DNA from: Lentilactobacillus parabuchneri DSM 5707 = NBRC 107865 | GTDB taxonomy: Bacteria > Bacillota > Bacilli > Lactobacillales > Lactobacillaceae | DNA: 61,729 nt | Direction: 5' to 3' | Assembly (NCBI RefSeq): GCF_001435315.1 | Contig: NZ_AZGK01000011.1 | Span: forward strand, 1-61,729 | In this document: positions 1-61,729 of the stretch, in pieces | Layout: each line of letters starts with the position of its first letter | How positions within the stretch are numbered: the first letter of the stretch is position 1 | Notes under the pieces: model-generated | Databases searched by the model: none | The model's input: only the letters and a program-made list of their open reading frames with translations | Told to the model about the DNA's origin: nothing | Translations under genes and position numbers: made by a program

Positions 1-40
1 AGCAAACCCGCCTTTTGGCACACTCCCTTGTTTTGTTATA

Positions 41-1285
41 TTACTGACGAACCTGACCATCGCCTCGAATAACATATTTCGTGGTAGTCAGTTCATTTAA
101 TCCCATTGGTCCGCGGGCATGGAGCTTTTGAGTGCTGATGCCAATTTCGGCACCGAATCCAAACTCGAAACCGTCTGTGAAACGCGTTGATGCGTTGACA
201 TAGACGCAGGCGGAATCGATCTTGTTCAAGAAATCTTGGCCACTTTGATAATTATCAGAGATGATGACTTCTGAATGACCGGTCGAATAATGGTTAATAT
301 GGTCGATTGCTTGTTGTTCATCGTCAACGACTTTGATGGCCATGATCAGGTCATTGTATTCGGTTGACCAATCTTCTTCAGTTGCCGGCTTGATGCTTGA
401 AACGATTCGTTGGCTGGCAGCGTCACCACGAAGTTCAACACCATGGTCAAAAAGGGCTTTGGCAATTGACGGCAGCATTTTCTCAGCGACGTCTTGGTGA
501 ATTAAGACCTTTTCGGCGGCGTTACAGACAGATGGTCGTTGGACCTTGGCATTAACAATGATGTCAATTGCCATCTGGAGTTCGGCATCCTTGTCGACAT
601 AAATGTGACAGTTACCGGCACCCGTCTCGATGACCGGAACAGTCGCGTTTTTAATCACGGCGTTGATGAGCCCGGCACCACCACGCGGAATGAGGACATC
701 CACGTACTTGTTTAAATGCATCAACTCATTGGCCGTTTCATGGCTGGTGTCGTGGAGAATTTGAATGCTGTTTTCGTCCAAGTCATGTTGTTTCAAAACG
801 TCTCGCAGGACTTGAGCCAACGCTAAATTACTATGCAGGGCTTCCTTGCCGCCCCGAAGAATAACGGCGTTACCACTTTTAAATGTCAAAGCGGATGCAT
901 CCACCGTTACGTTTGGGCGGGCTTCAAAGATCATTGCAATCACGCCCAGCGGAACCCGCTTTTTCTCAATATTTAAGCCGGCGTCATTTTGCCAGCCCTT
1001 ATCGATATTTCCAATCGGGTCGGGCAGGGCGGCCACTTGTTTCAATCCGGTCGCCATGTCGCTGATTCGTTGCCCGGTTAACTTGAGTCGGTCAGTGAAT
1101 TTTGCCGGCATGTCTGTGGCGTTGGCAATGTCTTTTTGGTTTTCAGCCAGAATTTGGTCGGTATTCTTGATTAAAGCCTCCGCAAAATCATTGAGGACTT
1201 GGTTCTTAGTGACCGTATCCAGTAAGTTTAATTTGTATGCGGCAGCTTTGGCGTTTTGGCCTATTTTGAGTAATTCATCATTCAT
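41..1285 (-). CDS. proA: gamma-glutamyl phosphate reductase
   Basis: This is the second enzyme of proline synthesis; it reduces gamma-glutamyl phosphate to glutamate semialdehyde with NADPH in the cytosol. The 414-aa product is full length for ProA and shows the family signatures EARPNVTVDA and the catalytic cysteine in PSVCNAAEKVL. The start at 1285 (MNDELLKIGQ) is preferred over a start 21 bases upstream because an AGAGAGGG ribosome site lies 8 bases before it. It overlaps the end of proB by 8 bases, so the pair is translationally coupled and shares the T-box-controlled transcript. Identification is certain. Confidence 0.97.
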   Translation of the reverse strand: MNDELLKIGQNAKAAAYKLNLLDTVTKNQVLNDFAEALIKNTDQILAENQKDIANATDMPAKFTDRLKLTGQRISDMATGLKQVAALPDPIGNIDKGWQNDAGLNIEKKRVPLGVIAMIFEARPNVTVDASALTFKSGNAVILRGGKEALHSNLALAQVLRDVLKQHDLDENSIQILHDTSHETANELMHLNKYVDVLIPRGGAGLINAVIKNATVPVIETGAGNCHIYVDKDAELQMAIDIIVNAKVQRPSVCNAAEKVLIHQDVAEKMLPSIAKALFDHGVELRGDAASQRIVSSIKPATEEDWSTEYNDLIMAIKVVDDEQQAIDHINHYSTGHSEVIISDNYQSGQDFLNKIDSACVYVNASTRFTDGFEFGFGAEIGISTQKLHARGPMGLNELTTTKYVIRGDGQVRQ

Positions 1286-2093
1286 GAGTGACACCCTCTC
1301 TTTCAAAGATCGTTCCCACGGTTTGTCCAGCTAATATCTTAAAGATAATTCTTGGGTCGGCACCATTTGCCAACACCATCATCCGGTCCTCATCCAACAT
1401 CCGTTTGGCGGCCAGTAACTTGGTTTGCATGCCGCCGGTACCGAATCGACTTCCGGTGCCGCCAGCAACGCCAAATTCGTTTTCGTCGATTGAATTAACC
1501 GTCTCGATCAGGTTGGCATCGGCACATTTGTTGGGATTTTGGTCATAGAAGCCGTCGACATCTGATAGCACAATCAGCAAATCAGCGTTGACGTGACTGG
1601 CCACAATGGCTGACAGCTGATCGTTATCGCCAAAGGTGGTCTTATGATCCAATTCATCAGTGGCAACCGTATCATTTTCGTTGACGATTGGAATCACGTT
1701 GTCTCTCAACAGACAGTCAAAGGTATTCATAACGAATTGTTTACTCTTGGGATAGTCGAAAATATCGTGGGTCAGCAATACTTGGGCAATATCGGTCAGG
1801 TAGTGGTCAAAGCGTTGGGTAAACAATGTCATCAACTCAGATTGTCCAATGGCGGCGAGCGCTTGTTGGGCCCCAATTTCAGTTGGTCGCTGCTTAAGGT
1901 GCATTTTATTTAACCCGACGCCGATTGCACCGGAAGATACCAGAATTAATTCTTTCCCCTGATTATTTAAGGCACTGAGCGTATATGCCAACTCGTCAAA
2001 AGTTTTGAGGTTAATCGATCCGTTTGGGTAGATCAAGCTGCTGGTACCCACCTTAACCACGATTCGTTTTGCATTAATGACCCGCTTATCCAT
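1278..2093 (-). CDS. proB: glutamate 5-kinase (short form, no PUA domain)
   Basis: ProB phosphorylates glutamate at the gamma carboxyl, the committed and usually proline-inhibited step. The amino acid kinase fold is visible: VKVGTSSL near the N-terminus, SSGAIGVG, and the GTGGMQTKL segment near residue 200. At 271 aa it stops after the kinase domain and lacks the C-terminal PUA domain found in the roughly 365-aa ProB of Bacillus or E. coli. I start it at ATG 2093 (MDKRVINAKR) behind GGGGTGGAG; the frame stays open to 2144, but that part lies inside the T-box terminator. It is first in the proBA operon. Confidence 0.96.
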   Translation of the reverse strand: MDKRVINAKRIVVKVGTSSLIYPNGSINLKTFDELAYTLSALNNQGKELILVSSGAIGVGLNKMHLKQRPTEIGAQQALAAIGQSELMTLFTQRFDHYLTDIAQVLLTHDIFDYPKSKQFVMNTFDCLLRDNVIPIVNENDTVATDELDHKTTFGDNDQLSAIVASHVNADLLIVLSDVDGFYDQNPNKCADANLIETVNSIDENEFGVAGGTGSRFGTGGMQTKLLAAKRMLDEDRMMVLANGADPRIIFKILAGQTVGTIFEREGVTHE

Positions 2094-2111
2094 ATTCTCC
2101 ACCCCTATTTT

Positions 2112-2315
2112 TGTATAAAAAAAGCCTACTTTGAATTGAGACACCCATGACGGGCGGTACCATTCTCATTCAAAGCCAGGCTTCACACTTTTTCTTTATA
2201 ACGGAAAGTTCCGTGTCTGATTAAGACAATCGTATTGAAGATAGGATTCGTGTCCTTAAACGTCTTTCAGCGAGCGGCGCTTTCTCTGTGATCACACTAC
2301 TTGGTCTTCTAAATT
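2112..2315 (-). promoter_or_regulatory. T-box leader of proBA, probably proline specific
   Basis: Read on the minus strand, the leader carries an AGAGAAAGCGCC...CGCTGAAAG segment typical of stem I, a candidate specifier CCT followed by A (in ACGAATCCTATC, about 2242-2253), and the antiterminator core TGGTACCGCC at 2153-2162. A long terminator follows: AAGCCTGGCTTTGAATGAGA pairs with TCTCAATTCAAAGTAGGCTT and is followed by a T run near 2113-2121. The CCU codon fits tRNA-Pro and the proBA genes; T-box control of proBA is established in Bacillus. The specifier assignment is by eye. Confidence 0.9.
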
Positions 2316-2321
2316 ATCGTT

Positions 2322-2351
2322 ATCATATATTAGTCGATAGATGTTTGTCAA
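2322..2351 (-). promoter_or_regulatory. promoter of the proBA T-box transcript
   Basis: On the minus strand TTGACA (2346-2351) and TATGAT (2322-2327) are separated by 18 bases, giving a start near 2315, just before the T-box stem I. The -35 box straddles the stop codon of the upstream amidase gene. Confidence 0.75.
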
Positions 2352-3349
2352 CTAATAAGATTCAAGGCTTTTTCGTAAACCCAGTATTTCTTGGCGCCGC
2401 TATCCGTTGAGAAGGTAATTCGGTACCAATCGTGGCCGTTTGACTTGGTCCCGATATCATCGATATAAACCTCTTTGCCGACGGATGCGCCAACCGAATC
2501 CCATGAGTAGGATTTCACTCCGGCACGGGAATTCTTAACATGATTGTATAACCGGTACGACTTGTAGTTGTCTCCTAATGACGCCTGTGAATTTGCTTTC
2601 ACATATGTGACCTTGTCATATGCTTTTTTCGCTGTTGATGCCGTCAGTGAACCGTGTGCCGACCCGCCTTCTGCTTGAAGGTTGTTGTAAGTCGTCTTCA
2701 CTAATTGATAAAATTGGGCAAACGTATAGCTTGCGCCAAAGTATTTTTTCCCGGCTGAAGCATAGTAACCAGCTGGATCGGTGTGATTAGTACCGCCCAG
2801 ATATTTGGAAACACCCCCGTGTGACCAAACGGTTCCTTTACCATCGTACGCCGCATCATTTGGCGTTAACCCATATTTATCGAGGATATACGCAGTGTAA
2901 TAGGCGGCGTTGGCTATTTCGTGTGCAAATGCCGACTTACTGTGGACCTCAACTTGCTCGAATTGAACAAAGCGCGCGTTGGCTGGGTAACCAGCTCCCC
3001 AAGCTAAATAATCCGTGTTGGCAATATTAATGATCCGACTGGCATCGACAAACGTATGAACAAACGCATTGTTATAGTTCTTTTTCATGTAGGCAATTTC
3101 GTTATAGATTGTGGAATTTGGGTTTGCGGTTTCGTGAACCACGACACCCTCGGGCTTGCCAGTGCCTTTACGGTAAGAATTTTTTGGAAAGCCGCTCCAA
3201 ACCGAAGAGGTTACTTCGGCGTGATTGATGTTGTTATTTGCAATGTAATTATTGACACTGCTTGCCCCCGCAGTGTGACTGAGTCCAAACAACCCGATTG
3301 CCGCAAATGATAGTGAGCAAAGGGCCGTTAAAATCGCTCTTTTCTTCAA
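2348..3349 (-). CDS. secreted N-acetylmuramoyl-L-alanine amidase
   Basis: This is probably a cell-wall hydrolase that cuts the MurNAc-L-Ala bond. The 333-aa product begins with a signal peptide (KKR then a hydrophobic stretch, cleavage near AGASS). It has an Amidase_2/PGRP domain at about residues 50-225 with a zinc-ligand candidate in VVVHETAN and a second histidine region WSHGGVSKYLGG...NHTDP. The C-terminal 90 residues (YRLYNHVKNS, VGKEVYID, WYRITF) look like a GW/SH3-like wall-binding module. It starts with TTG behind AAGGGAATAATTAAA. No phage genes are adjacent, so it is more likely a housekeeping autolysin than an endolysin. Confidence 0.88.
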   Translation of the reverse strand: MKKRAILTALCSLSFAAIGLFGLSHTAGASSVNNYIANNNINHAEVTSSVWSGFPKNSYRKGTGKPEGVVVHETANPNSTIYNEIAYMKKNYNNAFVHTFVDASRIINIANTDYLAWGAGYPANARFVQFEQVEVHSKSAFAHEIANAAYYTAYILDKYGLTPNDAAYDGKGTVWSHGGVSKYLGGTNHTDPAGYYASAGKKYFGASYTFAQFYQLVKTTYNNLQAEGGSAHGSLTASTAKKAYDKVTYVKANSQASLGDNYKSYRLYNHVKNSRAGVKSYSWDSVGASVGKEVYIDDIGTKSNGHDWYRITFSTDSGAKKYWVYEKALNLIS

Positions 3350-3480
3350 TTTAATTATTCCCTTCAGATCTTTTTAATTGTTTCGGTTTTAAGTTTCTTT
3401 AATGTTTATTATATTTTTACATAGCCGGATTTCACTACAAACATTAATATAAACGATTTGTATGTGAGAATTCAACTAGT

Positions 3481-3524
3481 AAAAAAGCCCACAGACCGCG
3501 ATATAACGCGACCCTGTGGGCTTT
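3481..3524. terminator. bidirectional-looking terminator below perR
   Basis: AAAGCCCACAG (3484-3494) pairs with CTGTGGGCTTT (3514-3524), with an inner GCG/CGC pair; the A run at its left edge becomes a U run for perR read on the minus strand. Confidence 0.8.
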
Positions 3525-3619
3525 GGTGGACAAATTGTCAATCATATTAAGAGTTCTTGACAAAATCCTTAAATTCAGGCACAAACGACTGATATATCAA
3601 CCGTTTGCCCCTGTAATAA

Positions 3620-4087
3620 TTACTTATTGGAGAGCTTAGCGATGTGTAGCTTTCTCTGGCACTCTGGGCAAATCCCGGTGACTTCCATTTGAGTTCCAGT
3701 GACTAAAAAGTCGGTTTTATCACGGGTTGTTTGTTGGACATGCTTGACCAACTCTGGATAATCATCATCAAAAATGTCGATAATTTTACCACAGTTTTCA
3801 CAGATGGCATGGTAGTGGGGGACACCAAAGTAATCATAGCGGATACCGCCATCATTATTTGGCAGCTCAATGACCAAGCCATTGTCGACCAGCATCTTAA
3901 GGGTATTGTAAATTGTTGCCACACTTAAATTGGGCAGTTTAGCCTCAATCCCATCGCGAATGGTTTCAACGTCAGGATGATTATGGTGGGTAATTAAATA
4001 ATCCAGAATAATCTCGCGTTGAGGTGTGATTCGGATGCCTTGTTTTTTAAGTTGGCCGAGTGAATGTTTAAGGGTTGCGTTAGTCAT
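3620..4087 (-). CDS. perR: PerR-type peroxide regulator (Fur family)
   Basis: This is a metal-dependent repressor that senses peroxide by metal-catalysed histidine oxidation. The 155-aa protein has an N-terminal winged helix (GIRITPQREIILDYL; SVATIYNTL as recognition region), the metal-site stretch YDYFGVPHYHAICENCG, and the structural zinc pairs CENC and CPEC. HYHAICENCGKI is the same as in Bacillus PerR, which favours PerR over Fur or Zur. GGAGGTG lies 7 bases before the ATG. A Per-box-like palindrome covers its own -35 region, implying autoregulation. Confidence 0.9.
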   Translation of the reverse strand: MTNATLKHSLGQLKKQGIRITPQREIILDYLITHHNHPDVETIRDGIEAKLPNLSVATIYNTLKMLVDNGLVIELPNNDGGIRYDYFGVPHYHAICENCGKIIDIFDDDYPELVKHVQQTTRDKTDFLVTGTQMEVTGICPECQRKLHIAKLSNK

Positions 4088-4137
4088 TTTGAAGCACCTC
4101 CATGAGGAGCGGTTGGCTCATTTATCTTTTCAAGTTT

Positions 4138-4172
4138 ATTATAATTCATCCTGTACTTTAGAACAATTCTAA
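4138..4172 (-). promoter_or_regulatory. perR promoter with overlapping Per box
   Basis: On the minus strand TTGTTC (4161-4166) and TATAAT (4138-4143) are 17 bases apart. The 15-base palindrome TTAGAACAATTCTAA (4158-4172) covers the -35 box and has the 7-1-7 geometry of Fur/PerR sites with one mismatch between arms. Binding there should block transcription. Confidence 0.8.
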
Positions 4173-4239
4173 TATGCTATTGAAAAATATTCAACCATGT
4201 CGACTCAATATTTACACTTATTTAGATTCAGTCCAATGT

Positions 4240-4734
4240 TTAGTTAAGTTGAATGATCAAAGCAGATTCGGTCGTTTTCTTGAACCCAATCGATTGCAAC
4301 TGCTCGGTTAGCTGAGATGTTGGTTGACTGACGGTCACGGATAGTTGCTGGAAAGTAAAATGATCCTTTGAAAATTGAATCGTTCGTTCCACAACTTCAG
4401 GTATGTAACGTTCATGAGCTTGATCAACGATGAATTCAATAGAGCCAGTGTCAACTGGGGGTTCAAATCCCACCAAGCTGATGATGCCGACAAATTGATT
4501 AGAGTTGGAATCCGTCATCCCCCAAGTCAATTCCTGGCCGTTCATGACCCGCTGCATGATGTGATTAATATTTTTGACGGTATCTAAAATTTCATTTGGC
4601 ATTTTTTCAGCCTTAATGGTTGTAATGGTTTTCTTTGAATAAAGGTCATCCACTAATTTGACGGGCGTTTGCGTCAACCAATCCAAGGTGAGATGGCTGG
4701 TTAAAACAGGGTGGAATTTTTCAAATGACTTCAT
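4240..4734 (-). CDS. GNAT-family acetyltransferase
   Basis: This is a probable N-acetyltransferase of 164 aa with the weak RimJ/Acetyltransf_3 pattern: a central strand region NQFVGIISLVGF, then IEFIVDQAHERYIPEVVERTIQF where the acetyl-CoA loop would sit, and a C-terminal QSIGFKKTTESALII typical of GNAT ends. The start MKSFEKFHP at 4734 is chosen because AAAGGAA precedes it by about 9 bases, whereas the upstream in-frame ATG at 4797 has none. The substrate cannot be read from the sequence. It is divergent from the lactonase gene. Confidence 0.6.
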   Translation of the reverse strand: MKSFEKFHPVLTSHLTLDWLTQTPVKLVDDLYSKKTITTIKAEKMPNEILDTVKNINHIMQRVMNGQELTWGMTDSNSNQFVGIISLVGFEPPVDTGSIEFIVDQAHERYIPEVVERTIQFSKDHFTFQQLSVTVSQPTSQLTEQLQSIGFKKTTESALIIQLN

Positions 4735-4831
4735 AAATTCAATTCCTTTCGTGAAAAAGCTTTCAAACATTTGTTGGTTTGGATTTAGATGTGGCATAAT
4801 GAGTATATAAACTTTTGTTGGAGGGACAATC

Positions 4832-5884
4832 TTGATAGAAAAATATTTGCTTGGAACCTACACTCGAAGAATCAGTAAGGGTGTTTACCAGTTAGAATTA
4901 GACACTGAAAGTAAAAAATTACAAAACTTACAATTTGTCGGCAGCGCCATTGACCCAACCTACGTGGCTGAATCATCTAAGAAACGGATTTACGCGATTA
5001 CCAAGGTCAAAGATGACCAGGATAATGTAACTGGTGGCTTTGTCGAATGGGATGGGACTAAAGATGACTTCCCATTAAAGCCAATTGCCTCAATTCACGA
5101 CCAGGAAACATCACCCGCTTATATCTCGGTTGATGAAGACAAACAACTTGTTTTCACCGCTAATTATCATGCCGGAACGATTAATTCCTATAAAATTGGC
5201 GATGATGGTGCCATTTCAAAGGCCGATCGGATTATGGACAAGGGCACCCTTGGATTCCGCAAGGAGCAACAAGACGGACCACATCCTCATTATATCAATT
5301 TAACTCCTGAGGGCCGAATTGTGGCCGTTGACCTGGGTGTCGACAAAGTGTTTATTTATGATTTGGAAGACAGCGGTAAATTAGTACCCGTCAGCGAATT
5401 ACAAATGCAGGACGGTTATGGTCCCCGTCATATTTACTTCGATGCCAAGAAGAAAGTTGCCTATCTGGTTGGTGAGTTGAGCAGCAACGTTGCCGTACTG
5501 GATTACGATGCCGACAAGGGCGTTTTGTCCTTGAGAGACATCCACTCAACGATTCCTGATGATTGGACTGAACATAACGGTGCTGCTGCAATCCGTGTAT
5601 CAAAAGACGGCCGCTTCGTGTATGTTTCCAACCGGGGCAATAACACAATTGCTGTCTTCAGTTCAGATGAAAAAGGTAATTTGTCATTGATCCAGCGAAT
5701 TTCAACGGAAGGCGACTTCCCTCGTGATTTCAATATGAGTGACGATGAATCCTTTGTCATCGCCTTGAATCAAAATTCGGACAACGCTGTATTATACACT
5801 CGTAACAGTGAATCTGGAAAATTAACGATGATTCAAAAGGACTTTATGGTTCCGGAAGGCGTCAGCATTCTTCGGAAACACTAA
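4832..5884 (+). CDS. lactonase-family beta-propeller protein (6-phosphogluconolactonase-like)
   Basis: This 350-aa protein belongs to the YkgB/Pgl seven-bladed propeller family, whose characterised members hydrolyse 6-phosphogluconolactone in the pentose phosphate pathway. Family signatures are the opening KYLLGTYTRR, DGPHPHYINLTP, GYGPRHIYF, HNGAAAIRVSKDGRFVYVSNRG and FPRDFNMSDDESFVIALNQ. It starts with TTG 6 bases after GGAGGG. A heterofermenter using phosphoketolase needs this oxidative branch, so the role fits, but other lactonase substrates are possible. Confidence 0.85.
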   Translation: MIEKYLLGTYTRRISKGVYQLELDTESKKLQNLQFVGSAIDPTYVAESSKKRIYAITKVKDDQDNVTGGFVEWDGTKDDFPLKPIASIHDQETSPAYISVDEDKQLVFTANYHAGTINSYKIGDDGAISKADRIMDKGTLGFRKEQQDGPHPHYINLTPEGRIVAVDLGVDKVFIYDLEDSGKLVPVSELQMQDGYGPRHIYFDAKKKVAYLVGELSSNVAVLDYDADKGVLSLRDIHSTIPDDWTEHNGAAAIRVSKDGRFVYVSNRGNNTIAVFSSDEKGNLSLIQRISTEGDFPRDFNMSDDESFVIALNQNSDNAVLYTRNSESGKLTMIQKDFMVPEGVSILRKH

Positions 5885-5909
5885 ATATTAACAGACATCA
5901 TGTGAAGAG

Positions 5910-5946
5910 ACTGGGGCAAATATAAAAAATTGCCTCAGTTTTTTTG
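5910..5946 (+). terminator. terminator after the lactonase gene
   Basis: ACTGGGGCAA pairs with TTGCCTCAGT, followed by a run of T. Confidence 0.85.
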
Positions 5947-6136
5947 TTTGCCGATTACTTAGCTGAATTCTTGAAACAATGCGCTTTTTTGCCACTCTTT
6001 CATGTGTATTCGCTTCCATAATCGAACATTATTTGAGTCTTGTTTCATTTCGCAACAAAGGCCTTGGTTTACTTCTTTGTTTTTGGACTTCATCTCTTAA
6101 AATGAAAATCAGACACAAAAAAAGGAGATGTAGACA

Positions 6137-8755
6137 TTGAAACGATTGTTCGACGGACTCAGTAACAATATACAGCGTCACAGCAAAATCTGGATTACCG
6201 TCATTGTCATCCTAACGATTGGGTTTGGGTTTGGATTGCCTAAGCTCCAAATGAAGATGGGAAACGATGTTTTTGTCAGTTCAAGTTCAAAAGCATATAA
6301 GTATTCGCAAACTTATCAGAAAAAGTTTGGCGGTGAATCGCTCTATTTGTTAATGAACGGACGACAAGATACTTTGTTGTCACATGAAACGATGCAAAAA
6401 GTAGCCAAATTTGATCATAAGATCAATCAGGTAGATAACGTTCGCAATACAACGGACGTTGTGAGCACCCTCAACGACATGTTGGACAAGGCGGGCAGCG
6501 GCGGATCTGTGCAGTTAAACTTCAAGGATCCAAAACTGCAAAAGGATTTAATGGCAGAGCTGACCCCCAAGCAAACTGCCCAGCTCCAACGTGACCTTCA
6601 ACAGTCACTGACTCCTGCTCAACAGCAGCAGATCCAGCAATATGTAATGAGCGAATTAACGCCTGCTCAAAAACAGAAAATGGCTGCAGCACAAGCTCAA
6701 CAGTCAGTGCCGGCAAAACAGCAACAGGCAATGTTACAAAAAGCTTTAACTACCGAGCAAAAAGCTAAACTTCAGTCATATACCATGACACTGTTGAATC
6801 GAAAACAGCAAGCCGGCTTGGCGAAGACGATTGTCCCAATGCTTCCTAAGGTTGAAGACATGTCAACGAATTTGTTAAGAGATATTTTCTTAAGTGACAA
6901 TGGCCACATACCAAGTACATTCAAGGAATTGTTGCCTAAGGATGCAACGCGGATGGTCATTGTGATCAACACCAACAAAAAGTCTTCAGATATGAACTCC
7001 GCAGTTCAAATTCACAATGATGCAAATAAGGTCATCCGAGACACTCATTTCGGCTCCAATATTAAGACCCGCCTTGGTGGGATGCCTGCAATCATCGGGC
7101 AGGCTCGTGGAGAAGTTATCAAGAGTATGGCAATTATGCTGGTACTGGCCATCGTTTTGATGGTAATTATCCTAGGAGTCATCTTCCCGGTTCGAAGACG
7201 ACTGCTGCCACTGGTCTTTGTTTTAGCCTGTCTAGTATGGACATTCGGGCTAATGGGGTGGCTAAATATCCCCATCACTTTGGCAACCATGGCAACTTTG
7301 CCAATTATTATTGGCTTGGGAACTGATTTTGGCGTTCAATTTCAAAACCGTTACGAAGAAGAAATTAAGAAGACGCATAATCCCCAAAAATCGATTTCAG
7401 AAGCGATTGCAAATATGGGGCCAGCGGTTGGAGTTGCCCTAATTGTCATGATCTTCAGTTTCTTGTCCATGTATTTGTCCAAGGCACCAATGATGCAACA
7501 GTTTGGCTTAACTTTGGCAATCGGAGTTGCATGTAGTTATGTTGTCGAGTTTGGACTGATGTTTAGCACATTGTCTTTCTTAGATAAAAATTACCAAGCA
7601 GACCAGTTCAGCCCCAAAAAGATTGCTCAACCTTCCAGACTTTCGCTATTCTTAAGTCATTATGCAGAATGGGTTACCAGACATTCCGGTGTTCTATTGG
7701 CCATTGGTATTGTTTTGGCAGGAATCGGCTTTTCAGTAGAAAAATCAATTAATATTGAAACCGATATTACTAAAATGATCCCACAACAGATGACTTCGTT
7801 GAAGAACACCAAGTATCTTCAGAAACAAATTGGCTCAACGACGTATCTGACCTATCTGGTTAGAGGCGGCGATAATGATTTGCGGGATAGTGGACAACTG
7901 GAAAAAATTAATGACATTGGCAAACGGGTTGAAGACAAATATTCTGACGTAACCGCGGTTACCAGCTTACCAGTCGCATATCAGCAGTCATCAGGTAAAT
8001 TGTCGGATAATCAAGACAAAATTAATTCCGGCATTGACAATATGCCGACATCTATCAAGCAGTCATTAATCAGTAAGGATCATCACTCCGCCACGATTCA
8101 ATTCAAGATCAAAAAGGACATGTCATCTAAAGAGCAGCTTCAACTGATGAATCGGATTGATCATGATATCCAAGGAACAGATCACGGGCTGAAGATTTCG
8201 CCAGCAGGGGCTCAAGTCATGATGCTGCTGGGAATTGATAACGTCTCAGCAAATCATGATCTGATCATTATTGCAGGTCTTTCGATTATTTTCATCGTCC
8301 TATTCCTGATTTATCGAGATTGGCGACTGGCAATTTATCCGGTGGTCCCAATTTTGCTGGTGTTGGGATTCTCACCGCTAACATTAAAGCTTATGGGGAC
8401 ACCATATAATCCGGTTACAATTGCTTTAAGTTCCTTAGTTCTGGGAATTGGCACCGAATTCACCATTTTAATTCTGGAGCGCTATCGAGAAGAAATGAAA
8501 CGTGGCATTTCCGTGAGAGATGCGATTGTTTCATCAGTCGCATCCGTTGGGCAAGCCATCACAGTTTCCGGATTAACCGTGATTGGCGGGTTTTCAGCGA
8601 TTATGTTCTCCAACTTTCCGGTGCTTAAATCATTTGGGCTAATCACTGTTCTGGATACCGCTTATTCGTTGATTAGTGCGTTAACTATCTTACCCGCAGT
8701 GATTTATCTGTTACGGAAAAGAAAATCAGATAATGAGAAACCCGACAAAGTTTAG
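6137..8755 (+). CDS. MMPL/RND-family exporter
   Basis: This is an 872-aa membrane exporter of the MMPL (hydrophobe/amphiphile RND) family. It shows the duplicated RND layout: TM1 near residues 18-35, an outside domain to about 325, a sterol-sensing-like block of five TMs (IMLVLAIVLMVIILGVIF onwards, with GLGTDFGVQF), a cytosolic stretch, then TM7 near 520, a second outside domain and a second TM block (LGIGTEFTILILERYREE). The proton-relay residues expected in TM4 and TM10 fit D in GTDFGVQF and E in GTEFTILI. The first outside domain carries a Gln/Ala-rich repeat (LTPxQ) at about residues 139-225. It starts with TTG behind AAAGGAG. The convergent TetR gene may regulate it. Confidence 0.88.
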   Translation: MKRLFDGLSNNIQRHSKIWITVIVILTIGFGFGLPKLQMKMGNDVFVSSSSKAYKYSQTYQKKFGGESLYLLMNGRQDTLLSHETMQKVAKFDHKINQVDNVRNTTDVVSTLNDMLDKAGSGGSVQLNFKDPKLQKDLMAELTPKQTAQLQRDLQQSLTPAQQQQIQQYVMSELTPAQKQKMAAAQAQQSVPAKQQQAMLQKALTTEQKAKLQSYTMTLLNRKQQAGLAKTIVPMLPKVEDMSTNLLRDIFLSDNGHIPSTFKELLPKDATRMVIVINTNKKSSDMNSAVQIHNDANKVIRDTHFGSNIKTRLGGMPAIIGQARGEVIKSMAIMLVLAIVLMVIILGVIFPVRRRLLPLVFVLACLVWTFGLMGWLNIPITLATMATLPIIIGLGTDFGVQFQNRYEEEIKKTHNPQKSISEAIANMGPAVGVALIVMIFSFLSMYLSKAPMMQQFGLTLAIGVACSYVVEFGLMFSTLSFLDKNYQADQFSPKKIAQPSRLSLFLSHYAEWVTRHSGVLLAIGIVLAGIGFSVEKSINIETDITKMIPQQMTSLKNTKYLQKQIGSTTYLTYLVRGGDNDLRDSGQLEKINDIGKRVEDKYSDVTAVTSLPVAYQQSSGKLSDNQDKINSGIDNMPTSIKQSLISKDHHSATIQFKIKKDMSSKEQLQLMNRIDHDIQGTDHGLKISPAGAQVMMLLGIDNVSANHDLIIIAGLSIIFIVLFLIYRDWRLAIYPVVPILLVLGFSPLTLKLMGTPYNPVTIALSSLVLGIGTEFTILILERYREEMKRGISVRDAIVSSVASVGQAITVSGLTVIGGFSAIMFSNFPVLKSFGLITVLDTAYSLISALTILPAVIYLLRKRKSDNEKPDKV

Positions 8756-8867
8756 TTGATTTGACGTTGTTTTACTGAATGATGGCTAAATATCATAAAG
8801 TCGCTGAGGCAAAAGTTCACACCGTATCCGTTCCTTAATATTCATAGAACAACTTAAGGGCATTTAA

Positions 8868-9428
8868 TCAAATTCCATTTAATTTGTTGATGATGTCGAC
8901 CAGGAATTCTTCAACTTCGTCTAAAGAGTGGCTCGGCGAATATTCCAACTGTTCGGCGAAGAAGCCCATGATGATATTTGCCAAAAAGCTCATCATAAGA
9001 GTGGGAGACGTTGAATTTTTGATTAAAGTGACAATGGGGTCATTTTGGTAATCTGAGTTGTTAACGCGCTCCTGAAACAGCCCTTCAAGGATGTGGCGAA
9101 ACTCATCATAAAATTTACTTTCGTTTTCAGGGACCAAATGACGGATTAGGCCAACATTTTGAGTCATAAATTGAGTGATCTGTTTTAAAACAGCCGTTTT
9201 ATCAGTAGGAGAGCCACTCAGTTCGCTTGTTAAATCGTGCAAAATATCGTCTGCCAAATCAATCTTGTCCTGATAGTAACGATAAAATGTGCTGCGATGA
9301 ATAAGCGCACTATCACAAATATCCTTGACGGTAATGTCATCGAATCGCTTGGACTGCAAAAGGTTAATCATAGCTTGTTTGATGATTCGTCTGGTTCGTT
9401 TTTGGGTAAGTGTTTCTGCTTCTGTCAT
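8868..9428 (-). CDS. TetR/AcrR-family regulator
   Basis: This is a 186-aa repressor with an N-terminal helix-turn-helix (ITVKDICDSALIHRSTFYRYYQDKIDL, residues about 33-60) and a helical C-terminal ligand domain of the TetR_C type often found beside efflux genes. The start at 9428 (MTEAETLTQ) is favoured by AAAGGAAA about 6 bases upstream. It is convergent with the MMPL exporter and separated by about 110 bases, so control of the exporter is a context-based guess only. Confidence 0.85.
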   Translation of the reverse strand: MTEAETLTQKRTRRIIKQAMINLLQSKRFDDITVKDICDSALIHRSTFYRYYQDKIDLADDILHDLTSELSGSPTDKTAVLKQITQFMTQNVGLIRHLVPENESKFYDEFRHILEGLFQERVNNSDYQNDPIVTLIKNSTSPTLMMSFLANIIMGFFAEQLEYSPSHSLDEVEEFLVDIINKLNGI

Positions 9429-9549
9429 TAAATTTCCTTTCACTAAAATGATTTACATGATGTGTTATGATCGTTAACTGGAATAAACCTTATTAACCAG
9501 AATACAGTGGATTGAAACTATTTTAAAGAAATAAGAATGATTATCAGCG

Positions 9550-9621
9550 AATACAAATAATGGATCCGTCACGAATTATCACCTAAGAAGGGGAGGTTCG
9601 GGCGGGTCCATTATTTGTATT
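9550..9621. repeat. long hairpin: 19-bp inverted repeat with 34-base loop
   Basis: The left arm at 9550-9568 (AATACAAATAATGGATCCG) and the right arm at 9603-9621 (CGGGTCCATTATTTGTATT) pair over 19 bases with only one G-T position. The loop contains AAGAAGGGGAGG. There is no T run directly after it, so it is not an ordinary terminator. It lies between the tetR start and the FAH gene, both on the minus strand, in a region with no ORF. Confidence 0.7.
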
Positions 9622-9681
9622 GTGTGTATTCCCAGGATCACATTTTTTGCTAATGCATTGTTTGATTAAAGTGGGGATTTG

Positions 9682-10533
9682 TTAATTAACTTTGGTTTCG
9701 ATTGTCCCCAAGCCGTCAATTTCGCTGGTAAAGACGTCACCAGACTTCAAAAAGACTTGTGGATCACGTCCGACACCGGTCCCACTGGGGGTTCCGGTAA
9801 AGATTAAATCGCCTGGATACAGTTCAATGACGCTGGAAATATACGAAATCAGCGTTTGGATATCAAAAATCATCTTATCAACGGTTGCTTGCTGCATAAT
9901 TTCCCCGTTGACTTTAGTAGTGACATTTTTTGAAACAATATCATCAGTGTCGGCAATTGTTGTTATGTAAGGGCCGATTGGTGAGTAATTCTTGAAGGAT
10001 TTTCCGAGGTCAAACTGGGTACTTGGACCATCGATTGATTGAACGGTTCGATCGGAAATGTCTTGGCCGACAGTGTAGCCGGCAATTGCGTCTTCGGCAT
10101 CTTCGCGGCTGATGTTGCGACCACCACGGCCGATGACAATCACGAGTTCAGATTCCCAATCAACGGTGTTGCCGCTGAGATGAATTGAATTGTGGGGGCC
10201 GGCTAAGGAGCTGACAAATTTATTGAACACGTTTGGCCGCTTGGGCTTCACAATGTCCATTTCTTTCATGTGATCAAGGTAATTAAACCCAATTGCTGGT
10301 AATTGACGTGGGTGTTGAACCGGCTGCTCAAATTTTTGGGCATCGAGTTGTTCGGCATCGTCGTTATCAATGATTTTGGTGTCGTTGAAATTGATTAGGA
10401 CTTTAGAAACAAAGTTCTGCCAATCGTTTAAGATCTCGTCGATTGAGTCATAACCAGTAATTGGAATACCCCAGAATTGACCGTTTTGGAGCGCGACAAA
10501 TGTTGGCTTGTTATCATACATTGCTAATTTCAA
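9682..10533 (-). CDS. fumarylacetoacetate hydrolase family protein
   Basis: This 283-aa enzyme is of the FAH superfamily, which acts on C-C bonds of dicarbonyl acids or decarboxylates them (acylpyruvases, oxaloacetate decarboxylases). The metal ligands are visible as the E-x-E pair in DWESELVIVIGRGG and the D in YTVGQDISDR. The substrate loop LGKSFKNYSPIGP and the C-terminal signature FTGTPSGTGVGRDP are typical. The N-terminal 70 residues form the small regulatory domain common to this group. It starts with TTG 5 bases after GGAGGGG. The neighbours give no pathway, so the substrate is open. Confidence 0.85.
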   Translation of the reverse strand: MKLAMYDNKPTFVALQNGQFWGIPITGYDSIDEILNDWQNFVSKVLINFNDTKIIDNDDAEQLDAQKFEQPVQHPRQLPAIGFNYLDHMKEMDIVKPKRPNVFNKFVSSLAGPHNSIHLSGNTVDWESELVIVIGRGGRNISREDAEDAIAGYTVGQDISDRTVQSIDGPSTQFDLGKSFKNYSPIGPYITTIADTDDIVSKNVTTKVNGEIMQQATVDKMIFDIQTLISYISSVIELYPGDLIFTGTPSGTGVGRDPQVFLKSGDVFTSEIDGLGTIETKVN

Positions 10534-10614
10534 TTTAACCCCTCCTGGCTTTAATTCAATTAACGAACAGCGTTATTAGTATACACCCAATCGTAAAAAT
10601 TGTAACCAGAACAC

Positions 10615-12975
10615 TTACGTATTGCCGTTTTGCCAGAAATGATGCAGAACATTTTTTAGTTGATCCGAATTTTGAGTGACTTTGATGTTGGACCAGTTCT
10701 TGGGGAAAATGCTCCGGTAGCGCGTCTGATTAAATCGCTGGTCCATCAAGACGATCACACCTTTATCCTCGTCAGTTCGAATCACCCGCCCGGCAGCTTG
10801 GCTGACATTGTTGAAGCCGGGAAGTTGGTAGGCAAACGAAAAGCCCTGGCCATTGAGTGAATCAAAGTAATCACGGATTAAATCGGATTCTTTATTCATT
10901 CCGGGAAGCCCGACACTGACGATGCCCACGCCAATCAGTTGGTCATTTTTCAAATCGATGCCTTCAGAAAAGATGCCACCTAAAAGGGCGAAGCCAACTT
11001 TGGTCTTGTGATCATCAGAACGGAAGTTGTCTAAGAATTCGGTTCGTGACGCGTTGTCCATGTCGGGCTTTTGATTAATGACCGTTACGTCTGGGTAAAG
11101 TTCGACAAATTTGCTTAAGGTCGCGTTTAGATAGGCCATCGACGGGAAGAACATCATGTAATGCCCGGTTTTCTGGGAAATCAACGTCTTAATTGTGTCA
11201 CAAATTGGTTTTAGACTGTTCTCCCGGTTGGCATACAGGGTATTAATGTTATTAGCGATAACTACCTGACAGTTTTCCTGGGGAAACGATGAATGAGAGA
11301 TCATGCACAAACTGTCTTCTTCGTTTCCCAAAACTTGCTGGTAATAGGAAATGGGACTGAGTGTAGCCGAAAACAAAATTGCGGCACGTCCCAGATTCAA
11401 GCTGGCCTTAATTTGCTTGCTGGGATCCATACAAAACTGCCTAAAAATGATGGTGTGATCGCCGATAATCATCCTCGTTCGATACGTTTCATCGTAAAAC
11501 GTACTGATCAAAAAGTAGCGCCGACATTCCAAATAGTAGTCCACAACGGCATCGACCGTGTCGCTGGGGGTCTGAGTTGCCAACCATTGGTGGATCGTTT
11601 CAATTAAGGTTTCTAACGTATTATTGAAATTATCCAACGGTGCCAGTTGGGCAACCTGCTTATCGACGGTTTCTGATGCGGGTTTGCTATAACGTTTAAA
11701 TGATCGCTTGAGCGACTGGAGGCGTTTAATCACCTTTTCATTGCTGGCTTTTTTCCTTGAAAGCTGGCGGATTAAAGGGTCAATTGGGGATGATTCCAAG
11801 GTGGCTGAATACATTTCCCGGGACCGTTGGACGAGGTTGTGAACTTCGTCGACCAGAAAACAGTTTGATTTATCCGGGACTGAAAAGAATCGCTGCAAAT
11901 GCACCTGGGGATCGAAGAGGTAGTTATAGTCGCAGATGATGATGTCACAAAATAAGCTGACGTCGAGTGAAAATTCGAAAGGGTCCACCTTGTGCTTTTG
12001 CGCGTATGCTTGAATGGTATCTTTAGTGATTTGATCAACGTGTTGAATGAGATCCTTGATAGCTGGTCTGACACGATCGTAGTAGCCCACCATGTATGGA
12101 TTTTTTTCCGGCGGAACGTCTTTTTCCTCCGGGAAGGTAATCTTATCCTTGGCGGTTAAAGTGATGCTTTTGAGGGTGAGCCCCTTTTCTGCCATCAACG
12201 AAATCGTGTTTTCCGCGACGTGTCTGGTACTTTGTTTGGCCGTGAAATAAAAAACGCGGCTGATCAATTCTTCGCCCATGGATTTAATGGCCGGAAAGAG
12301 GGTTGAAATGGTCTTGCCGGTTCCGGTTGGGGCCTCCACAAATAAATGCTTTTCCAGCAAAATTGTCTTATAAACGTTCGTAGCCAGCTTGTGTTGGCCG
12401 GGACGGTAATCCGCGAAGGGAAACTTGAGTTGCTTGGCGGAGGTGATTCGCCGCTCGTCAAGTTCATGCCGCAACTGAATCCACTGCTCAAATTCGGTTA
12501 CGAGAGCCGTAAAAAAGAGTTCCGATTCGGTCTTACTGATTGTCAGGGTCTTGGTCGTGATTTTTTCGTCGGGGGTCTGGACATAGGTGAGCTGAAGGTC
12601 GACTGACTTAATGTCTGCCTGGTGCATGACGATGTAGGCGTACACCTTGACTTGGGCCCAATACAGCTGAAGCGTTGAGTCGGGAACTGACTGAAATTCC
12701 AGGTCAGAGGTCTTGATTTCTTCGATCAAAGGCTTGCCGTCCCGCTCATCAATGCCGTCAGCGCGGCCACTAATGACGTATTCGTCGTCCAGGTATTGAA
12801 TCGACGTTTTCAGGGCAACCTCGGATTGGTATGAGGACGGGCGGCTGTGTTGAATCTTGCGGTGAATGCGGCTGCCTTCCTGAGCCGTATTTTCACTGCT
12901 GATGACGGGACTCAAGTCACCGGTCCGAAGTAGAAATTCAACTAACTCTCTGATACCAACTTGATGCACGGCCAT
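10615..12975 (-). CDS. XPD/DinG-like DNA helicase with N-terminal PD-(D/E)xK nuclease domain
   Basis: This is a 786-aa superfamily 2 Rad3-type helicase. Residues 1-160 look like a Cas4/RecB nuclease fold with GRADGID and, about 12 residues on, EEIKTS, giving the D...E-x-K set. Walker A is APTGTGKT near residue 213, and the Walker B box is VDEVH near 374. Late motifs include GGIFSEGIDL, the GVGIVSVGLP segment and QAAGRVIRTDEDKG (motif VI arginines). Cysteines expected for the XPD-type Fe-S cluster between Walker A and B are absent where relatives have them (KITFPEEKDVPPEKNPYMVGYYD). ATG 12975 follows GGGAGGG. It probably acts in DNA repair or recombination. Confidence 0.85.
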   Translation of the reverse strand: MAVHQVGIRELVEFLLRTGDLSPVISSENTAQEGSRIHRKIQHSRPSSYQSEVALKTSIQYLDDEYVISGRADGIDERDGKPLIEEIKTSDLEFQSVPDSTLQLYWAQVKVYAYIVMHQADIKSVDLQLTYVQTPDEKITTKTLTISKTESELFFTALVTEFEQWIQLRHELDERRITSAKQLKFPFADYRPGQHKLATNVYKTILLEKHLFVEAPTGTGKTISTLFPAIKSMGEELISRVFYFTAKQSTRHVAENTISLMAEKGLTLKSITLTAKDKITFPEEKDVPPEKNPYMVGYYDRVRPAIKDLIQHVDQITKDTIQAYAQKHKVDPFEFSLDVSLFCDIIICDYNYLFDPQVHLQRFFSVPDKSNCFLVDEVHNLVQRSREMYSATLESSPIDPLIRQLSRKKASNEKVIKRLQSLKRSFKRYSKPASETVDKQVAQLAPLDNFNNTLETLIETIHQWLATQTPSDTVDAVVDYYLECRRYFLISTFYDETYRTRMIIGDHTIIFRQFCMDPSKQIKASLNLGRAAILFSATLSPISYYQQVLGNEEDSLCMISHSSFPQENCQVVIANNINTLYANRENSLKPICDTIKTLISQKTGHYMMFFPSMAYLNATLSKFVELYPDVTVINQKPDMDNASRTEFLDNFRSDDHKTKVGFALLGGIFSEGIDLKNDQLIGVGIVSVGLPGMNKESDLIRDYFDSLNGQGFSFAYQLPGFNNVSQAAGRVIRTDEDKGVIVLMDQRFNQTRYRSIFPKNWSNIKVTQNSDQLKNVLHHFWQNGNT

Positions 12976-13118
12976 CAAAAGCCCTCCCTTCAAATGCAAT
13001 TTGTCTAAAATCTATTATACAAAATATTTGAACGTATGTTTGGAAAAACACGACTTTGAAAAAAGTGGCCAATCAAGTAAACTAGTTGATGTGAGAAATA
13101 ACGTTGGGAAGTGATTTG

Positions 13119-13712
13119 ATGCAGCCAAAATTTGGCCAGGTCTATCAGACAAAGCACGATACATATTTTGCGGTGGGCGAAGTGGTGACCCACAATCCGC
13201 AACTGATTTTAGATAATGTGAACTACATTGGCAAAAAGAATTTTGTGATTCATATCAAATTTGGCCAGGGGATCGCCAGAAAGGCGCTCTTGATGGTGAG
13301 AATGGTCGATGGCCAACTACCGGACTATTTGAAGCAAACGGATCTCGGTGGCTTTCAAGAAGCAGTCAAGAACGATGACTTACAACTGTTAAATATCGAC
13401 GCTGATGAATTGCAGGGGTATCACTGTTCAGAGGCGCTGGAGATTGAAGATCCGGATGACGAAAAGATTGCCCAAATTGCCAGTATTCGCGAAAACACCT
13501 TGCAGTTGGTGGAAGATTACTTGAAACAGTTACAGGTAAAAATTGATAAGTTATCCCAGCGAAAAGCCAATCACTATTTTTCAAGCAAAGCCCACTATGA
13601 ACAGGTGAAGGATTTTCTGTTATCAATCGCGCCGTACATGGATTTGAGACTAAAAGAAAGCCAGGTCAGACAAGACGAGTGGCGGCTTAAATTACGACTG
13701 GGAGGCCAATGA
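13119..13712 (+). CDS. unknown conserved-looking protein
   Basis: I do not recognise this 197-aa soluble protein. The N-terminal half is beta-rich with a YF-AVGEVVTHNPQLIL segment and looks like a small barrel; the C-terminal part from about residue 130 is helical and charged (ENTLQLVEDYLKQLQVKIDKLSQRK), possibly coiled coil, and ends basic. ATG 13119 is chosen behind GGGAAGTGA; an upstream TTG is less well placed. It is divergent from the helicase gene and its stop lies one base before the ATG of the next gene, so the two are coupled. No signal peptide or TM segment is present. Confidence 0.65.
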   Translation: MQPKFGQVYQTKHDTYFAVGEVVTHNPQLILDNVNYIGKKNFVIHIKFGQGIARKALLMVRMVDGQLPDYLKQTDLGGFQEAVKNDDLQLLNIDADELQGYHCSEALEIEDPDDEKIAQIASIRENTLQLVEDYLKQLQVKIDKLSQRKANHYFSSKAHYEQVKDFLLSIAPYMDLRLKESQVRQDEWRLKLRLGGQ

Positions 13713-13713
13713 A

Positions 13714-13944
13714 ATGCTCAACGAACAGAAGTTACAGGCAATTGTGGCCACGTTTGCGAAATACCAAGTGGAAATTAAAACCGACGGGATGCGGATTGTG
13801 GCCATCAATGGTCAACGGGCATCCTTTGACGCAACCACATTTATGCAGGATCAGCTGATTGAAATGATTTGCAGGGTGTTAGCCAACCAGTTGATTCATG
13901 AGGTGTGGGTTTCGGAGCGTGATTCTAATGGGGATGCAAACTAG
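13714..13944 (+). CDS. small unknown protein
   Basis: This 76-aa acidic soluble protein is translated directly after the 197-aa protein (stop TGA at 13710-13712, ATG at 13714, with GGGAGG just upstream inside the previous gene). It has a pattern of alternating strands and helices (KYQVEIKTDGMRIVAINGQRA) but no motif I can name. Tight coupling suggests the two products work together. Confidence 0.6.
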   Translation: MLNEQKLQAIVATFAKYQVEIKTDGMRIVAINGQRASFDATTFMQDQLIEMICRVLANQLIHEVWVSERDSNGDAN

Positions 13945-14006
13945 AAATCACCCGCTACGGATTCGACCCTAGGTGGTTTAGCGAATGACATCTAAAGCAG
14001 TACGAA

Positions 14007-14044
14007 AAAGGATTCAGCGTTTTTTCGCTGAATCCTTCTTTGTT
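14007..14044. terminator. bidirectional terminator between the unknown pair and dapF
   Basis: AAGGATTCAGCG pairs with CGCTGAATCCTT around a T-rich loop, with A and T runs on the two sides. Confidence 0.85.
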
Positions 14045-14051
14045 GTTGTGA

Positions 14052-15041
14052 TTAAACTCGTTGACGCTTAAGTCCCTCAACAAATCGCAGGTAGGCCGGC
14101 TGTTCACCAGTTTCTGAAATTTGTGCGTGGTCTAAAACGTTTGCGTGAAGATCTTCTTCTGGAATTTCAACCTTGTGGGTAAACGTGGCGTTACCAATCA
14201 GGTCAATGGTGAAGTTGCTGTCATTATCATGGACGCGTGTCTTAACCATTCCGCCCGGATTATAAACAGAGATGGTCTGATTAAAGTCAGCCATTTCCGG
14301 GTGATTTAAGCAAAATGCCAAGCTGGTTGCCGACATCCCGGTTCCACAAGCGTTTGTAAAGCCGACGCCGCGTTCATAGGTTCTGACGAACAACGTGTTT
14401 CGATCAAGAATTTGGGCGAAGCTGACGTTGACGCCGTCTGGGAAGTATTCGTTTGGTTCGTTGAGCATTTTACCCAGTTGACCCAGAAGCTTGGAGTGCA
14501 TGGTTTCTTCGTCCACAAAACTAATTAAATGCGGGTTGGGAACCGCGATGGCCGTGAACTTCAGACCGGGTGCAAATTCTGGTACCGCCTTATTGATTAA
14601 GTTGTCAGTTCCTAAATGATCGAATGGTAATGTTTCCTTGGCAAATGTCACCGGCGAAATTTCGACGCTAAACGTCGGTACGTCATTGGCCAAATCCGCT
14701 TCTCGATGAACAGCCAAATCACTATCCATTGTTTCGACTTTGAATGCATCTTGATTGAACTTATCTGAGAGGTAGCGGGATACAGTTCGTAATCCATTAC
14801 CACACATCGATGCAATACTGCCATCGGTGTTGATAACTTGCATGCTGCCTAATACACCGTCATGGTCCGATTCGTCAATCACAAGTAGGCCATCGGCACC
14901 ATCCAAGAGGCCTTGTTCCGGTTCGGTAATGTGTTTAGCCAACGCAACCAATTCGGGCTGTGGGAGCTTGTTTTGCAATGCAGTTTGATCCAGGATGAAG
15001 AACTTGTTCTGTGATCCATGAACCTTTAATAATTCCACCAT
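14052..15041 (-). CDS. dapF: diaminopimelate epimerase
   Basis: DapF interconverts LL- and meso-diaminopimelate, giving the precursor for lysine and peptidoglycan. The two catalytic cysteines are in MCGNGLRTVSR and TNACGTGMSA. At 329 aa it is longer than the roughly 275-aa E. coli enzyme and carries about 25 extra C-terminal residues after VEIPEEDLHA. ATG 15041 has AGGAGG 7 bases upstream. It lies 14 bases after the aspartate kinase gene and is the last gene of that minus-strand pair, divergent from the other lysine genes. Confidence 0.95.
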   Translation of the reverse strand: MVELLKVHGSQNKFFILDQTALQNKLPQPELVALAKHITEPEQGLLDGADGLLVIDESDHDGVLGSMQVINTDGSIASMCGNGLRTVSRYLSDKFNQDAFKVETMDSDLAVHREADLANDVPTFSVEISPVTFAKETLPFDHLGTDNLINKAVPEFAPGLKFTAIAVPNPHLISFVDEETMHSKLLGQLGKMLNEPNEYFPDGVNVSFAQILDRNTLFVRTYERGVGFTNACGTGMSATSLAFCLNHPEMADFNQTISVYNPGGMVKTRVHDNDSNFTIDLIGNATFTHKVEIPEEDLHANVLDHAQISETGEQPAYLRFVEGLKRQRV

Positions 15042-15055
15042 GAAGCTGCCTCCTT

Positions 15056-16450
15056 TTACACTTCCGCCTGATATTCAATTCGGTTAACGGAAGGGTTCTC
15101 TCTAAAAAAATGTTCGTAAATGTATTTGACTGCCGCATCGGCATCTGATTGGCGGGTACCCAGCATAATTGAAATACGGGATGCACCTTGATTGATCATG
15201 TGAACGGGAATGTTGTGTTCAGCCAGTGGTCGGATGATATTTTCAATCGTTCCAACCCGGGCCCGCATTCCTTCACCGACCACCATAATAATGGCGTAGT
15301 CGTCAATCCAATCCAATGTGTCCGGGTGTAGCTCAGATTGAATGTCACGACACATTTTTTTAATTGTATCACGGTCGAGCTGAGTGCGGTCAAATATGAT
15401 CGTCAAGTCATCAATTCCTGATGGCATATGTTCGTAGGAAACGCCGTACTTATACAGAATTTGTAAAATCTTCAGTGTGAAGCCGACTTCTTTGTTCAGC
15501 AGGTATCTGTGAAGATAAAGTGCTGCAAACCGATTTGAGCCGGCAATGCCTGTGACCGGTCGTTTGGAAGTGAAATCTTCTTCGGGAACAATCAATGTTC
15601 CGGGCAGGTCGGGATTGTTGGTGTTCTTAACGTTAATTGGGACTTGTCCTTGAATTGCGGGGATGATGGCTTCGTCATTGAAAACAGAGAAGCCGGCGTA
15701 AGAAAGCTCACGCATTTCTCTAAAAGTCATTTTGTGAATGGGAAGGGGGTCGTTAACGACCTTGGGATTGGCGGCAAAAATAGCGTCCACGTCGGTGAAG
15801 TTTTCGTAAAGCGACGCGTGAAGGCCGGCAGCGAGAATGGAGCCGGTAATGTCGGAGCCGCCACGGGCAAACGTTACGATGTTGCCGTCCTCAGAAAAGC
15901 CAAAGAATCCTGGGAAGACGAGCTTTTCATCGCCGTATGTTAAATGTGCGAGGTTATCATATGTCTTTTCGAGGACGGTCGCGCCGTTTGGATCATCGCT
16001 TAGTAAAATACCAGCTTCACTGGGATCCACAAAACGGGCATTTTCGCCAGATTCATTGAGGCAGGCGGCGAAAAGCTCGGCATTCAGCCGTTCACCGTGG
16101 GCTTTGAAAGCGGCCATCAGGTAGTCGTCGTTGGGATAGGATTTTGTTGGCAGGGCGATTAACTTCTGTTTGATGTCATCCAAGATAGTCGCTGGAACCC
16201 CAAAGCCATTGCCGATTTCTTGGTAGCGGGCAAAGATCGTCTCACAAATCTGTGTCGCATCAGTCCCGGCAATAATGGCGTTGGCATATTGGATCAGCAA
16301 GTCAGTTACCTTGACGTCCCCAGAAAATCGCTTGCCAGGCGCGGATGTGACGACAACTTTTCGATCCGGATCACTTTGAACGATGTTGATTACTTTTTGA
16401 ACGTGGGCGGCATCGGCTAATGAACTGCCCCCAAACTTAACGACTTTCAT
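15056..16450 (-). CDS. aspartate kinase with tandem ACT domains
   Basis: This 464-aa enzyme phosphorylates aspartate, the entry to the lysine, threonine and methionine pathways. It shows KFGGSSL at the start, VVVTSAPGKR, FARGGSDITGSILA, and C-terminal ACT repeats (EVGFTLKILQILYKYGVSYEHMP; IMVVGEGMR). The ACT part predicts feedback control; the layout matches the Bacillus YclM (ThrD) type rather than the alpha/beta LysC type. Two starts are possible: ATG 16459 is only 3 bases from GGGAG, whereas ATG 16450 gives the family N-terminus MKVVKFGGSS. It forms an operon with dapF and is not behind the lysine riboswitch. Confidence 0.93.
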   Translation of the reverse strand: MKVVKFGGSSLADAAHVQKVINIVQSDPDRKVVVTSAPGKRFSGDVKVTDLLIQYANAIIAGTDATQICETIFARYQEIGNGFGVPATILDDIKQKLIALPTKSYPNDDYLMAAFKAHGERLNAELFAACLNESGENARFVDPSEAGILLSDDPNGATVLEKTYDNLAHLTYGDEKLVFPGFFGFSEDGNIVTFARGGSDITGSILAAGLHASLYENFTDVDAIFAANPKVVNDPLPIHKMTFREMRELSYAGFSVFNDEAIIPAIQGQVPINVKNTNNPDLPGTLIVPEEDFTSKRPVTGIAGSNRFAALYLHRYLLNKEVGFTLKILQILYKYGVSYEHMPSGIDDLTIIFDRTQLDRDTIKKMCRDIQSELHPDTLDWIDDYAIIMVVGEGMRARVGTIENIIRPLAEHNIPVHMINQGASRISIMLGTRQSDADAAVKYIYEHFFRENPSVNRIEYQAEV

Positions 16451-16600
16451 AACTTTCATTCACTCCCTGGATATTCCCATTAATTAACAATTCGGTTAGA
16501 GATTGTTAAATCGAATTTTAGCAGTTTTCAGTGAATTTGCAAGAGTCATTAGTTTGAATGATGGAATTTGCATAAATTTGCATTCGATTGGTAAAAGCGG

Positions 16601-16629
16601 TTGACACTTTATGAGAAACATTATAGAAT
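16601..16629 (+). promoter_or_regulatory. promoter of the lysine operon
   Basis: TTGACA (16601-16606) and TAGAAT (16624-16629) are 17 bases apart, placing the start near 16636, just before the riboswitch P1 stem. Confidence 0.8.
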
Positions 16630-16641
16630 TATGTCAATTAA

Positions 16642-16824
16642 ATCATTAGAGGTTGCAACCAACATCAGTAATTAGTGGAGTTCCTACCTGAACTTTGAAG
16701 CTAATGAAAGGGGCGGTTGCCGAAGCACCATGTGAGGTAGCACTTGGCGCGCTGGGACTTGGCTTAATAGGCTTTGGACTGTCGCGGCGGACAAGTCGGC
16801 TGCGGGGCGCTAACGACAAATGAT
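16642..16824 (+). promoter_or_regulatory. lysine riboswitch (L box)
   Basis: The lysine aptamer hallmarks are in order: AGAGGTTGC at 16648, an ATCAGTAA...AGTGGAG segment, TGAAGCTAATGAAAGGGGCG near 16695, GTTGCCGAAGC, then GCTGGGACTTGGCTTAATAGGC. P1 can close by ATCATT (16642-16647) with AATGAT (16819-16824). A terminator lies 24 bases downstream. Lysine binding should end transcription before lysA. Confidence 0.95.
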
Positions 16825-16849
16825 ACGGAATGATATGGATATTAATTCT

Positions 16850-16892
16850 GAATCTCTTTGTTCGGCGTTCGCCGGATAAGGGGATTTTTTTA
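16850..16892 (+). terminator. riboswitch-controlled terminator before lysA
   Basis: AATCTCTTTGTTCGGC pairs with GCCGGATAAGGGGATT and is followed by a run of seven T. It is the expression platform of the L box. Confidence 0.9.
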
Positions 16893-16954
16893 TACCGTCA
16901 TGGCTAGACCGCATCTGATTGAGCAGCGGACAGTAAATATTTGGAGGAAAAAAC

Positions 16955-18262
16955 ATGAGTAATCAAATCGACCAGTTATCTACGAATCAAGAAGGACATC
17001 TACAAATCGGCGGGGTAGATTCACTGGAGTTGGTCAAAAAATACCAAACACCATTAGTGGTTTACGATGTCAAAGCCATTCGCGACCAAATTCACCATTT
17101 CCAAAAGGTCTTCCAAGATAACGGTGTCGATTTTGCCGTCAGCTATGCCAGTAAAGCATTTGCCTGCATTGCAATGTTTCAACTGATTAACCAGGAAAAA
17201 GGTCATATTGATGTCGTGTCCGGCGGTGAATTGTACACGGCAATTAAAGCCGGCTTTCCGATGGAACGGGTCAGCTTCCACGGAAACGACAAATCAAGAG
17301 CCGAACTTGAAATGGCGGTTGAACACCAAATTGGCGTGATTATCCTGGATAACTTCCATGAAATTGACTTATTAAAAGACGTTTTAGAAGAGAAGCAATC
17401 CCACATTAACGTGATGCTGCGGGTAACGCCGGGAATTTCAGCCCACACCCATGAATATGACCAGACCGGACAAGTTGATAGCAAGTTTGGCTTTGACATT
17501 CAAAGCGGTCAGGCCAAAAAGGCGCTGGGGTTGGTTCTTGAAGATGACCGGATGAACATGTTGGGGATTCACTGCCACATTGGATCACAAATCTTTGAGG
17601 TCAACGGATTTGAAATGGCAGCTGTCAAACTAATTGATACGTTGGCACAGTGGAATAAAGAAGTAGGCTACGTTGCCAAAGTCGTCAACGTTGGTGGTGG
17701 ATTTGGAATTAAGTACACCGAAGAAGACGATCCGATCGCACCGGAAATGTTTGTTGACGCGATTGTGAAAGCCATCAAGAAGCGGACTGCCGAAACTAAG
17801 TTGCCAATGCCTGCCATTTGGATTGAACCGGGGCGTTCGATCGCAGGGCCTGCCGGATACAACTTGTACACGGTTGGCAGTAGAAAAGATGTTCCGGGAA
17901 TCCGTTCGTACGTCACTGTTGACGGCGGCATGGGCGATAACATTCGTCCCGCTTTATACCAGGCCAAATACGAAGCCGTGTTAGCAAAGAATCCCAAGGC
18001 ACCAATTAAAGAAACCGTTCGGATTGCCGGCAAGTATTGCGAGTCCGGCGACATTCTGATTCAAAAGCAGGATTTACCGGCAACTCAACCAGGAGATGTG
18101 TTGGCGATGTTAGACACAGGTGCGTATGGATACGCGATGGCGTCTAATTATAACCGCAATCCGCGGCCGGCCGTTGTGTTTGTCGAAAATGGCAAGTCAC
18201 AAGTTGCAATTAAACGAGAGACGTTTGAAGATTTAGTTTCTTTAGATGAAGAATTCGAATAA
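16955..18262 (+). CDS. lysA: diaminopimelate decarboxylase
   Basis: LysA decarboxylates meso-diaminopimelate to lysine with PLP, the last step of the pathway. The alanine-racemase-like fold is evident from the PLP lysine in [27 protein letters not shown] and EPGRSIAG, and a C-terminal CESGDIL...DTGAYGYAM. Its length of 435 aa is normal. GGAGGAAAAAAC precedes the ATG. It is first in a seven-gene operon directly behind the lysine riboswitch, so lysine represses the whole set, including steps shared with wall synthesis. Confidence 0.97.
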
Positions 18263-18276
18263 GAGGGAGAGTCATA

Positions 18277-18987
18277 ATGGAACAACTAAGTGCACGAGAA
18301 ATCATCGATTTTATTGGAAATGCCAAGAAGAAGACCCCGGTTAAGGTTTACCTGAAGGGATCCATCAAGGACATCAAGTTCCCCAAATCAATTAAAGCCT
18401 TTGCTGAAAAGCACACCGCAACTTTGTTTGGGGATTGGGAAGACGTTAAACACTTCTTGAAGAAGAACAAAGCCAATATTGATGATTACGAAATTGAAGC
18501 TGATTCCAGAAATTCCGCTGTTCCGCTATTGGATATTAAAGATATCAATGCTCGAATTGAGCCCGGCGCAATTATCAGAGACCACGTGACCATCGGTAAT
18601 AATGCCGTCATCATGATGGGCGCGATTATCAACATCGGTGCAGAAATTGGCGACGATACCATGATTGACATGGGGGTTGTGCTGGGTGGCCGTGCAATTG
18701 TCGGTAAGCATTCCCACATTGGCGCCGGTGCTGTTTTAGCAGGGGTGGTTGAACCCGCATCCGCCAAGCCGGTTCAAATTGACGACAACGTGCTGGTCGG
18801 AGCGAACGCAGTCGTGATTGAAGGCGTCCACGTCGGTGAAGGCGCCGTTGTTGCCGCCGGATCGATTGTCACCAAGGATGTTGCCCCACACACGGTGGTT
18901 GCCGGAGTGCCTGCCCGTAAAGTAAAGGATGTTGACGAAAAAACAACTTCTGAAACTGGACTTGAAGATGACTTAAGAAAGTTGTGA
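18277..18987 (+). CDS. dapH: tetrahydrodipicolinate N-acetyltransferase
   Basis: DapH acetylates tetrahydrodipicolinate with acetyl-CoA, marking the acetylase branch of the DAP pathway. The 236-aa protein has the DapH N-terminal domain ([20 protein letters not shown]) and a left-handed beta helix of hexapeptide repeats from about residue 90 to 205 ([40 protein letters not shown]). GAGGGAGA lies before the ATG, 14 bases after lysA. The length matches Bacillus DapH exactly. Confidence 0.96.
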
Positions 18988-18991
18988 TGAA

Positions 18992-20152
18992 ATGACTCTG
19001 CTTAATAAGGAAGATTTAATTCATATCCGCCGACATTTGCATGAATATCCTGAGTTGGCGATGCATGAGTTTAAGACCCACGACTACCTGCTTGAAACGA
19101 TTCAATCAATGAATCAGGACCACCTTGAAGTCAGGGAGATTCCAGAGTTACCAACCGCCTTATTGGTGTACGTAGCCGGGGCCAATCCACAGCGAACGAT
19201 CGGTTATCGAACCGATATTGACGCATTGCCGGTAACCGAACAGACTGGGTTGCCATTTTCCTCCAAGATTTCCGGAATCATGCACGCTTGTGGTCATGAT
19301 ATTCATATGACCGTTGCGTTGGGGGTTCTCAGCTGGTTTAGCGAGCATCAGCCCAGCGATAATTTAATTTTCTTCTTCCAACCTGCTGAAGAGAGCGAAA
19401 ACGGCGGCAAGGTTGCTTACGAACTGGGGGTCTTTGAGGGGAAATGGCGACCTGATGAGTTTTACGGTCTCCACGATAACCCTGGTTTACCAGCTGGCGC
19501 GATTGGGTGTCGAATGGGAACCCTGTTTGCCGGAACGACAGAAGTCAACGTTGATCTCATCGGCAAAAGTGGCCACGCGGCTTATCCGCAGAATGCCAAC
19601 GATATGGTGGTTGCCGCCGCTGAGTTCATTGACCAAGTGCAAACCATCGTCTCTCGAAGCGTCAATCCAATCGAGGGTGGTGTGATCACCTTTGGTAAGT
19701 TGGAAGCTGGGACAATCAGAAACGTGATTGCCGGAAACGCCCGCATCGAAGGCACCATTCGCGGGTTGACGCAAAAGATGATCGAACACATCGTCGGCCG
19801 GCTGAAGATGGTTGCGAATGGCGTTGCCACCAGCTATGGTGCCGAGGTCAACATTGACTTTAACCAGGGTGGTTACCTGCCGGTTGAAAATAACGATGAC
19901 TTAACCAAACGATTCATCGATTTTGCCAAGCAGGATCCAGATACGCAGTTTGTTGAAACGGAACCGGCAATGACCGGCGAAGATTTTGGTTACCTATTAT
20001 CAAAGATTCCCGGCACCATGTTTTGGTTGGGAGTTGATGATGATTCACAGCTTCACTCGGCGACCTTCAATCCTAAGGAATCTTCAATTGAAAAGGGCGT
20101 TGAATCGATTACCAAGTTTCTTGAATACCGGATGAAAAATGAAACCAATTAA
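18992..20152 (+). CDS. dapL: N-acetyldiaminopimelate deacetylase
   Basis: This 386-aa M20-family metallohydrolase removes the acetyl group from N-acetyl-LL-diaminopimelate. Metal-binding motifs are MHACGHDIHMT, FQPAEES, YGLHDNPGLPAG and the late MTGEDFGYLL. A dimerisation domain sits between about residues 170 and 285. It begins 4 bases after the dapH stop; no strong ribosome site is visible, so translation is likely coupled. Position between dapH and dapA supports this role over a general amidohydrolase. Confidence 0.93.
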   Translation: MTLLNKEDLIHIRRHLHEYPELAMHEFKTHDYLLETIQSMNQDHLEVREIPELPTALLVYVAGANPQRTIGYRTDIDALPVTEQTGLPFSSKISGIMHACGHDIHMTVALGVLSWFSEHQPSDNLIFFFQPAEESENGGKVAYELGVFEGKWRPDEFYGLHDNPGLPAGAIGCRMGTLFAGTTEVNVDLIGKSGHAAYPQNANDMVVAAAEFIDQVQTIVSRSVNPIEGGVITFGKLEAGTIRNVIAGNARIEGTIRGLTQKMIEHIVGRLKMVANGVATSYGAEVNIDFNQGGYLPVENNDDLTKRFIDFAKQDPDTQFVETEPAMTGEDFGYLLSKIPGTMFWLGVDDDSQLHSATFNPKESSIEKGVESITKFLEYRMKNETN

Positions 20153-20170
20153 AAGAAAGTAGGGATTCTT

Positions 20171-21085
20171 ATGATTAACGCAGATATTATGACAGCAATT
20201 GTGACCCCATTTAGTGAAGACGGCAGCATCAACTTCGACGGTTTGGAAAAACTAACCAACCATTTGATTGACACCGGCAGCCGCGGATTTGTCATCGGTG
20301 GGACCACGGGTGAAACACCGACGTTGAGCCACGACGAAAAAATTGAATTGTACACCCGATTTGCCCAAATCGTAAACGGAAGAGGCACGATTATTGCCGG
20401 AACCGGTAGCAACAATACCGCTGAAACCGCTCAGTTAACTGCTGAAGTTGGCCACATTCCCGGCATTGATTATGCGCTGGTCGTTGTGCCATACTATAAC
20501 AAACCAAATCAACGCGGAATGGTTGCGCACTTCACCGCCGTTGCCGAACAGTCACCAATTCCGTTGATTATGTACAACATTCCTGGGCGAACTGGCGTCA
20601 CGATGGCTAATGAAACGGTTGTTGAATTATCACACAACTCAAACATTGCTGGTGTAAAGCAGTGTACCTCGCTCGATGACTTGGAATATTTGGTTCAAAA
20701 CACACCAGATGATTTCAACGTCTATACCGGAGAAGATGCCCAGGCACTTTCTGCCAAAACAGTTGGGGCCAATGGTGTCATCTCAGTTGCCGCTCACATC
20801 TATGGTCGCGAAATGCGCCGGATGTACGATGCCATTGAATCAGGTGACGTGACAACCGCAGGTAATTTGATGCGATTCCTGTCACCAAAAATTCAAGCAC
20901 TGTTCATGTACCCATCTCCATCATGTGTAAAGGCCATTTTAAATGTTCAGGGCTTTGGCGCCGGCGATTGCCGTTTACCAATTTTGTCACTCAATGACGA
21001 TGAAAAAGCAATTTTGGCACAACGCTTGGGCGTTAGCGATTTGGCTGACATCCCCGTTGATGGCACTGAGATGGCTAGAAGCTAA
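20171..21085 (+). CDS. dapA: 4-hydroxy-tetrahydrodipicolinate synthase
   Basis: DapA condenses pyruvate with aspartate semialdehyde, the first committed lysine/DAP step. The TIM-barrel aldolase signatures are [36 protein letters not shown] and the Schiff-base lysine in [13 protein letters not shown]. It is 304 aa, with GAAAGTAGGG before the ATG. Its place third from the end of the riboswitch operon is not typical of other genera but is consistent with pathway clustering. Confidence 0.96.
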
Positions 21086-21141
21086 TTTCGAGTTGATTTG
21101 GATAAGCCACATTATTTTGGATAAACAAGGGAGTTTTCTTC

Positions 21142-21915
21142 ATGATTAAAGTTTTAGTTGCCGGATTTATGGGGTCAATGGGTCAAAAGACCGTTTCGAT
21201 GGTCAAAAAAAATGATGACTTTGAATTGGTTGGCGCCTATAATCCTGGAATCGATACCGTGCATCTCCAGGGAATGGGGATGGGCGATCAGGTTAAATTA
21301 TTTGCCAGCCTGGATGAAATTAAGACTGATGCCGATGTCTGGATTGATTTTACGGTTCCCAGTGCTGCGTTTGAGAACGCCAAATTCGCCATCGAACACG
21401 GCATTCATCCTGTCATTGGCACTTCAGGGATGACCGATGAACAAGTCGAGCAGCTGAAGCAGTTGGCTGACGATAAGCAAGTTGGCGGGATTTTAGCTCC
21501 TAACTTTGGGATTTCAGCAGTTCTATTGATGAAATTCGCCAAGGAGGCTGCCAAATATATGCCAGGGGTTGAAATCATCGAGATGCACCATGACGACAAA
21601 CTAGACGCCCCATCGGGAACCGCACTGGCGACCGCTAAAATGATTAATGAAGCTCGTGGTGAGCAACAGGCACCCGCAACCGAAGAAACGCTCAAGGGTG
21701 TCCGAGGCGGCGATTATCACGGTATTAAGATCCACTCGGTTCGATTGCCGGGCTATGTTGCCCACGAGCAAGTGCTCTTTGGCAGTCAGGGTGAGGCGTT
21801 GACAATTCGTCAGGACTCGTTTGACCGCGGCTCATTTATGAGCGGCGTTGAGCTGGCAGTTCCAGCCGCAGCCAAGGCCACCAAATTAATTGTCGGATTA
21901 GAAAATATTATGTAA
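21142..21915 (+). CDS. dapB: 4-hydroxy-tetrahydrodipicolinate reductase
   Basis: DapB reduces hydroxy-tetrahydrodipicolinate with NAD(P)H. The nucleotide-binding loop is [13 protein letters not shown] at the N-terminus, and the catalytic signature [16 protein letters not shown] is complete. Its length of 257 aa is normal. AAGGGAG stands before the ATG. The 56-base gap after dapA is the largest within the front part of the operon, but no terminator is seen in it. Confidence 0.96.
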
Positions 21916-21936
21916 TTCATTCATCAGGAGGAAAAT

Positions 21937-23124
21937 ATGCCACAGTTAGACAGTAAGTTGACAGAAGTTGTCAATAAAAACGTGAAAGCAGTTGGGCCCT
22001 CAGGAATTCGGGAGTTCGACCAAGAAATTTCGTCAATTCCAGGAATCGTCAAATTAACGATTGGCGAGCCCGACTTTGATGTCCCGGAACACGCCAAACA
22101 GGCCGCAATTAAAAGCATTCAGGAAAACAAGTCCCATTATTCGGCACAAAAGGGAATTTCTGAACTGCGGACGGGTATCAGTCATTACCTCAAGCAACGA
22201 ATCGGTGTCGATTACGATCCCGACTCAGAGATTGTGGTCACGGTTGGTGCAACTGAGGCGATTTTCTCAGCTTTAACCTCAATTTTAAATCCCGGAGATA
22301 AAGTAATTGTGCCAACACCGGCATTTGCCCTTTATTTTCCAATCATCAAGGTTGCCGGGGCCGAACTGATCACAATTGACACGTCTAACGATGGCTTTGT
22401 CTTGACACCTGAAAAGCTCCAAAAAGCCTTGGATGAAAATGGGGACAGTGTTAAAGCGATTATTTTGAACTACCCATCAAATCCGACCGGAGTTGAATAT
22501 TCCGAAGCTCAATTGAAGGCCTTGGCTGACATTATTTCCCAACATAAGATGTATGTGCTGGCAGATGAAATTTATAGTGAACTAACCTATGGCGTTTCAC
22601 ATCACTCAATTGCCGCCATGCTGCCCGGTCAGACGATCTTGATTAACGGGTTATCAAAATCTCACGCGATGACCGGTTATCGTATTGGTTACATTGCCGC
22701 ACCAAAGGACTTTGTCACTAATGCTTCAAAGATGCATGCATTTGTGGTCACCGCTCCTTCCAACCCGGCTCAATACGCGGCAGCAGAAGCGTTGAATAAT
22801 GGCTTGGACGACCCAATCCCAATGCGGGCCGCTTACCATAAACGCCGTGATTACATTGCCGATCGACTCGAGAAAATGGGGATGCAGATTGTCCTTCCCG
22901 AGGGTGCATTTTACATTTTTGCTAAGATTCCTGATACAATAGACGAAACATCAGTCGAATTTGCGACCGACTTGGCGAAAAATGCTAAAGTGGGGGTTAC
23001 CCCAGGTTCAGCATTTGGCCCCGGTGGTGAAGGCTGGATTCGGATGTCTTACGCGGCGTCTGATGAGGATATCAAGTTGGCAATGGATCGAATGAACGCG
23101 TATTTACTTGAATTAGCGAAATAA
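21937..23124 (+). CDS. patA: class I aminotransferase, probable N-acetyl-diaminopimelate aminotransferase
   Basis: In this operon the enzyme most likely transfers the amino group onto N-acetyl-2-amino-6-oxopimelate, completing the acetylase branch. The 395-aa protein has the fold-type I signatures: [30 protein letters not shown], the PLP lysine in [17 protein letters not shown], and [20 protein letters not shown] precedes the ATG 22 bases after dapB. The family alone does not fix the substrate; the neighbours do. Confidence 0.92.
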
Positions 23125-23144
23125 CGAAAGGGAGACTAAAGAGG

Positions 23145-24224
23145 ATGAAAGAGTTTAACGTTGCAATTTTAGGTGCTACTGGTGCTGTCGGAACCCGCAT
23201 GATTCAACAATTGGAGCAGTCAACTATTCCAGTGAAGAGTGTTAAATTGTTGGCATCGGCCCGTTCTGCCGGCAAAGTCCTTCAATTCCGTGGCCAAGAT
23301 GTCACGGTTGAAGAAACCACGCCGGATTCATTTAACGGAATTGACCTGGTATTGTCTTCGGCCGGTGGGTCGACCTCGAAGAAATTTTTGCCGGAAGCCG
23401 TTAAACGAGGCGCAGTCTGTGTCGACAACACCAGTGCTTACCGGATGGAAAAAGAAGTTCCGTTGGTCATTCCTGAAGTGAACGAAAAAGCTCTTTACAA
23501 CCATCGTGGCATTATTGCCAACCCTAATTGTTCAACGATTCAAATGGTGGTCTGTCTGGAACCAATCTATAAGCAATTTGGCTTGAAGCAAGTGATTGTT
23601 TCAACTTATCAAGCGGTTTCCGGTGCGGGTCAATCTGCGCTCAATGAATTGATGGAAGAATCCCAACAAGTCTTGAACGGAGAACCCACTGATCCAAAGA
23701 TTCTGCCAACCAAGGGTGATAAGAAGCACTACCAAATGGCCTTCAACCTACTACCACAAATTGACGTGTTTGAGTCGGACGGCTATTACACCCATGAAGA
23801 GTGGAAGATGATCCATGAAACCAAGAAGATTATGCTTGATGACATGGATGCCAAGGACATTAAGGTGACGGCAACCTGTGTCCGGGTCCCTATTCGAATC
23901 GCGCATGGCGAATCCGTTTACTTTGAAGTTGCTGACAAGACTGCCACAACTGATCAAATCAAGACTGCAATGGCCGATGCTGATGGGGTTGTTCTCCAAG
24001 ATGACACGGCTCATCAAATCTATCCGCAGTCGATTGAAGCAGAAGGCAAGCGCGAAACGTTTGTTGGCCGAGTTCGTCCGGACTACGAAAACGAAGGTGC
24101 ATTCAACATGTGGGTTGTTTCAGATAACCTCTTGAAGGGTGCTGCATGGAACGCTGTCCAAATTGCTGAGCGGCTGGTCGCTGATGATTTGGTTCGGGTA
24201 CCGGAAAATCCATATGTAGGATAA
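23145..24224 (+). CDS. asd: aspartate-semialdehyde dehydrogenase
   Basis: Asd reduces aspartyl phosphate to aspartate semialdehyde, joining aspartate kinase to DapA. The 359-aa protein has [10 protein letters not shown], the catalytic cysteine in [10 protein letters not shown], the YQAVSGAGQ segment and the histidine-containing [13 protein letters not shown]. It closes the lysine operon, with GAAAGGGAG upstream and a terminator right behind. Because it feeds threonine and methionine too, its control by a lysine riboswitch is worth noting. Confidence 0.96.
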
Positions 24225-24239
24225 TATAAATAATGTTCG

Positions 24240-24269
24240 AGCCTGTCGGCCTGGTCGATAGGCTTTTTT
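24240..24269 (+). terminator. terminator of the lysine operon
   Basis: AGCCTGTCG pairs with CGATAGGCT, followed by six T. Confidence 0.88.
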
Positions 24270-24286
24270 GATATTAAAATAAAACG

Positions 24287-24326
24287 AAACCGGAAAGCCT
24301 CGATGACCTTTGGCTTTCCGGTTTTA
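24287..24326. terminator. second hairpin terminator, serving hicAB
   Basis: AAACCGGAAAGCC pairs with GGCTTTCCGGTTT; the A-rich left flank gives a U tract for the minus-strand hicB transcript. Confidence 0.75.
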
Positions 24327-24346
24327 AATTTGAATGATCATAATGG

Positions 24347-24745
24347 TTATAAAATATTGAGCTTGTGCTTTAAGGCATCCGTGAGTGTGGCAGAGAAATT
24401 GATGCTTTTTTGCTTGCCTAAATCATTTAAATATTTTGGAATTGTTAACGTCTTTTTGATACTTACATTGTCTTCACGTTCCCGTGCCAACGTTGTGTCG
24501 ACCTCGATAGGAATGATCAGCTGGCTTGTATCATGTGTTAATGATTCTGGACTTGAAGCCTTAGGCAGCTTCTCGTGTAAATCCTCAACAACTAATAAGT
24601 AGCCTTCCAAGGCATCATGAGCCATATGAAGGGCATCTGACATCGTTGTTCCATATGTTGCTGCGTGGGGGGCTAAGTCAGGGAATGTAACTTCAATTTT
24701 GTCATCTGATTGCTTTTTGAATAAAGCATAATACAAATATTTCAT
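24347..24745 (-). CDS. hicB: HicB-family antitoxin
   Basis: This is the antitoxin of a HicAB pair, 132 aa. The N-terminal half has the HicB partial RNase H-like fold (YYALFKK, VTFPDLAPHAATYGTTMSDALHMAHDALEGYL), and the C-terminal 45 residues (KKTLTIPKYLNDLGKQKSIN...LTDALKHKL) look like a ribbon-helix-helix DNA-binding part, so it probably represses its own promoter. ATG 24745 follows GGAGG by 9 bases. It lies 35 bases after hicA in the usual toxin-first order. Confidence 0.92.
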   Translation of the reverse strand: MKYLYYALFKKQSDDKIEVTFPDLAPHAATYGTTMSDALHMAHDALEGYLLVVEDLHEKLPKASSPESLTHDTSQLIIPIEVDTTLAREREDNVSIKKTLTIPKYLNDLGKQKSINFSATLTDALKHKLNIL

Positions 24746-24780
24746 TGGTGATAACCTCCATTGATTTGTTAAACGCACGG

Positions 24781-24963
24781 TTATTTGAGCCCCGCTTGTT
24801 TTAGAATGCTATTGTACGTTCCTTTTGGAATATCTTTACGAGGATGTGGCACAGTTACAATCCCCAGCTTTTGAGGGTGTTTAAAATGCCAATGGTCCCC
24901 ATGGATTCTAACTTTGTACCACCCATCATGTTTTAACATCTGGATGATGGTTCTGGAGTCCAT
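24781..24963 (-). CDS. hicA: HicA-family mRNA interferase toxin
   Basis: This 60-aa protein is a double-stranded-RNA-binding-like HicA toxin that cleaves mRNA when free of HicB. The sequence shows the full core: a helix with IIQMLKHDGWYKVR, the catalytic histidine region GDHWHFKHP, and VPHPRKDIPKGTYNSILKQAGL. ATG 24963 with AGGAGG 8 bases upstream is chosen over an in-frame start 36 bases earlier. Nothing in the two genes looks broken. Confidence 0.93.
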   Translation of the reverse strand: MDSRTIIQMLKHDGWYKVRIHGDHWHFKHPQKLGIVTVPHPRKDIPKGTYNSILKQAGLK

Positions 24964-25135
24964 CCACCATACCTCCTTGGTGTGTTTTAAATATAGCACG
25001 TATAAAAATACGTATCAATCAAGTTGATTTTTGCACGCTATATATTAATTACGACTTTTCAAAGATCTTTATTTTTTGAAACAACTGATTTCAAAGCGCG
25101 TTAAGATATAGAAAAGTGACCACCAGGAGGTAATC

Positions 25136-25990
25136 ATGCGGATTGGATTTGTGTCAGACTTACATATCGATTTTAACCGTCAGTATGACTTTACGGCGGT
25201 TCTTGAGCAGTTGGTTTATGACAAGCACTTGGATGAACTTGTTTTAATGGGCGATTCCGCCAACGGGCTCCAGCGAAACTTGGCATTTTATGACTGGCTC
25301 GCTGCGGCTTTGTCAGTCCCTTTTCGGACGCTGATTGGTAATCACGACCTTTACGTGGATCATCCCCGCGAAAAATCAGTCGCTGAAATTCAACAAACTT
25401 CTCGCGCAACTTATGCGAAGCTGGATCAGTTGCCGACATCCCTGACCCGGCATCCGATTGAAACGGCTCACTGGTTCATTACGGGCATTAACGGCTGGTA
25501 TGATTACACCTTTGCCAATCATTTCTCTGAAGACAAGGGGCCACGGTATGCCGACAATGTGATTGCCAAACACGTTTGGCCCGATCAGATGTATATCAAC
25601 GGCAATCAAATCAGTTATCGCCGTGATCGCAACTGGGTGACCAGGCAAATTTTTTCCTGGCAGCATCAGATTAACCAGTTGGACCTGACGAACAAGCAGC
25701 TGCTCGTTGTCAGTCACATGCTACCAACCAAGAAGCTGACCCGACAGATGCCGATTCCACTGTACGATCGCTTTTTGTATCAGCTGGGAAGTGACCGGTA
25801 TCGACGGGTGTTTGAGCAAAATCACGTTAAATTGTCATTAAGCGGGCATTCCCATATGCCAAATAACGTGGTCGAAAACGGCATCCGTTACCGAAACCTG
25901 TCACTGGGATATGACTTTCAGTGGCAAAATCCGGGTGATGCCTTGGGCGAACTCGAGCGGGTGATGTATGTCTTGGAGGATGAATCATGA
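25136..25990 (+). CDS. metallophosphoesterase
   Basis: This 284-aa calcineurin-like phosphoesterase has the ligand blocks in order: SDLHIDFN, MGDSANG, IGNHDLY, VVSHMLP and SGHSHMP. The second block has GDSAN in place of the common GD-x-x-(D/N), so the pattern is still satisfied. The substrate (nucleotide, phosphoprotein or nucleic acid) cannot be read. CAGGAGG lies before the ATG. Its stop codon overlaps the start of a 27-codon ORF. Confidence 0.88.
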   Translation: MRIGFVSDLHIDFNRQYDFTAVLEQLVYDKHLDELVLMGDSANGLQRNLAFYDWLAAALSVPFRTLIGNHDLYVDHPREKSVAEIQQTSRATYAKLDQLPTSLTRHPIETAHWFITGINGWYDYTFANHFSEDKGPRYADNVIAKHVWPDQMYINGNQISYRRDRNWVTRQIFSWQHQINQLDLTNKQLLVVSHMLPTKKLTRQMPIPLYDRFLYQLGSDRYRRVFEQNHVKLSLSGHSHMPNNVVENGIRYRNLSLGYDFQWQNPGDALGELERVMYVLEDES

Positions 25991-26070
25991 AACGATTGGA
26001 AACGTGGCTGTGCGATTTGGCGTATTTTTTAGCCAGGTACCTGCATTTTCGGAGGTATAAGCATTATTAG
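25987..26070 (+). CDS. 27-aa coupled microprotein candidate
   Basis: The ORF begins at ATG 25987 in an ATGA overlap with the phosphoesterase stop, with GGAGG 7 bases upstream inside the previous gene. It encodes MKRLETWLCDLAYFLARYLH followed by FRRYKHY. It is amphipathic and strongly basic at its end, with a central hydrophobic helix. The good ribosome site and stop-start overlap argue for translation; no homologue is known to me. Confidence 0.5.
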   Translation: MKRLETWLCDLAYFLARYLHFRRYKHY

Positions 26071-26144
26071 TGTGACTTATACGGCCGGAAGCTGCTTGAT
26101 AGTCTACAATTTGGCTAGGTAATTTAAAAGCATAAGGAAAAACG

Positions 26145-26185
26145 AGGGGCTGTCGCAAAAGTAATATTTTGCCAACAGCCCCTTT
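26145..26185 (+). terminator. terminator after the phosphoesterase unit
   Basis: AGGGGCTGT-GCAAAA pairs with TTTTGC-ACAGCCCCT; the T tract is weak (TTTGAATTTT). Confidence 0.7.
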
Positions 26186-26313
26186 GAATTTTGAATGTTA
26201 TGTAGCGGACAAATGTGCGCCAAAAGTTAGGAATAACAAGATAATGTCTATAAAAATACTTATTAATATAAATTTTATCTATATTAAAATAAATTTTCTG
26301 AATGCTTAAATCA

Positions 26314-26342
26314 TTGAAATACCAACTAGTTAGGCATACAAT
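26314..26342 (+). promoter_or_regulatory. phosphoketolase promoter
   Basis: TTGAAA (26314-26319) and TACAAT (26337-26342) are spaced by 17 bases, giving a start near 26349. Confidence 0.75.
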
Positions 26343-26359
26343 ATGGTTGTAATTTAAAT

Positions 26360-26373
26360 TTGGACCGGTCCAA
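26360..26373 (+). promoter_or_regulatory. perfect palindrome, likely operator
   Basis: TTGGACCGGTCCAA is a perfect 14-base palindrome lying about +11 to +24 of the predicted phosphoketolase transcript, with AAATT/AATAATT flanks. The position suits a repressor that blocks elongation. The cognate regulator is not in the window. Confidence 0.6.
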
Positions 26374-26419
26374 TAATTAAATTGGTGTTTGCTTACTGAA
26401 AACTCAGGAGGTTATGAAT

Positions 26420-28819
26420 ATGACGAACTTCGATTCCGATGAATATCTGCAAAAGGTCAACTTGTACTGGAACACCGCCAACTACTTATCCGTGGGACAA
26501 TTATTCCTGCGGGACAACCCGTTACTCAAACGTGATTTGGTTGCCGACGACGTGAAGGTTAAGCCAATCGGCCACTGGGGTACGATTGCTTCACAAAACT
26601 TTATGTACGCCCATTTAAACCGGGTCATCAAGAAGTACAACCTGAACATGTTCTACATTGAAGGTTCCGGCCACGGTGGTCAAGTCATGGTATCCAACTC
26701 ATACATTGACGGCAGCTACAGTGAAATCTATCCAAAGATTGCCCAAAATGAGACTGGACTTCAACGCCTTTTCAAACAATTTTCATTCCCAGGCGGCGTT
26801 GCTTCCCATGCCGCTCCAGAGACTCCTGGTTCAATGCATGAAGGTGGCGAGTTGGGGTACTCAATCGCGCATGGAACCGGCGCTATTTTAGACAACCCCG
26901 ATGTGATTGCCGCAATTGAAATTGGGGATGGTGAAGCCGAAACAGGTCCCTTGGCTGCGTCATGGTTCTCAAATAAATTCATCAATCCAATTCACGATGG
27001 GGCCATTTTGCCAATGCTGAATTTGAACGGTTTTAAGATCTCAAATCCAACTATCCTATCTCGGATGAGCGATGCGGACTTGACGAACTACTTTGAAGGG
27101 ATGGGCTGGAAGCCTTACTTTGTCGAAACCAACGGCGAACCTGACGACTATTCCCGAGTTCACCATGAAATGGCCAAAACGATGGACGCGATCGTAACCG
27201 AAATCAAGCAGATTCAAAAACATGCCCGTGATAATAACGATGACACCCTGCCGCAATGGCCAATGCTGGTACTGCGTTCGCCAAAAGGCTGGACAGGTCC
27301 GAAGTTTGATTTGGATGGCAACCCAATTGCCGGTTCATTCCGTGCTCACCAGGTACCAATTCCTGTCAGTGCCGGCCAAATGGACCACAAAGACTTATTG
27401 ATTAATTGGTTGAAGTCATATCAACCAGAAAAACTGTTTAATCCTAATGGATCAATTAAAGCCGAAATCAAATCAATGGCACCAAAGGGCAATCAACGAA
27501 TGGCGATGAACCCAATCGTAAATGGTGGGATTAACCCGAAGAAATTGGATATGCCGGATCCAAAGGACTTTGCCTTAAAGATTGATAAGCCTGGTGATAC
27601 AGAAGCTCAAGATACCGAAATTTTGTCGAACTTCTATACTGAAATCATGAAGCGCAATGCCAACTCATTTAGAGCTTTTGGCCCCGATGAAACCAAATCC
27701 AACAAGTTTTTCTCAATGTTGGATTACGGCAAACGCCAATGGGAAGAACCCATTAAAAGTCCAAATGATGAAAATATGGCTCCAGTTGGCCGTGTGATTG
27801 ACTCACAGCTTTCTGAACACCAGGCAGAAGGCTGGCTTGAAGGATACATCTTAAGTGGCCGTCACGGGTTCTTTGCCTCATATGAAGCATTTACCCGGGT
27901 GATTGACTCAATGCTCACACAGCATTATAAATGGCTGAGAAAGGCATCTGAACAGTCATGGCGTCATGACTACCCGTCATTGAACATTATGAACGTTTCC
28001 CACGCTTTCCAACAGGATCATAACGGCTATACGCATCAAGATCCAGGGATGCTTGGACATCTGGCAGAAAAGGGTCACGAACTTGTGAATGAATACGTCC
28101 CAGCAGACGCCAATTCATTGTTGGCAGTGATGAATACCGCGCTTCAAACACGCGAGAAAATCAACTTGATTGTCGCTTCCAAACACCCACGGCCACAATG
28201 GTTCTCAATGGATGAAGCCACTTCTTTGGTGAACAAGGGCTTAGGCATTATTCCTTGGGCGTCAAATGACGAGGGTGACCCGGACGTGATCTTTGCGACT
28301 GCCGGTACCGAAGCGACCATGGAAAGCTTGGCCGCAATCGACCTGCTTCACGAGGCCTTTCCCAAGCTGAAGGTACGATTTATCAACGTCATTGATATTC
28401 TGCGCTTGCGCCCAAGTAATGAAGACCAAGACAGCCGCGGGTTGACCCAAGCGGAATTCGACCGTTATTTCACGACCGACAAGCCGGTAATCTTTGCCTT
28501 CCATGGCTTTGAAAACACCTTCCGTGGGTTGGTTTATAACCGTCATAATCACAACATCAGCTTCCACGGTTACCGCGAAAATGGGGATATCACAACACCA
28601 TTTGATATGCGGGTTCTAAACGAACTGGACCGTTATCACTTAGCAAAAGACGCGATTTCCAGAACCTCATTTGCGGATCAAGCCGATGACTTTGAAGCCA
28701 AAATGGACGCGATGCTCCAAAAGCACCACGATTACATTCGTCAATACGGCACTGATATTCCAGAAGTTCAAAATTGGAAGTGGTCAGGCAATTTAACCAA
28801 CAAGCTTACAACTGAATAA
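26420..28819 (+). CDS. xpk: xylulose-5-phosphate/fructose-6-phosphate phosphoketolase
   Basis: This is the key enzyme of heterolactic fermentation; with TPP it splits xylulose 5-phosphate into acetyl phosphate and glyceraldehyde 3-phosphate. The 799-aa protein has GSGHGGQV, the signature [12 protein letters not shown], the TPP motif [24 protein letters not shown] and [15 protein letters not shown] 26420 is chosen because AGGAGG stands 8 bases before it; another ATG six bases upstream is too close. It is transcribed alone behind a clear promoter and palindromic operator. Confidence 0.97.
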
Positions 28820-28940
28820 GCACCATTCTTCTTCGATTGAAAATAAGTTCATGACGCCTTAAAAATGAGGAGTGATGGGCTTTTTTTCGTGGATTAATGA
28901 TATGATGGGTTAAATAATAATATCTGAAGGGGTAAACAAC

Positions 28941-29699
28941 ATGAAGTTTGACGTTGAAATCAATCAGGAAACGACGACCATTCACCTGCCGAATCAGCAA
29001 GGGGTGATCGTGATTGGAAATGAGCCTGATAAATCAGGACGTGGCGTCCAATTGTTTTTAAAAGCCGGTCAATTAGCTGCGGTGTCTACAGAAACCAGTC
29101 AAATTGACCATGACCAGGTCATCACAATCAAGCCTGACTGGGACTTGGAGGCTGATTACTTGGATAAAAGCTTAACCGAGTATGCGGTGGCAAACGGCTT
29201 ACTGAAGGGCGAAGCGCCCACAATTAAAATTCCGACCAACCAGCGGGCGACTGTTGAGGATTTCCGGGATCTGGTGCTAAAAATCTTAACTGGATTGGGA
29301 TTTCGATTGGCGTTTTTACAAGCCCCCAAACACAGTGGCAAACCCCGTCACCGCTTTTCCAAACAAGTGAGTCAAATCGCGTTTAGCGTTGATCACGATG
29401 GCGCCACGGCAACTGTTTATTGGCAAAAGCGAAATGAAATGCTGGTCAAGGCGGGTGCAAGGTTGAAACCCAAGCCCGAGTTGAACAAAGACGGCTCATT
29501 AGGCTTTTCGGCAAAATTTGCTGAAAGGTTGCGTTCTGAACATGCGGATGATATTCAGGACTTCGTGACAACCCGAGACATTGTGTTAAAGAGCGTCAAC
29601 GAGGTTGGCCTCTTCTTGTACTTTGGTGGCATCAACGGCTGGCTGGTATTAAAGGATGAGGCTGGAAAATCAATTAACGACTGGACAATCGTAAAATAA
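28941..29699 (+). CDS. unknown soluble protein
   Basis: I do not recognise this 252-aa protein. It has a beta-rich N-terminal part (residues 1-65) and a central region LVLKILTGLGFRLAFLQAPKHSGKPRHRFSK that is mixed hydrophobic and basic; the rest alternates strand and helix to a WLVLKDEAGKSINDW end. No signal peptide, clear TM helix or catalytic motif is seen. GAAGGGG precedes the ATG by 8 bases. It stands alone between phosphoketolase and the P-type ATPase. Confidence 0.6.
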   Translation: MKFDVEINQETTTIHLPNQQGVIVIGNEPDKSGRGVQLFLKAGQLAAVSTETSQIDHDQVITIKPDWDLEADYLDKSLTEYAVANGLLKGEAPTIKIPTNQRATVEDFRDLVLKILTGLGFRLAFLQAPKHSGKPRHRFSKQVSQIAFSVDHDGATATVYWQKRNEMLVKAGARLKPKPELNKDGSLGFSAKFAERLRSEHADDIQDFVTTRDIVLKSVNEVGLFLYFGGINGWLVLKDEAGKSINDWTIVK

Positions 29700-29852
29700 T
29701 GAAGACGATTGGTCATTTTTTTGGTGGTCCATTTTTGTGACAAATATTAAATTCGTCATCCAAGGTTTTTTGTTTACCAAAAAGTAAGCGAATTATATTA
29801 TAATATTCTTAACAACAATCTTATTTTCATAAAAGGAAAGGTGATACATTTA

Positions 29853-32573
29853 ATGGCAGACAATATGAACGAGGTTCCTCCCGATCAAAAGTTGTGGCAA
29901 AGCAGTACTGATGAGTTGGTGAAGAAGTACCACACCGACGCGGAAGATGGGATAAGTGAACAAGAGGCAGCGAAACGATTGGCTCAAGATGGCTACAATG
30001 AATTAACGGCCAAAAAGAAGAGCAAGCTGCTGCAGTTTTTACTTCAGTTTAACAACAGCATCATTTACATCTTGATTGCTGCTGCCGTCATTACGCTGTT
30101 TATGCACCATTATTCAGACTCAGCGGTTATTGGGATCGTTATTATTGCCAACGCATTTATTGGATTTTTCCAAGAAATGCAGGCTGACAATGCATTAAGC
30201 AAAATCAAGGAGTTATTGGTTAGTCAAAACTACGTTATCCGTGATGGGCACAAGATTGAAGTGCCCGCCCGCGAATTAGTCGTTGGTGACTTGGTTAATT
30301 TGGAAGCGGGAGATGCCGTACCAGCCGATTTAAGACTCATTTCTGCGGATAATATGAGGGCCCAAGAGTCGACGCTGACCGGTGAAAGTAATTCGGTCGA
30401 GAAGACGGAAGATCCGATCGACAAGGATTCAGTTCCGCTTGCTGAACGTTCCAACATGGCGTTTGCCTCAACTGCCATTACCCAAGGTTCTGGTGTTGGA
30501 ATCGTTATTGCAACTGGTGAAGAGACGCAAATTGGTCAAATTCAACAGAGTGTGGCCGAGGTTAAATCTCAAGTCACGCCGTTGATGAAGAACCTCAATA
30601 AATTGGGGGTTAACTTATCACTGTTTATCGTGGCGATTGCGATTTTACTGTTTGTCCTGGGCTTGTATACCAAGATCTACAGCCTACCAACCTTAACGAT
30701 TGCGATTATCACAATGGTGGTGGGGTCTATTCCTGAAGGACTGCCGGCTTCAACATCGGTGGTTCTGGCGCGTGGTGTTCAAGTCATGACCAAGAAGGGC
30801 GCGATCGTCAAGACTCTGCCAGCGGTTGAAACACTGGGAGCCGTGGACATTGTTGATACCGACAAGACAGGAACCTTAACCAAAAATGAAATGACCGTCA
30901 CAGACGTCATCACTGACGAACATCATTACCAAGTTACTGGAATTGGTTTTGTGGACGGCGATAAAGGTGTTGATGGGGATGTGTTGCTGGATGGCCAGAA
31001 GTATGATTGGCAAAACGACCAACATTTCCGTGACCTGGTGGATATTGCCGGGACCACCACTGATGCTGAGCTCGTCCAAACCGACGGTGAATGGCAGTTA
31101 AACGGTGAGCCAACTGATGGCGCGCTCACCACTTTGTTTCATAAGCTGATTGGGCGCGAACCTGAAGTCGATGAGGTCGATACCTTACCATTTGATTCGG
31201 CCTATCGGTATAGTGCCCGGTTGATTAAAGAAGCCGGCCATAATGAGTTGATGGTTAAGGGTGCGCCAGGAACCATCTTTGATATGGCCAAACAAACCAA
31301 TCCGGCGTTTGACGACAAGACTTGGTATGCCCGAGTCGCAGAATTAACCGAACAAGGTTTGCGGGTTGTGGCTTTGGGCTACAAAGAAGTCCCGGCTGAC
31401 GTGTCCGAAATTAATCAGGACCAAATTGCTGACGGCATCAAATTAAGTGGGGTTGTTGGAATCATTGATCCACCACGTGAAGAAGTGATTCCATCGATTC
31501 AAAGTCTGCGTCGAGCAGGTGTGAAGGTTAACATGATTACCGGAGATCACCCCGACACGGCTACCGCAATCGCTCGTAAGTTGGATCTGGATGAAAGCAT
31601 TCATGCGATTACCGGCCCCGAAGTTGATGAAATGTCTGATGAAGAGTTGGTTAAAAACATTGGTCGTTATAACGTGTTTGCAAGAACGACGCCAGCCAAC
31701 AAGCTGCGAATTGTGAAGGCCCAACAGGCGAACCATAAGATCGTTGCGATGACTGGTGACGGGGTTAACGATGCCGCGGCCTTAAAGCAGGCCAACATCG
31801 GAATTGCGATGGGAATCAAAGGAACCGCGGTTGCCAAGGAAGCAGCTGATATGGTACTGGTGAATGACAGCTTTACAACCATCGTTGACGCGGTAGCTGA
31901 AGGTCGACACGTTTTTGATAATATTCAAAAGACGATTCGGTTCCTCTTGCCAACTAGTTTCGCTGAAGGGCTGGTTGTCTTGCTGAGTATGATTATGGGC
32001 CAGGAATTACCACTCTTCCCAACCCAGTTGCTGTGGATTAACACGGTTTCAGCGTTAACCATTCAGTTTGCGTTTATCTTTGAACCGGCCGAAGAATCAA
32101 TTATGATTCGTGGTCCACGGGACGTTAGAAAAGGGATCTTAGGTAAGATGGATGTCTTTGAAATCACGTACGTATCCATCCTGATCGCTGCGCTTGGAAT
32201 CTTCACCTTTGACCGGTTTGTTGATTCGGGTGTCTTGACCGCAGTTCTTGGAAGTACTATGGCGGTTAATATCATTATCTTCGGAAAGATTTTCTACTTG
32301 TTCAACATTCGAAATTCCTACCCAATTATTTCCAAACACTTTTTTGAAAATAAGATGGCGTTTATCATCATTGGGATTTTGCTTGTCTTGCAGGCAGCAA
32401 TGTTCTACATTCCGTTTATGCAGGATGTCTTCCACACTGGCAGCATCAACTTCTTCTATGGCTGGGTTGTGCCAACCATTGCAGGGTTTATTGTGCTGGT
32501 GGTTACCGAGATTATCAAGTTGGGAAGAATTGAGTACCGACGGAAAAAAGGAAAAGCAACGACAATTAAATAA
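29853..32573 (+). CDS. cation-transporting P-type ATPase (P2-type)
   Basis: This 906-aa pump has the complete P2-type order: a cytoplasmic N-terminus (cation ATPase N domain), TM1-2, actuator loop LTGES, TM4 with IPEGLPAS, phosphorylation site DKTGTLT (Asp about 337), nucleotide domain MVKGAPG, hinge MTGDGVNDAA and six C-terminal TMs. The PEGLP motif is typical of calcium and Na/K-type pumps; lactobacillar relatives are variously annotated. Ion choice cannot be fixed by eye. ATG 29853 follows GGAAAGGTGA; an earlier in-frame start lacks support. Confidence 0.92.
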   Translation: MADNMNEVPPDQKLWQSSTDELVKKYHTDAEDGISEQEAAKRLAQDGYNELTAKKKSKLLQFLLQFNNSIIYILIAAAVITLFMHHYSDSAVIGIVIIANAFIGFFQEMQADNALSKIKELLVSQNYVIRDGHKIEVPARELVVGDLVNLEAGDAVPADLRLISADNMRAQESTLTGESNSVEKTEDPIDKDSVPLAERSNMAFASTAITQGSGVGIVIATGEETQIGQIQQSVAEVKSQVTPLMKNLNKLGVNLSLFIVAIAILLFVLGLYTKIYSLPTLTIAIITMVVGSIPEGLPASTSVVLARGVQVMTKKGAIVKTLPAVETLGAVDIVDTDKTGTLTKNEMTVTDVITDEHHYQVTGIGFVDGDKGVDGDVLLDGQKYDWQNDQHFRDLVDIAGTTTDAELVQTDGEWQLNGEPTDGALTTLFHKLIGREPEVDEVDTLPFDSAYRYSARLIKEAGHNELMVKGAPGTIFDMAKQTNPAFDDKTWYARVAELTEQGLRVVALGYKEVPADVSEINQDQIADGIKLSGVVGIIDPPREEVIPSIQSLRRAGVKVNMITGDHPDTATAIARKLDLDESIHAITGPEVDEMSDEELVKNIGRYNVFARTTPANKLRIVKAQQANHKIVAMTGDGVNDAAALKQANIGIAMGIKGTAVAKEAADMVLVNDSFTTIVDAVAEGRHVFDNIQKTIRFLLPTSFAEGLVVLLSMIMGQELPLFPTQLLWINTVSALTIQFAFIFEPAEESIMIRGPRDVRKGILGKMDVFEITYVSILIAALGIFTFDRFVDSGVLTAVLGSTMAVNIIIFGKIFYLFNIRNSYPIISKHFFENKMAFIIIGILLVLQAAMFYIPFMQDVFHTGSINFFYGWVVPTIAGFIVLVVTEIIKLGRIEYRRKKGKATTIK

Positions 32574-32604
32574 TTGTAAAAATGAGAGTGAGACAAGAGG
32601 CGTT

Positions 32605-32692
32605 TTGATCCCAGAATTTAAGCCCATCAAGCGATTATTCCTGGTTTTGGAATGATTGATTGATGGGCTTAAATGGCCGGGATCAGCCGATT
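32605..32692 (+). repeat. long intergenic hairpin (repeat family relative)
   Basis: GATCCC and AATTTAAGCCCATCAA pair with TTGATGGGCTTAAAT and GGGATC, and the inner CGATTATTCC pairs with GGAATGATTG around TGGTTTT. The tip CCTGGTTTTGG matches the tip of the repeat copy at 40485-40670. It follows the ATPase stop by about 30 bases. Confidence 0.75.
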
Positions 32693-32732
32693 GCCGCACG
32701 TTTCAGCTAGATAGTATAAAATCGCTAAACAA

Positions 32733-32778
32733 GAGGCTGGGTCAAAAGTTGATACTTTTGTTCCAGCCTCATATTTTT
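32733..32778. terminator. terminator between the ATPase and MFS genes
   Basis: GAGGCTGG pairs with CCAGCCTC with further AAAAGT/ACTTTT pairing inside, followed by ATATTTTT. It serves the ATPase and possibly the convergent MFS gene. Confidence 0.75.
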
Positions 32779-32786
32779 AACAAAAA

Positions 32787-34223
32787 TTACTTCAAATCAC
32801 CCGGCTTAACTGCCCGGCCCTGCATGATCGACAGTATCCAAGCACCGATGATAATGATCAGCGATACCGCAAAAGCGACGTGCATCCCAAAGATGAAGAC
32901 TTCTGGTTGGGCGGGCAAATAATTGGTCACGTGAAAGCCTGCTTTAACACTCATCGCGATGAACAGGGCGCTGGTGGAAAGGGCAGTTCCTGAAATCATG
33001 CCGACGTTTCGAGCCAGCGCATTTAAGCTGCCGGCACTTCCGAGAGAGTCCTTAGGCACGACTGACATGACAATATCGCTATTTGGCGACTGAAACAGGC
33101 CGGTACCAACCGCCATAATGATGGTGATGATCACGTACACCCAGATTGGGCTGGGTAGCGTTAAGAAGATATAGAGCGTTTGGGCGATCGCCACGATTAA
33201 CAGGCCAACGGTGGCGACACGGGCTGGTGAAAAATGATCGGCCAACCAACCACCAAACGGGCCGGCAAAAACCATGATGACTGGGAAAATAATTAAAAGT
33301 GCCCCAGCTTGTCCAGCACTCAGTTTCAATGCATCTTCGAGGTAGAAGGGGATGATGACCACCGTAAAAAAGTTTGATAAAAAGATTAATACGGCGGCAC
33401 CAAGGCCAAAGGTAAAGGGTTTGATTTTAAACAGGGAAAGCGGCATCAACGGGTTTTGAGCTCGTTTTTCAATGCGGAAGAACTCCCATAGCGCCACAAG
33501 CCCAATGGCAAATAAAATCAGTGGCACTGGTTTGCCATACCCAATTTCTTGGCCGATGAAAACGCCCAAGAAGATCCCGACAATTGTCAACGCAAAGCTG
33601 GCAAATCCTTGCCAGTCGATGGTTCCAGGGACAGTTTGATAAGCTTTTGGCATGACAATTGCGCCCAGGATGACGGCAATAATGCCAATTGGCAGGTTGA
33701 CCCAGAAGATATATCCCCAGGATAAACGTGATAAAATCAACCCACCAAGTCCGGGACCGGCGATCGCCCCCAGCGCGACAAATGTACCGACAAATCCCAT
33801 GGCCCGGCCACGCTCTTTAATGCCAAAGGTTGAAGTGGTGATCCCGTAGGTGTTGGAAAGTGTCATCGCAGCGCCAGTCCCTTGGATAAAGCGGCCAACC
33901 AAAAGAAACGGGAAATTAATCTGCAGTCCAGACAAAAATGAGCCAAGTAAAAAGACGATGGTGCCAATCCGAAAGACCTTGATCTTACCGTAGATATCAC
34001 CTAATTTACCAAATAATAGCAATAACGATGTGAGCACAATCAGGTATGAAGACACGACCCATTCGATTTGGTTCATTGGCACGTTCAGTTGTTTGGCCAT
34101 AATTGGCATGGCAATGTTGACAATGCTGGAATCCAGATTTGACATGAAGGCAAACATGCCAATGGATACGAGAATCCACCAGCCGTTTTTTTGAGTGGTA
34201 GATTGGGAAGACGGATTGTTCAT
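32787..34223 (-). CDS. MFS drug exporter, DHA2 (14-TM) family
   Basis: This 478-aa EmrB/QacA-type proton-coupled exporter shows LDSSIVNIAMPIM in TM1, the motif A-like GKLGDIYGKIKVFRIG, RFIQGTGAAM in TM4 and motif C-like GFVGTFVALGAIAGPGLGGLIL in TM5. About 14 hydrophobic segments can be counted, ending with an FIFGMHVAFAVSLIIIIGAWIL stretch. AAGAAGGGAC precedes the ATG. No regulator is next to it; the substrate is unknown. Confidence 0.9.
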   Translation of the reverse strand: MNNPSSQSTTQKNGWWILVSIGMFAFMSNLDSSIVNIAMPIMAKQLNVPMNQIEWVVSSYLIVLTSLLLLFGKLGDIYGKIKVFRIGTIVFLLGSFLSGLQINFPFLLVGRFIQGTGAAMTLSNTYGITTSTFGIKERGRAMGFVGTFVALGAIAGPGLGGLILSRLSWGYIFWVNLPIGIIAVILGAIVMPKAYQTVPGTIDWQGFASFALTIVGIFLGVFIGQEIGYGKPVPLILFAIGLVALWEFFRIEKRAQNPLMPLSLFKIKPFTFGLGAAVLIFLSNFFTVVIIPFYLEDALKLSAGQAGALLIIFPVIMVFAGPFGGWLADHFSPARVATVGLLIVAIAQTLYIFLTLPSPIWVYVIITIIMAVGTGLFQSPNSDIVMSVVPKDSLGSAGSLNALARNVGMISGTALSTSALFIAMSVKAGFHVTNYLPAQPEVFIFGMHVAFAVSLIIIIGAWILSIMQGRAVKPGDLK

Positions 34224-34324
34224 TTTTGTCCCTTCTTTCTGAAATAGACATAGGTTTCAATAATTCTATTATCACGCAAACTTACAAAAAGTAGGTAAGA
34301 TGTGCTCGCAAGAAGTGCAAAAAT

Positions 34325-34372
34325 AAGCCATTATCCAGGGAATGCTTTCTCTGGATAATGGCTTGTTTTTTG
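34325..34372. terminator. hairpin terminator
   Basis: AAGCCATTATCCAG (34325-34338) pairs perfectly with CTGGATAATGGCTT (34351-34364), followed by GTTTTTTG. It lies between the divergent-side flank of the MFS gene and repeat copy 1. Confidence 0.8.
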
Positions 34373-34424
34373 TTCCGGGCTCACCCGGGTCTTGTCGTGT
34401 TCAAGGTCCTTTTTACCTAGAAAA

Positions 34425-34577
34425 CATGCTCCGACGACCGCAAACGAAGTGCAGCGTCTGGCCTACTTGGCGACGACACAGACGCTAATTTCTAAGTGTA
34501 CTTTAACCAAATCCCGAAAACAGGGATTTGGTCAAAGTACACTTAGAAACCGCGTCTCCCGGGTCTCGTCGCACTCT
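34425..34577 (-). repeat. modular hairpin repeat, copy 1
   Basis: On the minus strand it starts with AGAGTGCGACGAGACCCGGG, has a central hairpin TTTCTAAGTGTACTTT... with about 23-base arms, and ends CTGCACTTCGTTTGCGGTCG-TCGGAGCATG. The first A is the A of the TAG stop of the 34576-34905 gene. A partial second left end (CACCCGGGTCTTGTCG) lies just beyond at 34382. Confidence 0.85.
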
Positions 34578-34905
34578 AATCCGTTCTCCATCTTTCAAAG
34601 AAGTCCGTGTGCTTTCCCAAGTACTCGATTGCTTCTTGAGCCAACTGGTCGCCTTGCTTTTCCGCTTCTTCCGCGTCCAAGTTTAAGGCATCTCTTAGAT
34701 AGCCTCTGCCAATGTTAACAAATTTATTTTTTCGACCAAATCCTTGATCGTGGAACAAGTCGTCCCACTTTGTGATATCTTCTTTTGCTGTGTTATAAAC
34801 CAACTCGGAGAGATTCTGATTCGGATCCAAGAGGGTTGCTGCGTATGTGACGATAAATTCGTCCATATCGATGATGATTTCTTGTCGCATGTTTTTCTTT
34901 GCCAT
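34576..34905 (-). CDS. small unknown protein ending in a repeat element
   Basis: This 109-aa acidic protein has no TM segment. It contains IIIDMDEFIVTYAATLLDPN and a helical C-terminus (AEEAEKQGDQLAQEAIEYL) and could be a cytosolic helical protein; I know no function. ATG 34905 has GAGGTGA 8 bases upstream. Its TAG stop is formed by the first bases of the downstream repeat, so the last codons may have been altered by repeat insertion. Confidence 0.65.
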   Translation of the reverse strand: MAKKNMRQEIIIDMDEFIVTYAATLLDPNQNLSELVYNTAKEDITKWDDLFHDQGFGRKNKFVNIGRGYLRDALNLDAEEAEKQGDQLAQEAIEYLGKHTDFFERWRTD

Positions 34906-34973
34906 TGTTATATTCACCTCATTATCAGTTTAATGCATTTTAGGGATAAAGACCAATTAAGAATGCGTAACGC

Positions 34974-36044
34974 CTAATGATGCATTTTGAATTCCAAATA
35001 CAAATCATTATACTCCTGAACCTTTTCCGGACTTAAATTACTGTACACCTGCAGCCGGTCAATGACTTGTTGAGTCGGGTAGAACTGTCGGTCATTTCGG
35101 ATTGACTTCGGTAAAAGTCGCAACGCGTGTGTATTCGGGGTCGAATAACCAATGTATTCCGCATTTTGGGCAGCGTTTTCCGGCTTATTCATAAAATTCA
35201 AGAACGCGTAGATTGCTTTGAAATGTTTGGCCGTCTTTGGGATGACCAAATTATCGAACCACATGTTACTGCCTTCAGTCGGGACGACGTAGTGCAAATG
35301 AGAATTTTGAGACATCATTTCCGATGCTTCACCCGACCAATCAACGGCGATGGGGGCTTCTCCTTCTGCCATATACATCTTGATTTCGTCGGCAACCACG
35401 GCCTTAACGTTTGGCGACAGGCGATTGAGCTTATTCTTAGCCTTAATGAGTTCAGCTGAGTTGGTGGTGTTCACGGATTGACCGATTGAAATCAGTGAGA
35501 ATCCCAAAATATCTCGAGCCGAATCAATCAGCATAATATCGTTGCGGTATTTCTTGTCCCACAGTTGATTCCAGTGCGCCAAGGATCCCGGCTTAACAAA
35601 TTGGTCATTATAAATAATGCCTAAAGTTCCCCAAAAATAAGGAATTGAGTATTTATTATGCGGATCAAAACTTTTGTTTAGAAATGATTGACCATAATTG
35701 TTCATGCCGGTTAACCGTGATTTATCCAGTGGAATCAACATGTGATCGGCCTTCATTTTTTCAACCATGTAGTCACTGGGAACCGTCAAATCATAGCTGG
35801 TGCCGCCCTGCTTGATCTTGGTATACATTGCCTCGTTGCTGTCGAAGGTTTCGACGTTAACGTGATAACCAGTTTCTTTTTGGAACTTCGTCAAAAGGGA
35901 TGGGTCGATGTAATCCCCCCAATTGTAGAGGTTGAGGACCTTGTTGCCGGTATCCCCGGTAGATTTGGTGAGTTGATTGCTTCCATAAGCCAGACCGGCA
36001 CACAAGGCCAAAATAGCGACTAAAGCTGCGATAAATTTTTTCAT
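34974..36044 (-). CDS. potD: spermidine/putrescine ABC transporter, substrate-binding protein
   Basis: This 356-aa extracellular binding protein starts with a hydrophobic anchor (KKFIAALVAILALCAGLAYGSN; the cysteine suggests possible lipidation but no full lipobox is clear). PotD features are LNLYNWGDYIDPSLLTKFQKE, YDLTVPSDYMVEKM, AVDWSGEASEM and WFDNLVIPKTAKH. GGAGGTGA lies before the ATG, which overlaps the potC stop by 4 bases. It is the last gene of potABCD. Confidence 0.95.
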   Translation of the reverse strand: MKKFIAALVAILALCAGLAYGSNQLTKSTGDTGNKVLNLYNWGDYIDPSLLTKFQKETGYHVNVETFDSNEAMYTKIKQGGTSYDLTVPSDYMVEKMKADHMLIPLDKSRLTGMNNYGQSFLNKSFDPHNKYSIPYFWGTLGIIYNDQFVKPGSLAHWNQLWDKKYRNDIMLIDSARDILGFSLISIGQSVNTTNSAELIKAKNKLNRLSPNVKAVVADEIKMYMAEGEAPIAVDWSGEASEMMSQNSHLHYVVPTEGSNMWFDNLVIPKTAKHFKAIYAFLNFMNKPENAAQNAEYIGYSTPNTHALRLLPKSIRNDRQFYPTQQVIDRLQVYSNLSPEKVQEYNDLYLEFKMHH

Positions 36045-36862
36045 CGGTCAGTCACCTCCACAATGTTCTTCTTGCCGCCAGTCCCCGTGTTGTGGGTTTC
36101 AATCAGGTAATATACCCCGACCAAAATCAGCGAGAAGATGAACATGATGCCGGCTAACGCGTTGATTTCCAAACTAATTCCCTGGCGGGCGCGTGAGTAA
36201 ATTTCAACTGACAGCGTCGTAAAGCCATTGCCGGTCACAAAGAAGGTGACGGCGAAATCGTCCAACGAGTAGGTGATTGCCATGAAAAAGCCGGCAATAA
36301 TGCCCGGTTGGATGTAAGGCAGGATAATTTTACTGAGAATCTGCGACGGACTGGCGCCGAGGTCCATTGCCGCGTTGGTCATTGAAGGACTCATGTCATC
36401 CAATCTGGGTAAGACCAGCAATAACACAATCGGAATTTCAAAGGCGATGTGACTCAACAAAACCGACCAGAATCCCAGTGGTAATTTGAGTGCGGTAAAG
36501 AAAATCAGAAAGCTGGCACCGATGATAACATCGGGGGAAACCAATAGAATGCTGTTAAGGGAGAGTAACGTCTCTCGTTCATGGCGGCGTTTTGCGTTGT
36601 GGACCGCTAAGGCACCCATAGTTCCGACGATGGTCGAGCAAACCGATGAGAGAAGGGCAATCAAGATGGTATTCAAGAAGATCGCCAGCATCCGTTTGTC
36701 GTTAAACAATTCGCCGTAATGCTTCAGTGAAAAGCCTTGAAAATTGGTCATGGTGGTTCCCTTACTGAATGAATAAAGGATCAAATAAACGATTGGAATA
36801 TACAATAGCAAAAACACAATCGTGATATAAATTTTACCGGTTCGGGAGGCCTTTTCTTCCAT
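36041..36862 (-). CDS. potC: spermidine/putrescine ABC transporter permease
   Basis: This 273-aa inner-membrane permease has about six TMs starting with IYITIVFLLLYIPIVYLILY. The binding-protein-dependent permease loop is AAMDLGASPSQILSKIILPYIQPGI (EAA-like). It overlaps potB by one base and potD by four, so the operon is tightly packed. Confidence 0.94.
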   Translation of the reverse strand: MEEKASRTGKIYITIVFLLLYIPIVYLILYSFSKGTTMTNFQGFSLKHYGELFNDKRMLAIFLNTILIALLSSVCSTIVGTMGALAVHNAKRRHERETLLSLNSILLVSPDVIIGASFLIFFTALKLPLGFWSVLLSHIAFEIPIVLLLVLPRLDDMSPSMTNAAMDLGASPSQILSKIILPYIQPGIIAGFFMAITYSLDDFAVTFFVTGNGFTTLSVEIYSRARQGISLEINALAGIMFIFSLILVGVYYLIETHNTGTGGKKNIVEVTDR

Positions 36863-37671
36863 TATGCACGCCTCCTTTTTCGCTTGGTGTTAGTCAAAAG
36901 CATGACAATGACCATCGAAATAATTAAGACCACGCCAATTGTGGACCCCATGCCCCAGTTCATCGTGGTTAAGAAATGCTCTTCAACGGCAGTTCCGAGG
37001 GTGATAACCTTGTTACCACCGATCAAACGCGACAACATGAAGAGCGACAGTGAAGGGATGAAGACGATTTGGATGCCTGATTTGATTCCCGGCATCGTCA
37101 TGGGGATAATGACCTTGGTCAACGTTTGCCATTTAGTAGCGCCCAAATCTCGACTGGCACGGATGTACGAATCGCTGATATCCGTCAATGAATTATAGAT
37201 GGGAAGAATCATAAACGGAATTTGGATATAAGCGGCAACCAAAATGAAGCTGGCGTCGGTGAACAGCATGTGCTGGGCGGGGATGCCGACCAATTGAAAT
37301 AAATAATTGACCAGCCCGTCACGACTCAACAGCCCAATAAAGGCATAGGCTTTCAGCAGTAAATTGATCCAAGTGGGCAAAATCACCAGAAGGATCCATA
37401 AATCGCGGTGTTTGAGTTTGCTAATCACCAATGCCATCGGGTAGCTGATCAAAATGGCGAACAGGGTGATCAAAAACGCGTAAAGCACTGAATTGGCGGT
37501 CATCGTCAGGTAAGTCCCAGAGGTGAAAAATTCTTGATAGTTCCCTAGCGTAAACTCGTGATGAATGTTAAAGAATGAATAATAGAAGATCAGGGCAACC
37601 GGCGCGATGACAAACATGGCCAGCCATAAAATGTAGGGCGTGAAAAACAACGCGCGAAAATTCTTCTTCAT
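36862..37671 (-). CDS. potB: spermidine/putrescine ABC transporter permease
   Basis: This 269-aa permease partners PotC. TM1 is FFTPYILWLAMFVIAPVALIFYY and the EAA-like loop is ASRDLGATKWQTLTKVIIPMTMPGI. It starts 12 bases after potA and shares its last base with the potC start. Confidence 0.94.
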   Translation of the reverse strand: MKKNFRALFFTPYILWLAMFVIAPVALIFYYSFFNIHHEFTLGNYQEFFTSGTYLTMTANSVLYAFLITLFAILISYPMALVISKLKHRDLWILLVILPTWINLLLKAYAFIGLLSRDGLVNYLFQLVGIPAQHMLFTDASFILVAAYIQIPFMILPIYNSLTDISDSYIRASRDLGATKWQTLTKVIIPMTMPGIKSGIQIVFIPSLSLFMLSRLIGGNKVITLGTAVEEHFLTTMNWGMGSTIGVVLIISMVIVMLLTNTKRKRRRA

Positions 37672-37682
37672 CGTCGTTCCCC

Positions 37683-38771
37683 CTATTCTTCGTAACTTTC
37701 AAGCCGGTGATTAAACTTGGCTTCAGTCTCGTTGTAACGCATGATATGCATGTCGTTAGGGCCAAATGCCAAGCCGACAATCGCGTCATCGGTGCTGGCG
37801 TTGGTGGAGTGAATCAGCCATTCGTTGCCAGCCTGATCGTAAGCCAAAATTTCGTAGTAGTCGCCACGGAACAACTGAGTATCAACTTTAACTTGAAGTT
37901 TGCCCTTTTCCGGAGTGGTGATCACCAAATCTTCGGGGCGGATAACGACTTCAACGGGTTCGTTGGGCTTCATACCGGCATCGGCACATTCAAATTGGTG
38001 CCCCAAAAAGGCGACTTGGTAATCGGCGACCATTTTGCCGGGGATGATGTTACTTTCACCAATGAAGTCAGCAACGAAGTGGTTAATTGGCTCATCGTAA
38101 ATATCGACGGGCGACCCCTTTTGGAGGATTTCACCCTTGTTCATGACGAAGATCTCGTCACTCATGGCCAGGGCTTCTTCTTGATCATGAGTCACAAATA
38201 AAAAGGTGATCCCGAGGTTTTGCTGGAGCTCACGTAATTCGTATTGCATGTCCTTACGTAACTTGGCGTCTAAGGCCGATAAAGGCTCGTCTAAGAGCAA
38301 AACCTTTGGCTGGTTAACAATTGCCCTGGCAATCGCAATTCGCTGCTGCTGGCCACCAGAAAGCTCGCTAATTTCCCGGTTAACGTATTGTTCGAGCTGA
38401 ACCATTTGAAGCGCAGCGTGAACCCGTGTCTCAATCTCGTCTTTGCTGACATTTTGAACAACCAAGCCAAAGGCGACGTTATCGAAGACGTTCATGTTTG
38501 GAAAGAGGGCGTAGTCTTGAAACACCGTGTTCAGCGGTCGTTTGTTGGCTGGAATGTCGTTAATTTTCTTGCCGTCAAACAAGACTTGGCCGGACGTGAC
38601 TTCCGTGAAGCCGGCGATAGATTGGAGGATGGTTGTTTTCCCGCAGCCGGAAGGGCCAAGCAGGGTGTAAAATTCGCCTTCCTGTAATGTGAAGCTGATG
38701 TTTTTAAGAGCGGTAAAGCCGTCGTCATATTTTTTATAGACGTTTTTTAATTCAACAATGGTTTTGCTCAA
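37683..38771 (-). CDS. potA: spermidine/putrescine ABC transporter ATPase
   Basis: This 362-aa ATPase energises polyamine import. Walker A is GPSGCGKTT, the signature is [13 protein letters not shown], Walker B is [12 protein letters not shown] and the switch histidine is in [14 protein letters not shown]-type C-terminal domain follows from about residue 240 (IIPGKMV...[10 protein letters not shown]). It starts with TTG 7 bases after AGGAGG and is first in potABCD. murB, which precedes potA in many firmicutes, is absent here. Confidence 0.95.
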
Positions 38772-38857
38772 CGGACTTCCTCCTAATATGATTGAATATT
38801 TTAATTATACAGATTGATTGCACGCGGCCACAAGGAAATTGACTAGACAGTCGGCGA

Positions 38858-39229
38858 TTAATGTCTGGATGACCGGTGGCCGGAACTGCCGTTCATTTTA
38901 TGGACGTGGCGCTTAAATTTCGGGAGTGCGTCATCACCAACAAATTGGAAGTTTTTCATCTTGCCGTTAAATGGGTTACCGGCCAATCGAACTTTGAGCC
39001 AGCGTTCCATGACGGCAATCATTGAATTGATCGATTCAATTCGGGCAGGGACATTTTCACTTTGAGCGGCCTGCATGATGTCGGTTTTTAAACGGTTCAC
39101 CAAATTCTGATGGTAGTCCACGAGTTCTTGGGTGATTGGTGCGTCTTTGTATTTATTAAACAGTTTTTCGATTTGTCGCATGGCGTCTTTTGAATCCCGC
39201 GGCGTGTAGTATCTGTCGGAATTTGGCAT
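38858..39229 (-). CDS. unknown basic helical protein
   Basis: This 123-aa soluble protein consists mainly of predicted helices (YYTPRDSKDAMRQIEKLFNK; ELVDYHQNLVNRLKTDIMQ) and ends in a Lys/His/Arg/Ser-rich tail. The tail composition suggests nucleic-acid contact but that is only a guess. GAAAGAAG lies before the ATG. It is divergent from asparaginase and upstream of potA on the same strand, about 85 bases away. Confidence 0.6.
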   Translation of the reverse strand: MPNSDRYYTPRDSKDAMRQIEKLFNKYKDAPITQELVDYHQNLVNRLKTDIMQAAQSENVPARIESINSMIAVMERWLKVRLAGNPFNGKMKNFQFVGDDALPKFKRHVHKMNGSSGHRSSRH

Positions 39230-39319
39230 ATCTGTGACTTCTTTCTTGATTGATAGTTATTCATGTTCCATTTTACGGTACAATGGTATAGATTAACAGG
39301 TTGATGGAGGATGAAATTA

Positions 39320-40294
39320 ATGAAAACAATTCTAGCAATTCACACGGGCGGGACAATTTCGATGTCTCAAAATGAAAAGGGCGAAGTGGTTCCGAATGAT
39401 GAAAACCCAATCGCCGAAGAACAGGTCATTTTAAAGGGCCAAATTAACTTGATTACCGATGAAATGTTTAACCTGCCATCCCCTCATGTCACGCCGGAAG
39501 TGATGTTAAAAATTAAGCAGCGGATTATGAAAGCCATTGATGATGGTGTTGACGGCGTCGTGATTACCCATGGAACCGATACACTGGAAGAAACGGCGTA
39601 CTTTTTGGATTTAACGTTGCCGAACACGATTCCGGTGGTGGTGACCGGGGCGATGCGGTCGTCAAATGAAATCGGCTCGGATGGGTTGTACAATTTCAGA
39701 AACGCGATTCTGGTGGCTGCCACCGATGAATCCTACGGTAAGGGCGCGTTGGTCGTCATGAATGATGAGATCCATACAGCCAGGTTTGTGACCAAAACCC
39801 ATACCACTAACGTCGCAACCTTTAGAACGCCGACTTTTGGACCAATTGGCATTGTAACGCAAAACAAGGCAAAATACTTCCAGGAATTAATCCAGACGGA
39901 AGTTTGTGATATTAATAAGGTTGTGGAAGGCGTTTATCTCATCAAGGCCTATGCAGGAATGGATGGTGCACTGTTTGATGCAGTTAACAATCCAAGCACC
40001 AAGGGATTAGTGATTGAAGGACTGGGAGCGGGAAATGTGCCGCCGCAGACACTGCCGGCAATTCAAAGACTGATTGACAATGATATTCCGATCGTGTTGG
40101 TCTCGAGATGTTATAACGGTGTCGCCCAGGATATTTATGATTATGAGGGCGGCGGAATCCAACTCAAAAAGATGGGCACAATTCTGTGTCAGGGCTTGAA
40201 TGGCCAAAAGGCGCGGATTAAGCTTTTAGTCGGATTGAGTGATAATATGGTCGGAGATGAGTTAAGGGAATTTATGAGTAATGCAATATCGTAG
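39320..40294 (+). CDS. ansA: type I L-asparaginase
   Basis: This 324-aa cytosolic asparaginase hydrolyses asparagine to aspartate and ammonia. The first catalytic threonine is in HTGGTISM and the second in VVITHGTDTLEETAY; the VLVSRCYNG and GALVVMNDEIH stretches are also typical. ATG 39320 is chosen because GGAGG lies 9 bases upstream, while the ATG nine bases earlier abuts it. The TAG stop is contributed by the first bases of repeat copy 2. Aspartate from this step could feed the lysine pathway. Confidence 0.94.
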   Translation: MKTILAIHTGGTISMSQNEKGEVVPNDENPIAEEQVILKGQINLITDEMFNLPSPHVTPEVMLKIKQRIMKAIDDGVDGVVITHGTDTLEETAYFLDLTLPNTIPVVVTGAMRSSNEIGSDGLYNFRNAILVAATDESYGKGALVVMNDEIHTARFVTKTHTTNVATFRTPTFGPIGIVTQNKAKYFQELIQTEVCDINKVVEGVYLIKAYAGMDGALFDAVNNPSTKGLVIEGLGAGNVPPQTLPAIQRLIDNDIPIVLVSRCYNGVAQDIYDYEGGGIQLKKMGTILCQGLNGQKARIKLLVGLSDNMVGDELREFMSNAIS

Positions 40295-40407
40295 AGTGCG
40301 ACGAGCAACGGGTGAGACGGTTTCTAAGATAACTTTGATTGAAGCCCTGCTTTTGGGGCTTCGATTAAAGTTATCTTAGAAGTTAGTCTCAGTTGCGTCG
40401 GAGCGCG
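40293..40407 (+). repeat. modular hairpin repeat, copy 2
   Basis: It starts AGAGTGCGACGAGCAACG, has a central hairpin with TCTAAGATAACTTT and AAAGTTATCTTAGA arms, and ends GTTGCGTCGGAGCGCG. Over its core it is identical to copy 4 read on the other strand but lacks the 45-base tail. It begins within the ansA stop codon. Confidence 0.88.
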
Positions 40408-40484
40408 TTTCCACTAGGTAATAGGGGAACAGCTAGTTATCGGATTAAGCGGAGGAAGTTGGTTCGCGGAGCACATTTTTTCGT
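40408..40484 (+). repeat. spacer related to the 48.3-kb repeat cluster
   Basis: The segment GGATTAAGCGGAGGAAG-TTGGTTCGCGGAGCAC resembles the reverse strand of 48309-48345 (GGATAAAGCGGAGGAAG-CTGGCTTGAGTAGCAC). It fills the gap between copies 2 and 3 and carries no ORF. Confidence 0.55.
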
Positions 40485-40670
40485 AGAGTGCGACGAGCAA
40501 CGTTTTGACACGCCAAGTAGGCTAGGCGGTTTCACAGCCGTCGGAGAGCTAAGGTCCCTCTAATTGAAATCCTGGTTTTGGATTTTAATTAGAGGGTCTT
40601 AGATCGCAGTGTCAGTTGCGTCGTCCACAGGACTAGACGCTGCACTTCGTTTGCGGTCGTCGGAGCACGT
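40485..40670 (+). repeat. modular hairpin repeat, copy 3
   Basis: It starts AGAGTGCGACGAGCAACG and contains an extra CCAAGTAGGC segment also seen in copy 1. The core hairpin has GCTAAGGTCCCTCTAATT and AATTAGAGGGTCTTAG arms. The tail is CCACAGGACTAGACGC then TGCACTTCGTTTGCGGTCG then TCGGAGCACG, as in copy 4. Confidence 0.85.
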
Positions 40671-40721
40671 TTAGACTACCTTGCCCCCTAAAAGAATCCC
40701 ACCCAAGAAAGAAGTGACACC

Positions 40722-41885
40722 TTGAAAACTCTATACGACAAGCTGCGTACCGCCCAAATCGACGAGCAGCTGATTAATGCATTTCAAAACGACAGTGACA
40801 TCGTTTATACCGGTGTCATCCAATTTTTAAGCAGTCAAGATTTTATCATGTTGACGTATAACGACTATGGCATTCAAGACGGCGAAGTCTATCTCAAGAT
40901 TTCTTCGGTTAAATCGGTTGAAACTGACAGTTATGATTTAGCCAATATGCAGCAGCGAATCGAGTTTGACGAAAAACATCATCTGAATTCCCAGCCGGCT
41001 TTTGACCTTCCGATTAAGATGAGTGATTCGCTGTTTGACCGCGTCATTCAGACGTTACTGACAAACAAGCGGGTTTCGTTGATTATCACCGAGCAGGCTG
41101 GCAAGTTGAAGTACAATGAGGGCTTGATTAGCGATGTCCAAGAAGATGGGTTGACGTTTACCAACATTAACAAATTTGATTTTTCCAAGCGGCCAATTTT
41201 TAATATTAAATTTGACGATATTCGCGGAATTGAATTTGGCGGAACGGAACTCCAGCTTCTTCAAAACGTGCTCGACATGGTCAAGCCGGAAAATCACGTT
41301 GAAAATGAAATTATTTCAGATCCCGACCAGTTTCGCAGTGAGGTGGACCACTTACGCCGAAGTGGCGACTGGGTGGTGATCGATACCAACGATGACCGTA
41401 AATACTTCTATGTTGGCCAAATCATTTCCAGTAATCCAAAGGAACTGGTGATGATGGTGGTTGACATGAATGGCCGATTTGGCGGATACGTCTGGATTCG
41501 GTATGATGATATTGCCAGGATCATTACGGATTCTGATTACCTGCGTGTGATTGCCAAATTTGTTAAAGCAAATAAGGACAGCAAGCACTTCTCGTTACCG
41601 GTGCTGAACGCCGATCGGGCATTTGATAATGCTGATAATATTTTGATTTACATCGTGACTCAATCGATCCAATATCAAAAGCTGATCCGGTTTGAAACCG
41701 CCGACGAGGACAATTTTGTCGGTTATCCAACCTCAATTAATTTAAAAACCGGGGTCTTAAACGTAGAATTGTTGGATGTCGATGATGATGGGGAGCTTCC
41801 GATTAAGCAGGTTGGAATTGAAAATATCCGTGAGATGGCTTTTGACTATTTCAAAGCATTTCTGACGGAAAATGAAATTGATTAG
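40722..41885 (+). CDS. unknown protein with four internal beta repeats
   Basis: I do not recognise this 387-aa soluble protein, but it is built of four similar units at about residues 15-80, 103-180, 203-280 and 304-380. Each reads roughly: helix, a strand ending in G-x-I, L-x-M, D-x-x-G, V-x-I, then (D/E)-(D/N)-I-x-x-I and a helical exit (compare YFYVGQIISS...VWIRYDDIARI with VYTGVIQFLS...VYLKISSVKSV). The pattern suggests tandem small Sm-like barrels. It starts with TTG behind a weak GAAGTGA. Its stop lies two bases before the frame of the next membrane gene. Confidence 0.65.
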   Translation: MKTLYDKLRTAQIDEQLINAFQNDSDIVYTGVIQFLSSQDFIMLTYNDYGIQDGEVYLKISSVKSVETDSYDLANMQQRIEFDEKHHLNSQPAFDLPIKMSDSLFDRVIQTLLTNKRVSLIITEQAGKLKYNEGLISDVQEDGLTFTNINKFDFSKRPIFNIKFDDIRGIEFGGTELQLLQNVLDMVKPENHVENEIISDPDQFRSEVDHLRRSGDWVVIDTNDDRKYFYVGQIISSNPKELVMMVVDMNGRFGGYVWIRYDDIARIITDSDYLRVIAKFVKANKDSKHFSLPVLNADRAFDNADNILIYIVTQSIQYQKLIRFETADEDNFVGYPTSINLKTGVLNVELLDVDDDGELPIKQVGIENIREMAFDYFKAFLTENEID

Positions 41886-41896
41886 GGGTGAATGTT

Positions 41897-42262
41897 GTGG
41901 CAAAAAAGAAGGGCTTTAGATTACCAAAATGGTTGGTTAATACCCTCCAGATGACAATTCTGGTGGCAATTTTGATGGCTGTTTATAATTTTCTTGGTCC
42001 CATGGTCTTTAAAAACGGCAGTTATTTCCCGTGGTGGACGTTTCCGTACTCGGTCGTCGGTGCATTATTCTTAATCGGGGGCTGGAATTTCTTGTCCCAC
42101 CGGATGAATATCATGCATAACCAAATTGTGGCGGAAGATGAAGCCAAAAAGAAGCGGGCTGAACAGATTCGTCAAGCTAATGCCGTAAAGGAACAAGCTG
42201 AAGCAGAAAAACGACGTGAACGAAATGCCAATCGTAACAAAGGCAAGCAACAATCGAGGTAA
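41897..42262 (+). CDS. small membrane protein with charged tail
   Basis: This 121-aa protein has two TM helices (LQMTILVAILMAVYNFLGPMVF and FPYSVVGALFLIGGWNFL) followed by a cytosolic coiled-coil-like tail rich in Glu, Arg and Lys (EQAEAEKRRERNANRNKGK). GTG 41897 is favoured, 5 bases after AGGGGTGA. It follows the four-repeat protein by 11 bases and precedes a zinc-ribbon protein by 5, so the three are one operon. The function is unknown. Confidence 0.65.
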   Translation: MAKKKGFRLPKWLVNTLQMTILVAILMAVYNFLGPMVFKNGSYFPWWTFPYSVVGALFLIGGWNFLSHRMNIMHNQIVAEDEAKKKRAEQIRQANAVKEQAEAEKRRERNANRNKGKQQSR

Positions 42263-42267
42263 GCAAA

Positions 42268-42492
42268 ATGGCAGAGCAGGAATTTTCATTTTGTCCGTAT
42301 TGTGGTGCGAAGTTAAATCCCGAGGACGTCGTTTGTCCAAATTGTGGCAAGAAACTGCCAAAGAAGGATGAGGACGTCAAACCCAATAAGACGTGGGCGG
42401 CATTAAGCCATCTGTTCGGTAATCCCTATAAAGAGGGGATGAGCAGGTATCGGGCGGAAAAAGCGGCAGAAAAGCACAAAAAGAAGGACTGA
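42268..42492 (+). CDS. zinc-ribbon protein
   Basis: This 74-aa protein opens with a zinc ribbon (FCPYCGAKLNPEDVVCPNCGKKL, two CxxC pairs 12 residues apart), then a basic tail without TM segment. It is last in a three-gene unit with the repeat protein and the membrane protein. Such ribbons often mediate protein or nucleic-acid contacts; the partner is unknown. The terminator starts within its last codons. Confidence 0.75.
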   Translation: MAEQEFSFCPYCGAKLNPEDVVCPNCGKKLPKKDEDVKPNKTWAALSHLFGNPYKEGMSRYRAEKAAEKHKKKD

Positions 42493-42522
42493 AGCGATTT
42501 TTTCGTTTCGGTCCTTCTTTTG
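42480..42522 (+). terminator. terminator overlapping the zinc-ribbon gene end
   Basis: AAAGAAGGACTGAAGCGA pairs with TCGTTTCGGTCCTTCTTT around a T-rich loop; the stop codon sits in the left arm. Confidence 0.85.
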
Positions 42523-42616
42523 GGTTTGTGTCATGATTGAGTTGAATGTCGCGGTGCCTTGTGTTGTGGGCGACGCCCCTTGGTGATAGTTTTGTGGTTC
42601 ATTTTACTTGGTTGCA

Positions 42617-42771
42617 ACGTGCTCCGACGACCGTAAACGAAGTGCAGCGTCTAGTCCTGTGGACGACGCAACTGAGACTAACTTCTAAGATAACTTTAAT
42701 CGAAGCCCCAAAAGCAGGGCTTCAATCAAAGTTATCTTAGAAACCGTCTCACCCGTTGCTCGTCGCACTCT
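42617..42771 (-). repeat. modular hairpin repeat, copy 4
   Basis: On the minus strand it starts AGAGTGCGACGAGCAACG, carries the same core as copy 2 base for base, and has the long tail of copy 3 with one change (TTTACGG for TTTGCGG). It begins directly after the TAA of the 42772-42954 gene. Confidence 0.88.
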
Positions 42772-42954
42772 TTATCTTACAAACTGCTCTATCGTTCTTT
42801 TCTCATCCGGTGTTGGATCCGATTCCATTGATTTTATATTGTGGAGGCGTTCGACTGAGATATGCAAATTAAAAGCGAGTGCAGTATCCGGCATGTCGTT
42901 CTTCTTTTGATAATTAATAATTTCTTCAGCTAAAGTACTAAATTGTTCTGCCAT
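42772..42954 (-). CDS. small helical protein, possibly HTH
   Basis: This 60-aa protein has helices EEIINYQKKNDMPDTALAFNL and SVERLHNIKSM, resembling the core of an XRE-like helix-turn-helix but without its full length. GGAGGAG precedes a pair of adjacent ATG codons (42957, 42954). The stop abuts repeat copy 4. It stands alone; small lactobacillar proteins of this look are common but uncharacterised. Confidence 0.65.
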   Translation of the reverse strand: MAEQFSTLAEEIINYQKKNDMPDTALAFNLHISVERLHNIKSMESDPTPDEKRTIEQFVR

Positions 42955-43033
42955 CATAATCTCCTCCATCAAAATTCGTGTTTCTGACGTCTACATAACT
43001 TTATTATACCAATAATTGACAGATTGACACATG

Positions 43034-43348
43034 TTAACGATGCTTTAGCCCATATTCCATTAACGCCATGGCGATTAACGCGATGATGACGGCCACCCAG
43101 ATCTTATTTGTTTGGATGTAAAAATAATATAATAAGCCTAATCCAACGACGAGTTGACCGCAGTACCGCTCCAAACGGTTGGGCAGCGACAAAAATGCCA
43201 ATCCAATCGCTAAAATGATGCTGCCAATCAGGACAACCTGGGAACTATCCATTGAGCCGAACTGCGTCACCAGACCATATATGTCAACAATCACCCCGAC
43301 CACCAGTGCAAAAATACCAAATGCAAACGCAAATTGATTTACCCGCAT
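43034..43348 (-). CDS. small membrane protein (4 TM)
   Basis: This 104-aa hydrophobic protein has four predicted TM helices (AFAFGIFALVVGVIVDIYGL; VVLIGSIILAIGLAFLSL; CGQLVVGLGLLYYFYI; VAVIIALIAMALMEYGL) and short loops. GAAGAAGG lies before the ATG. No family is recognised. It is downstream of ykoC on the same strand by 80 bases, so co-transcription with the thiamine transporter is possible. Confidence 0.65.
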   Translation of the reverse strand: MRVNQFAFAFGIFALVVGVIVDIYGLVTQFGSMDSSQVVLIGSIILAIGLAFLSLPNRLERYCGQLVVGLGLLYYFYIQTNKIWVAVIIALIAMALMEYGLKHR

Positions 43349-43426
43349 AAAAAAACGCCTTCTTCCAACTTTAACTTTCTCTAATTTGATTATAAAGCAA
43401 AAAAGAAAATGTTGGAATATCAGCGC

Positions 43427-44080
43427 TTAGTATCTGAGAAAGTATAAGAGGGCTTGCACAATCACCAGCAGGCCGACAAACAAAATCCAATCCATTGCCG
43501 TGATGCGAATAACCTTGTAGTGGGTACGAGCCTGATCCTCGACAAATCCGTGTGAGGTCATAGCTTCCGCCAAGTTCTGCGACCACTGAATTGAGGATAA
43601 AATCGACTTGAAGTACAGCTTTGGTGACCAGAAGTGCAGGGCTTGGCCACGCATCAAGGCCGACGTTTTGATAATCCGAATCTCTTCGGTGATCTTTGGC
43701 ATCAGATTAAAGGCTGCCAACACACCGTAGGCAAATTTTGCCGGCAAGCGGAAGTCCTGCTCCAACGTTAATGATAGGTCGGTAATACTACTGGTTAACG
43801 TGAACGTTGCTCCCAAAAAGACGTAGGCATAGATCCGGGTAAACAGGATCCAGGCAAAGTGGATACCGGCGCTCCCATACAGCCATTGGGAAACAAACAG
43901 GCCCAGTGCTGGGAAGAGTGGCCAAAACAGCAAGCCAAACAGGGCTTTCATGTGCACCCGTTGCAATAAGATATAAATCAAACTGACGCCGATTAGAATA
44001 ATGTTGACGGTCAGGCTCTGGGTAAACGAAATTTCCAGCGCAATGATCATTACAAGTAATAATTTCATTCCAGGATTCAT
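43427..44080 (-). CDS. ykoC: ECF transporter T component of the thiamine/HMP system
   Basis: This 217-aa transmembrane coupling protein belongs to the EcfT/CbiQ family, joining the ATPase to the substrate-binding membrane subunit. About five TM helices are seen, and the cytosolic coupling segment is present as LMRGQALHFWSPKLYF (an A-R-G-like motif, here MRG). It overlaps ykoD by 4 bases. The TPP riboswitch upstream of the operon fixes the likely substrate as thiamine or its pyrimidine precursor HMP. Confidence 0.9.
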   Translation of the reverse strand: MNPGMKLLLVMIIALEISFTQSLTVNIILIGVSLIYILLQRVHMKALFGLLFWPLFPALGLFVSQWLYGSAGIHFAWILFTRIYAYVFLGATFTLTSSITDLSLTLEQDFRLPAKFAYGVLAAFNLMPKITEEIRIIKTSALMRGQALHFWSPKLYFKSILSSIQWSQNLAEAMTSHGFVEDQARTHYKVIRITAMDWILFVGLLVIVQALLYFLRY

Positions 44081-45507
44081 TTGATAACCTCCTGGTAAGC
44101 CAGATTTTGGTCCTTAAAGGTTGCGTGATAGTCCACAAGCTCATCCAACCCGGATAACTGGTGAGAAATCACGATTTGAGTTTGGTAGAATTGACTTTTA
44201 GCCCGGTTCAAGAAGCCGACCACCGTCTCAAGTGAGCGGTAATCCAGACCCTTAAACGGCTCATCCATCAACAAAACCGGTGGGTTCATGATCAACATTT
44301 CGATAATCTGCAGCTTCTTTTTCTGACCTTCACTCAAAGAATAAACGATGCGATCGTCTTTGCCGTCCATGTCCAGTTGTTTGAGCATGTCGTCCACATC
44401 TTCTTGGGTATAATCGGTGTTTGTGCGGTTGGTCAGCGACAAGTCAATTTCTTCTTTGACGGTGATGTTGAGAAATTGATTTTCTGCATCTTGAAACAGT
44501 AAGGTGACGTTCTTGGCGTACGGCAGCGGCCGAATTTTCTTAATATCCTTGCCATCAAACGTGATCGTACCATCGTAAGGCAGCAGCTTGGTTAACGCGT
44601 TAAACAACGTCGACTTGCCGATCCCATTGGCACCGGTAATCAAAGTTGTCTTCTGTTTGTAGAAGTGGAAGTTTCCCAGTGTTAACAAATCCGTTCCGTG
44701 AGGCGCTAATTTGAAATCACTCAGATGAATGATGGCGTTGGCGTCGCCACTTGGAATTGGAACTTGCTTGTTGATGGTTTGGGTAGATTCGAAATTCTTG
44801 AAGAAGTGTTCTGCCTGCTCATCGTCCAATAAACTGATGTGGTGGGAATCCGGGTCCAAGTAATAGAATTCATCGATCAAATCACGGTAGCTGGTTAAAT
44901 CATGGTCGGCCAAAATGATGGTTTTGCCATGTTTTTCCTGCAAAATCTTGAGTTTGTCGATCAGGTCTGCTCTTGAGTCGGGATCAATGCTGGCAAATGG
45001 TTCGTCCAGCACAATGACTTGCGGATCCATGGCCACGATACAGGCCAATGCGACCCGTTGTTTTTCACCACCGGATAACGTGTTAATCACTCGGCCGCGA
45101 AGCTGTTTGATGCCACAAAAATCCAACGCCCGGGTAATAATATCGTCCATTGTGGCTGGTTCAAGCCGTAAGTTTTCCAAGACAAAGGTCATTTCGTGAA
45201 TCACCGTGTCCATGGCAAATTGTTGGTTGGGGTTTTGAAACATCATTGCAACCGACTGACTGACCTTTGACCTGGGAATGTCTTTGATGTCGGTATCCCC
45301 AAATTTGATACTGCCAGTGGCGTCGATACCGATAAACCTTGGATAAAGGCCAGCGATGAAGTACAGCAAAGTCGATTTCCCGCTGCCGGACGGGCCGGAC
45401 AGCAGGGAGAAATGGTGGCTCTTGAATGTTAAATTAATGTCGTTTAAGACTTTCACGTCGCTTTCTGGATAATGAAAAGTGAAGTGGTTAATCGAAACGT
45501 CAGTCAT
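44077..45507 (-). CDS. ykoD: ECF transporter duplicated ATPase
   Basis: This 476-aa protein is a fusion of two ABC ATPase domains. The first has SGPSGSGKSTLL, the signature LSGGEKQRVALA and VIVLDEPFASID; the second, from about residue 265, has TGANGIGKSTLF, the signature LSEGQKKKLQI and VLLMDEPFKGLD. Both sites look intact, although the second signature is LSEGQ rather than LSGGQ. It lies 18 bases after ykoE and overlaps ykoC. Confidence 0.93.
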   Translation of the reverse strand: MTDVSINHFTFHYPESDVKVLNDINLTFKSHHFSLLSGPSGSGKSTLLYFIAGLYPRFIGIDATGSIKFGDTDIKDIPRSKVSQSVAMMFQNPNQQFAMDTVIHEMTFVLENLRLEPATMDDIITRALDFCGIKQLRGRVINTLSGGEKQRVALACIVAMDPQVIVLDEPFASIDPDSRADLIDKLKILQEKHGKTIILADHDLTSYRDLIDEFYYLDPDSHHISLLDDEQAEHFFKNFESTQTINKQVPIPSGDANAIIHLSDFKLAPHGTDLLTLGNFHFYKQKTTLITGANGIGKSTLFNALTKLLPYDGTITFDGKDIKKIRPLPYAKNVTLLFQDAENQFLNITVKEEIDLSLTNRTNTDYTQEDVDDMLKQLDMDGKDDRIVYSLSEGQKKKLQIIEMLIMNPPVLLMDEPFKGLDYRSLETVVGFLNRAKSQFYQTQIVISHQLSGLDELVDYHATFKDQNLAYQEVIK

Positions 45508-45525
45508 GATTAAAACCTCGATAGC

Positions 45526-46116
45526 TTATAAGTTGATTGCTTTACTACGATCCAAGAGCTTGACGATCATCTTGGTTAAGACACCGCCGAAGATGAAGGT
45601 TGAAATGTAACGGGTGATGAATAAGGCTAAGAGCAATGGCAAGCCGAATTTGTTATAGCCGTTCTTGATCATATCCCAGGCAAACGTAATGACAACGGTT
45701 GTAAAGATTGAGGCGTTTAGGCCAAGCCAGTCGTAACGTTTGTAGCCGGTGAGCGCGAAACCAAGTTCGGAACCAATTCCTTGAACCAAGCCGGAAATAA
45801 AGGCGCCTGCACCCCATTGACCACCGAGAAATACTTCAACGGCAGCCCCTAAGAATTCACCAAGAAATGCCGAACCAAACGTTCTGATGATAAATCCAGT
45901 TAATGGACCAGCCATGCACCAAAGGCCCATCAGCAAATCATTTGCGAATGGCGCCATTCCAATTGGGGTCAGGGCAACGGTCAGGGCAGTGTAAAGAAAT
46001 CCTGCTCCCCAAAAAATAATACCGGTAAAAATAGCAATTAAAGCGATTAAAATAATGTTTCGAAGCGTCCATTGGCTTTGCTTTTTGCCGCCGGAAACTT
46101 GACTCTTGTTATCCAT
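45526..46116 (-). CDS. ykoE: thiamine/HMP permease, ECF S component
   Basis: This 196-aa membrane protein is the substrate-specific subunit of YkoEDC. It has five to six TM helices, with ALIAIFTGIIFWGAGFLYTAL early and the conserved-looking GLWCMAGPLTGFIIR and VQGIGSELGFAL segments. It is first in the operon, with GGAGGTCTTGTT before the ATG, and is controlled by the THI box about 150 bases upstream. YkoF, the soluble partner in Bacillus, is absent. Confidence 0.92.
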   Translation of the reverse strand: MDNKSQVSGGKKQSQWTLRNIILIALIAIFTGIIFWGAGFLYTALTVALTPIGMAPFANDLLMGLWCMAGPLTGFIIRTFGSAFLGEFLGAAVEVFLGGQWGAGAFISGLVQGIGSELGFALTGYKRYDWLGLNASIFTTVVITFAWDMIKNGYNKFGLPLLLALFITRYISTFIFGGVLTKMIVKLLDRSKAINL

Positions 46117-46181
46117 AACAAGACCTCCAAATAAGATTTGACCAATCGATTCTTGACCAGGAAGTCCTTAGCTGAGCATAC

Positions 46182-46222
46182 AAAAAGGCCAGGCACAAAA
46201 CTATGATGTTTTGCCCTGGCCT
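46182..46222 (-). terminator. THI-box-controlled terminator
   Basis: On the minus strand AGGCCAGGGCAAAAC pairs with GTTTTGTGCCTGGCCT, followed by a run of T. It lies between the TPP aptamer and ykoE. Confidence 0.9.
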
Positions 46223-46267
46223 CAAAAAGTCATCTAATTGCAATTTATCCATCTAAATACAACGGAA

Positions 46268-46338
46268 CATGCTCCCTTCGCTGGTATTGTCCAGATCAGG
46301 TTCGATGGGTTTTTCTCAGCCAAGTAGGCACCCCAGAT
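46268..46338 (-). promoter_or_regulatory. TPP riboswitch (THI box)
   Basis: On the minus strand the aptamer is nearly consensus: CTGGGGTGCC, GGCTGAGA, ACCCATCGAACCTGATCTGG, then AATACCAGCGAAGGGAGC. TPP binding should favour the downstream terminator and shut off ykoEDC. Confidence 0.97.
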
Positions 46339-46450
46339 AGTTGTATGATCAAATTTAGTATACAAGATATAAAATTAATTTACAAACGAAACGAGACCTT
46401 TACAATAATAGTGTAACGATTATCGACATAAAAATTGAGGAGGAACAACT

Positions 46451-47257
46451 GTGGTAAAAGTGATTGCAAGTGACATGGATGGGACATTTTTGGATGATAA
46501 CGGTGCCTTTGATGCCGATCAATTTCAAACACAACTGGATCGACTGGGGGAAAAGGGGATGCACTTCATTTCCGCCAGCAGTAATCAGTATCAGCACCTA
46601 TTAGGCTTATTTAAGGACGTTTCCGGCCCAATTTCGTACGTTTGTAACAACGGTGCATTAGTTATCGATGAGCGTGGCGTGATTATTCACGAAGAAATCA
46701 TCGACCATTTGGTATTGAAAAAAGCCTTGGATTGGATTTTGACCGAGCCCAGTTTTGCCGGCGCCGAGGTGATTTTGGTCGGCAGAAACGGCACTTACTG
46801 TAACCTGCCCAGTGAGTCCGACCGCTTTGTTGCGTCTAAATATTTCTATGAGAATATGCAATCAATGGCCGATTTACGGCTCGTATTTGATTCGATTTAT
46901 AAGATTGACATCACTTGGGAAGAGGGCGGTGTCATCAAACTCCAAGATGAATTTAACCATCAATTTAGTGGCAGATTGAACGCCATTTCTTCCGGGATGA
47001 ACGGGTTGGATATCATGGTTGACGGGACCGATAAATTGACTGGCGTTGAGATGTTACTTGACAGCTGGAATTTGAGCTGGGCCGATGTCGCCGCATTTGG
47101 TGACAACGACAACGATTTTGAAATGATTAATGCCGCTGGAGACGGTTATGCCATGAAAAATTCGGCGCCGGAGTTACTGCAAAAAGTTGAAAACACGACT
47201 GAATATTCCAATAATGACCAAGGGGTCCAGCAAAAGATTAATGACTATTTAAATTAA
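46451..47257 (+). CDS. Cof-type HAD-superfamily phosphatase
   Basis: This 268-aa sugar- or nucleotide-phosphate phosphatase of the Cof/YidA subfamily has motif I SDMDGTFLDD, motif II region ISASSNQY, a type IIB cap in the middle, and motif IV FGDNDNDFEMI. It starts with GTG behind GGAGGAAC. Its last 9 bases overlap the 3' end of the convergent choloylglycine hydrolase gene. The substrate is not identifiable. Confidence 0.9.
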   Translation: MVKVIASDMDGTFLDDNGAFDADQFQTQLDRLGEKGMHFISASSNQYQHLLGLFKDVSGPISYVCNNGALVIDERGVIIHEEIIDHLVLKKALDWILTEPSFAGAEVILVGRNGTYCNLPSESDRFVASKYFYENMQSMADLRLVFDSIYKIDITWEEGGVIKLQDEFNHQFSGRLNAISSGMNGLDIMVDGTDKLTGVEMLLDSWNLSWADVAAFGDNDNDFEMINAAGDGYAMKNSAPELLQKVENTTEYSNNDQGVQQKINDYLN

Positions 47258-48184
47258 AAATCGGTTGGCGCTTGGGTAACGGGAGAGGAGATCCGGCAGC
47301 GAAAAGCTGAAGACCTGATCAGAGTCGTGGTATCTGAAGTAATACGTCTGGTCGCTTGAATCGAGGACCGAGATGTAGTGGGTGTAGTTAAAGTTCGGGT
47401 GGTCGTCCATGGACGGCTTGTAAGGAATTGACACGTCATCGAGGACATTAAATAATCGGTTGCGCGCTTCGAATTGGGTCCGGCTTTCCTGAGCGCCAAG
47501 CTTGTTGACCGCAGCCACCAGGAATCGGGTAGTTGGCGTGTTGGTGGCTTTAGGCAGGTCTTGGCTCATGATAATTTCCTGGGATTTGGTCGCTAAGGCA
47601 TTTTCGTTAGTGACACCAAGCGTTTTTTCCAGGCGAGCCATGTGTTCCGGATAGGTTGGCGAATTGGTCATCACACCAATTGAATCAGAAATGACTTCCA
47701 AGCCGTCAACAGTCGGCTCGATGATCAGTGTTTGGCCGGATTTGTCGGTCAAAATCCAATGAAACGCAAAGACCTCCTCGCCGGCCATCCAGTATTTCCC
47801 GATGATGACAATGTTGTCGAGGTCTTCTTTGACTTCATCAAGGGAGGCGTGTTCGCCCAGCACCCATGGTAGGAAGTCTTGGGGCGTTAGATTTAATTTG
47901 TCGTTAACTGGATCATCCAGGTAATGGGCCTTGAGTGGAAACATCAATTCGGCACAGCTAAGTCCCTGGGTGTTGACGCCGTCTGCGACCAAGATGTTGT
48001 CAGTCCCCTCAGTGCGGCCGCCACCAATATAAGGATATTTGATGGGACGGGTCCCAGATAAAGCGGTTACATAAGATGGCTGGTTAATTAAAACCGGCTT
48101 CCATGCCGCTTTGACTGGAAAGTCCATGGTCCGTGCTAAAAGAACGTGTTCGTTTAAAGTTTGCAGCGTTAAGCTGGTGCACAT
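47249..48184 (-). CDS. choloylglycine hydrolase family amidase (bile salt hydrolase or penicillin V acylase type)
   Basis: This 311-aa N-terminal nucleophile hydrolase cleaves linear amides. With ATG 48184 (GAGGTGA upstream) the protein begins M-C-T-S-L, so Cys2 becomes the catalytic N-terminal residue after Met removal. Arg18 and Asp21 (LLARTMDF), the asparagine in GVNTQGLS, Asn in MTNSPTYP and the late arginine region QFEARNRLF match known catalytic positions. Bile salt versus penicillin V preference cannot be decided by eye. Its end overlaps the convergent HAD gene by 9 bases. Confidence 0.88.
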   Translation of the reverse strand: MCTSLTLQTLNEHVLLARTMDFPVKAAWKPVLINQPSYVTALSGTRPIKYPYIGGGRTEGTDNILVADGVNTQGLSCAELMFPLKAHYLDDPVNDKLNLTPQDFLPWVLGEHASLDEVKEDLDNIVIIGKYWMAGEEVFAFHWILTDKSGQTLIIEPTVDGLEVISDSIGVMTNSPTYPEHMARLEKTLGVTNENALATKSQEIIMSQDLPKATNTPTTRFLVAAVNKLGAQESRTQFEARNRLFNVLDDVSIPYKPSMDDHPNFNYTHYISVLDSSDQTYYFRYHDSDQVFSFSLPDLLSRYPSANRFLI

Positions 48185-48287
48185 TGTGGTCACCTCGTGA
48201 TTGATTGTCTGGTTATCAAGATACGACTCAAATATAACACGAATTTGCGGGTGTATGAGGAGAAATGCTGTGCAGGTGAGTTACGAA

Positions 48288-48535
48288 CCGGCTTGACTCG
48301 CACTAAACGTGCTACTCAAGCCAGCTTCCTCCGCTTTATCCAATTAGGGGTTCCAGTGCAAAATTCGCACTAAAACCCCTAATTAAATAAATGCTCGGAA
48401 GCTCCCGGCTTGACTCGCACTAAACGTGTTCGTAGGAGCAACAACCTGCACCTAAGTCGGCTCCACCAGAAATCAAACTCGATTTCCGGCGAACCCAACT
48501 TAGGCTCCGGTTATTCCCGCTCCTACTCGCACTCT
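48288..48535 (-). repeat. second intergenic repeat cluster
   Basis: It contains two identical 24-base direct repeats (48288-48311 and 48405-48428, CCGGCTTGACTCGCAC...), a hairpin with AATTAGGGGTT and AACCCCTAATT arms (48342-48384), and a nested hairpin closed by GTAGGAGC (48432) and GCTCCTAC (48526) with inner CCTAAGT/ACTTAGG. Read on the minus strand it starts AGAGTGCGAG, like the family at 34-43 kb. No ORF is present in this 400-base gap. Confidence 0.8.
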
Positions 48536-48586
48536 GCTTCATAATAGTGTAAACTAAAACCAATAATAGTAAAAAGGGGAATGATT

Positions 48587-49213
48587 ATGAAATCCGCCTG
48601 GAATTTAGTTGGGATGGGGCTTTGGCTTCTTCTCATTGTTTATTTTGCATACATTATTCACGATATGCGGGCCCGTCGGCTTCGGCTTATCGTGACTGAA
48701 AAAAAGAGCTTCACTTGGCACAATTTTTGGATTTCGTTTGGTGAATTAGCCATTTTCCTGTTATTTCTCTGGGGGATGTCTTACGCGACATTTTTCCAAG
48801 ACGTCAAGAAGATGGATCAAAACCGGATTACTACCAGTTACTCATACAAGCCGTTGATTATTCGCTACCGGGCCGATCAATCCGATTATGTGACGGTTTC
48901 AAATGGTAACGGACGCAAACCGATTCAAAATTACACCTACTATGTCGATGGCGGCAAGTACATGGTTGACAGCACAAATGCGACTGTGGTGTATGGAAAG
49001 AGTAATTTGAATATCCAAGCTGAAGCCTATAAGTGGAACAAAGAGTGGTTGGATCATCTGGATACCAGGTACCAAGATGCCTGGGTCGCAACGGTTACCA
49101 CCACGTATAAAAAAGACTTCTTTAACGGAATCGGCCTACATGCAGGACGACAAGCTGATCGATTCAGCTTAATTCGAATTCCGGATAAGTCGTTTATGAA
49201 TGTCAAAAATTAG
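48587..49213 (+). CDS. membrane protein of unknown function
   Basis: This 208-aa protein has two N-terminal TM helices (LVGMGLWLLLIVYFAYIIH and ISFGELAIFLLFLWGMSYATF) and an extracellular C-terminal domain of about 130 residues rich in Tyr and Thr (YVTVSNGNGRKPIQNYTYYV). ATG 48587 is better spaced from AAGGGGAA than the ATG six bases before. I do not know a function; the outside domain could bind cell-wall material. Confidence 0.65.
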   Translation: MKSAWNLVGMGLWLLLIVYFAYIIHDMRARRLRLIVTEKKSFTWHNFWISFGELAIFLLFLWGMSYATFFQDVKKMDQNRITTSYSYKPLIIRYRADQSDYVTVSNGNGRKPIQNYTYYVDGGKYMVDSTNATVVYGKSNLNIQAEAYKWNKEWLDHLDTRYQDAWVATVTTTYKKDFFNGIGLHAGRQADRFSLIRIPDKSFMNVKN

Positions 49214-49228
49214 TGAGCAATGAGACCT

Positions 49229-49312
49229 GATTAGGCTCCGGCGCCCACGATAAAAGGGATAAAGATGAGTGATGCTGCTCATCTTTATCCCTTTTATTTA
49301 TATTGCCTAATC
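49229..49312. terminator. nested bidirectional terminator
   Basis: The inner stem is a perfect 18-bp pairing of AAAAGGGATAAAGATGAG (49252) with CTCATCTTTATCCCTTTT (49278). The outer arms GATTAGGC (49229) and GCCTAATC (49305) can also pair. It separates two convergent genes and reaches into the last codons of the minus-strand one. Confidence 0.88.
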
Positions 49313-51187
49313 CATTTCAACATTATCCGCAACTGGCAAACCCAGTACCTGCGCTGCCAATTTGTCAGCGGTCTGCAGGTTGGTGTCGTTCACACCTGGG
49401 CGAGGTGCGGCATTGGTTACGTAGCGCAACCCGTCCAGTGGCACGCCCCAAATGTAAACGTCTGGTTGAACGTTGCCATTTGCGTCCAGAAACTGATCGG
49501 TTTGTTGATCAACGTCGACCGCATTAATTGCGACAGCTTTATCGCCAATGTGGAGTTGGTGTGTTCGAGCCAATTTGGCATCAACTAAGCTTTCTAGAAT
49601 CGGGTTGGCAGAGATGTCGAGGTTGGCCTTTGGTACCCGGGCCTCAATTAAAGTTGCCGACCGGAATTTATCCGTATTACGTTTAGGAGCGGCGGTCACA
49701 AACCAACCATCTTGTCCCTTGACTTCCATTCCCGGTGCCAAAATTGTGACAACCCCGCTGCGAATCAAGGCTGATAACTCCTTGGTACGAACAACCGGCG
49801 GTCCCATGATTAAGAAGTTAATCGTCGAATCCAGCACGCCCCAGAATTTTTCGGCATCATCTTGATCGGTGAAATAATCGTTAGCCAAGATTTCCCTAAA
49901 TGCTGGGCGAAAATCTCTGAGAAGATCTCGTGCAGCGGCTAGCGGGCCGGTCTTAGACCCCTTGAGTGAATCGTCGACTTCCTGATTCAGCCAATTGATG
50001 ATAATTGACTGGTAGTCTTCAGTTCCAACGGCCTGGACATCCTTAAATGGGTTCACGATAAAGTCCCAGTTGAAGACATCTTCTTCTTCGAAACCAAACT
50101 TTTTGAGAACGGCTGCCCTATCGTCGTTCGCTAAGAATTCCTGTTCAAATTCAGTGGCGCTCTTATAAGGATATTTATCGTTAATGGTCAACTTATAGAA
50201 GACGAGTTTTAAGTCTAAAAGCAAAAGGTCCATGAATTTGTCAAAGGGTAGCTTGCCGTCGACTAAGTTCTTTTGAATGTTTTCCTGCGTCAAAAACTTT
50301 GGAACCGCACATTCGCCGTAGCCCTTTTCGTTGATTGGTTTTGGATAGTACGGCATGCCCCGACGAGAACCGGCGATGATTCGCGGTTCGCGACCAGATG
50401 GCTGGTAGAATAAACTGCCATCCTCATTTTGCATGTAATGGCCACCACGACCGAGGGTGAGTTCAGAAATATAGTCGATGAAGCTGAGGCCTAAACCGCG
50501 GATGATTGCGGGCTCGCCAGCCGGAATGCCGCTTAAATCAGCATCACCGGGATGAGTTGGGGCAATATACGTCAAGGCATTATCCTGCGCATAGGAGGCG
50601 AGCTTTTGTTCGTCGTCGTTGAGGTAATTTTCCTGTTGGCCCAGACTCATGACCACTTTGTCAAATGTATAAGTGCCCTCATTAGTCTTAATGACTGGCT
50701 TTTTTGAATCGTTATAAGTCAGACTGACAACTTGTGATTTCATCACAGAAGTTGAAATTTCAGTTGGCTGCTGTTTAATCAGATCCTCGTAGAACCACTT
50801 GATGTAGGCGCCAAATAAAACGCGTGGCGCATAGCCGTTAATCTGTACCTGAGCGGCCGCGGCGATGATATCAGACGAGTAGCCGTTTTTGGCCAAATAC
50901 TGATTGGCATCATCACTTCTGGCCCACTCGAATAAAGAAGGGCCGTCATAGACCTTGCTGGACATGTTGACGGACGAATCGGTGAACAGGGTGATTTGAT
51001 CAGCGGCACTATTCATAATCAGTTCGTCTGATTGATCCGTTCGCCAGACGCGGCCACCAATGCCATACGGGTCAAACAGGGTAATCGACAGTTTTTCCGT
51101 TTGGTCACTGTGATATTTATATTGATTAAACAACTGGGAGGTCAATAAAATCCCCCTTGGACCAGCACCAATAATTCCAACTTTCAT
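49307..51187 (-). CDS. FAD/NAD(P)-binding protein
   Basis: This 626-aa cytosolic protein has an N-terminal dinucleotide fold (KVGIIGAGPRGILLTSQLF) and the NAD_binding_9 type layout (FDPYGIGGRVWRTDQS, FDKVVMSLGQQENY, then GLGLSFIDYISELTLGRGG). Relatives are annotated as FAD-dependent oxidoreductases of unknown substrate. ATG 51187 has AGGAG 8 bases upstream; the frame stays open to 51280 but runs into the next gene. It follows the VanX-like gene by 23 bases, so they are co-transcribed. Confidence 0.85.
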   Translation of the reverse strand: MKVGIIGAGPRGILLTSQLFNQYKYHSDQTEKLSITLFDPYGIGGRVWRTDQSDELIMNSAADQITLFTDSSVNMSSKVYDGPSLFEWARSDDANQYLAKNGYSSDIIAAAAQVQINGYAPRVLFGAYIKWFYEDLIKQQPTEISTSVMKSQVVSLTYNDSKKPVIKTNEGTYTFDKVVMSLGQQENYLNDDEQKLASYAQDNALTYIAPTHPGDADLSGIPAGEPAIIRGLGLSFIDYISELTLGRGGHYMQNEDGSLFYQPSGREPRIIAGSRRGMPYYPKPINEKGYGECAVPKFLTQENIQKNLVDGKLPFDKFMDLLLLDLKLVFYKLTINDKYPYKSATEFEQEFLANDDRAAVLKKFGFEEEDVFNWDFIVNPFKDVQAVGTEDYQSIIINWLNQEVDDSLKGSKTGPLAAARDLLRDFRPAFREILANDYFTDQDDAEKFWGVLDSTINFLIMGPPVVRTKELSALIRSGVVTILAPGMEVKGQDGWFVTAAPKRNTDKFRSATLIEARVPKANLDISANPILESLVDAKLARTHQLHIGDKAVAINAVDVDQQTDQFLDANGNVQPDVYIWGVPLDGLRYVTNAAPRPGVNDTNLQTADKLAAQVLGLPVADNVEMD

Positions 51188-51210
51188 ATCATATACTCCT
51201 AATATCTGAT

Positions 51211-51774
51211 TTAGTAATCTTTTGGATCGACTTCTAGAGGTCCAAACGCGTCTGCGTCCGAGTCGCGGAAGTCCCACCATTCGTTTTCATATCCGACAAA
51301 ACCTGCTTGTCGCATGGCTTCATTAAGAATATCGTAGTTCTTTTGGGCTGCCGGTGTCCATGATGATTTTTCGTTGCGCTTGGCAGCACCGGTGAAGTCG
51401 TCAAAGGCAGTTGGCATTTCAATGTCGTTGCCATCCTTGTCAGTTAGTGTCAAATCAAAGGTTACGCCCTTTTGGTGGCTAAAATTTGGATCCGGTTCGG
51501 CTACCCAAATCGGGTCGGGATAGACGTCAAACAGCCGTTTTTGGGCGTAAGTCGGACGATAGGCATCCCAAATTTTGATGCGATAACCCTTGTCTTTTAG
51601 CGCCTTGCTTGCCTGGGCAAGCTTTTTGACGGTATCAATTCGAGAAATCGCTTGGTCAAAATCATAAACGACTTGGTGGGTAAAATTATCGCTGGTTGCG
51701 TACTTCAGGTCAACAATGATGTCCGGGTCGGCGTCGTGAACGTTCATATAGCCTTGGGTTTTCTTATCAGCCAT
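51211..51774 (-). CDS. VanX-like D-Ala-D-Ala dipeptidase family protein with altered zinc site
   Basis: This 187-aa M15D-family protein, without signal peptide, is expected to hydrolyse D-Ala-D-Ala. VanX-type segments are IIVDLKYATSDNF, IWDAYRPTYAQK and the SxHxxGxxxD zinc motif FSHQKGVTFDL. The third zinc ligand, His in the EWWHF motif of VanX, reads EWWDF here: Asp168, codon GAC at 51271-51273. The Glu is kept. Asp can bind zinc, so activity is not excluded. GGAGGTG lies before the ATG. It leads a unit with the FAD protein. Confidence 0.85.
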   Translation of the reverse strand: MADKKTQGYMNVHDADPDIIVDLKYATSDNFTHQVVYDFDQAISRIDTVKKLAQASKALKDKGYRIKIWDAYRPTYAQKRLFDVYPDPIWVAEPDPNFSHQKGVTFDLTLTDKDGNDIEMPTAFDDFTGAAKRNEKSSWTPAAQKNYDILNEAMRQAGFVGYENEWWDFRDSDADAFGPLEVDPKDY

Positions 51775-51829
51775 TTTGGCACCTCCATAGTATGAGAAAA
51801 TTCTCGTTAGGTTAATGTTATATTAATAA

Positions 51830-52477
51830 TTATTCATTTTCAAACGTATTCCCGCGGTAAATACCGATATCATCGACGTAAATCGTGCCGGTGTATGGTT
51901 TGGCCTGTTCTTTGAGCATACCCACCTTGGGATAAGCGATGGTCGACGTTGAGGTCGCCTTGATGGCGGTCCCCATTTCTTCACCGGTATCGCCATTTAA
52001 GCCGGAGGGGATGTCGACAGCGTGAATCTTGGCTGCCGAGGCGTTGGCTTTGTCGATCACGGTAGCGTAATCCCCGCCAACATTGCGTGACAAGCCACTG
52101 CCAAATAAGGAATCCACCAGCGTCGTAAATTTGTCAAAATTGGCATCCATGAAGACCTTGGGGATTTGGTAATAGTCACAAATGCGGGCCTGGGCTTTGT
52201 GGTCAGCACTTGCATGATCCGGATTGCCAACGGTTAAGATTGATACTTTGTAGCCGTGAGTGGCCAATAGGCGGGCAACAACCAGACCGTCGCCGCCGTT
52301 ATTGCCGGTTCCAGCCAGAATGAGGACGTTGCTTAAGTCCAGATCCGGGTTCGCCAACATATTTTCATAAATCTTTAACCCGGCCCGTTCCATTAGAACT
52401 AAGGAAGGGATGCCGATTTTATTGATTGTTTTATCATCTAATTCACGTGATTCTTCAACCGTGATTGCTTGTGTCAT
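51830..52477 (-). CDS. nnrE: NAD(P)H-hydrate epimerase
   Basis: This 215-aa YjeF_N-type enzyme epimerises damaged (hydrated) NAD(P)H so that the dehydratase can repair it. Family motifs are LVLMERAGLKIYENM, LAGTGNNGGDGLVVARLL and VDIPSGLNGDTG. Only the epimerase domain is present; the dehydratase domain often fused to it is not here. ATG 52477 follows GGGAGG by 7 bases. Confidence 0.92.
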   Translation of the reverse strand: MTQAITVEESRELDDKTINKIGIPSLVLMERAGLKIYENMLANPDLDLSNVLILAGTGNNGGDGLVVARLLATHGYKVSILTVGNPDHASADHKAQARICDYYQIPKVFMDANFDKFTTLVDSLFGSGLSRNVGGDYATVIDKANASAAKIHAVDIPSGLNGDTGEEMGTAIKATSTSTIAYPKVGMLKEQAKPYTGTIYVDDIGIYRGNTFENE

Positions 52478-52652
52478 GATATTACCTCCCAACATGATGA
52501 TGAAAGCACTTCACACCCTATATGTTCAACTATTCAGAGGGGAAATGCAAGGACAATGTGTGGAATTTGGTCGTCTATAAATAATATACGTGCTTTTTGT
52601 GAAATTCCTGCATTATAATGGTGGCAGTAATGAAATTATTGGAGGTACAAAT

Positions 52653-52982
52653 ATGTCCCTAGATTACCCAGAAAATATCCGTGAATTTGAAGATAAATTT
52701 GCCATCGAAAAAGCCCGCCACCCGGAAACAACCAGGGACGGACTCATGAAGCAGGTGATTGAAGATGCCTTTCAAGGCTATTTGGATGAAGCAGAAGAGG
52801 GACACTACGACACCGGCAAATTAGTTGGCAAGGAGATTCAAGTTTTTGGCCTCAATAACCAGCTGCTCAAATCGATTCCACCAATTGGTGATTCATTTGA
52901 ATCCGACTTCGAAAAAGACGGCGACAAGCTGATGTGGTACTTGGAAGATCAAGCCGATCGGGTCGCCCGTGAATTTTCATAG
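52653..52982 (+). CDS. small acidic unknown protein
   Basis: This 109-aa acidic protein with no TM segment has a helical first half (REFEDKFAIEKARHPETTRD) and a Glu/Asp-rich middle, and ends EDQADRVAREFS. ATG 52653 is preceded by TTGGAGG at 7 bases. It sits just before the tRNA gene, and I know no function. Confidence 0.6.
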   Translation: MSLDYPENIREFEDKFAIEKARHPETTRDGLMKQVIEDAFQGYLDEAEEGHYDTGKLVGKEIQVFGLNNQLLKSIPPIGDSFESDFEKDGDKLMWYLEDQADRVAREFS

Positions 52983-52991
52983 GCGAAGCGG

Positions 52992-53020
52992 TTGTATTAT
53001 TATGCAGTAACCGCTATAAT
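52992..53020 (+). promoter_or_regulatory. tRNA promoter
   Basis: TTGTAT (52992-52997) and TATAAT (53015-53020) are 17 bases apart, 14 bases before the tRNA. Confidence 0.75.
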
Positions 53021-53033
53021 TAGATGATGTAAG

Positions 53034-53105
53034 GCGTCCTTAGTGTAATGGATAGCACATGAGATTTCGGTCCTCATGATCCGAGTTCGACTCTCGGGGG
53101 ACGCA
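53034..53105 (+). tRNA. tRNA-Arg (anticodon UCG)
   Basis: Acceptor GCGTCCT pairs with GGGACGC and the discriminator is A; CCA is not encoded. The D stem is GTGT/GCAC, and the T arm is CCGAG-TTCGACT-CTCGG. The anticodon loop TTTCGGT gives UCG, reading CGA. The anticodon stem TGAGA/CCTCA has an A-C mismatch at its last pair. It marks the left edge of the accessory region. Confidence 0.85.
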
Positions 53106-53115
53106 TAAACTGCGT

Positions 53116-53171
53116 AAGAATCCTTGGTAGATCAGGGATTCTTATTTTTTTCACCGAAAATTCACCGAAAA
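53116..53171 (+). terminator. terminator plus short tandem repeat after the tRNA
   Basis: TAAGAATCC pairs with GGATTCTTA and is followed by a T run (to 53150). Directly behind lies a two-copy tandem of TTCACCGAAAA (53150-53171). The segment may be an old integration joint, but no second copy of the tRNA 3' end is seen. Confidence 0.65.
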
Positions 53172-53234
53172 ATGGTTAAAGTGCTAAGAAACTGCTGAAT
53201 TTTTGAAGGTCCACAGAATGGGAGGTCAATGGAA

Positions 53235-53726
53235 ATGACGCGCCAACCAGATATCCAGAACAATGTTGGTTTCGTTAAAGCTAACTTGGCTGACTTGATC
53301 TATTCAGAAGCACAATTTGAAGATATTCAAGCCTCATACGGCGAAGTGGAGGAGTTGATAAAGGGAAACACGCTTCACGTCGTTTCAGATGATGACCAAC
53401 TCGTTGTGTCCAACCTGAGGGATGCTTGGAACTATGTTATTAGTGAAGTACCTGATTTTAATCTTTCAACCATCAAAAAGATCAATGGCTTGGTTGCGAA
53501 GGATGAATCGCTCGAGTGGGGCCAACTCCGAACAGGTTCGATTCAAATTGGTGGCGTGAGCTATGTTCCGCCTGTCCCTGATGAAGAATCGGTCCAGCAT
53601 ACGCTAGCTAACATGGTTGGCAAAGGCAGTTCGATAATCGATACTGCATTAGAGGTAATGCTTTATTTGATGCGTTCGCAACTTTTCTGGGATGGTAATA
53701 AACGGACGGCAATCCCTATACGATGA
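53235..53726 (+). pseudogene. truncated Fic-family protein
   Basis: The 163-aa ORF holds the N-terminal part of a Fic/DOC AMP-transferase (helical domain, TIKKINGLVAKDESLEWGQ, then GSIQIGGVSYVPPVPDEESV as the flap region). It reaches the active-site loop SQLFWDGNKRTA and then stops after IPIR, losing the roughly 40 or more residues that normally follow. The histidine of the HxFxxGNxR motif is Gln here. ATG 53235 is better spaced from GGAGG than the ATG six bases upstream. It is probably inactive for AMPylation; the sequence after it matches no Fic continuation in any frame I read. Confidence 0.75.
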
Positions 53727-54003
53727 CCGACTGGCTGAAAAGGGTTTGTATCGTGTCGACTGATAAGTAATCAGAGCACGTAGTCTAGCCTTTTCGGAAC
53801 CCACATCATTTCTCCAGTTGGTTTCTGAAGTGTTCACGCTGCCATATTTATTTTCTTGTTCATCAGCCGTTCTCAAAAAAGTTGCTAGCTTGTGGGGAAG
53901 CTTTGCTTACAGTAAGTTGATTATTTGATTCAACGACTCATTCGATTTCATCGGACGGCTTTACATCTATGATTAATCTTTGATTGTTCACAATTACATA
54001 TTA
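53727..54003. other. gene-free junction region
   Basis: No convincing gene is present. Short open stretches in several frames follow the Fic break (for example YDDRLAEKGLYRVD then a stop), which suggests joined remnants rather than a regulatory region. Confidence 0.4.
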
Positions 54004-54549
54004 TCAGTTGAATCTTGCAGCCGTTGAGTATGAATCCCCAAGAGACTCTCTACCGTAACCACCATCCCACGATGTATCAACATTGGTGTATTTTGCTGGT
54101 ATTTCCTTCTTCTTATAATTGACAGGAATTGCGTCGTATTGATAGTGATAGGTATCGCCATCGTAATCAGTAATACGTTCTAACAAGTAGAAATATTTTC
54201 CATCGTGCTTAAAAGTATAACCGTTTTTCTTTGTGTTTTTTAAAATATAGACAGAATTACCATCCGTTGGTCCCATGTCATCAGTATCATCAATTGTCCC
54301 CACCGCAATGTCTACAGCATCATGCTTTTCAGCAAACGTCAGGGCCTTTCTCGGACTTTTATATCCCGGATATGAAAATCCTATTCTACTAAGAAATGAT
54401 TCATGACTTGAATCACTACCTGATGAGGAATTTACCATTCCAACCCCAGCTAAAGCAATAAAAATACTACCCCATGCAGCAAATTTCTTTCCTTTTGAAA
54501 AATAAAAAATGGCACATATACCAAATACAACGATGACAAGTATTCCCAT
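54004..54549 (-). CDS. membrane-anchored protein of unknown function
   Basis: This 181-aa protein has two N-terminal hydrophobic helices (MGILVIVVFGICAIFYFSKG; AAWGSIFIALAGVGMVNSS) and an outside domain. The part VYILKNTKKNGYTFKHDGKY-FYLLER resembles VFVMKNKRHGNYVFKYKNHY-VYIIKT in the protein at 55242, so the two share a domain of about 80 residues. GAGGGG lies before the ATG. No function is known. The 335 bases upstream to 54884 are AT-rich and hold no other gene. Confidence 0.65.
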   Translation of the reverse strand: MGILVIVVFGICAIFYFSKGKKFAAWGSIFIALAGVGMVNSSSGSDSSHESFLSRIGFSYPGYKSPRKALTFAEKHDAVDIAVGTIDDTDDMGPTDGNSVYILKNTKKNGYTFKHDGKYFYLLERITDYDGDTYHYQYDAIPVNYKKKEIPAKYTNVDTSWDGGYGRESLGDSYSTAARFN

Positions 54550-54884
54550 TTCAAACCCCTCACTTACTATTAGTTAACGCTGTCAACAAATTAGTAATTT
54601 AATTATACCACTATCATTTTTGTTGAAACTAAGAATCTTTGAATTTATTTAATTGAGCTAAAGCCAATATATAATTCTAGCCGATTGATTTAAAATTTTA
54701 ATTTTATGTATGAAAAAAGGCCTTGAATGAAACTAATAGTATATCAGACTTTACGGGGGGATGAAATTCAAAAGGGAATTTCAATAGTATGTTCATAAAT
54801 TGATACAAGTACCTATTGTCAGGGGTGATTGCTAGGATTAAAATGAAGTTATGTAATTATAAACAATTTTCGGGGTGGTACATA

Positions 54885-55190
54885 ATGAATGGTTGGGTGA
54901 AGTTTGGAATAGTTTGGCTTATTTTTATGATGATGCCATATTATGGTTTTATTACGAAAACTTTTATTGGAATGGTTATTTTTTTAATTTTAGATGTGCT
55001 GTTTCCTGATAAGTCTAAGAACAGCGAGCAATCTTCCAATCAGATTATGCCGCCTTCTTCAACTAGTAAGCCTAAGTCAGTCTCAGTTATTGAGAATGGG
55101 CAAGAAAAGAAGGTTTGTCCGGAATGTAATGCCAAGGTGAGTCCTGATGCTAATTGGTGTCCCCAGTGTGGTCATCAATTCAAGAAATGA
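54885..55190 (+). CDS. membrane protein with C-terminal zinc ribbon
   Basis: This 101-aa protein has two hydrophobic helices (FGIVWLIFMMMPYYGFI; FIGMVIFLILDVLF), a Ser/Pro/Lys linker, and a C-terminal zinc ribbon VCPECNAKVSPDANWCPQCG. ATG 54885 behind GGGGTGG is preferred to a start 69 bases upstream. It is followed after 10 bases by the start region of the next gene, so they form a unit. The ribbon faces the cytosol if both helices span the membrane. Confidence 0.65.
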   Translation: MNGWVKFGIVWLIFMMMPYYGFITKTFIGMVIFLILDVLFPDKSKNSEQSSNQIMPPSSTSKPKSVSVIENGQEKKVCPECNAKVSPDANWCPQCGHQFKK

Positions 55191-55241
55191 GGGAGAAGTA
55201 ATGTTAACAAATTAAGCACGGGCCGGAAAGTAATTACTGTT

Positions 55242-55568
55242 ATGGTTGTGATTGGGGCTTTCTTTATTACCAAGGAACGTCCGTGGCAACCACGGGGGTA
55301 TCAGAATGCTGATTCAGTGATGGGGTATGCGTTGGCAAATGATGATAGTATTCCAGCTGATATGGAGCTTGCTTCCGTCCGTGAAGATAATAATGGTGAC
55401 TACACGGACACTAATGTTGAACGAGTATTCGTCATGAAAAATAAACGTCATGGTAATTATGTCTTTAAGTACAAAAATCATTACGTGTACATAATTAAAA
55501 CTGATGATTTTTCCAACAACTCATATTGGCTAGAGGCAATCGGAGTACATGAGGATGACAACCAGTAA
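55242..55568 (+). CDS. anchored protein related to the 54004-54549 gene
   Basis: This 108-aa protein has an N-terminal hydrophobic helix and an outside domain shared with the 54.0-kb protein. The start is uncertain: a good GGGAG site at 55191 stands before an ATG at 55201 that opens only a 4-codon frame (ATG TTA ACA AAT TAA), while the protein frame runs in from upstream as NKLSTGRKVITVMVVIGAFF without ATG, GTG or TTG before 55242. A frameshift near 55205-55214 would restore a normal start. It may be a decayed gene. Confidence 0.5.
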   Translation: MVVIGAFFITKERPWQPRGYQNADSVMGYALANDDSIPADMELASVREDNNGDYTDTNVERVFVMKNKRHGNYVFKYKNHYVYIIKTDDFSNNSYWLEAIGVHEDDNQ

Positions 55569-55651
55569 GTATCGACTACATTTTAAAGAACGGTTATCTT
55601 TTGAAAAGTATTATAAAAAATGACTGTTTTGGTTAGGGAGGTTAAAGGCAA

Positions 55652-56173
55652 TTGAAAAAAATAATATCGTTCATGGTGCTCTCTGCTAGCTGTATAGGGA
55701 GCATGCTCTTCACTAAATCAAATGATGTTCATGCCAGGATCTACACCAATCCCAAGGTGTTACGGGCTCATAATTGGTATTCAACTCATACCGATGCATT
55801 TGGTGGCGAGTACTATTACAAGCTCCATTTTTCGAAACACGCCGTTTATGAATATAACCGAAAAGTCGGCAGTCGCCACTGGTACTATCAGAGATTTGTA
55901 AACGAGACTTATTTTATTCGTCGTGCCAACTTGAAAGGTGCATACACGTTTGGCCCTCAGGGGGTGGACAGTCTATTTGATGTCGAAACTGTAAGGCCAA
56001 GATATTTCACACTAGCAAATCATAAAAGGTACTGGGGATTAGAATATTTTGACCACACTAATCACCATGGCGGGTTAGACAGGAAACCGCCTTATCGTAC
56101 TTGGTGCTACTTTACAAAAATGAAGTATGTAACGGGTGACTGGGGGGCATGGACAAACAAATTAGTGTACTGA
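55652..56173 (+). CDS. small secreted protein, PK-x-L-R family member
   Basis: This 173-aa secreted protein has signal peptide KKIISFMVLSASCIGSMLF ending near VHARI. The mature part starts with NPKVLRAHNWYS, matching the P-K-A-L-R/K-G-x-W opening of the proteins at 57.7 and 58.6 kb. The rest is rich in Tyr, His, Arg and Trp, suggesting a beta-structured binding domain. It starts with TTG after a GGGAGG about 13 bases upstream. The function is unknown. Confidence 0.6.
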   Translation: MKKIISFMVLSASCIGSMLFTKSNDVHARIYTNPKVLRAHNWYSTHTDAFGGEYYYKLHFSKHAVYEYNRKVGSRHWYYQRFVNETYFIRRANLKGAYTFGPQGVDSLFDVETVRPRYFTLANHKRYWGLEYFDHTNHHGGLDRKPPYRTWCYFTKMKYVTGDWGAWTNKLVY

Positions 56174-56243
56174 CGTATCAGTTGTTTCAAGTCAAGGTGA
56201 TATTGAGTGTATAGGTCCGGCATTCTATCTAAGGAGGAAGTTA

Positions 56244-56660
56244 GTGTTGAATAATTCAGAACAACCAAACTCAGTTAAGTTTTGCTCTAAATGTGGTCAA
56301 AAAATTTCAGCCGCGGCACGGTTTTGTCCAAAGTGTGGGGCCCAGCTAGAGGTTAGTGATCCTGGAAGGCCTCAATCCACAGTGAATAATCAATCAAGTT
56401 CAGAAACACATGCAAGTACACAGACCAGCAATTCTACAGTTAAAGCACCATTAGATCATTTTGCACTACTTGGTGTGGTTTTTGGTGGAATTTCTTGGCT
56501 CCTGAATTTTTGGGGAGTTGTTGGTATCATTGCAGTAGTATTTTCAATTCTGGCTCTTAATCGACACTTAAGTGGCACAAACAAAACGATTGCCATTATT
56601 GGACTAGTTTCTGGAGTAGTTAACATTATTTATGCTCTATCAGTCTTGGAAAGCTATTAA
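56244..56660 (+). CDS. zinc-ribbon membrane protein (DUF4190-like)
   Basis: This 138-aa protein has an N-terminal zinc ribbon FCSKCGQKISAAARFCPKCG, a Ser/Thr/Gln-rich linker (residues 40-70), and two TM helices (ALLGVVFGGISWLLNFWGVV; GIIAVVFSILAL...IGLVSGVVNIIYAL) resembling the DUF4190 hairpin. GTG 56244 follows GGAGG by 6 bases. The order ribbon, linker, TM is the reverse of the protein at 54885. It may sense or scaffold, but that is not shown. Confidence 0.65.
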   Translation: MLNNSEQPNSVKFCSKCGQKISAAARFCPKCGAQLEVSDPGRPQSTVNNQSSSETHASTQTSNSTVKAPLDHFALLGVVFGGISWLLNFWGVVGIIAVVFSILALNRHLSGTNKTIAIIGLVSGVVNIIYALSVLESY

Positions 56661-56783
56661 GCCGAATAATAATTTGAACCATAGCTAGGAAAAGTTACTT
56701 AGTTGTAGCGTTCGCCTGATAGCAATGGATATTGCCAGAATCAATGATTATGAAATAAGGTGCAATCTATGTTGTAGGAGCAG

Positions 56784-56814
56784 AGGGGAACTCAATCTGG
56801 AGTTCCTTTTTTTG
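56784..56814 (+). terminator. terminator after the zinc-ribbon gene
   Basis: GGAACTC pairs with GAGTTCC around AATCTG, followed by seven T. Confidence 0.8.
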
Positions 56815-56912
56815 TTGTACTGTCATTTTGTTCTGTAGCTTCCTGCTTTCTCATCTGCCTGAAAAGGTAGGTGGCTCTTGATCTCTCTTAAAACCTGTCT
56901 CACTTATTGACT

Positions 56913-57239
56913 TCAATCCAACATTTGATATCCCAAAGTCCAGTATCCCTTGAACGCTCCAAGAGGCCCACTATTACTATTATTTCCAAAATTTTTATTT
57001 AATACAACCCCCTCAAGTTGAAACCTTGTATTGGTGGGACTAAGAATTCTGTGCCAATATTGGTTATAAGGAGTCCTCTGGTTTTTAGGAGTTCTGTATA
57101 ATGGTGAAACCCAGTTGTGATGGAGTACAGCTGGAACATGGTTATAATGAACTTTAGCAGCTTTAGCTGGCTGGTTAAAGGAGAAAAGTAGCCCAGTTGT
57201 CAGAGCAAAGCCCAATCAAGCTTGCTTAAACTTAATCAA
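56913..57239 (-). pseudogene. secreted-protein pseudogene with TGA in signal peptide
   Basis: A strong GGAGG stands before TTG 57239, which opens IKFKQA and then hits TGA at 57216-57218. The frame continues as LGFALTTGLLFSFNQPAKA, a perfect signal-peptide core and cleavage site, then 80 residues with VPAVLHHNWVSPLYRTPK and NSGPLGAFKGYWTLGY. These match the 58.6-kb protein (APKALKGEW...TPK; SGPHGAYSHVYSLAF). The product also stops about 70 residues earlier than that relative. One base change (TGG to TGA) explains the break. Confidence 0.7.
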
Positions 57240-57292
57240 TTTTATCCTCCATTTATGAATTCATAACCTATTAACAGCATAAAATTCAAATT

Positions 57293-57655
57293 CTATTTAT
57301 AAAACTTACTCATATGACCGCTGCTAGCTGGTCCATGAAGTTTACCAATATAAAGATTATTGCCAATCCCTTCAACAGCAAATCCTTTATTATAACCATG
57401 AGATGTATAAATATAGCATACATCATGCGTTCCCAAAAATTGCTGAATCCGATACTTTTTATACGCACCTGTATATCTATTTTTGGTTTTTACAGTTCTT
57501 TTAGTAATCTTGAAAATGTAATGTTTATTGTGCCATGTTCCTCGAACCCATGAATAAACAGCCTCAGCACGGGCGGGGTTAGCAGGTGCACATGCAGCAC
57601 CAATTCCTAATCCTGCGGTTAGTAGTGCAGTTGCGATCATTGTTTTAGTTTTCAT
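57293..57655 (-). CDS. small secreted basic protein
   Basis: This 120-aa secreted protein has signal peptide KTKTMIATALLTAGLGIGA ending near ARAEA. The mature part starts VYSWVRGTWHNKHYIF, sharing R-G-T-W with the 57.7-kb neighbour but lacking P-K-A-L. It is strongly basic with repeated Tyr, Lys and Gly. AGAGGTAG precedes the ATG. It is downstream of the 57.7-kb gene by 18 bases and probably in the same transcript. Confidence 0.6.
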   Translation of the reverse strand: MKTKTMIATALLTAGLGIGAACAPANPARAEAVYSWVRGTWHNKHYIFKITKRTVKTKNRYTGAYKKYRIQQFLGTHDVCYIYTSHGYNKGFAVEGIGNNLYIGKLHGPASSGHMSKFYK

Positions 57656-57673
57656 TTGACTACCTCTTACTTT

Positions 57674-58384
57674 TTATCTGTATGTTTTTAAGACGGTGAA
57701 TGCACCATGTGAAGCCCAGTTTACGCTGAATCCATAGCGCTGATTAGTTAATGTTAATGGCCCAAAACTCCCACCGCCAATGTGCCAGTAAAAGCCATTC
57801 ATTCCGCCATACACAGTATTGACAACTTGTCCTTTTTGCAAAGTCGAATAATATTCACTACGGTTCAAATAATCATATTTCCCAAAAATGATTTTATAAA
57901 CTTTTACAGGTTGATTAACTTTCACTTTGTATGTGTATGGATAACGTTTGTATAAAGGTTTAGCCTTTGGCTTGCTGAGTTTGAACTTATAATAGTGGTG
58001 CCTGTAAACGTAATTAGGTATTGTGCTGTATATGATATTTCCATGTCGGCTAGCTCGAATAGTTTCTTTGCCGCCATTGTACAATCCATTTTTATGACCA
58101 TGTCCAACTAATTCATACTTAAAATTCCCAAGTACGCGATACTTTATTCCAGTAACTTTCTCTGCGGACATTCCCATCCAACCAAATACATAAGAACTTT
58201 TATAAACTTGGTAAATCATCCACTTATTGTTGCCGTTGTCACTTCCGCGTTTCCATGTTCCCCGCAATGCTTTCGGAGTTCCTTTGTGCCAAGTTGCTGC
58301 ACTTACATTATTCGAACTACCGATCGCAAATATTAATCCCAGCGATAGAGCTACAGTTCTCAACAATACTTTCCATTTCTTCAT
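57674..58384 (-). CDS. secreted protein, PKALRGTW family
   Basis: This 236-aa protein has signal peptide KKWKVLLRTVALSLGLIFAIG and cleavage near VSAATW. The mature part begins HKGTPKALRGTWKRG. Residues about 30-145 form the shared domain, then a basic linker (KLSKPKAKPLYKRYP), then an 85-residue end (VKVNQPVKVYKIIFG...GGGSFGPL) that looks like an SH3-like wall-binding module. ATG 58384 follows GGAGG by 8 bases. The function is unknown. Confidence 0.62.
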   Translation of the reverse strand: MKKWKVLLRTVALSLGLIFAIGSSNNVSAATWHKGTPKALRGTWKRGSDNGNNKWMIYQVYKSSYVFGWMGMSAEKVTGIKYRVLGNFKYELVGHGHKNGLYNGGKETIRASRHGNIIYSTIPNYVYRHHYYKFKLSKPKAKPLYKRYPYTYKVKVNQPVKVYKIIFGKYDYLNRSEYYSTLQKGQVVNTVYGGMNGFYWHIGGGSFGPLTLTNQRYGFSVNWASHGAFTVLKTYR

Positions 58385-58519
58385 ATACGTAACCTCCAAC
58401 AATTATTCATTAACCCCTCATGTTGATTAATAATCTAATTATACTGCTATCAGAACTTGATAAAATGAATATCTTATAACCAGTGAAAGTTTTTTGATAA
58501 TTGTTAGATTTACATCCAC

Positions 58520-58558
58520 TTATAAATGGGAATCCTTGATTGGGCTCCCATTTATAAT
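58520..58558 (-). repeat. hairpin at the end of the 58.6-kb gene
   Basis: TTATAAATGGGA pairs with TCCCATTTATAA around a 14-base loop. It could stabilise or end the transcript, but no clear T run follows on the minus strand. Confidence 0.5.
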
Positions 58559-59076
58559 TAATGGCTCATGCCACGACGATAATATCCCTCATAATGACGG
58601 TTGGTAAAATCTACGTATCCATGTTTCATTTTCGCTTTAAAACTGTACAGCTTGAGATGCTTGTGGCTATGTGAAAGGACAATGCCGAAACCGGCCTGTG
58701 CTTTTGAACTGCCATAATTAAGCATGGATCCCCAAACGTAATACCGTCGAGAACTCACTTTTTCAAAAGCCAATGAATACACATGACTGTATGCACCATG
58801 GGGCCCGCTTTCATAGTCATGTACCTTATGCTTATTTAACATAAAGGTATTTAATTGAAATATTTTATTAGTCACTTCCAGATTTTTCCAATAATATCTA
58901 TTCTCTGAGTTACTATATTTTTTGGGTGTCTTATGAGTTGCGGTTTGCCACTCGCCCTTTAATGCTTTAGGCGCACGATCCCAATGTGTCGTTGATGCAT
59001 ATGTGGTCTGTCCACTGAAAAGAAACAACCCACCAATGACTGCAATAGTTCCCAACAATAGCTTGATCTTTTTCAT
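58558..59076 (-). CDS. secreted protein, PKALKGEW family
   Basis: This 172-aa secreted protein has signal peptide KKIKLLLGTIAVIGGLFLF and cleavage near TYAST. The mature part opens WDRAPKALKGEWQTATHKTPK and continues with aromatic- and His-rich segments (SGPHGAYSHVYSLAFEKVS; HSHKHLKLYSFKAKMKHGYV). It is the complete counterpart of the broken gene at 56.9 kb. The ATG lies after GAGGGCT. It could be a wall-associated or ligand-binding protein; nothing more specific is visible. Confidence 0.62.
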   Translation of the reverse strand: MKKIKLLLGTIAVIGGLFLFSGQTTYASTTHWDRAPKALKGEWQTATHKTPKKYSNSENRYYWKNLEVTNKIFQLNTFMLNKHKVHDYESGPHGAYSHVYSLAFEKVSSRRYYVWGSMLNYGSSKAQAGFGIVLSHSHKHLKLYSFKAKMKHGYVDFTNRHYEGYYRRGMSH

Positions 59077-59203
59077 TATGTAGCCCTCTTATACCCAAAT
59101 TAACTGTTGACATGTGTTCAGAACAGTTAATTTAAGTATAAGATTCTGTAATAATAAAATCCATCTTTTATTCAAGCATAATAAAATCATCATTTTATGA
59201 ACT

Positions 59204-59244
59204 CAAAAAAAATCTCCGGCATTTTTGTGTCGGGGATCTTTTTA
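59204..59244. terminator. terminator of the large secreted-protein gene
   Basis: AAAAATCTCCGGCA pairs with TGTCGGGGATCTTTTT, with A and T runs at the two sides. Confidence 0.85.
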
Positions 59245-59263
59245 CGTTTTGCATCTATTTATT

Positions 59264-61126
59264 TTAGTATTTACCTTGAATAACCAACTTCTTGTTGGCT
59301 GTGATGTAATGCCCATTTGTCAAAACGTAGCGAGTGGTCAAGTTCCACTTAACAATCTTCTTAACGCGTAAGTGTGAACCCTTCTTGTAATGCTTAACTC
59401 GATTAGTTAAATTCCTGTTCTTGTAGGCATGAACACCTTTAGGATTAATAACAGTGATCAGTTTATTCTTGGGTACTGATTGATAATAAACTCTCACAAC
59501 ATACTTGCGGTTAGCTGTGATATAACCACGCTTCCCAGCAGTCTTGCTGTGATGGTTGACGTCACGAACTTTGTATCGTAATGCGCCGCCATTTGAACGA
59601 GTGTATCCAGTTACAACGAACATCGGCCGATTAATTCGCTTTTGCTTTGGATAAGTGGCAACGCGTTGTGACTTCTTGAAGTTGCCGTGTTTGTACATGT
59701 AGATCTTCTTCGTTGCATATACTGCTGAACCTTTAACGGCAGCATAGTTTGGTAAGCCGGTTCCGTTGGGATTGTTTGGGTTTGATGGATTCCAAGCGTT
59801 GTTGCCGGAGTTACCACCAGTGTTATTATTTGCGTTGTTGTTATTTGAAGAATTCCCACCGTTGTTACTTGGAGTGTAACCACGTTGACCAACAGTTACT
59901 TTAACGGTCTTGGAATCACCATTAATGTTCTTGTAGGTAACTGCATAGACTGCGCCTGCATTAGTCGTATCAATACTATTTACAGTATTGCCCTGAGAGT
60001 CTTTAATTGTGATTGTGACATTACTATCTGATGGAGTTTCCGAGCTGCCATTGGTATCAGTTAATTTTGTAACACCATTGAACTTCTGCGAGTTCCAATT
60101 GCTGCCATAACCAACGGTGAAATCCTTTGCATCTATATAAGATTTTAATGTGGCAGTGACCTTCTTAGTAACTCCATTGTAGGTGTATGTTACCGTGTAC
60201 TGGCCGGGTGTAGTAGTTGGAACAATTGAATCAACAGTGGCCTTAGAATGGTCTGTTTCCTCAATTGGATTCGTATCTTGATCTGCATAGATTCCGCTAG
60301 TATCATAGAACATCTTGGTAATTCCATTATATTTGTCTGCACCTATCAAATTGTTGTAATCTGCAGAATTAAAATCTGAAACTAGCAGGCCTTTATATGG
60401 TCTCACAGTCAAGCTTCTGTACTGATACGTCCAATCCCAAGTTGGCGCATGAAAAGCAAGACCCTGAGTGATGGCAAATGGAATACTACTTGGATCGTTA
60501 TAGTTATAATCATCATTAGCTACTTTTAACGGAATTGAAATTTCCAAGCTGGCCTTATCAGCCAAGTTGGTGTAATGTCCAAGCCCCTCAGCCTGTAGCA
60601 CTCCACCTAATGGTTTGGTAATGTCAAGAGTTGTGGCGTAGTCATTAAACGATTCGACGTACATTGTATTAAATGTGCCTCCTCCATCGTTTCCAATGAC
60701 TTGAGTACTCAATTCATTTGCTCGTGAAGTATCAAATGTTAATGAAGTAGAAGTATAAGGATAGGCGGAAACAAAGTCATGCGTATAGTATATTGGTGTA
60801 TATAAAAATGATTCTACAGGCTGAATTGTTCCCGTATTGTTAGTTACCTTAAAATGAATCATCAGATCATGATATTGATCAACGTTAAGAGAATGTGAAT
60901 AAAAAGGTTGCGTGGCGGTTGGTTTTCCTTCAAAAAGTGGCGTATCGCTTTCATTAGCGGTGTACCAAATATCACTATCTAATCCAGCCATCTCCCCAAT
61001 AGTATTTGCTGAAGCTTTATTCGGCAAGGTGAGTGACATAAATGTTCCAAAAACAGCAATAAACACGGTAAAAAGTAAAGTTTGTTGTATTACCTTCCAA
61101 AACTTCACACGATTTTTAATATCCAT
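59264..61126 (-). CDS. large secreted surface protein, Ig-like plus DUF5776-type repeats
   Basis: This 620-aa secreted protein has a long signal peptide (IQQTLLFTVFIAVFGTFMSL, cleavage near NKASANT). An N-terminal domain of about 240 residues follows, then two Ig-like bacterial domains (VPTTTPGQYTVTYTYNGVTK; NAGAVYAVTYKNINGDSKTV). An Asn/Gly/Ser-rich linker lies near residues 415-465. The C-terminus holds two DUF5776-like units (KRGYITANRKYVVRVYY; TNGHYITANKKLVIQGKY), common on lactobacillar surface proteins. No LPxTG is present, so non-covalent wall binding through the basic C-terminus is likely. ATG 61126 follows GAGGGG by 8 bases. Confidence 0.85.
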   Translation of the reverse strand: MDIKNRVKFWKVIQQTLLFTVFIAVFGTFMSLTLPNKASANTIGEMAGLDSDIWYTANESDTPLFEGKPTATQPFYSHSLNVDQYHDLMIHFKVTNNTGTIQPVESFLYTPIYYTHDFVSAYPYTSTSLTFDTSRANELSTQVIGNDGGGTFNTMYVESFNDYATTLDITKPLGGVLQAEGLGHYTNLADKASLEISIPLKVANDDYNYNDPSSIPFAITQGLAFHAPTWDWTYQYRSLTVRPYKGLLVSDFNSADYNNLIGADKYNGITKMFYDTSGIYADQDTNPIEETDHSKATVDSIVPTTTPGQYTVTYTYNGVTKKVTATLKSYIDAKDFTVGYGSNWNSQKFNGVTKLTDTNGSSETPSDSNVTITIKDSQGNTVNSIDTTNAGAVYAVTYKNINGDSKTVKVTVGQRGYTPSNNGGNSSNNNNANNNTGGNSGNNAWNPSNPNNPNGTGLPNYAAVKGSAVYATKKIYMYKHGNFKKSQRVATYPKQKRINRPMFVVTGYTRSNGGALRYKVRDVNHHSKTAGKRGYITANRKYVVRVYYQSVPKNKLITVINPKGVHAYKNRNLTNRVKHYKKGSHLRVKKIVKWNLTTRYVLTNGHYITANKKLVIQGKY

Positions 61127-61388
61127 AGAAAACACCCCTCAATTATTTTGTGTAAGAATAGATATTCATGGGCTTTGTAAGCCCATTCACAAGTTCATTT
61201 TAACATAACATGATTGTTCTTATATCAATTAATAAATATATAATGTGAGCTCATTGCAACTTCAATTGATAAAACTTTGCTTTTATCAAGTACGCAATCC
61301 CTGTTATGACTAGTTGCCACTCTCTATGGTAACGCCATCAATAATACGATAAACTAGAGATACAAATTATCTTGAGGGAGATACCGAC

Positions 61389-61729
61389 ATGCAAGTTGCA
61401 GAGCAAAAGAAAGCAGCCAAAAAGTTTAGTGAGGATTGGAAAGGACAAGGTTATGAAAAAGGCCAAAGTCAGGCATTTTGGATAGCCTTGCTTTCGGATG
61501 TCCTGGGGGTCAAGGATCCAGCACAATACATAGAGTTTGAAGATGAGGTCCATCTCGACAAGACCAGTTTCATTGATGGATATATTCCTAAAACCCACGT
61601 TTTGATTGAACAAAAAGGCATCAATAAAGATCTAAATAAAGGTATCCGCCAATCGGACGGTTCTTTTCTTACACCTTTTCAACAAGCTAAACGTTACTCA
61701 GCTAACTTACCATACTCAAAACGGCCTCG
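61389..61729 (+). CDS. N-terminus of an MmeI-like restriction-modification enzyme (cut by window end)
   Basis: These are the first 113 codons of a longer gene. The sequence KFSEDWKGQGYEKGQSQAFW, LLSDVLG, IEFEDEV, FIDGYIPKTHVLIEQKG and TPFQQAKRYSANLPYSKRP matches the N-terminal nuclease domain of MmeI/type IIL single-chain restriction-methyltransferases. The PD-(D/E)xK residues would be Asp63, Glu74 and Lys76. GAGGGAG lies 8 bases before the ATG. The methyltransferase and recognition parts lie outside the window. Context (after a tRNA, among accessory genes) fits a defence island. Confidence 0.85.
   Translation, partial: MQVAEQKKAAKKFSEDWKGQGYEKGQSQAFWIALLSDVLGVKDPAQYIEFEDEVHLDKTSFIDGYIPKTHVLIEQKGINKDLNKGIRQSDGSFLTPFQQAKRYSANLPYSKRP

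Follow-up and report, generated by a model that had tools for sequence, protein, structure and literature searches.

In Lentilactobacillus parabuchneri and a number of its relatives there is a family of repeated elements, each a large stepped RNA hairpin, and most arrays of the family have the orientation of the upstream gene and lie in its 3′ UTR, immediately past the stop codon. The RNA fold of the repeat family is strongly supported, and the evidence suggests a widespread RNA element, not yet catalogued, at gene ends in several lactic acid bacteria. The best reading is that of a REP/BOX-like interspersed repeat which works as a 3′-UTR RNA hairpin against the terminating ribosome, i.e., a structured repeat family in mRNA that is turned over at stop codons and provides a stable hairpin acting just past the stop. 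Somewhat better than even odds (about 0.55) are given to this reading.

The copies first recognised are in the window, i.e., the whole stretch of 61,729 nucleotides that was analysed. A preliminary description of the window listed four copies, all of which are present at the places given, and gene coordinates confirm that two of them begin at the A of a TAG and one directly after a TAA (Table 1). The places were right, but the right end extends to ...GCAC-GTTT, so the spans have been corrected. The shared left end does exist; however, what had been taken for conserved sequence is one half of a terminal stem that co-varies (GTGC/GCAC, GTGT/ACAC, GAGC/GCTC). There are exactly four occurrences of AGAGTGCGACGAG in the window; when up to two mismatches are allowed there are 6, compared with 0.55 expected, and 6 was reached in 0 of 100 shuffles. 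There are only three arm sequences among the four listed copies, because 108 bases of copy 2 recur unchanged in copy 4. The predicted RNA fold of copy 2 has a free energy of -68 kcal/mol (z -11.59).

Table 1. Copies of the element and adjoining genes in the window
Feature	Position	Strand	Remarks
Copy 1	34422..34577	-	full element with extra 3′ side hairpin; starts at A of TAG of the 113-aa ORF
Copy 2	40293..40410	+	118-nt core element; starts at A of the asparaginase gene TAG
Copy 3	40485..40672	+	in tandem with copy 2 and downstream of it; both arms carry side hairpins; not at a stop
Copy 4	42615..42771	-	starts directly after TAA of the 61-aa ORF
Further copy	32585..32703	+	11 nt between copy and stop of P-type ATPase gene (29841-32573)
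Two directly abutting copies	48305..48535	-	divergent intergenic region; exception, without a stop codon in front; first copy (48422-48535) is a model match, second read by eye
Tail (CTAGGTAA...) and partial right-hand element	40411..40478	+	between copies 2 and 3; read by eye
Asparaginase gene	39311..40294	+	TAG overlaps copy 2
113-aa ORF	34576..34917	-	TAG overlaps copy 1; without Pfam match
61-aa ORF	42772..42957	-	TAA abuts copy 4; without Pfam match

As RNA, each unit forms a stepped hairpin about 117 nt long (a core of 117-124 nt in 21 aligned copies from the same genome). There is a terminal stem of 4 bp, then a GA/GA internal loop and two short stems with fixed asymmetric bulges between them; the central stem, of roughly 20-28 bp, has a conserved tip. 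The arms of the listed copies co-vary as had been claimed, and the co-variation holds when many copies are aligned. In the alignment of the 21 own-genome copies there are two-sided changes in 25 of 36 pairs, with a covariation score of 0.492 (0.187 when shuffled). In an alignment of 51 copies from seven genera, which had been fitted to the fold model, two-sided changes are found in 34 of 36 pairs (578 such cells), 96.2% of cells pair, and the covariation score is 0.873, compared with 0.218 when shuffled and at most 0.164 when slid. The central arms of 67 of the 72 collected copies contain 1591 Watson-Crick pairs, 152 G.T, 5 A.C and 77 others; a non-redundant set of 26 copies has 42 G.T and 1 A.C. 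The ratio of 152 G.T to 5 A.C mismatches in the long stem indicates that one strand folds, namely the mRNA-sense strand. Thus, the family shows compensatory change on one strand, as a structured RNA under selection does.

Co-varying arms could also arise if perfect palindromes were preserved by template-switch DNA repair rather than by selection on RNA, and the presence of tandem or half copies hints that replication goes wrong at hairpins. However, such repair is blind to the strand and restores Watson-Crick pairs, whereas G.T greatly exceeds A.C in both sets of copies, and the bulges and the GA/GA loop stay constant while the stems change. A bias from C to T in the sense strand might raise the count of G.T, but scarcely by a factor of thirty. 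Preservation by repair is considered very improbable.

The position of the element relative to genes was determined with the fold model in 861,729 bases, in stretches chosen on contigs known to carry copies; the stops of those stretches were not known beforehand. Before counting, 27 of 90 model matches were excluded (22 that read the same palindromes on the opposite strand, and 5 that were weak or cut), and two partial matches were extended by eye as far as the left end (window 40485; locus L135, 2678). A first element finder, which had given 14 arrays, was replaced by the model hits because it was too strict, and an earlier count (64 rows, with a cruder choice of genes) was superseded by the count of 47 arrays. 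In this set, 32 of 47 arrays have a co-oriented stop of a frame of at least 50 open codons that ends within -15..+3 of the left end, but only 1 of 47 has one within the same range of the right end; for random positions the count was 317 of 5000. With frames of at least 100 codons, the counts were 29/47 (left end), 0/47 (right end) and 77/5000 (random positions). A second set of genus and family loci, with one array per locus in 47 of 49 loci and additional arrays in the same loci left uncounted, has a stop at the left end in 28/47 and at the right end in 1/47. Placement relative to stop codons is therefore non-random in two sets of 47, as the preliminary description had proposed, and its term "3′-UTR element" is borne out by the sense orientation, the position directly behind the stop, and the identity of the folding strand with the mRNA strand.

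The junction itself varies. Exact T|AG junctions are present in 11/47 and 16/47 arrays of the two sets, some arrays start 2-6 nt behind the stop, and the left end of 15/47 arrays in the first set lacks a qualifying stop. Two annotated plasmid genes are followed closely by an element (CDS end at 2500 and element start at 2501; fabI end at 1498 and element start at 1501), and the CDS of one annotated ABC-transporter gene extends 23 nt into the element. Five ABC-transporter loci (L070-L074) were scored as misses in the second set, though the annotation of a relative ends the CDS inside the element. Terminator-like sites downstream of elements are no commoner than behind other genes (13/47 arrays and 187/661 genes; in a stricter scan, 7/47 and 115/666), and for background genes with a T-run the median distance behind the stop is 58 nt.

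The position could be explained without any role in RNA, if the element were a DNA-level mobile hairpin (MITE- or REP-like) whose structure serves only single-stranded transposition, and if its place at stops were a leftover of purifying selection. Insertions just past a stop codon would be expected to do little harm, and the high copy number, the empty sites and the tandem arrays suit such an element. Transposition of the IS200/IS605 type, which acts on a single strand, would need one folding strand, and so the single folding strand fits here also. However, selection alone predicts left ends scattered from the stop to the terminator, whereas 26 of the 37 arrays with a stop of a frame of at least 100 codons in -150..+20 fall within -6..+3.

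The distribution of the family strongly suggests that the element has spread through genomes, and we infer that it did so by insertion. The fold model has 96 matches in the L. parabuchneri genome (G000). The family is present in 19 of 24 genus genomes (the other 5 have 0 matches) and in 71 of 301 family genomes; G000, G001, G006, G008, G009, G013 and G022 have 66-136 matches each, and G003, G005, G015 and G017 are likewise element-rich. Where orthologous stops were compared and judged by eye as occupied or empty, some relatives lack an element at the stop in question, and others, including sister species, have unlike copies there. At one such slot in six species, the elements are 58-73% alike and the gene ends 70-97% alike; some copies at one slot have been inherited and not replaced (G001 and G015). 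The claim that the element provides the 3′ ends of genes stands in a restricted sense, in that it often gives the AG of a TAG stop. At three genes for which forms with and without the element were compared, however, the protein ends at the same point with almost identical residues; thus, at those three genes the protein is not reshaped.

Some machinery that reads the junction (e.g. T|AR) or the mRNA may have steered insertion to stop codons or to sites of termination. This would account for the exact T|AG junctions and for unlike copies filling the same stop in sister species. The stop is TAG in 8/9 occupied but 4/15 empty asparaginase sites, and in 6/6 occupied but 1/5 empty sites of the 113-aa ORF, an excess of TAG that does not consist of independent observations, because the species are related. 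Against directed insertion, no such machinery was found, a subset of arrays lies 2-6 nt behind the stop, the base preceding the left end is T in 43 of 115 contexts, and ancestral arrays with differential loss could also leave unlike copies at one slot. Directed insertion is tentatively regarded as possible. A bolder version is doubtful: a new class of mobile element, a structured RNA-coding unit, would land in sense at or inside translation stops, contribute its own first two bases to the stop codon (T|AG), be replaced again and again at the same stops during evolution, and influence the ribosome at termination.

Several candidates for a mobiliser were considered. Y1 transposase (PF01797) is encoded in 7/24 genus genomes, including the element-rich G003, G005, G015 and G017, but is absent from the seven genomes with 66-136 matches; it does not track the element among the 24 genus genomes and was rejected. 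Reverse transcriptase (RVT_1) was rejected for the same lack of correspondence: it is present in 8/24 genus genomes, including the element-rich G003 and G017, and is missing from those seven and from G005 and G015. Integron integrase, with 0/24 genus genomes above the TIGR02249 cut-off, does not track the element and was rejected also. For target-site duplications, 33 single copies had a mean boundary repeat of 1.48 (1.45 shuffled; 220 of 500 shuffles as high) with the boundary set at GTTT, a setting under which the tail could conceal a duplication farther out. With a strict motif, the 861,729 bases yielded no orphan left end with an orphan right end 0.4-4 kb away, and thus no larger element with a gene between its ends. 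One window query had no BLAST match in phage records, and one 18-letter pattern had no exact match in viral contigs. Two queries from this genome each had BLAST matches in 18 plasmid records; a query from a different genus matched 2, and a third query none. Few plasmid and no phage matches are odd for an active mobile element; BLAST performs poorly on sequences this divergent. Taken with the scatter expected of left ends, the absence of Y1 transposase from seven element-rich genomes and of a detected target duplication makes the DNA-level hairpin rather unlikely, even with Y1 transposases in the four other element-rich genomes. Copy number, empty sites and turnover suggest that the element is mobile, as first proposed, but neither a mobiliser nor a target duplication was found; and the non-random position at stop codons may reflect either targeting, as proposed, or selection after insertion. 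The original observation is confirmed and its interpretation partly supported. The readings on mode of spread overlap with the best explanation, and the odds are not meant to sum to one.

The attC sites of integron gene cassettes are folded sites at gene 3′ ends, of which the structure is kept while the sequence varies, and the element, lying in gene orientation, resembles them in these respects. Weaker matches to the integron-integrase model (tyrosine recombinases) are found in 23/24 genus genomes, but likewise in 14/14 controls. The elements differ from attC in lacking an integrase above the cut-off, and in being dispersed on both strands, singly or in arrays whose copies have no genes between them, i.e., without a cassette array. 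Recombination of attC uses the folded bottom strand, whereas here it is the sense strand that folds. An integron-like origin is barely conceivable.

In Escherichia coli, 446 of 4,072 REPs are within 15 nt behind stop codons by the tool of that paper, and REPs near stops are reported to stall ribosomes and lower translation (available part of PMC12306157). Like REP, BIME and REPIN sequences, the elements are numerous, interspersed, extragenic palindromes of which a share lies within 15 nt of stops (32/47 and 28/47 arrays). They differ in length (117 nt, compared with 20-40 bp for REPs in the excerpt of PMC3733652), in arms that differ between copies but co-vary, in having the stop at one particular end, and in that seven element-rich genomes have no match to Y1_Tnp, the domain of the RAYTs that mobilise REPs. 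BOX, RUP and SPRITE of Streptococcus pneumoniae are also small interspersed repeats (BOX is modular) that are folded when transcribed; they are over-represented between convergent genes, and an insertion sequence has been proposed to move RUP and, less clearly, BOX (available part of PMC3049150). That part reports no docking at stop codons, and the comparison is of descriptions, not of sequences. MITEs resemble the element in being short, highly base-paired, non-coding and multi-copy; however, the element has no detected target-site duplication, its pairing is strand-specific, and no related insertion sequence was found in 861,729 bases (strict motif). In Rfam 15, the window at gathering score contained two riboswitches and a tRNA only, and nine loci at E<=1 gave one TPP riboswitch that passed its cut-off and seven hits to miRNA or snoRNA families that did not pass theirs; no family coincided with any element by either measure. 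No description of the element was found among the top-ranked results of a literature search with thin cover of subscription journals.

In the preferred reading of a 3′-UTR hairpin, the element would spread through the genome and be exchanged at stop-codon sites, and a very stable hairpin would sit a few nucleotides beyond the stop codon of the upstream gene. There it would meet the terminating ribosome and 3′-to-5′ nucleases, and may alter termination, recycling or mRNA lifetime of the upstream gene, much as is reported for E. coli REPs within 15 nt of stop codons. Several lactic acid bacteria, food species included, carry up to dozens of these large RNA structures within bases of stop codons. 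The precise placement of a repeat on stop codons poses a mechanistic question whether or not the element acts there. If the element does act at stops, it would add a layer of control at translation termination or at mRNA 3′ ends for many genes, and the natural occupied, empty and swapped sites make such control testable.

The repeat element, of about 117 nt, is a conserved stepped RNA hairpin in sense orientation, which is docked at stop codons and whose contents turn over. Its position was scanned with a covariance model of 21 copies from its own genome (alignment A1). The scan covered 861,729 bases, made up of the window and 40 stretches, each 20 kb long, of the own genome and a second Lentilactobacillus genome, G001; because the copies were located by a covariance model, they were found regardless of stops. 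Of the 90 matches, 22 were dropped because they read a palindrome already matched on the other strand, and five because they were weak or cut, which left 63 elements grouped into 47 arrays. Genes in these counts are open frames, uncurated. A stop preceded by at least 50 open codons ended between -15 and +3 of the left end in 32/47 arrays. The corresponding figures are 1/47 for the right end, read on the opposite strand, and 317/5000 for random positions; raising the requirement to 100 open codons gave 29/47, 0/47 and 77/5000. Thus, placement relative to stops, as the preliminary description had proposed, is non-random. The 15 arrays without a qualifying stop at the left end include some at a greater distance 3′ of a gene and some in a divergent region. 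A second set (47 loci, one array each, selected as best matches in the genus and family) gave 28/47 at the left and 1/47 at the right. The junction falls exactly between T and AG of the stop (T/AG) in 11 of the 47 arrays of the covariance-model set and in 16 of the second.

Independent annotation is consistent with docking at stops in three places: on a L. buchneri plasmid, the last base of a CDS is 2500 and the first of the element 2501; on a L. backii plasmid, fabI reaches to 1498, with the element beginning at 1501; and in an ABC-transporter gene of a L. brevis beer plasmid, the final 23 nt of the CDS lie within the element, from which the last six whole codons and the stop are taken (locus L193, 2464-2523). 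We take the ABC transporter of the beer plasmids to be, probably, the hop-resistance transporter. The element-bearing gene is found on beer plasmids of several genera, which suggests that gene and element travelled together between species. TAG is the stop of 16/29 occupied genes vs 144/678 background ORFs (Fisher, p = 1e-4); as TAG accounts for only 5/15 stops without element overlap, the excess comes mainly from the T/AG junction.

The asparaginase stop was compared in 24 genomes of the genus, occupancy being judged by eye; the protein has the same end point in all 24, ...A(I/V/L)S. At this TAG the element is present in the own genome and the five nearest genomes, whereas G006, G009 and G004 have at the same stop an element of the same plan with a different sequence, and 15/24 genomes have none immediately at the stop. 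TAG is used at 8/9 occupied vs 4/15 empty sites, the latter mostly in more distant species. The 113-aa ORF, compared in the own and 11 named Lentilactobacillus genomes, is occupied at its stop in the own genome, otakiensis, sunkii, parakefiri, rapi and dabitei (TAG in 6/6), empty in kefiri, fungorum, raoultii, diolivorans and farraginis (TAG in 1/5), and has a possible element remnant in hilgardii. A third gene is occupied in the own genome and 4/5 relatives and empty in kefiri (G008); a fourth is occupied in the query genome G008, G013 and G001 and apparently in G015, where the left end is changed, while the G022 sequence ends too early to judge. Among six species each, elements at the same stop are 58-73% (113-aa ORF) and 64-86% (asparaginase) alike, compared with 70-97% and 79-88% for the gene ends; random own-genome copies have a median likeness of 75% (5-95%: 64-88%). 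As the elements are less alike than the gene ends, the contents turn over and the slot persists. A recognisably inherited copy is common to G001 and G015 at two genes.

The majority of 41 own-genome segments, taken from left end to right end, share one plan. From the outside inwards, AGA is followed by a terminal stem of 4 bp and a GA/GA internal loop. The next stem, about 8 bp long, has one bulge on its 3′ side; a fixed bulge on the 5′ side (GGG, GGTT or similar) separates it from a further stem of about 6 bp. Beyond an asymmetric loop, TAAG...CTTA opens the central stem, which is some 20-28 bp long and has a tip resembling CC-YGGTTTT-GG; GTTT closes the element. A smaller group differs in its tip (GAACG...) or bears additional side hairpins on the 5′ or the 3′ arm. 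By eye, a tail beginning CTAGGTAAMAG often lies 3′ of the element, and 3′ of this an A-/C-rich stretch, a further copy or a terminator-like hairpin; in a scan, terminator-like sites lay 3′ of 13/47 arrays vs 187/661 other genes, i.e., without enrichment. Copies also abut directly (GTTT/AGAG). Right halves without left halves occur (by eye; locus L030, 1617-1990, also L016, L006 and L131), often begin near the hairpin tip, and resemble what a cut through the tip and the loss of one arm would leave. At L143 (17667-17740), the right end and tail start are in a short tandem duplication; at L086 (953-1619), from another genus of the family, five successive copies with a spacing of about 137 nt stand behind one TAG stop.

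The covariation of the arms, claimed previously, holds over many aligned copies. In A1, 93.2% of cells are paired, with two-sided changes at 25/36 pairs; in A3 (51 copies, seven genera), 96.2% are paired, with two-sided changes at 34/36 pairs (578 cells). The covariation score was 0.492 in A1 (shuffles, 0.187) and 0.873 in A3 (shuffled, 0.218; partners slid 1-3 columns, 0.08-0.16), where A3, being aligned to the model, leans towards the structure and the shuffles ignore relatedness among copies. As sense RNA, the core of copy 2 has a folding energy of -68 kcal/mol (z -11.59), and as antisense one of -51.2. With the arm register fixed by Watson-Crick (WC) pairs only, the 67/72 collected elements that were usable contained WC 1591, G.T 152, A.C 5 and other 77; all 36 pairs of A3 gave G.T 98, A.C 6 and other 64. 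A similarity-filtered set (26 copies, usable arm in 25) gave G.T 42 and A.C 1, G.T being higher in 21 elements, lower in 1 and equal in 3. A process acting on double-stranded DNA would be expected to leave G.T and A.C equal, which was not observed; therefore, the element-sense strand is the one required to pair, and behind genes this is the mRNA strand. The pairing molecule could also be single-stranded DNA of that strand.

The four copies first noted in the window are real and exact, except that their right ends had been placed too short, the true right end (GCAC-GTTT) being a few bases further. In copies 1 and 2, the first base is indeed the A of a TAG stop, and copy 4 does lie directly behind a TAA; copies 2 and 4 have 108 identical bases in common. 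The array in the divergent region also has a third, partial left end, and its setting is 5′ instead of 3′.

Features of the window
Feature	Position	Strand	Setting
Further element copy	32585-32703		11 nt behind stop of P-type ATPase gene
Copy 1	34422-34577	-	stop of 113-aa ORF
Copy 2	40293-40410	+	stop of asparaginase gene
Copy 3	40485-40672	+	tandem, 3′ of copy 2
Copy 4	42615-42771	-	behind 61-aa ORF
Two abutting element copies	48305-48535	-	divergent region, upstream of choloylglycine-hydrolase-family gene
Choloylglycine-hydrolase-family gene	47249-48193	-	
Lysine riboswitch	16639-16820		
TPP riboswitch	46256-46345		

The element is in 19/24 genus genomes (E<=1e-3), in 71/301 genomes and 19/40 genera of the family (E<=1e-6; 12 candidates scored per genome) and in 9/295 genomes sampled from the order, of which one lies outside the family. 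The own genome gave 96 matches among 150 candidates scored, where the two strands of one palindrome may each count, and, in an independent count, 42 left ends when up to one mismatch is allowed. Some of the best matches outside the genus are one ABC-transporter region (L070-L074), also on plasmids; plasmid records gave few matches, and phage records and viral contigs none (one query each). Directed insertion at stops is a bolder reading. Y1 (PF01797) is in 7/24 genus genomes, missing from seven element-rich ones including the own and present in four other element-rich ones; RVT_1 is in 8/24, the own genome being without it; and no integron integrase exceeded the cut-off in the genus genomes. 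There was no target duplication in 33 single copies, and no large gene-carrying form of the element in the 861,729-base sample.

PMC2267715 lists one L. johnsonii repeat family, Lac-1, considered here by its description, and PMC2864571 lists RNA motifs of Lactobacillales, most with an Rfam number. No published description of the element was found in the literature searched, and we file it among the small interspersed structured repeats.

Given the ribosome footprint, and pairing that begins one to a few nt behind the stop, a terminating ribosome would cover the terminal stem and have the long stem at its front edge. The effect may be similar to that of E. coli REPs, which within 15 nt behind stop codons are reported to stall ribosomes and lower translation (PMC12306157, citing an earlier study). 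Alternatively, the element could protect against 3′-to-5′ decay, as suggested for BOX (PMC3049150). As the geometry is the same as in the cited REP case, a REP-like effect or decay protection would be the most likely action of the element.
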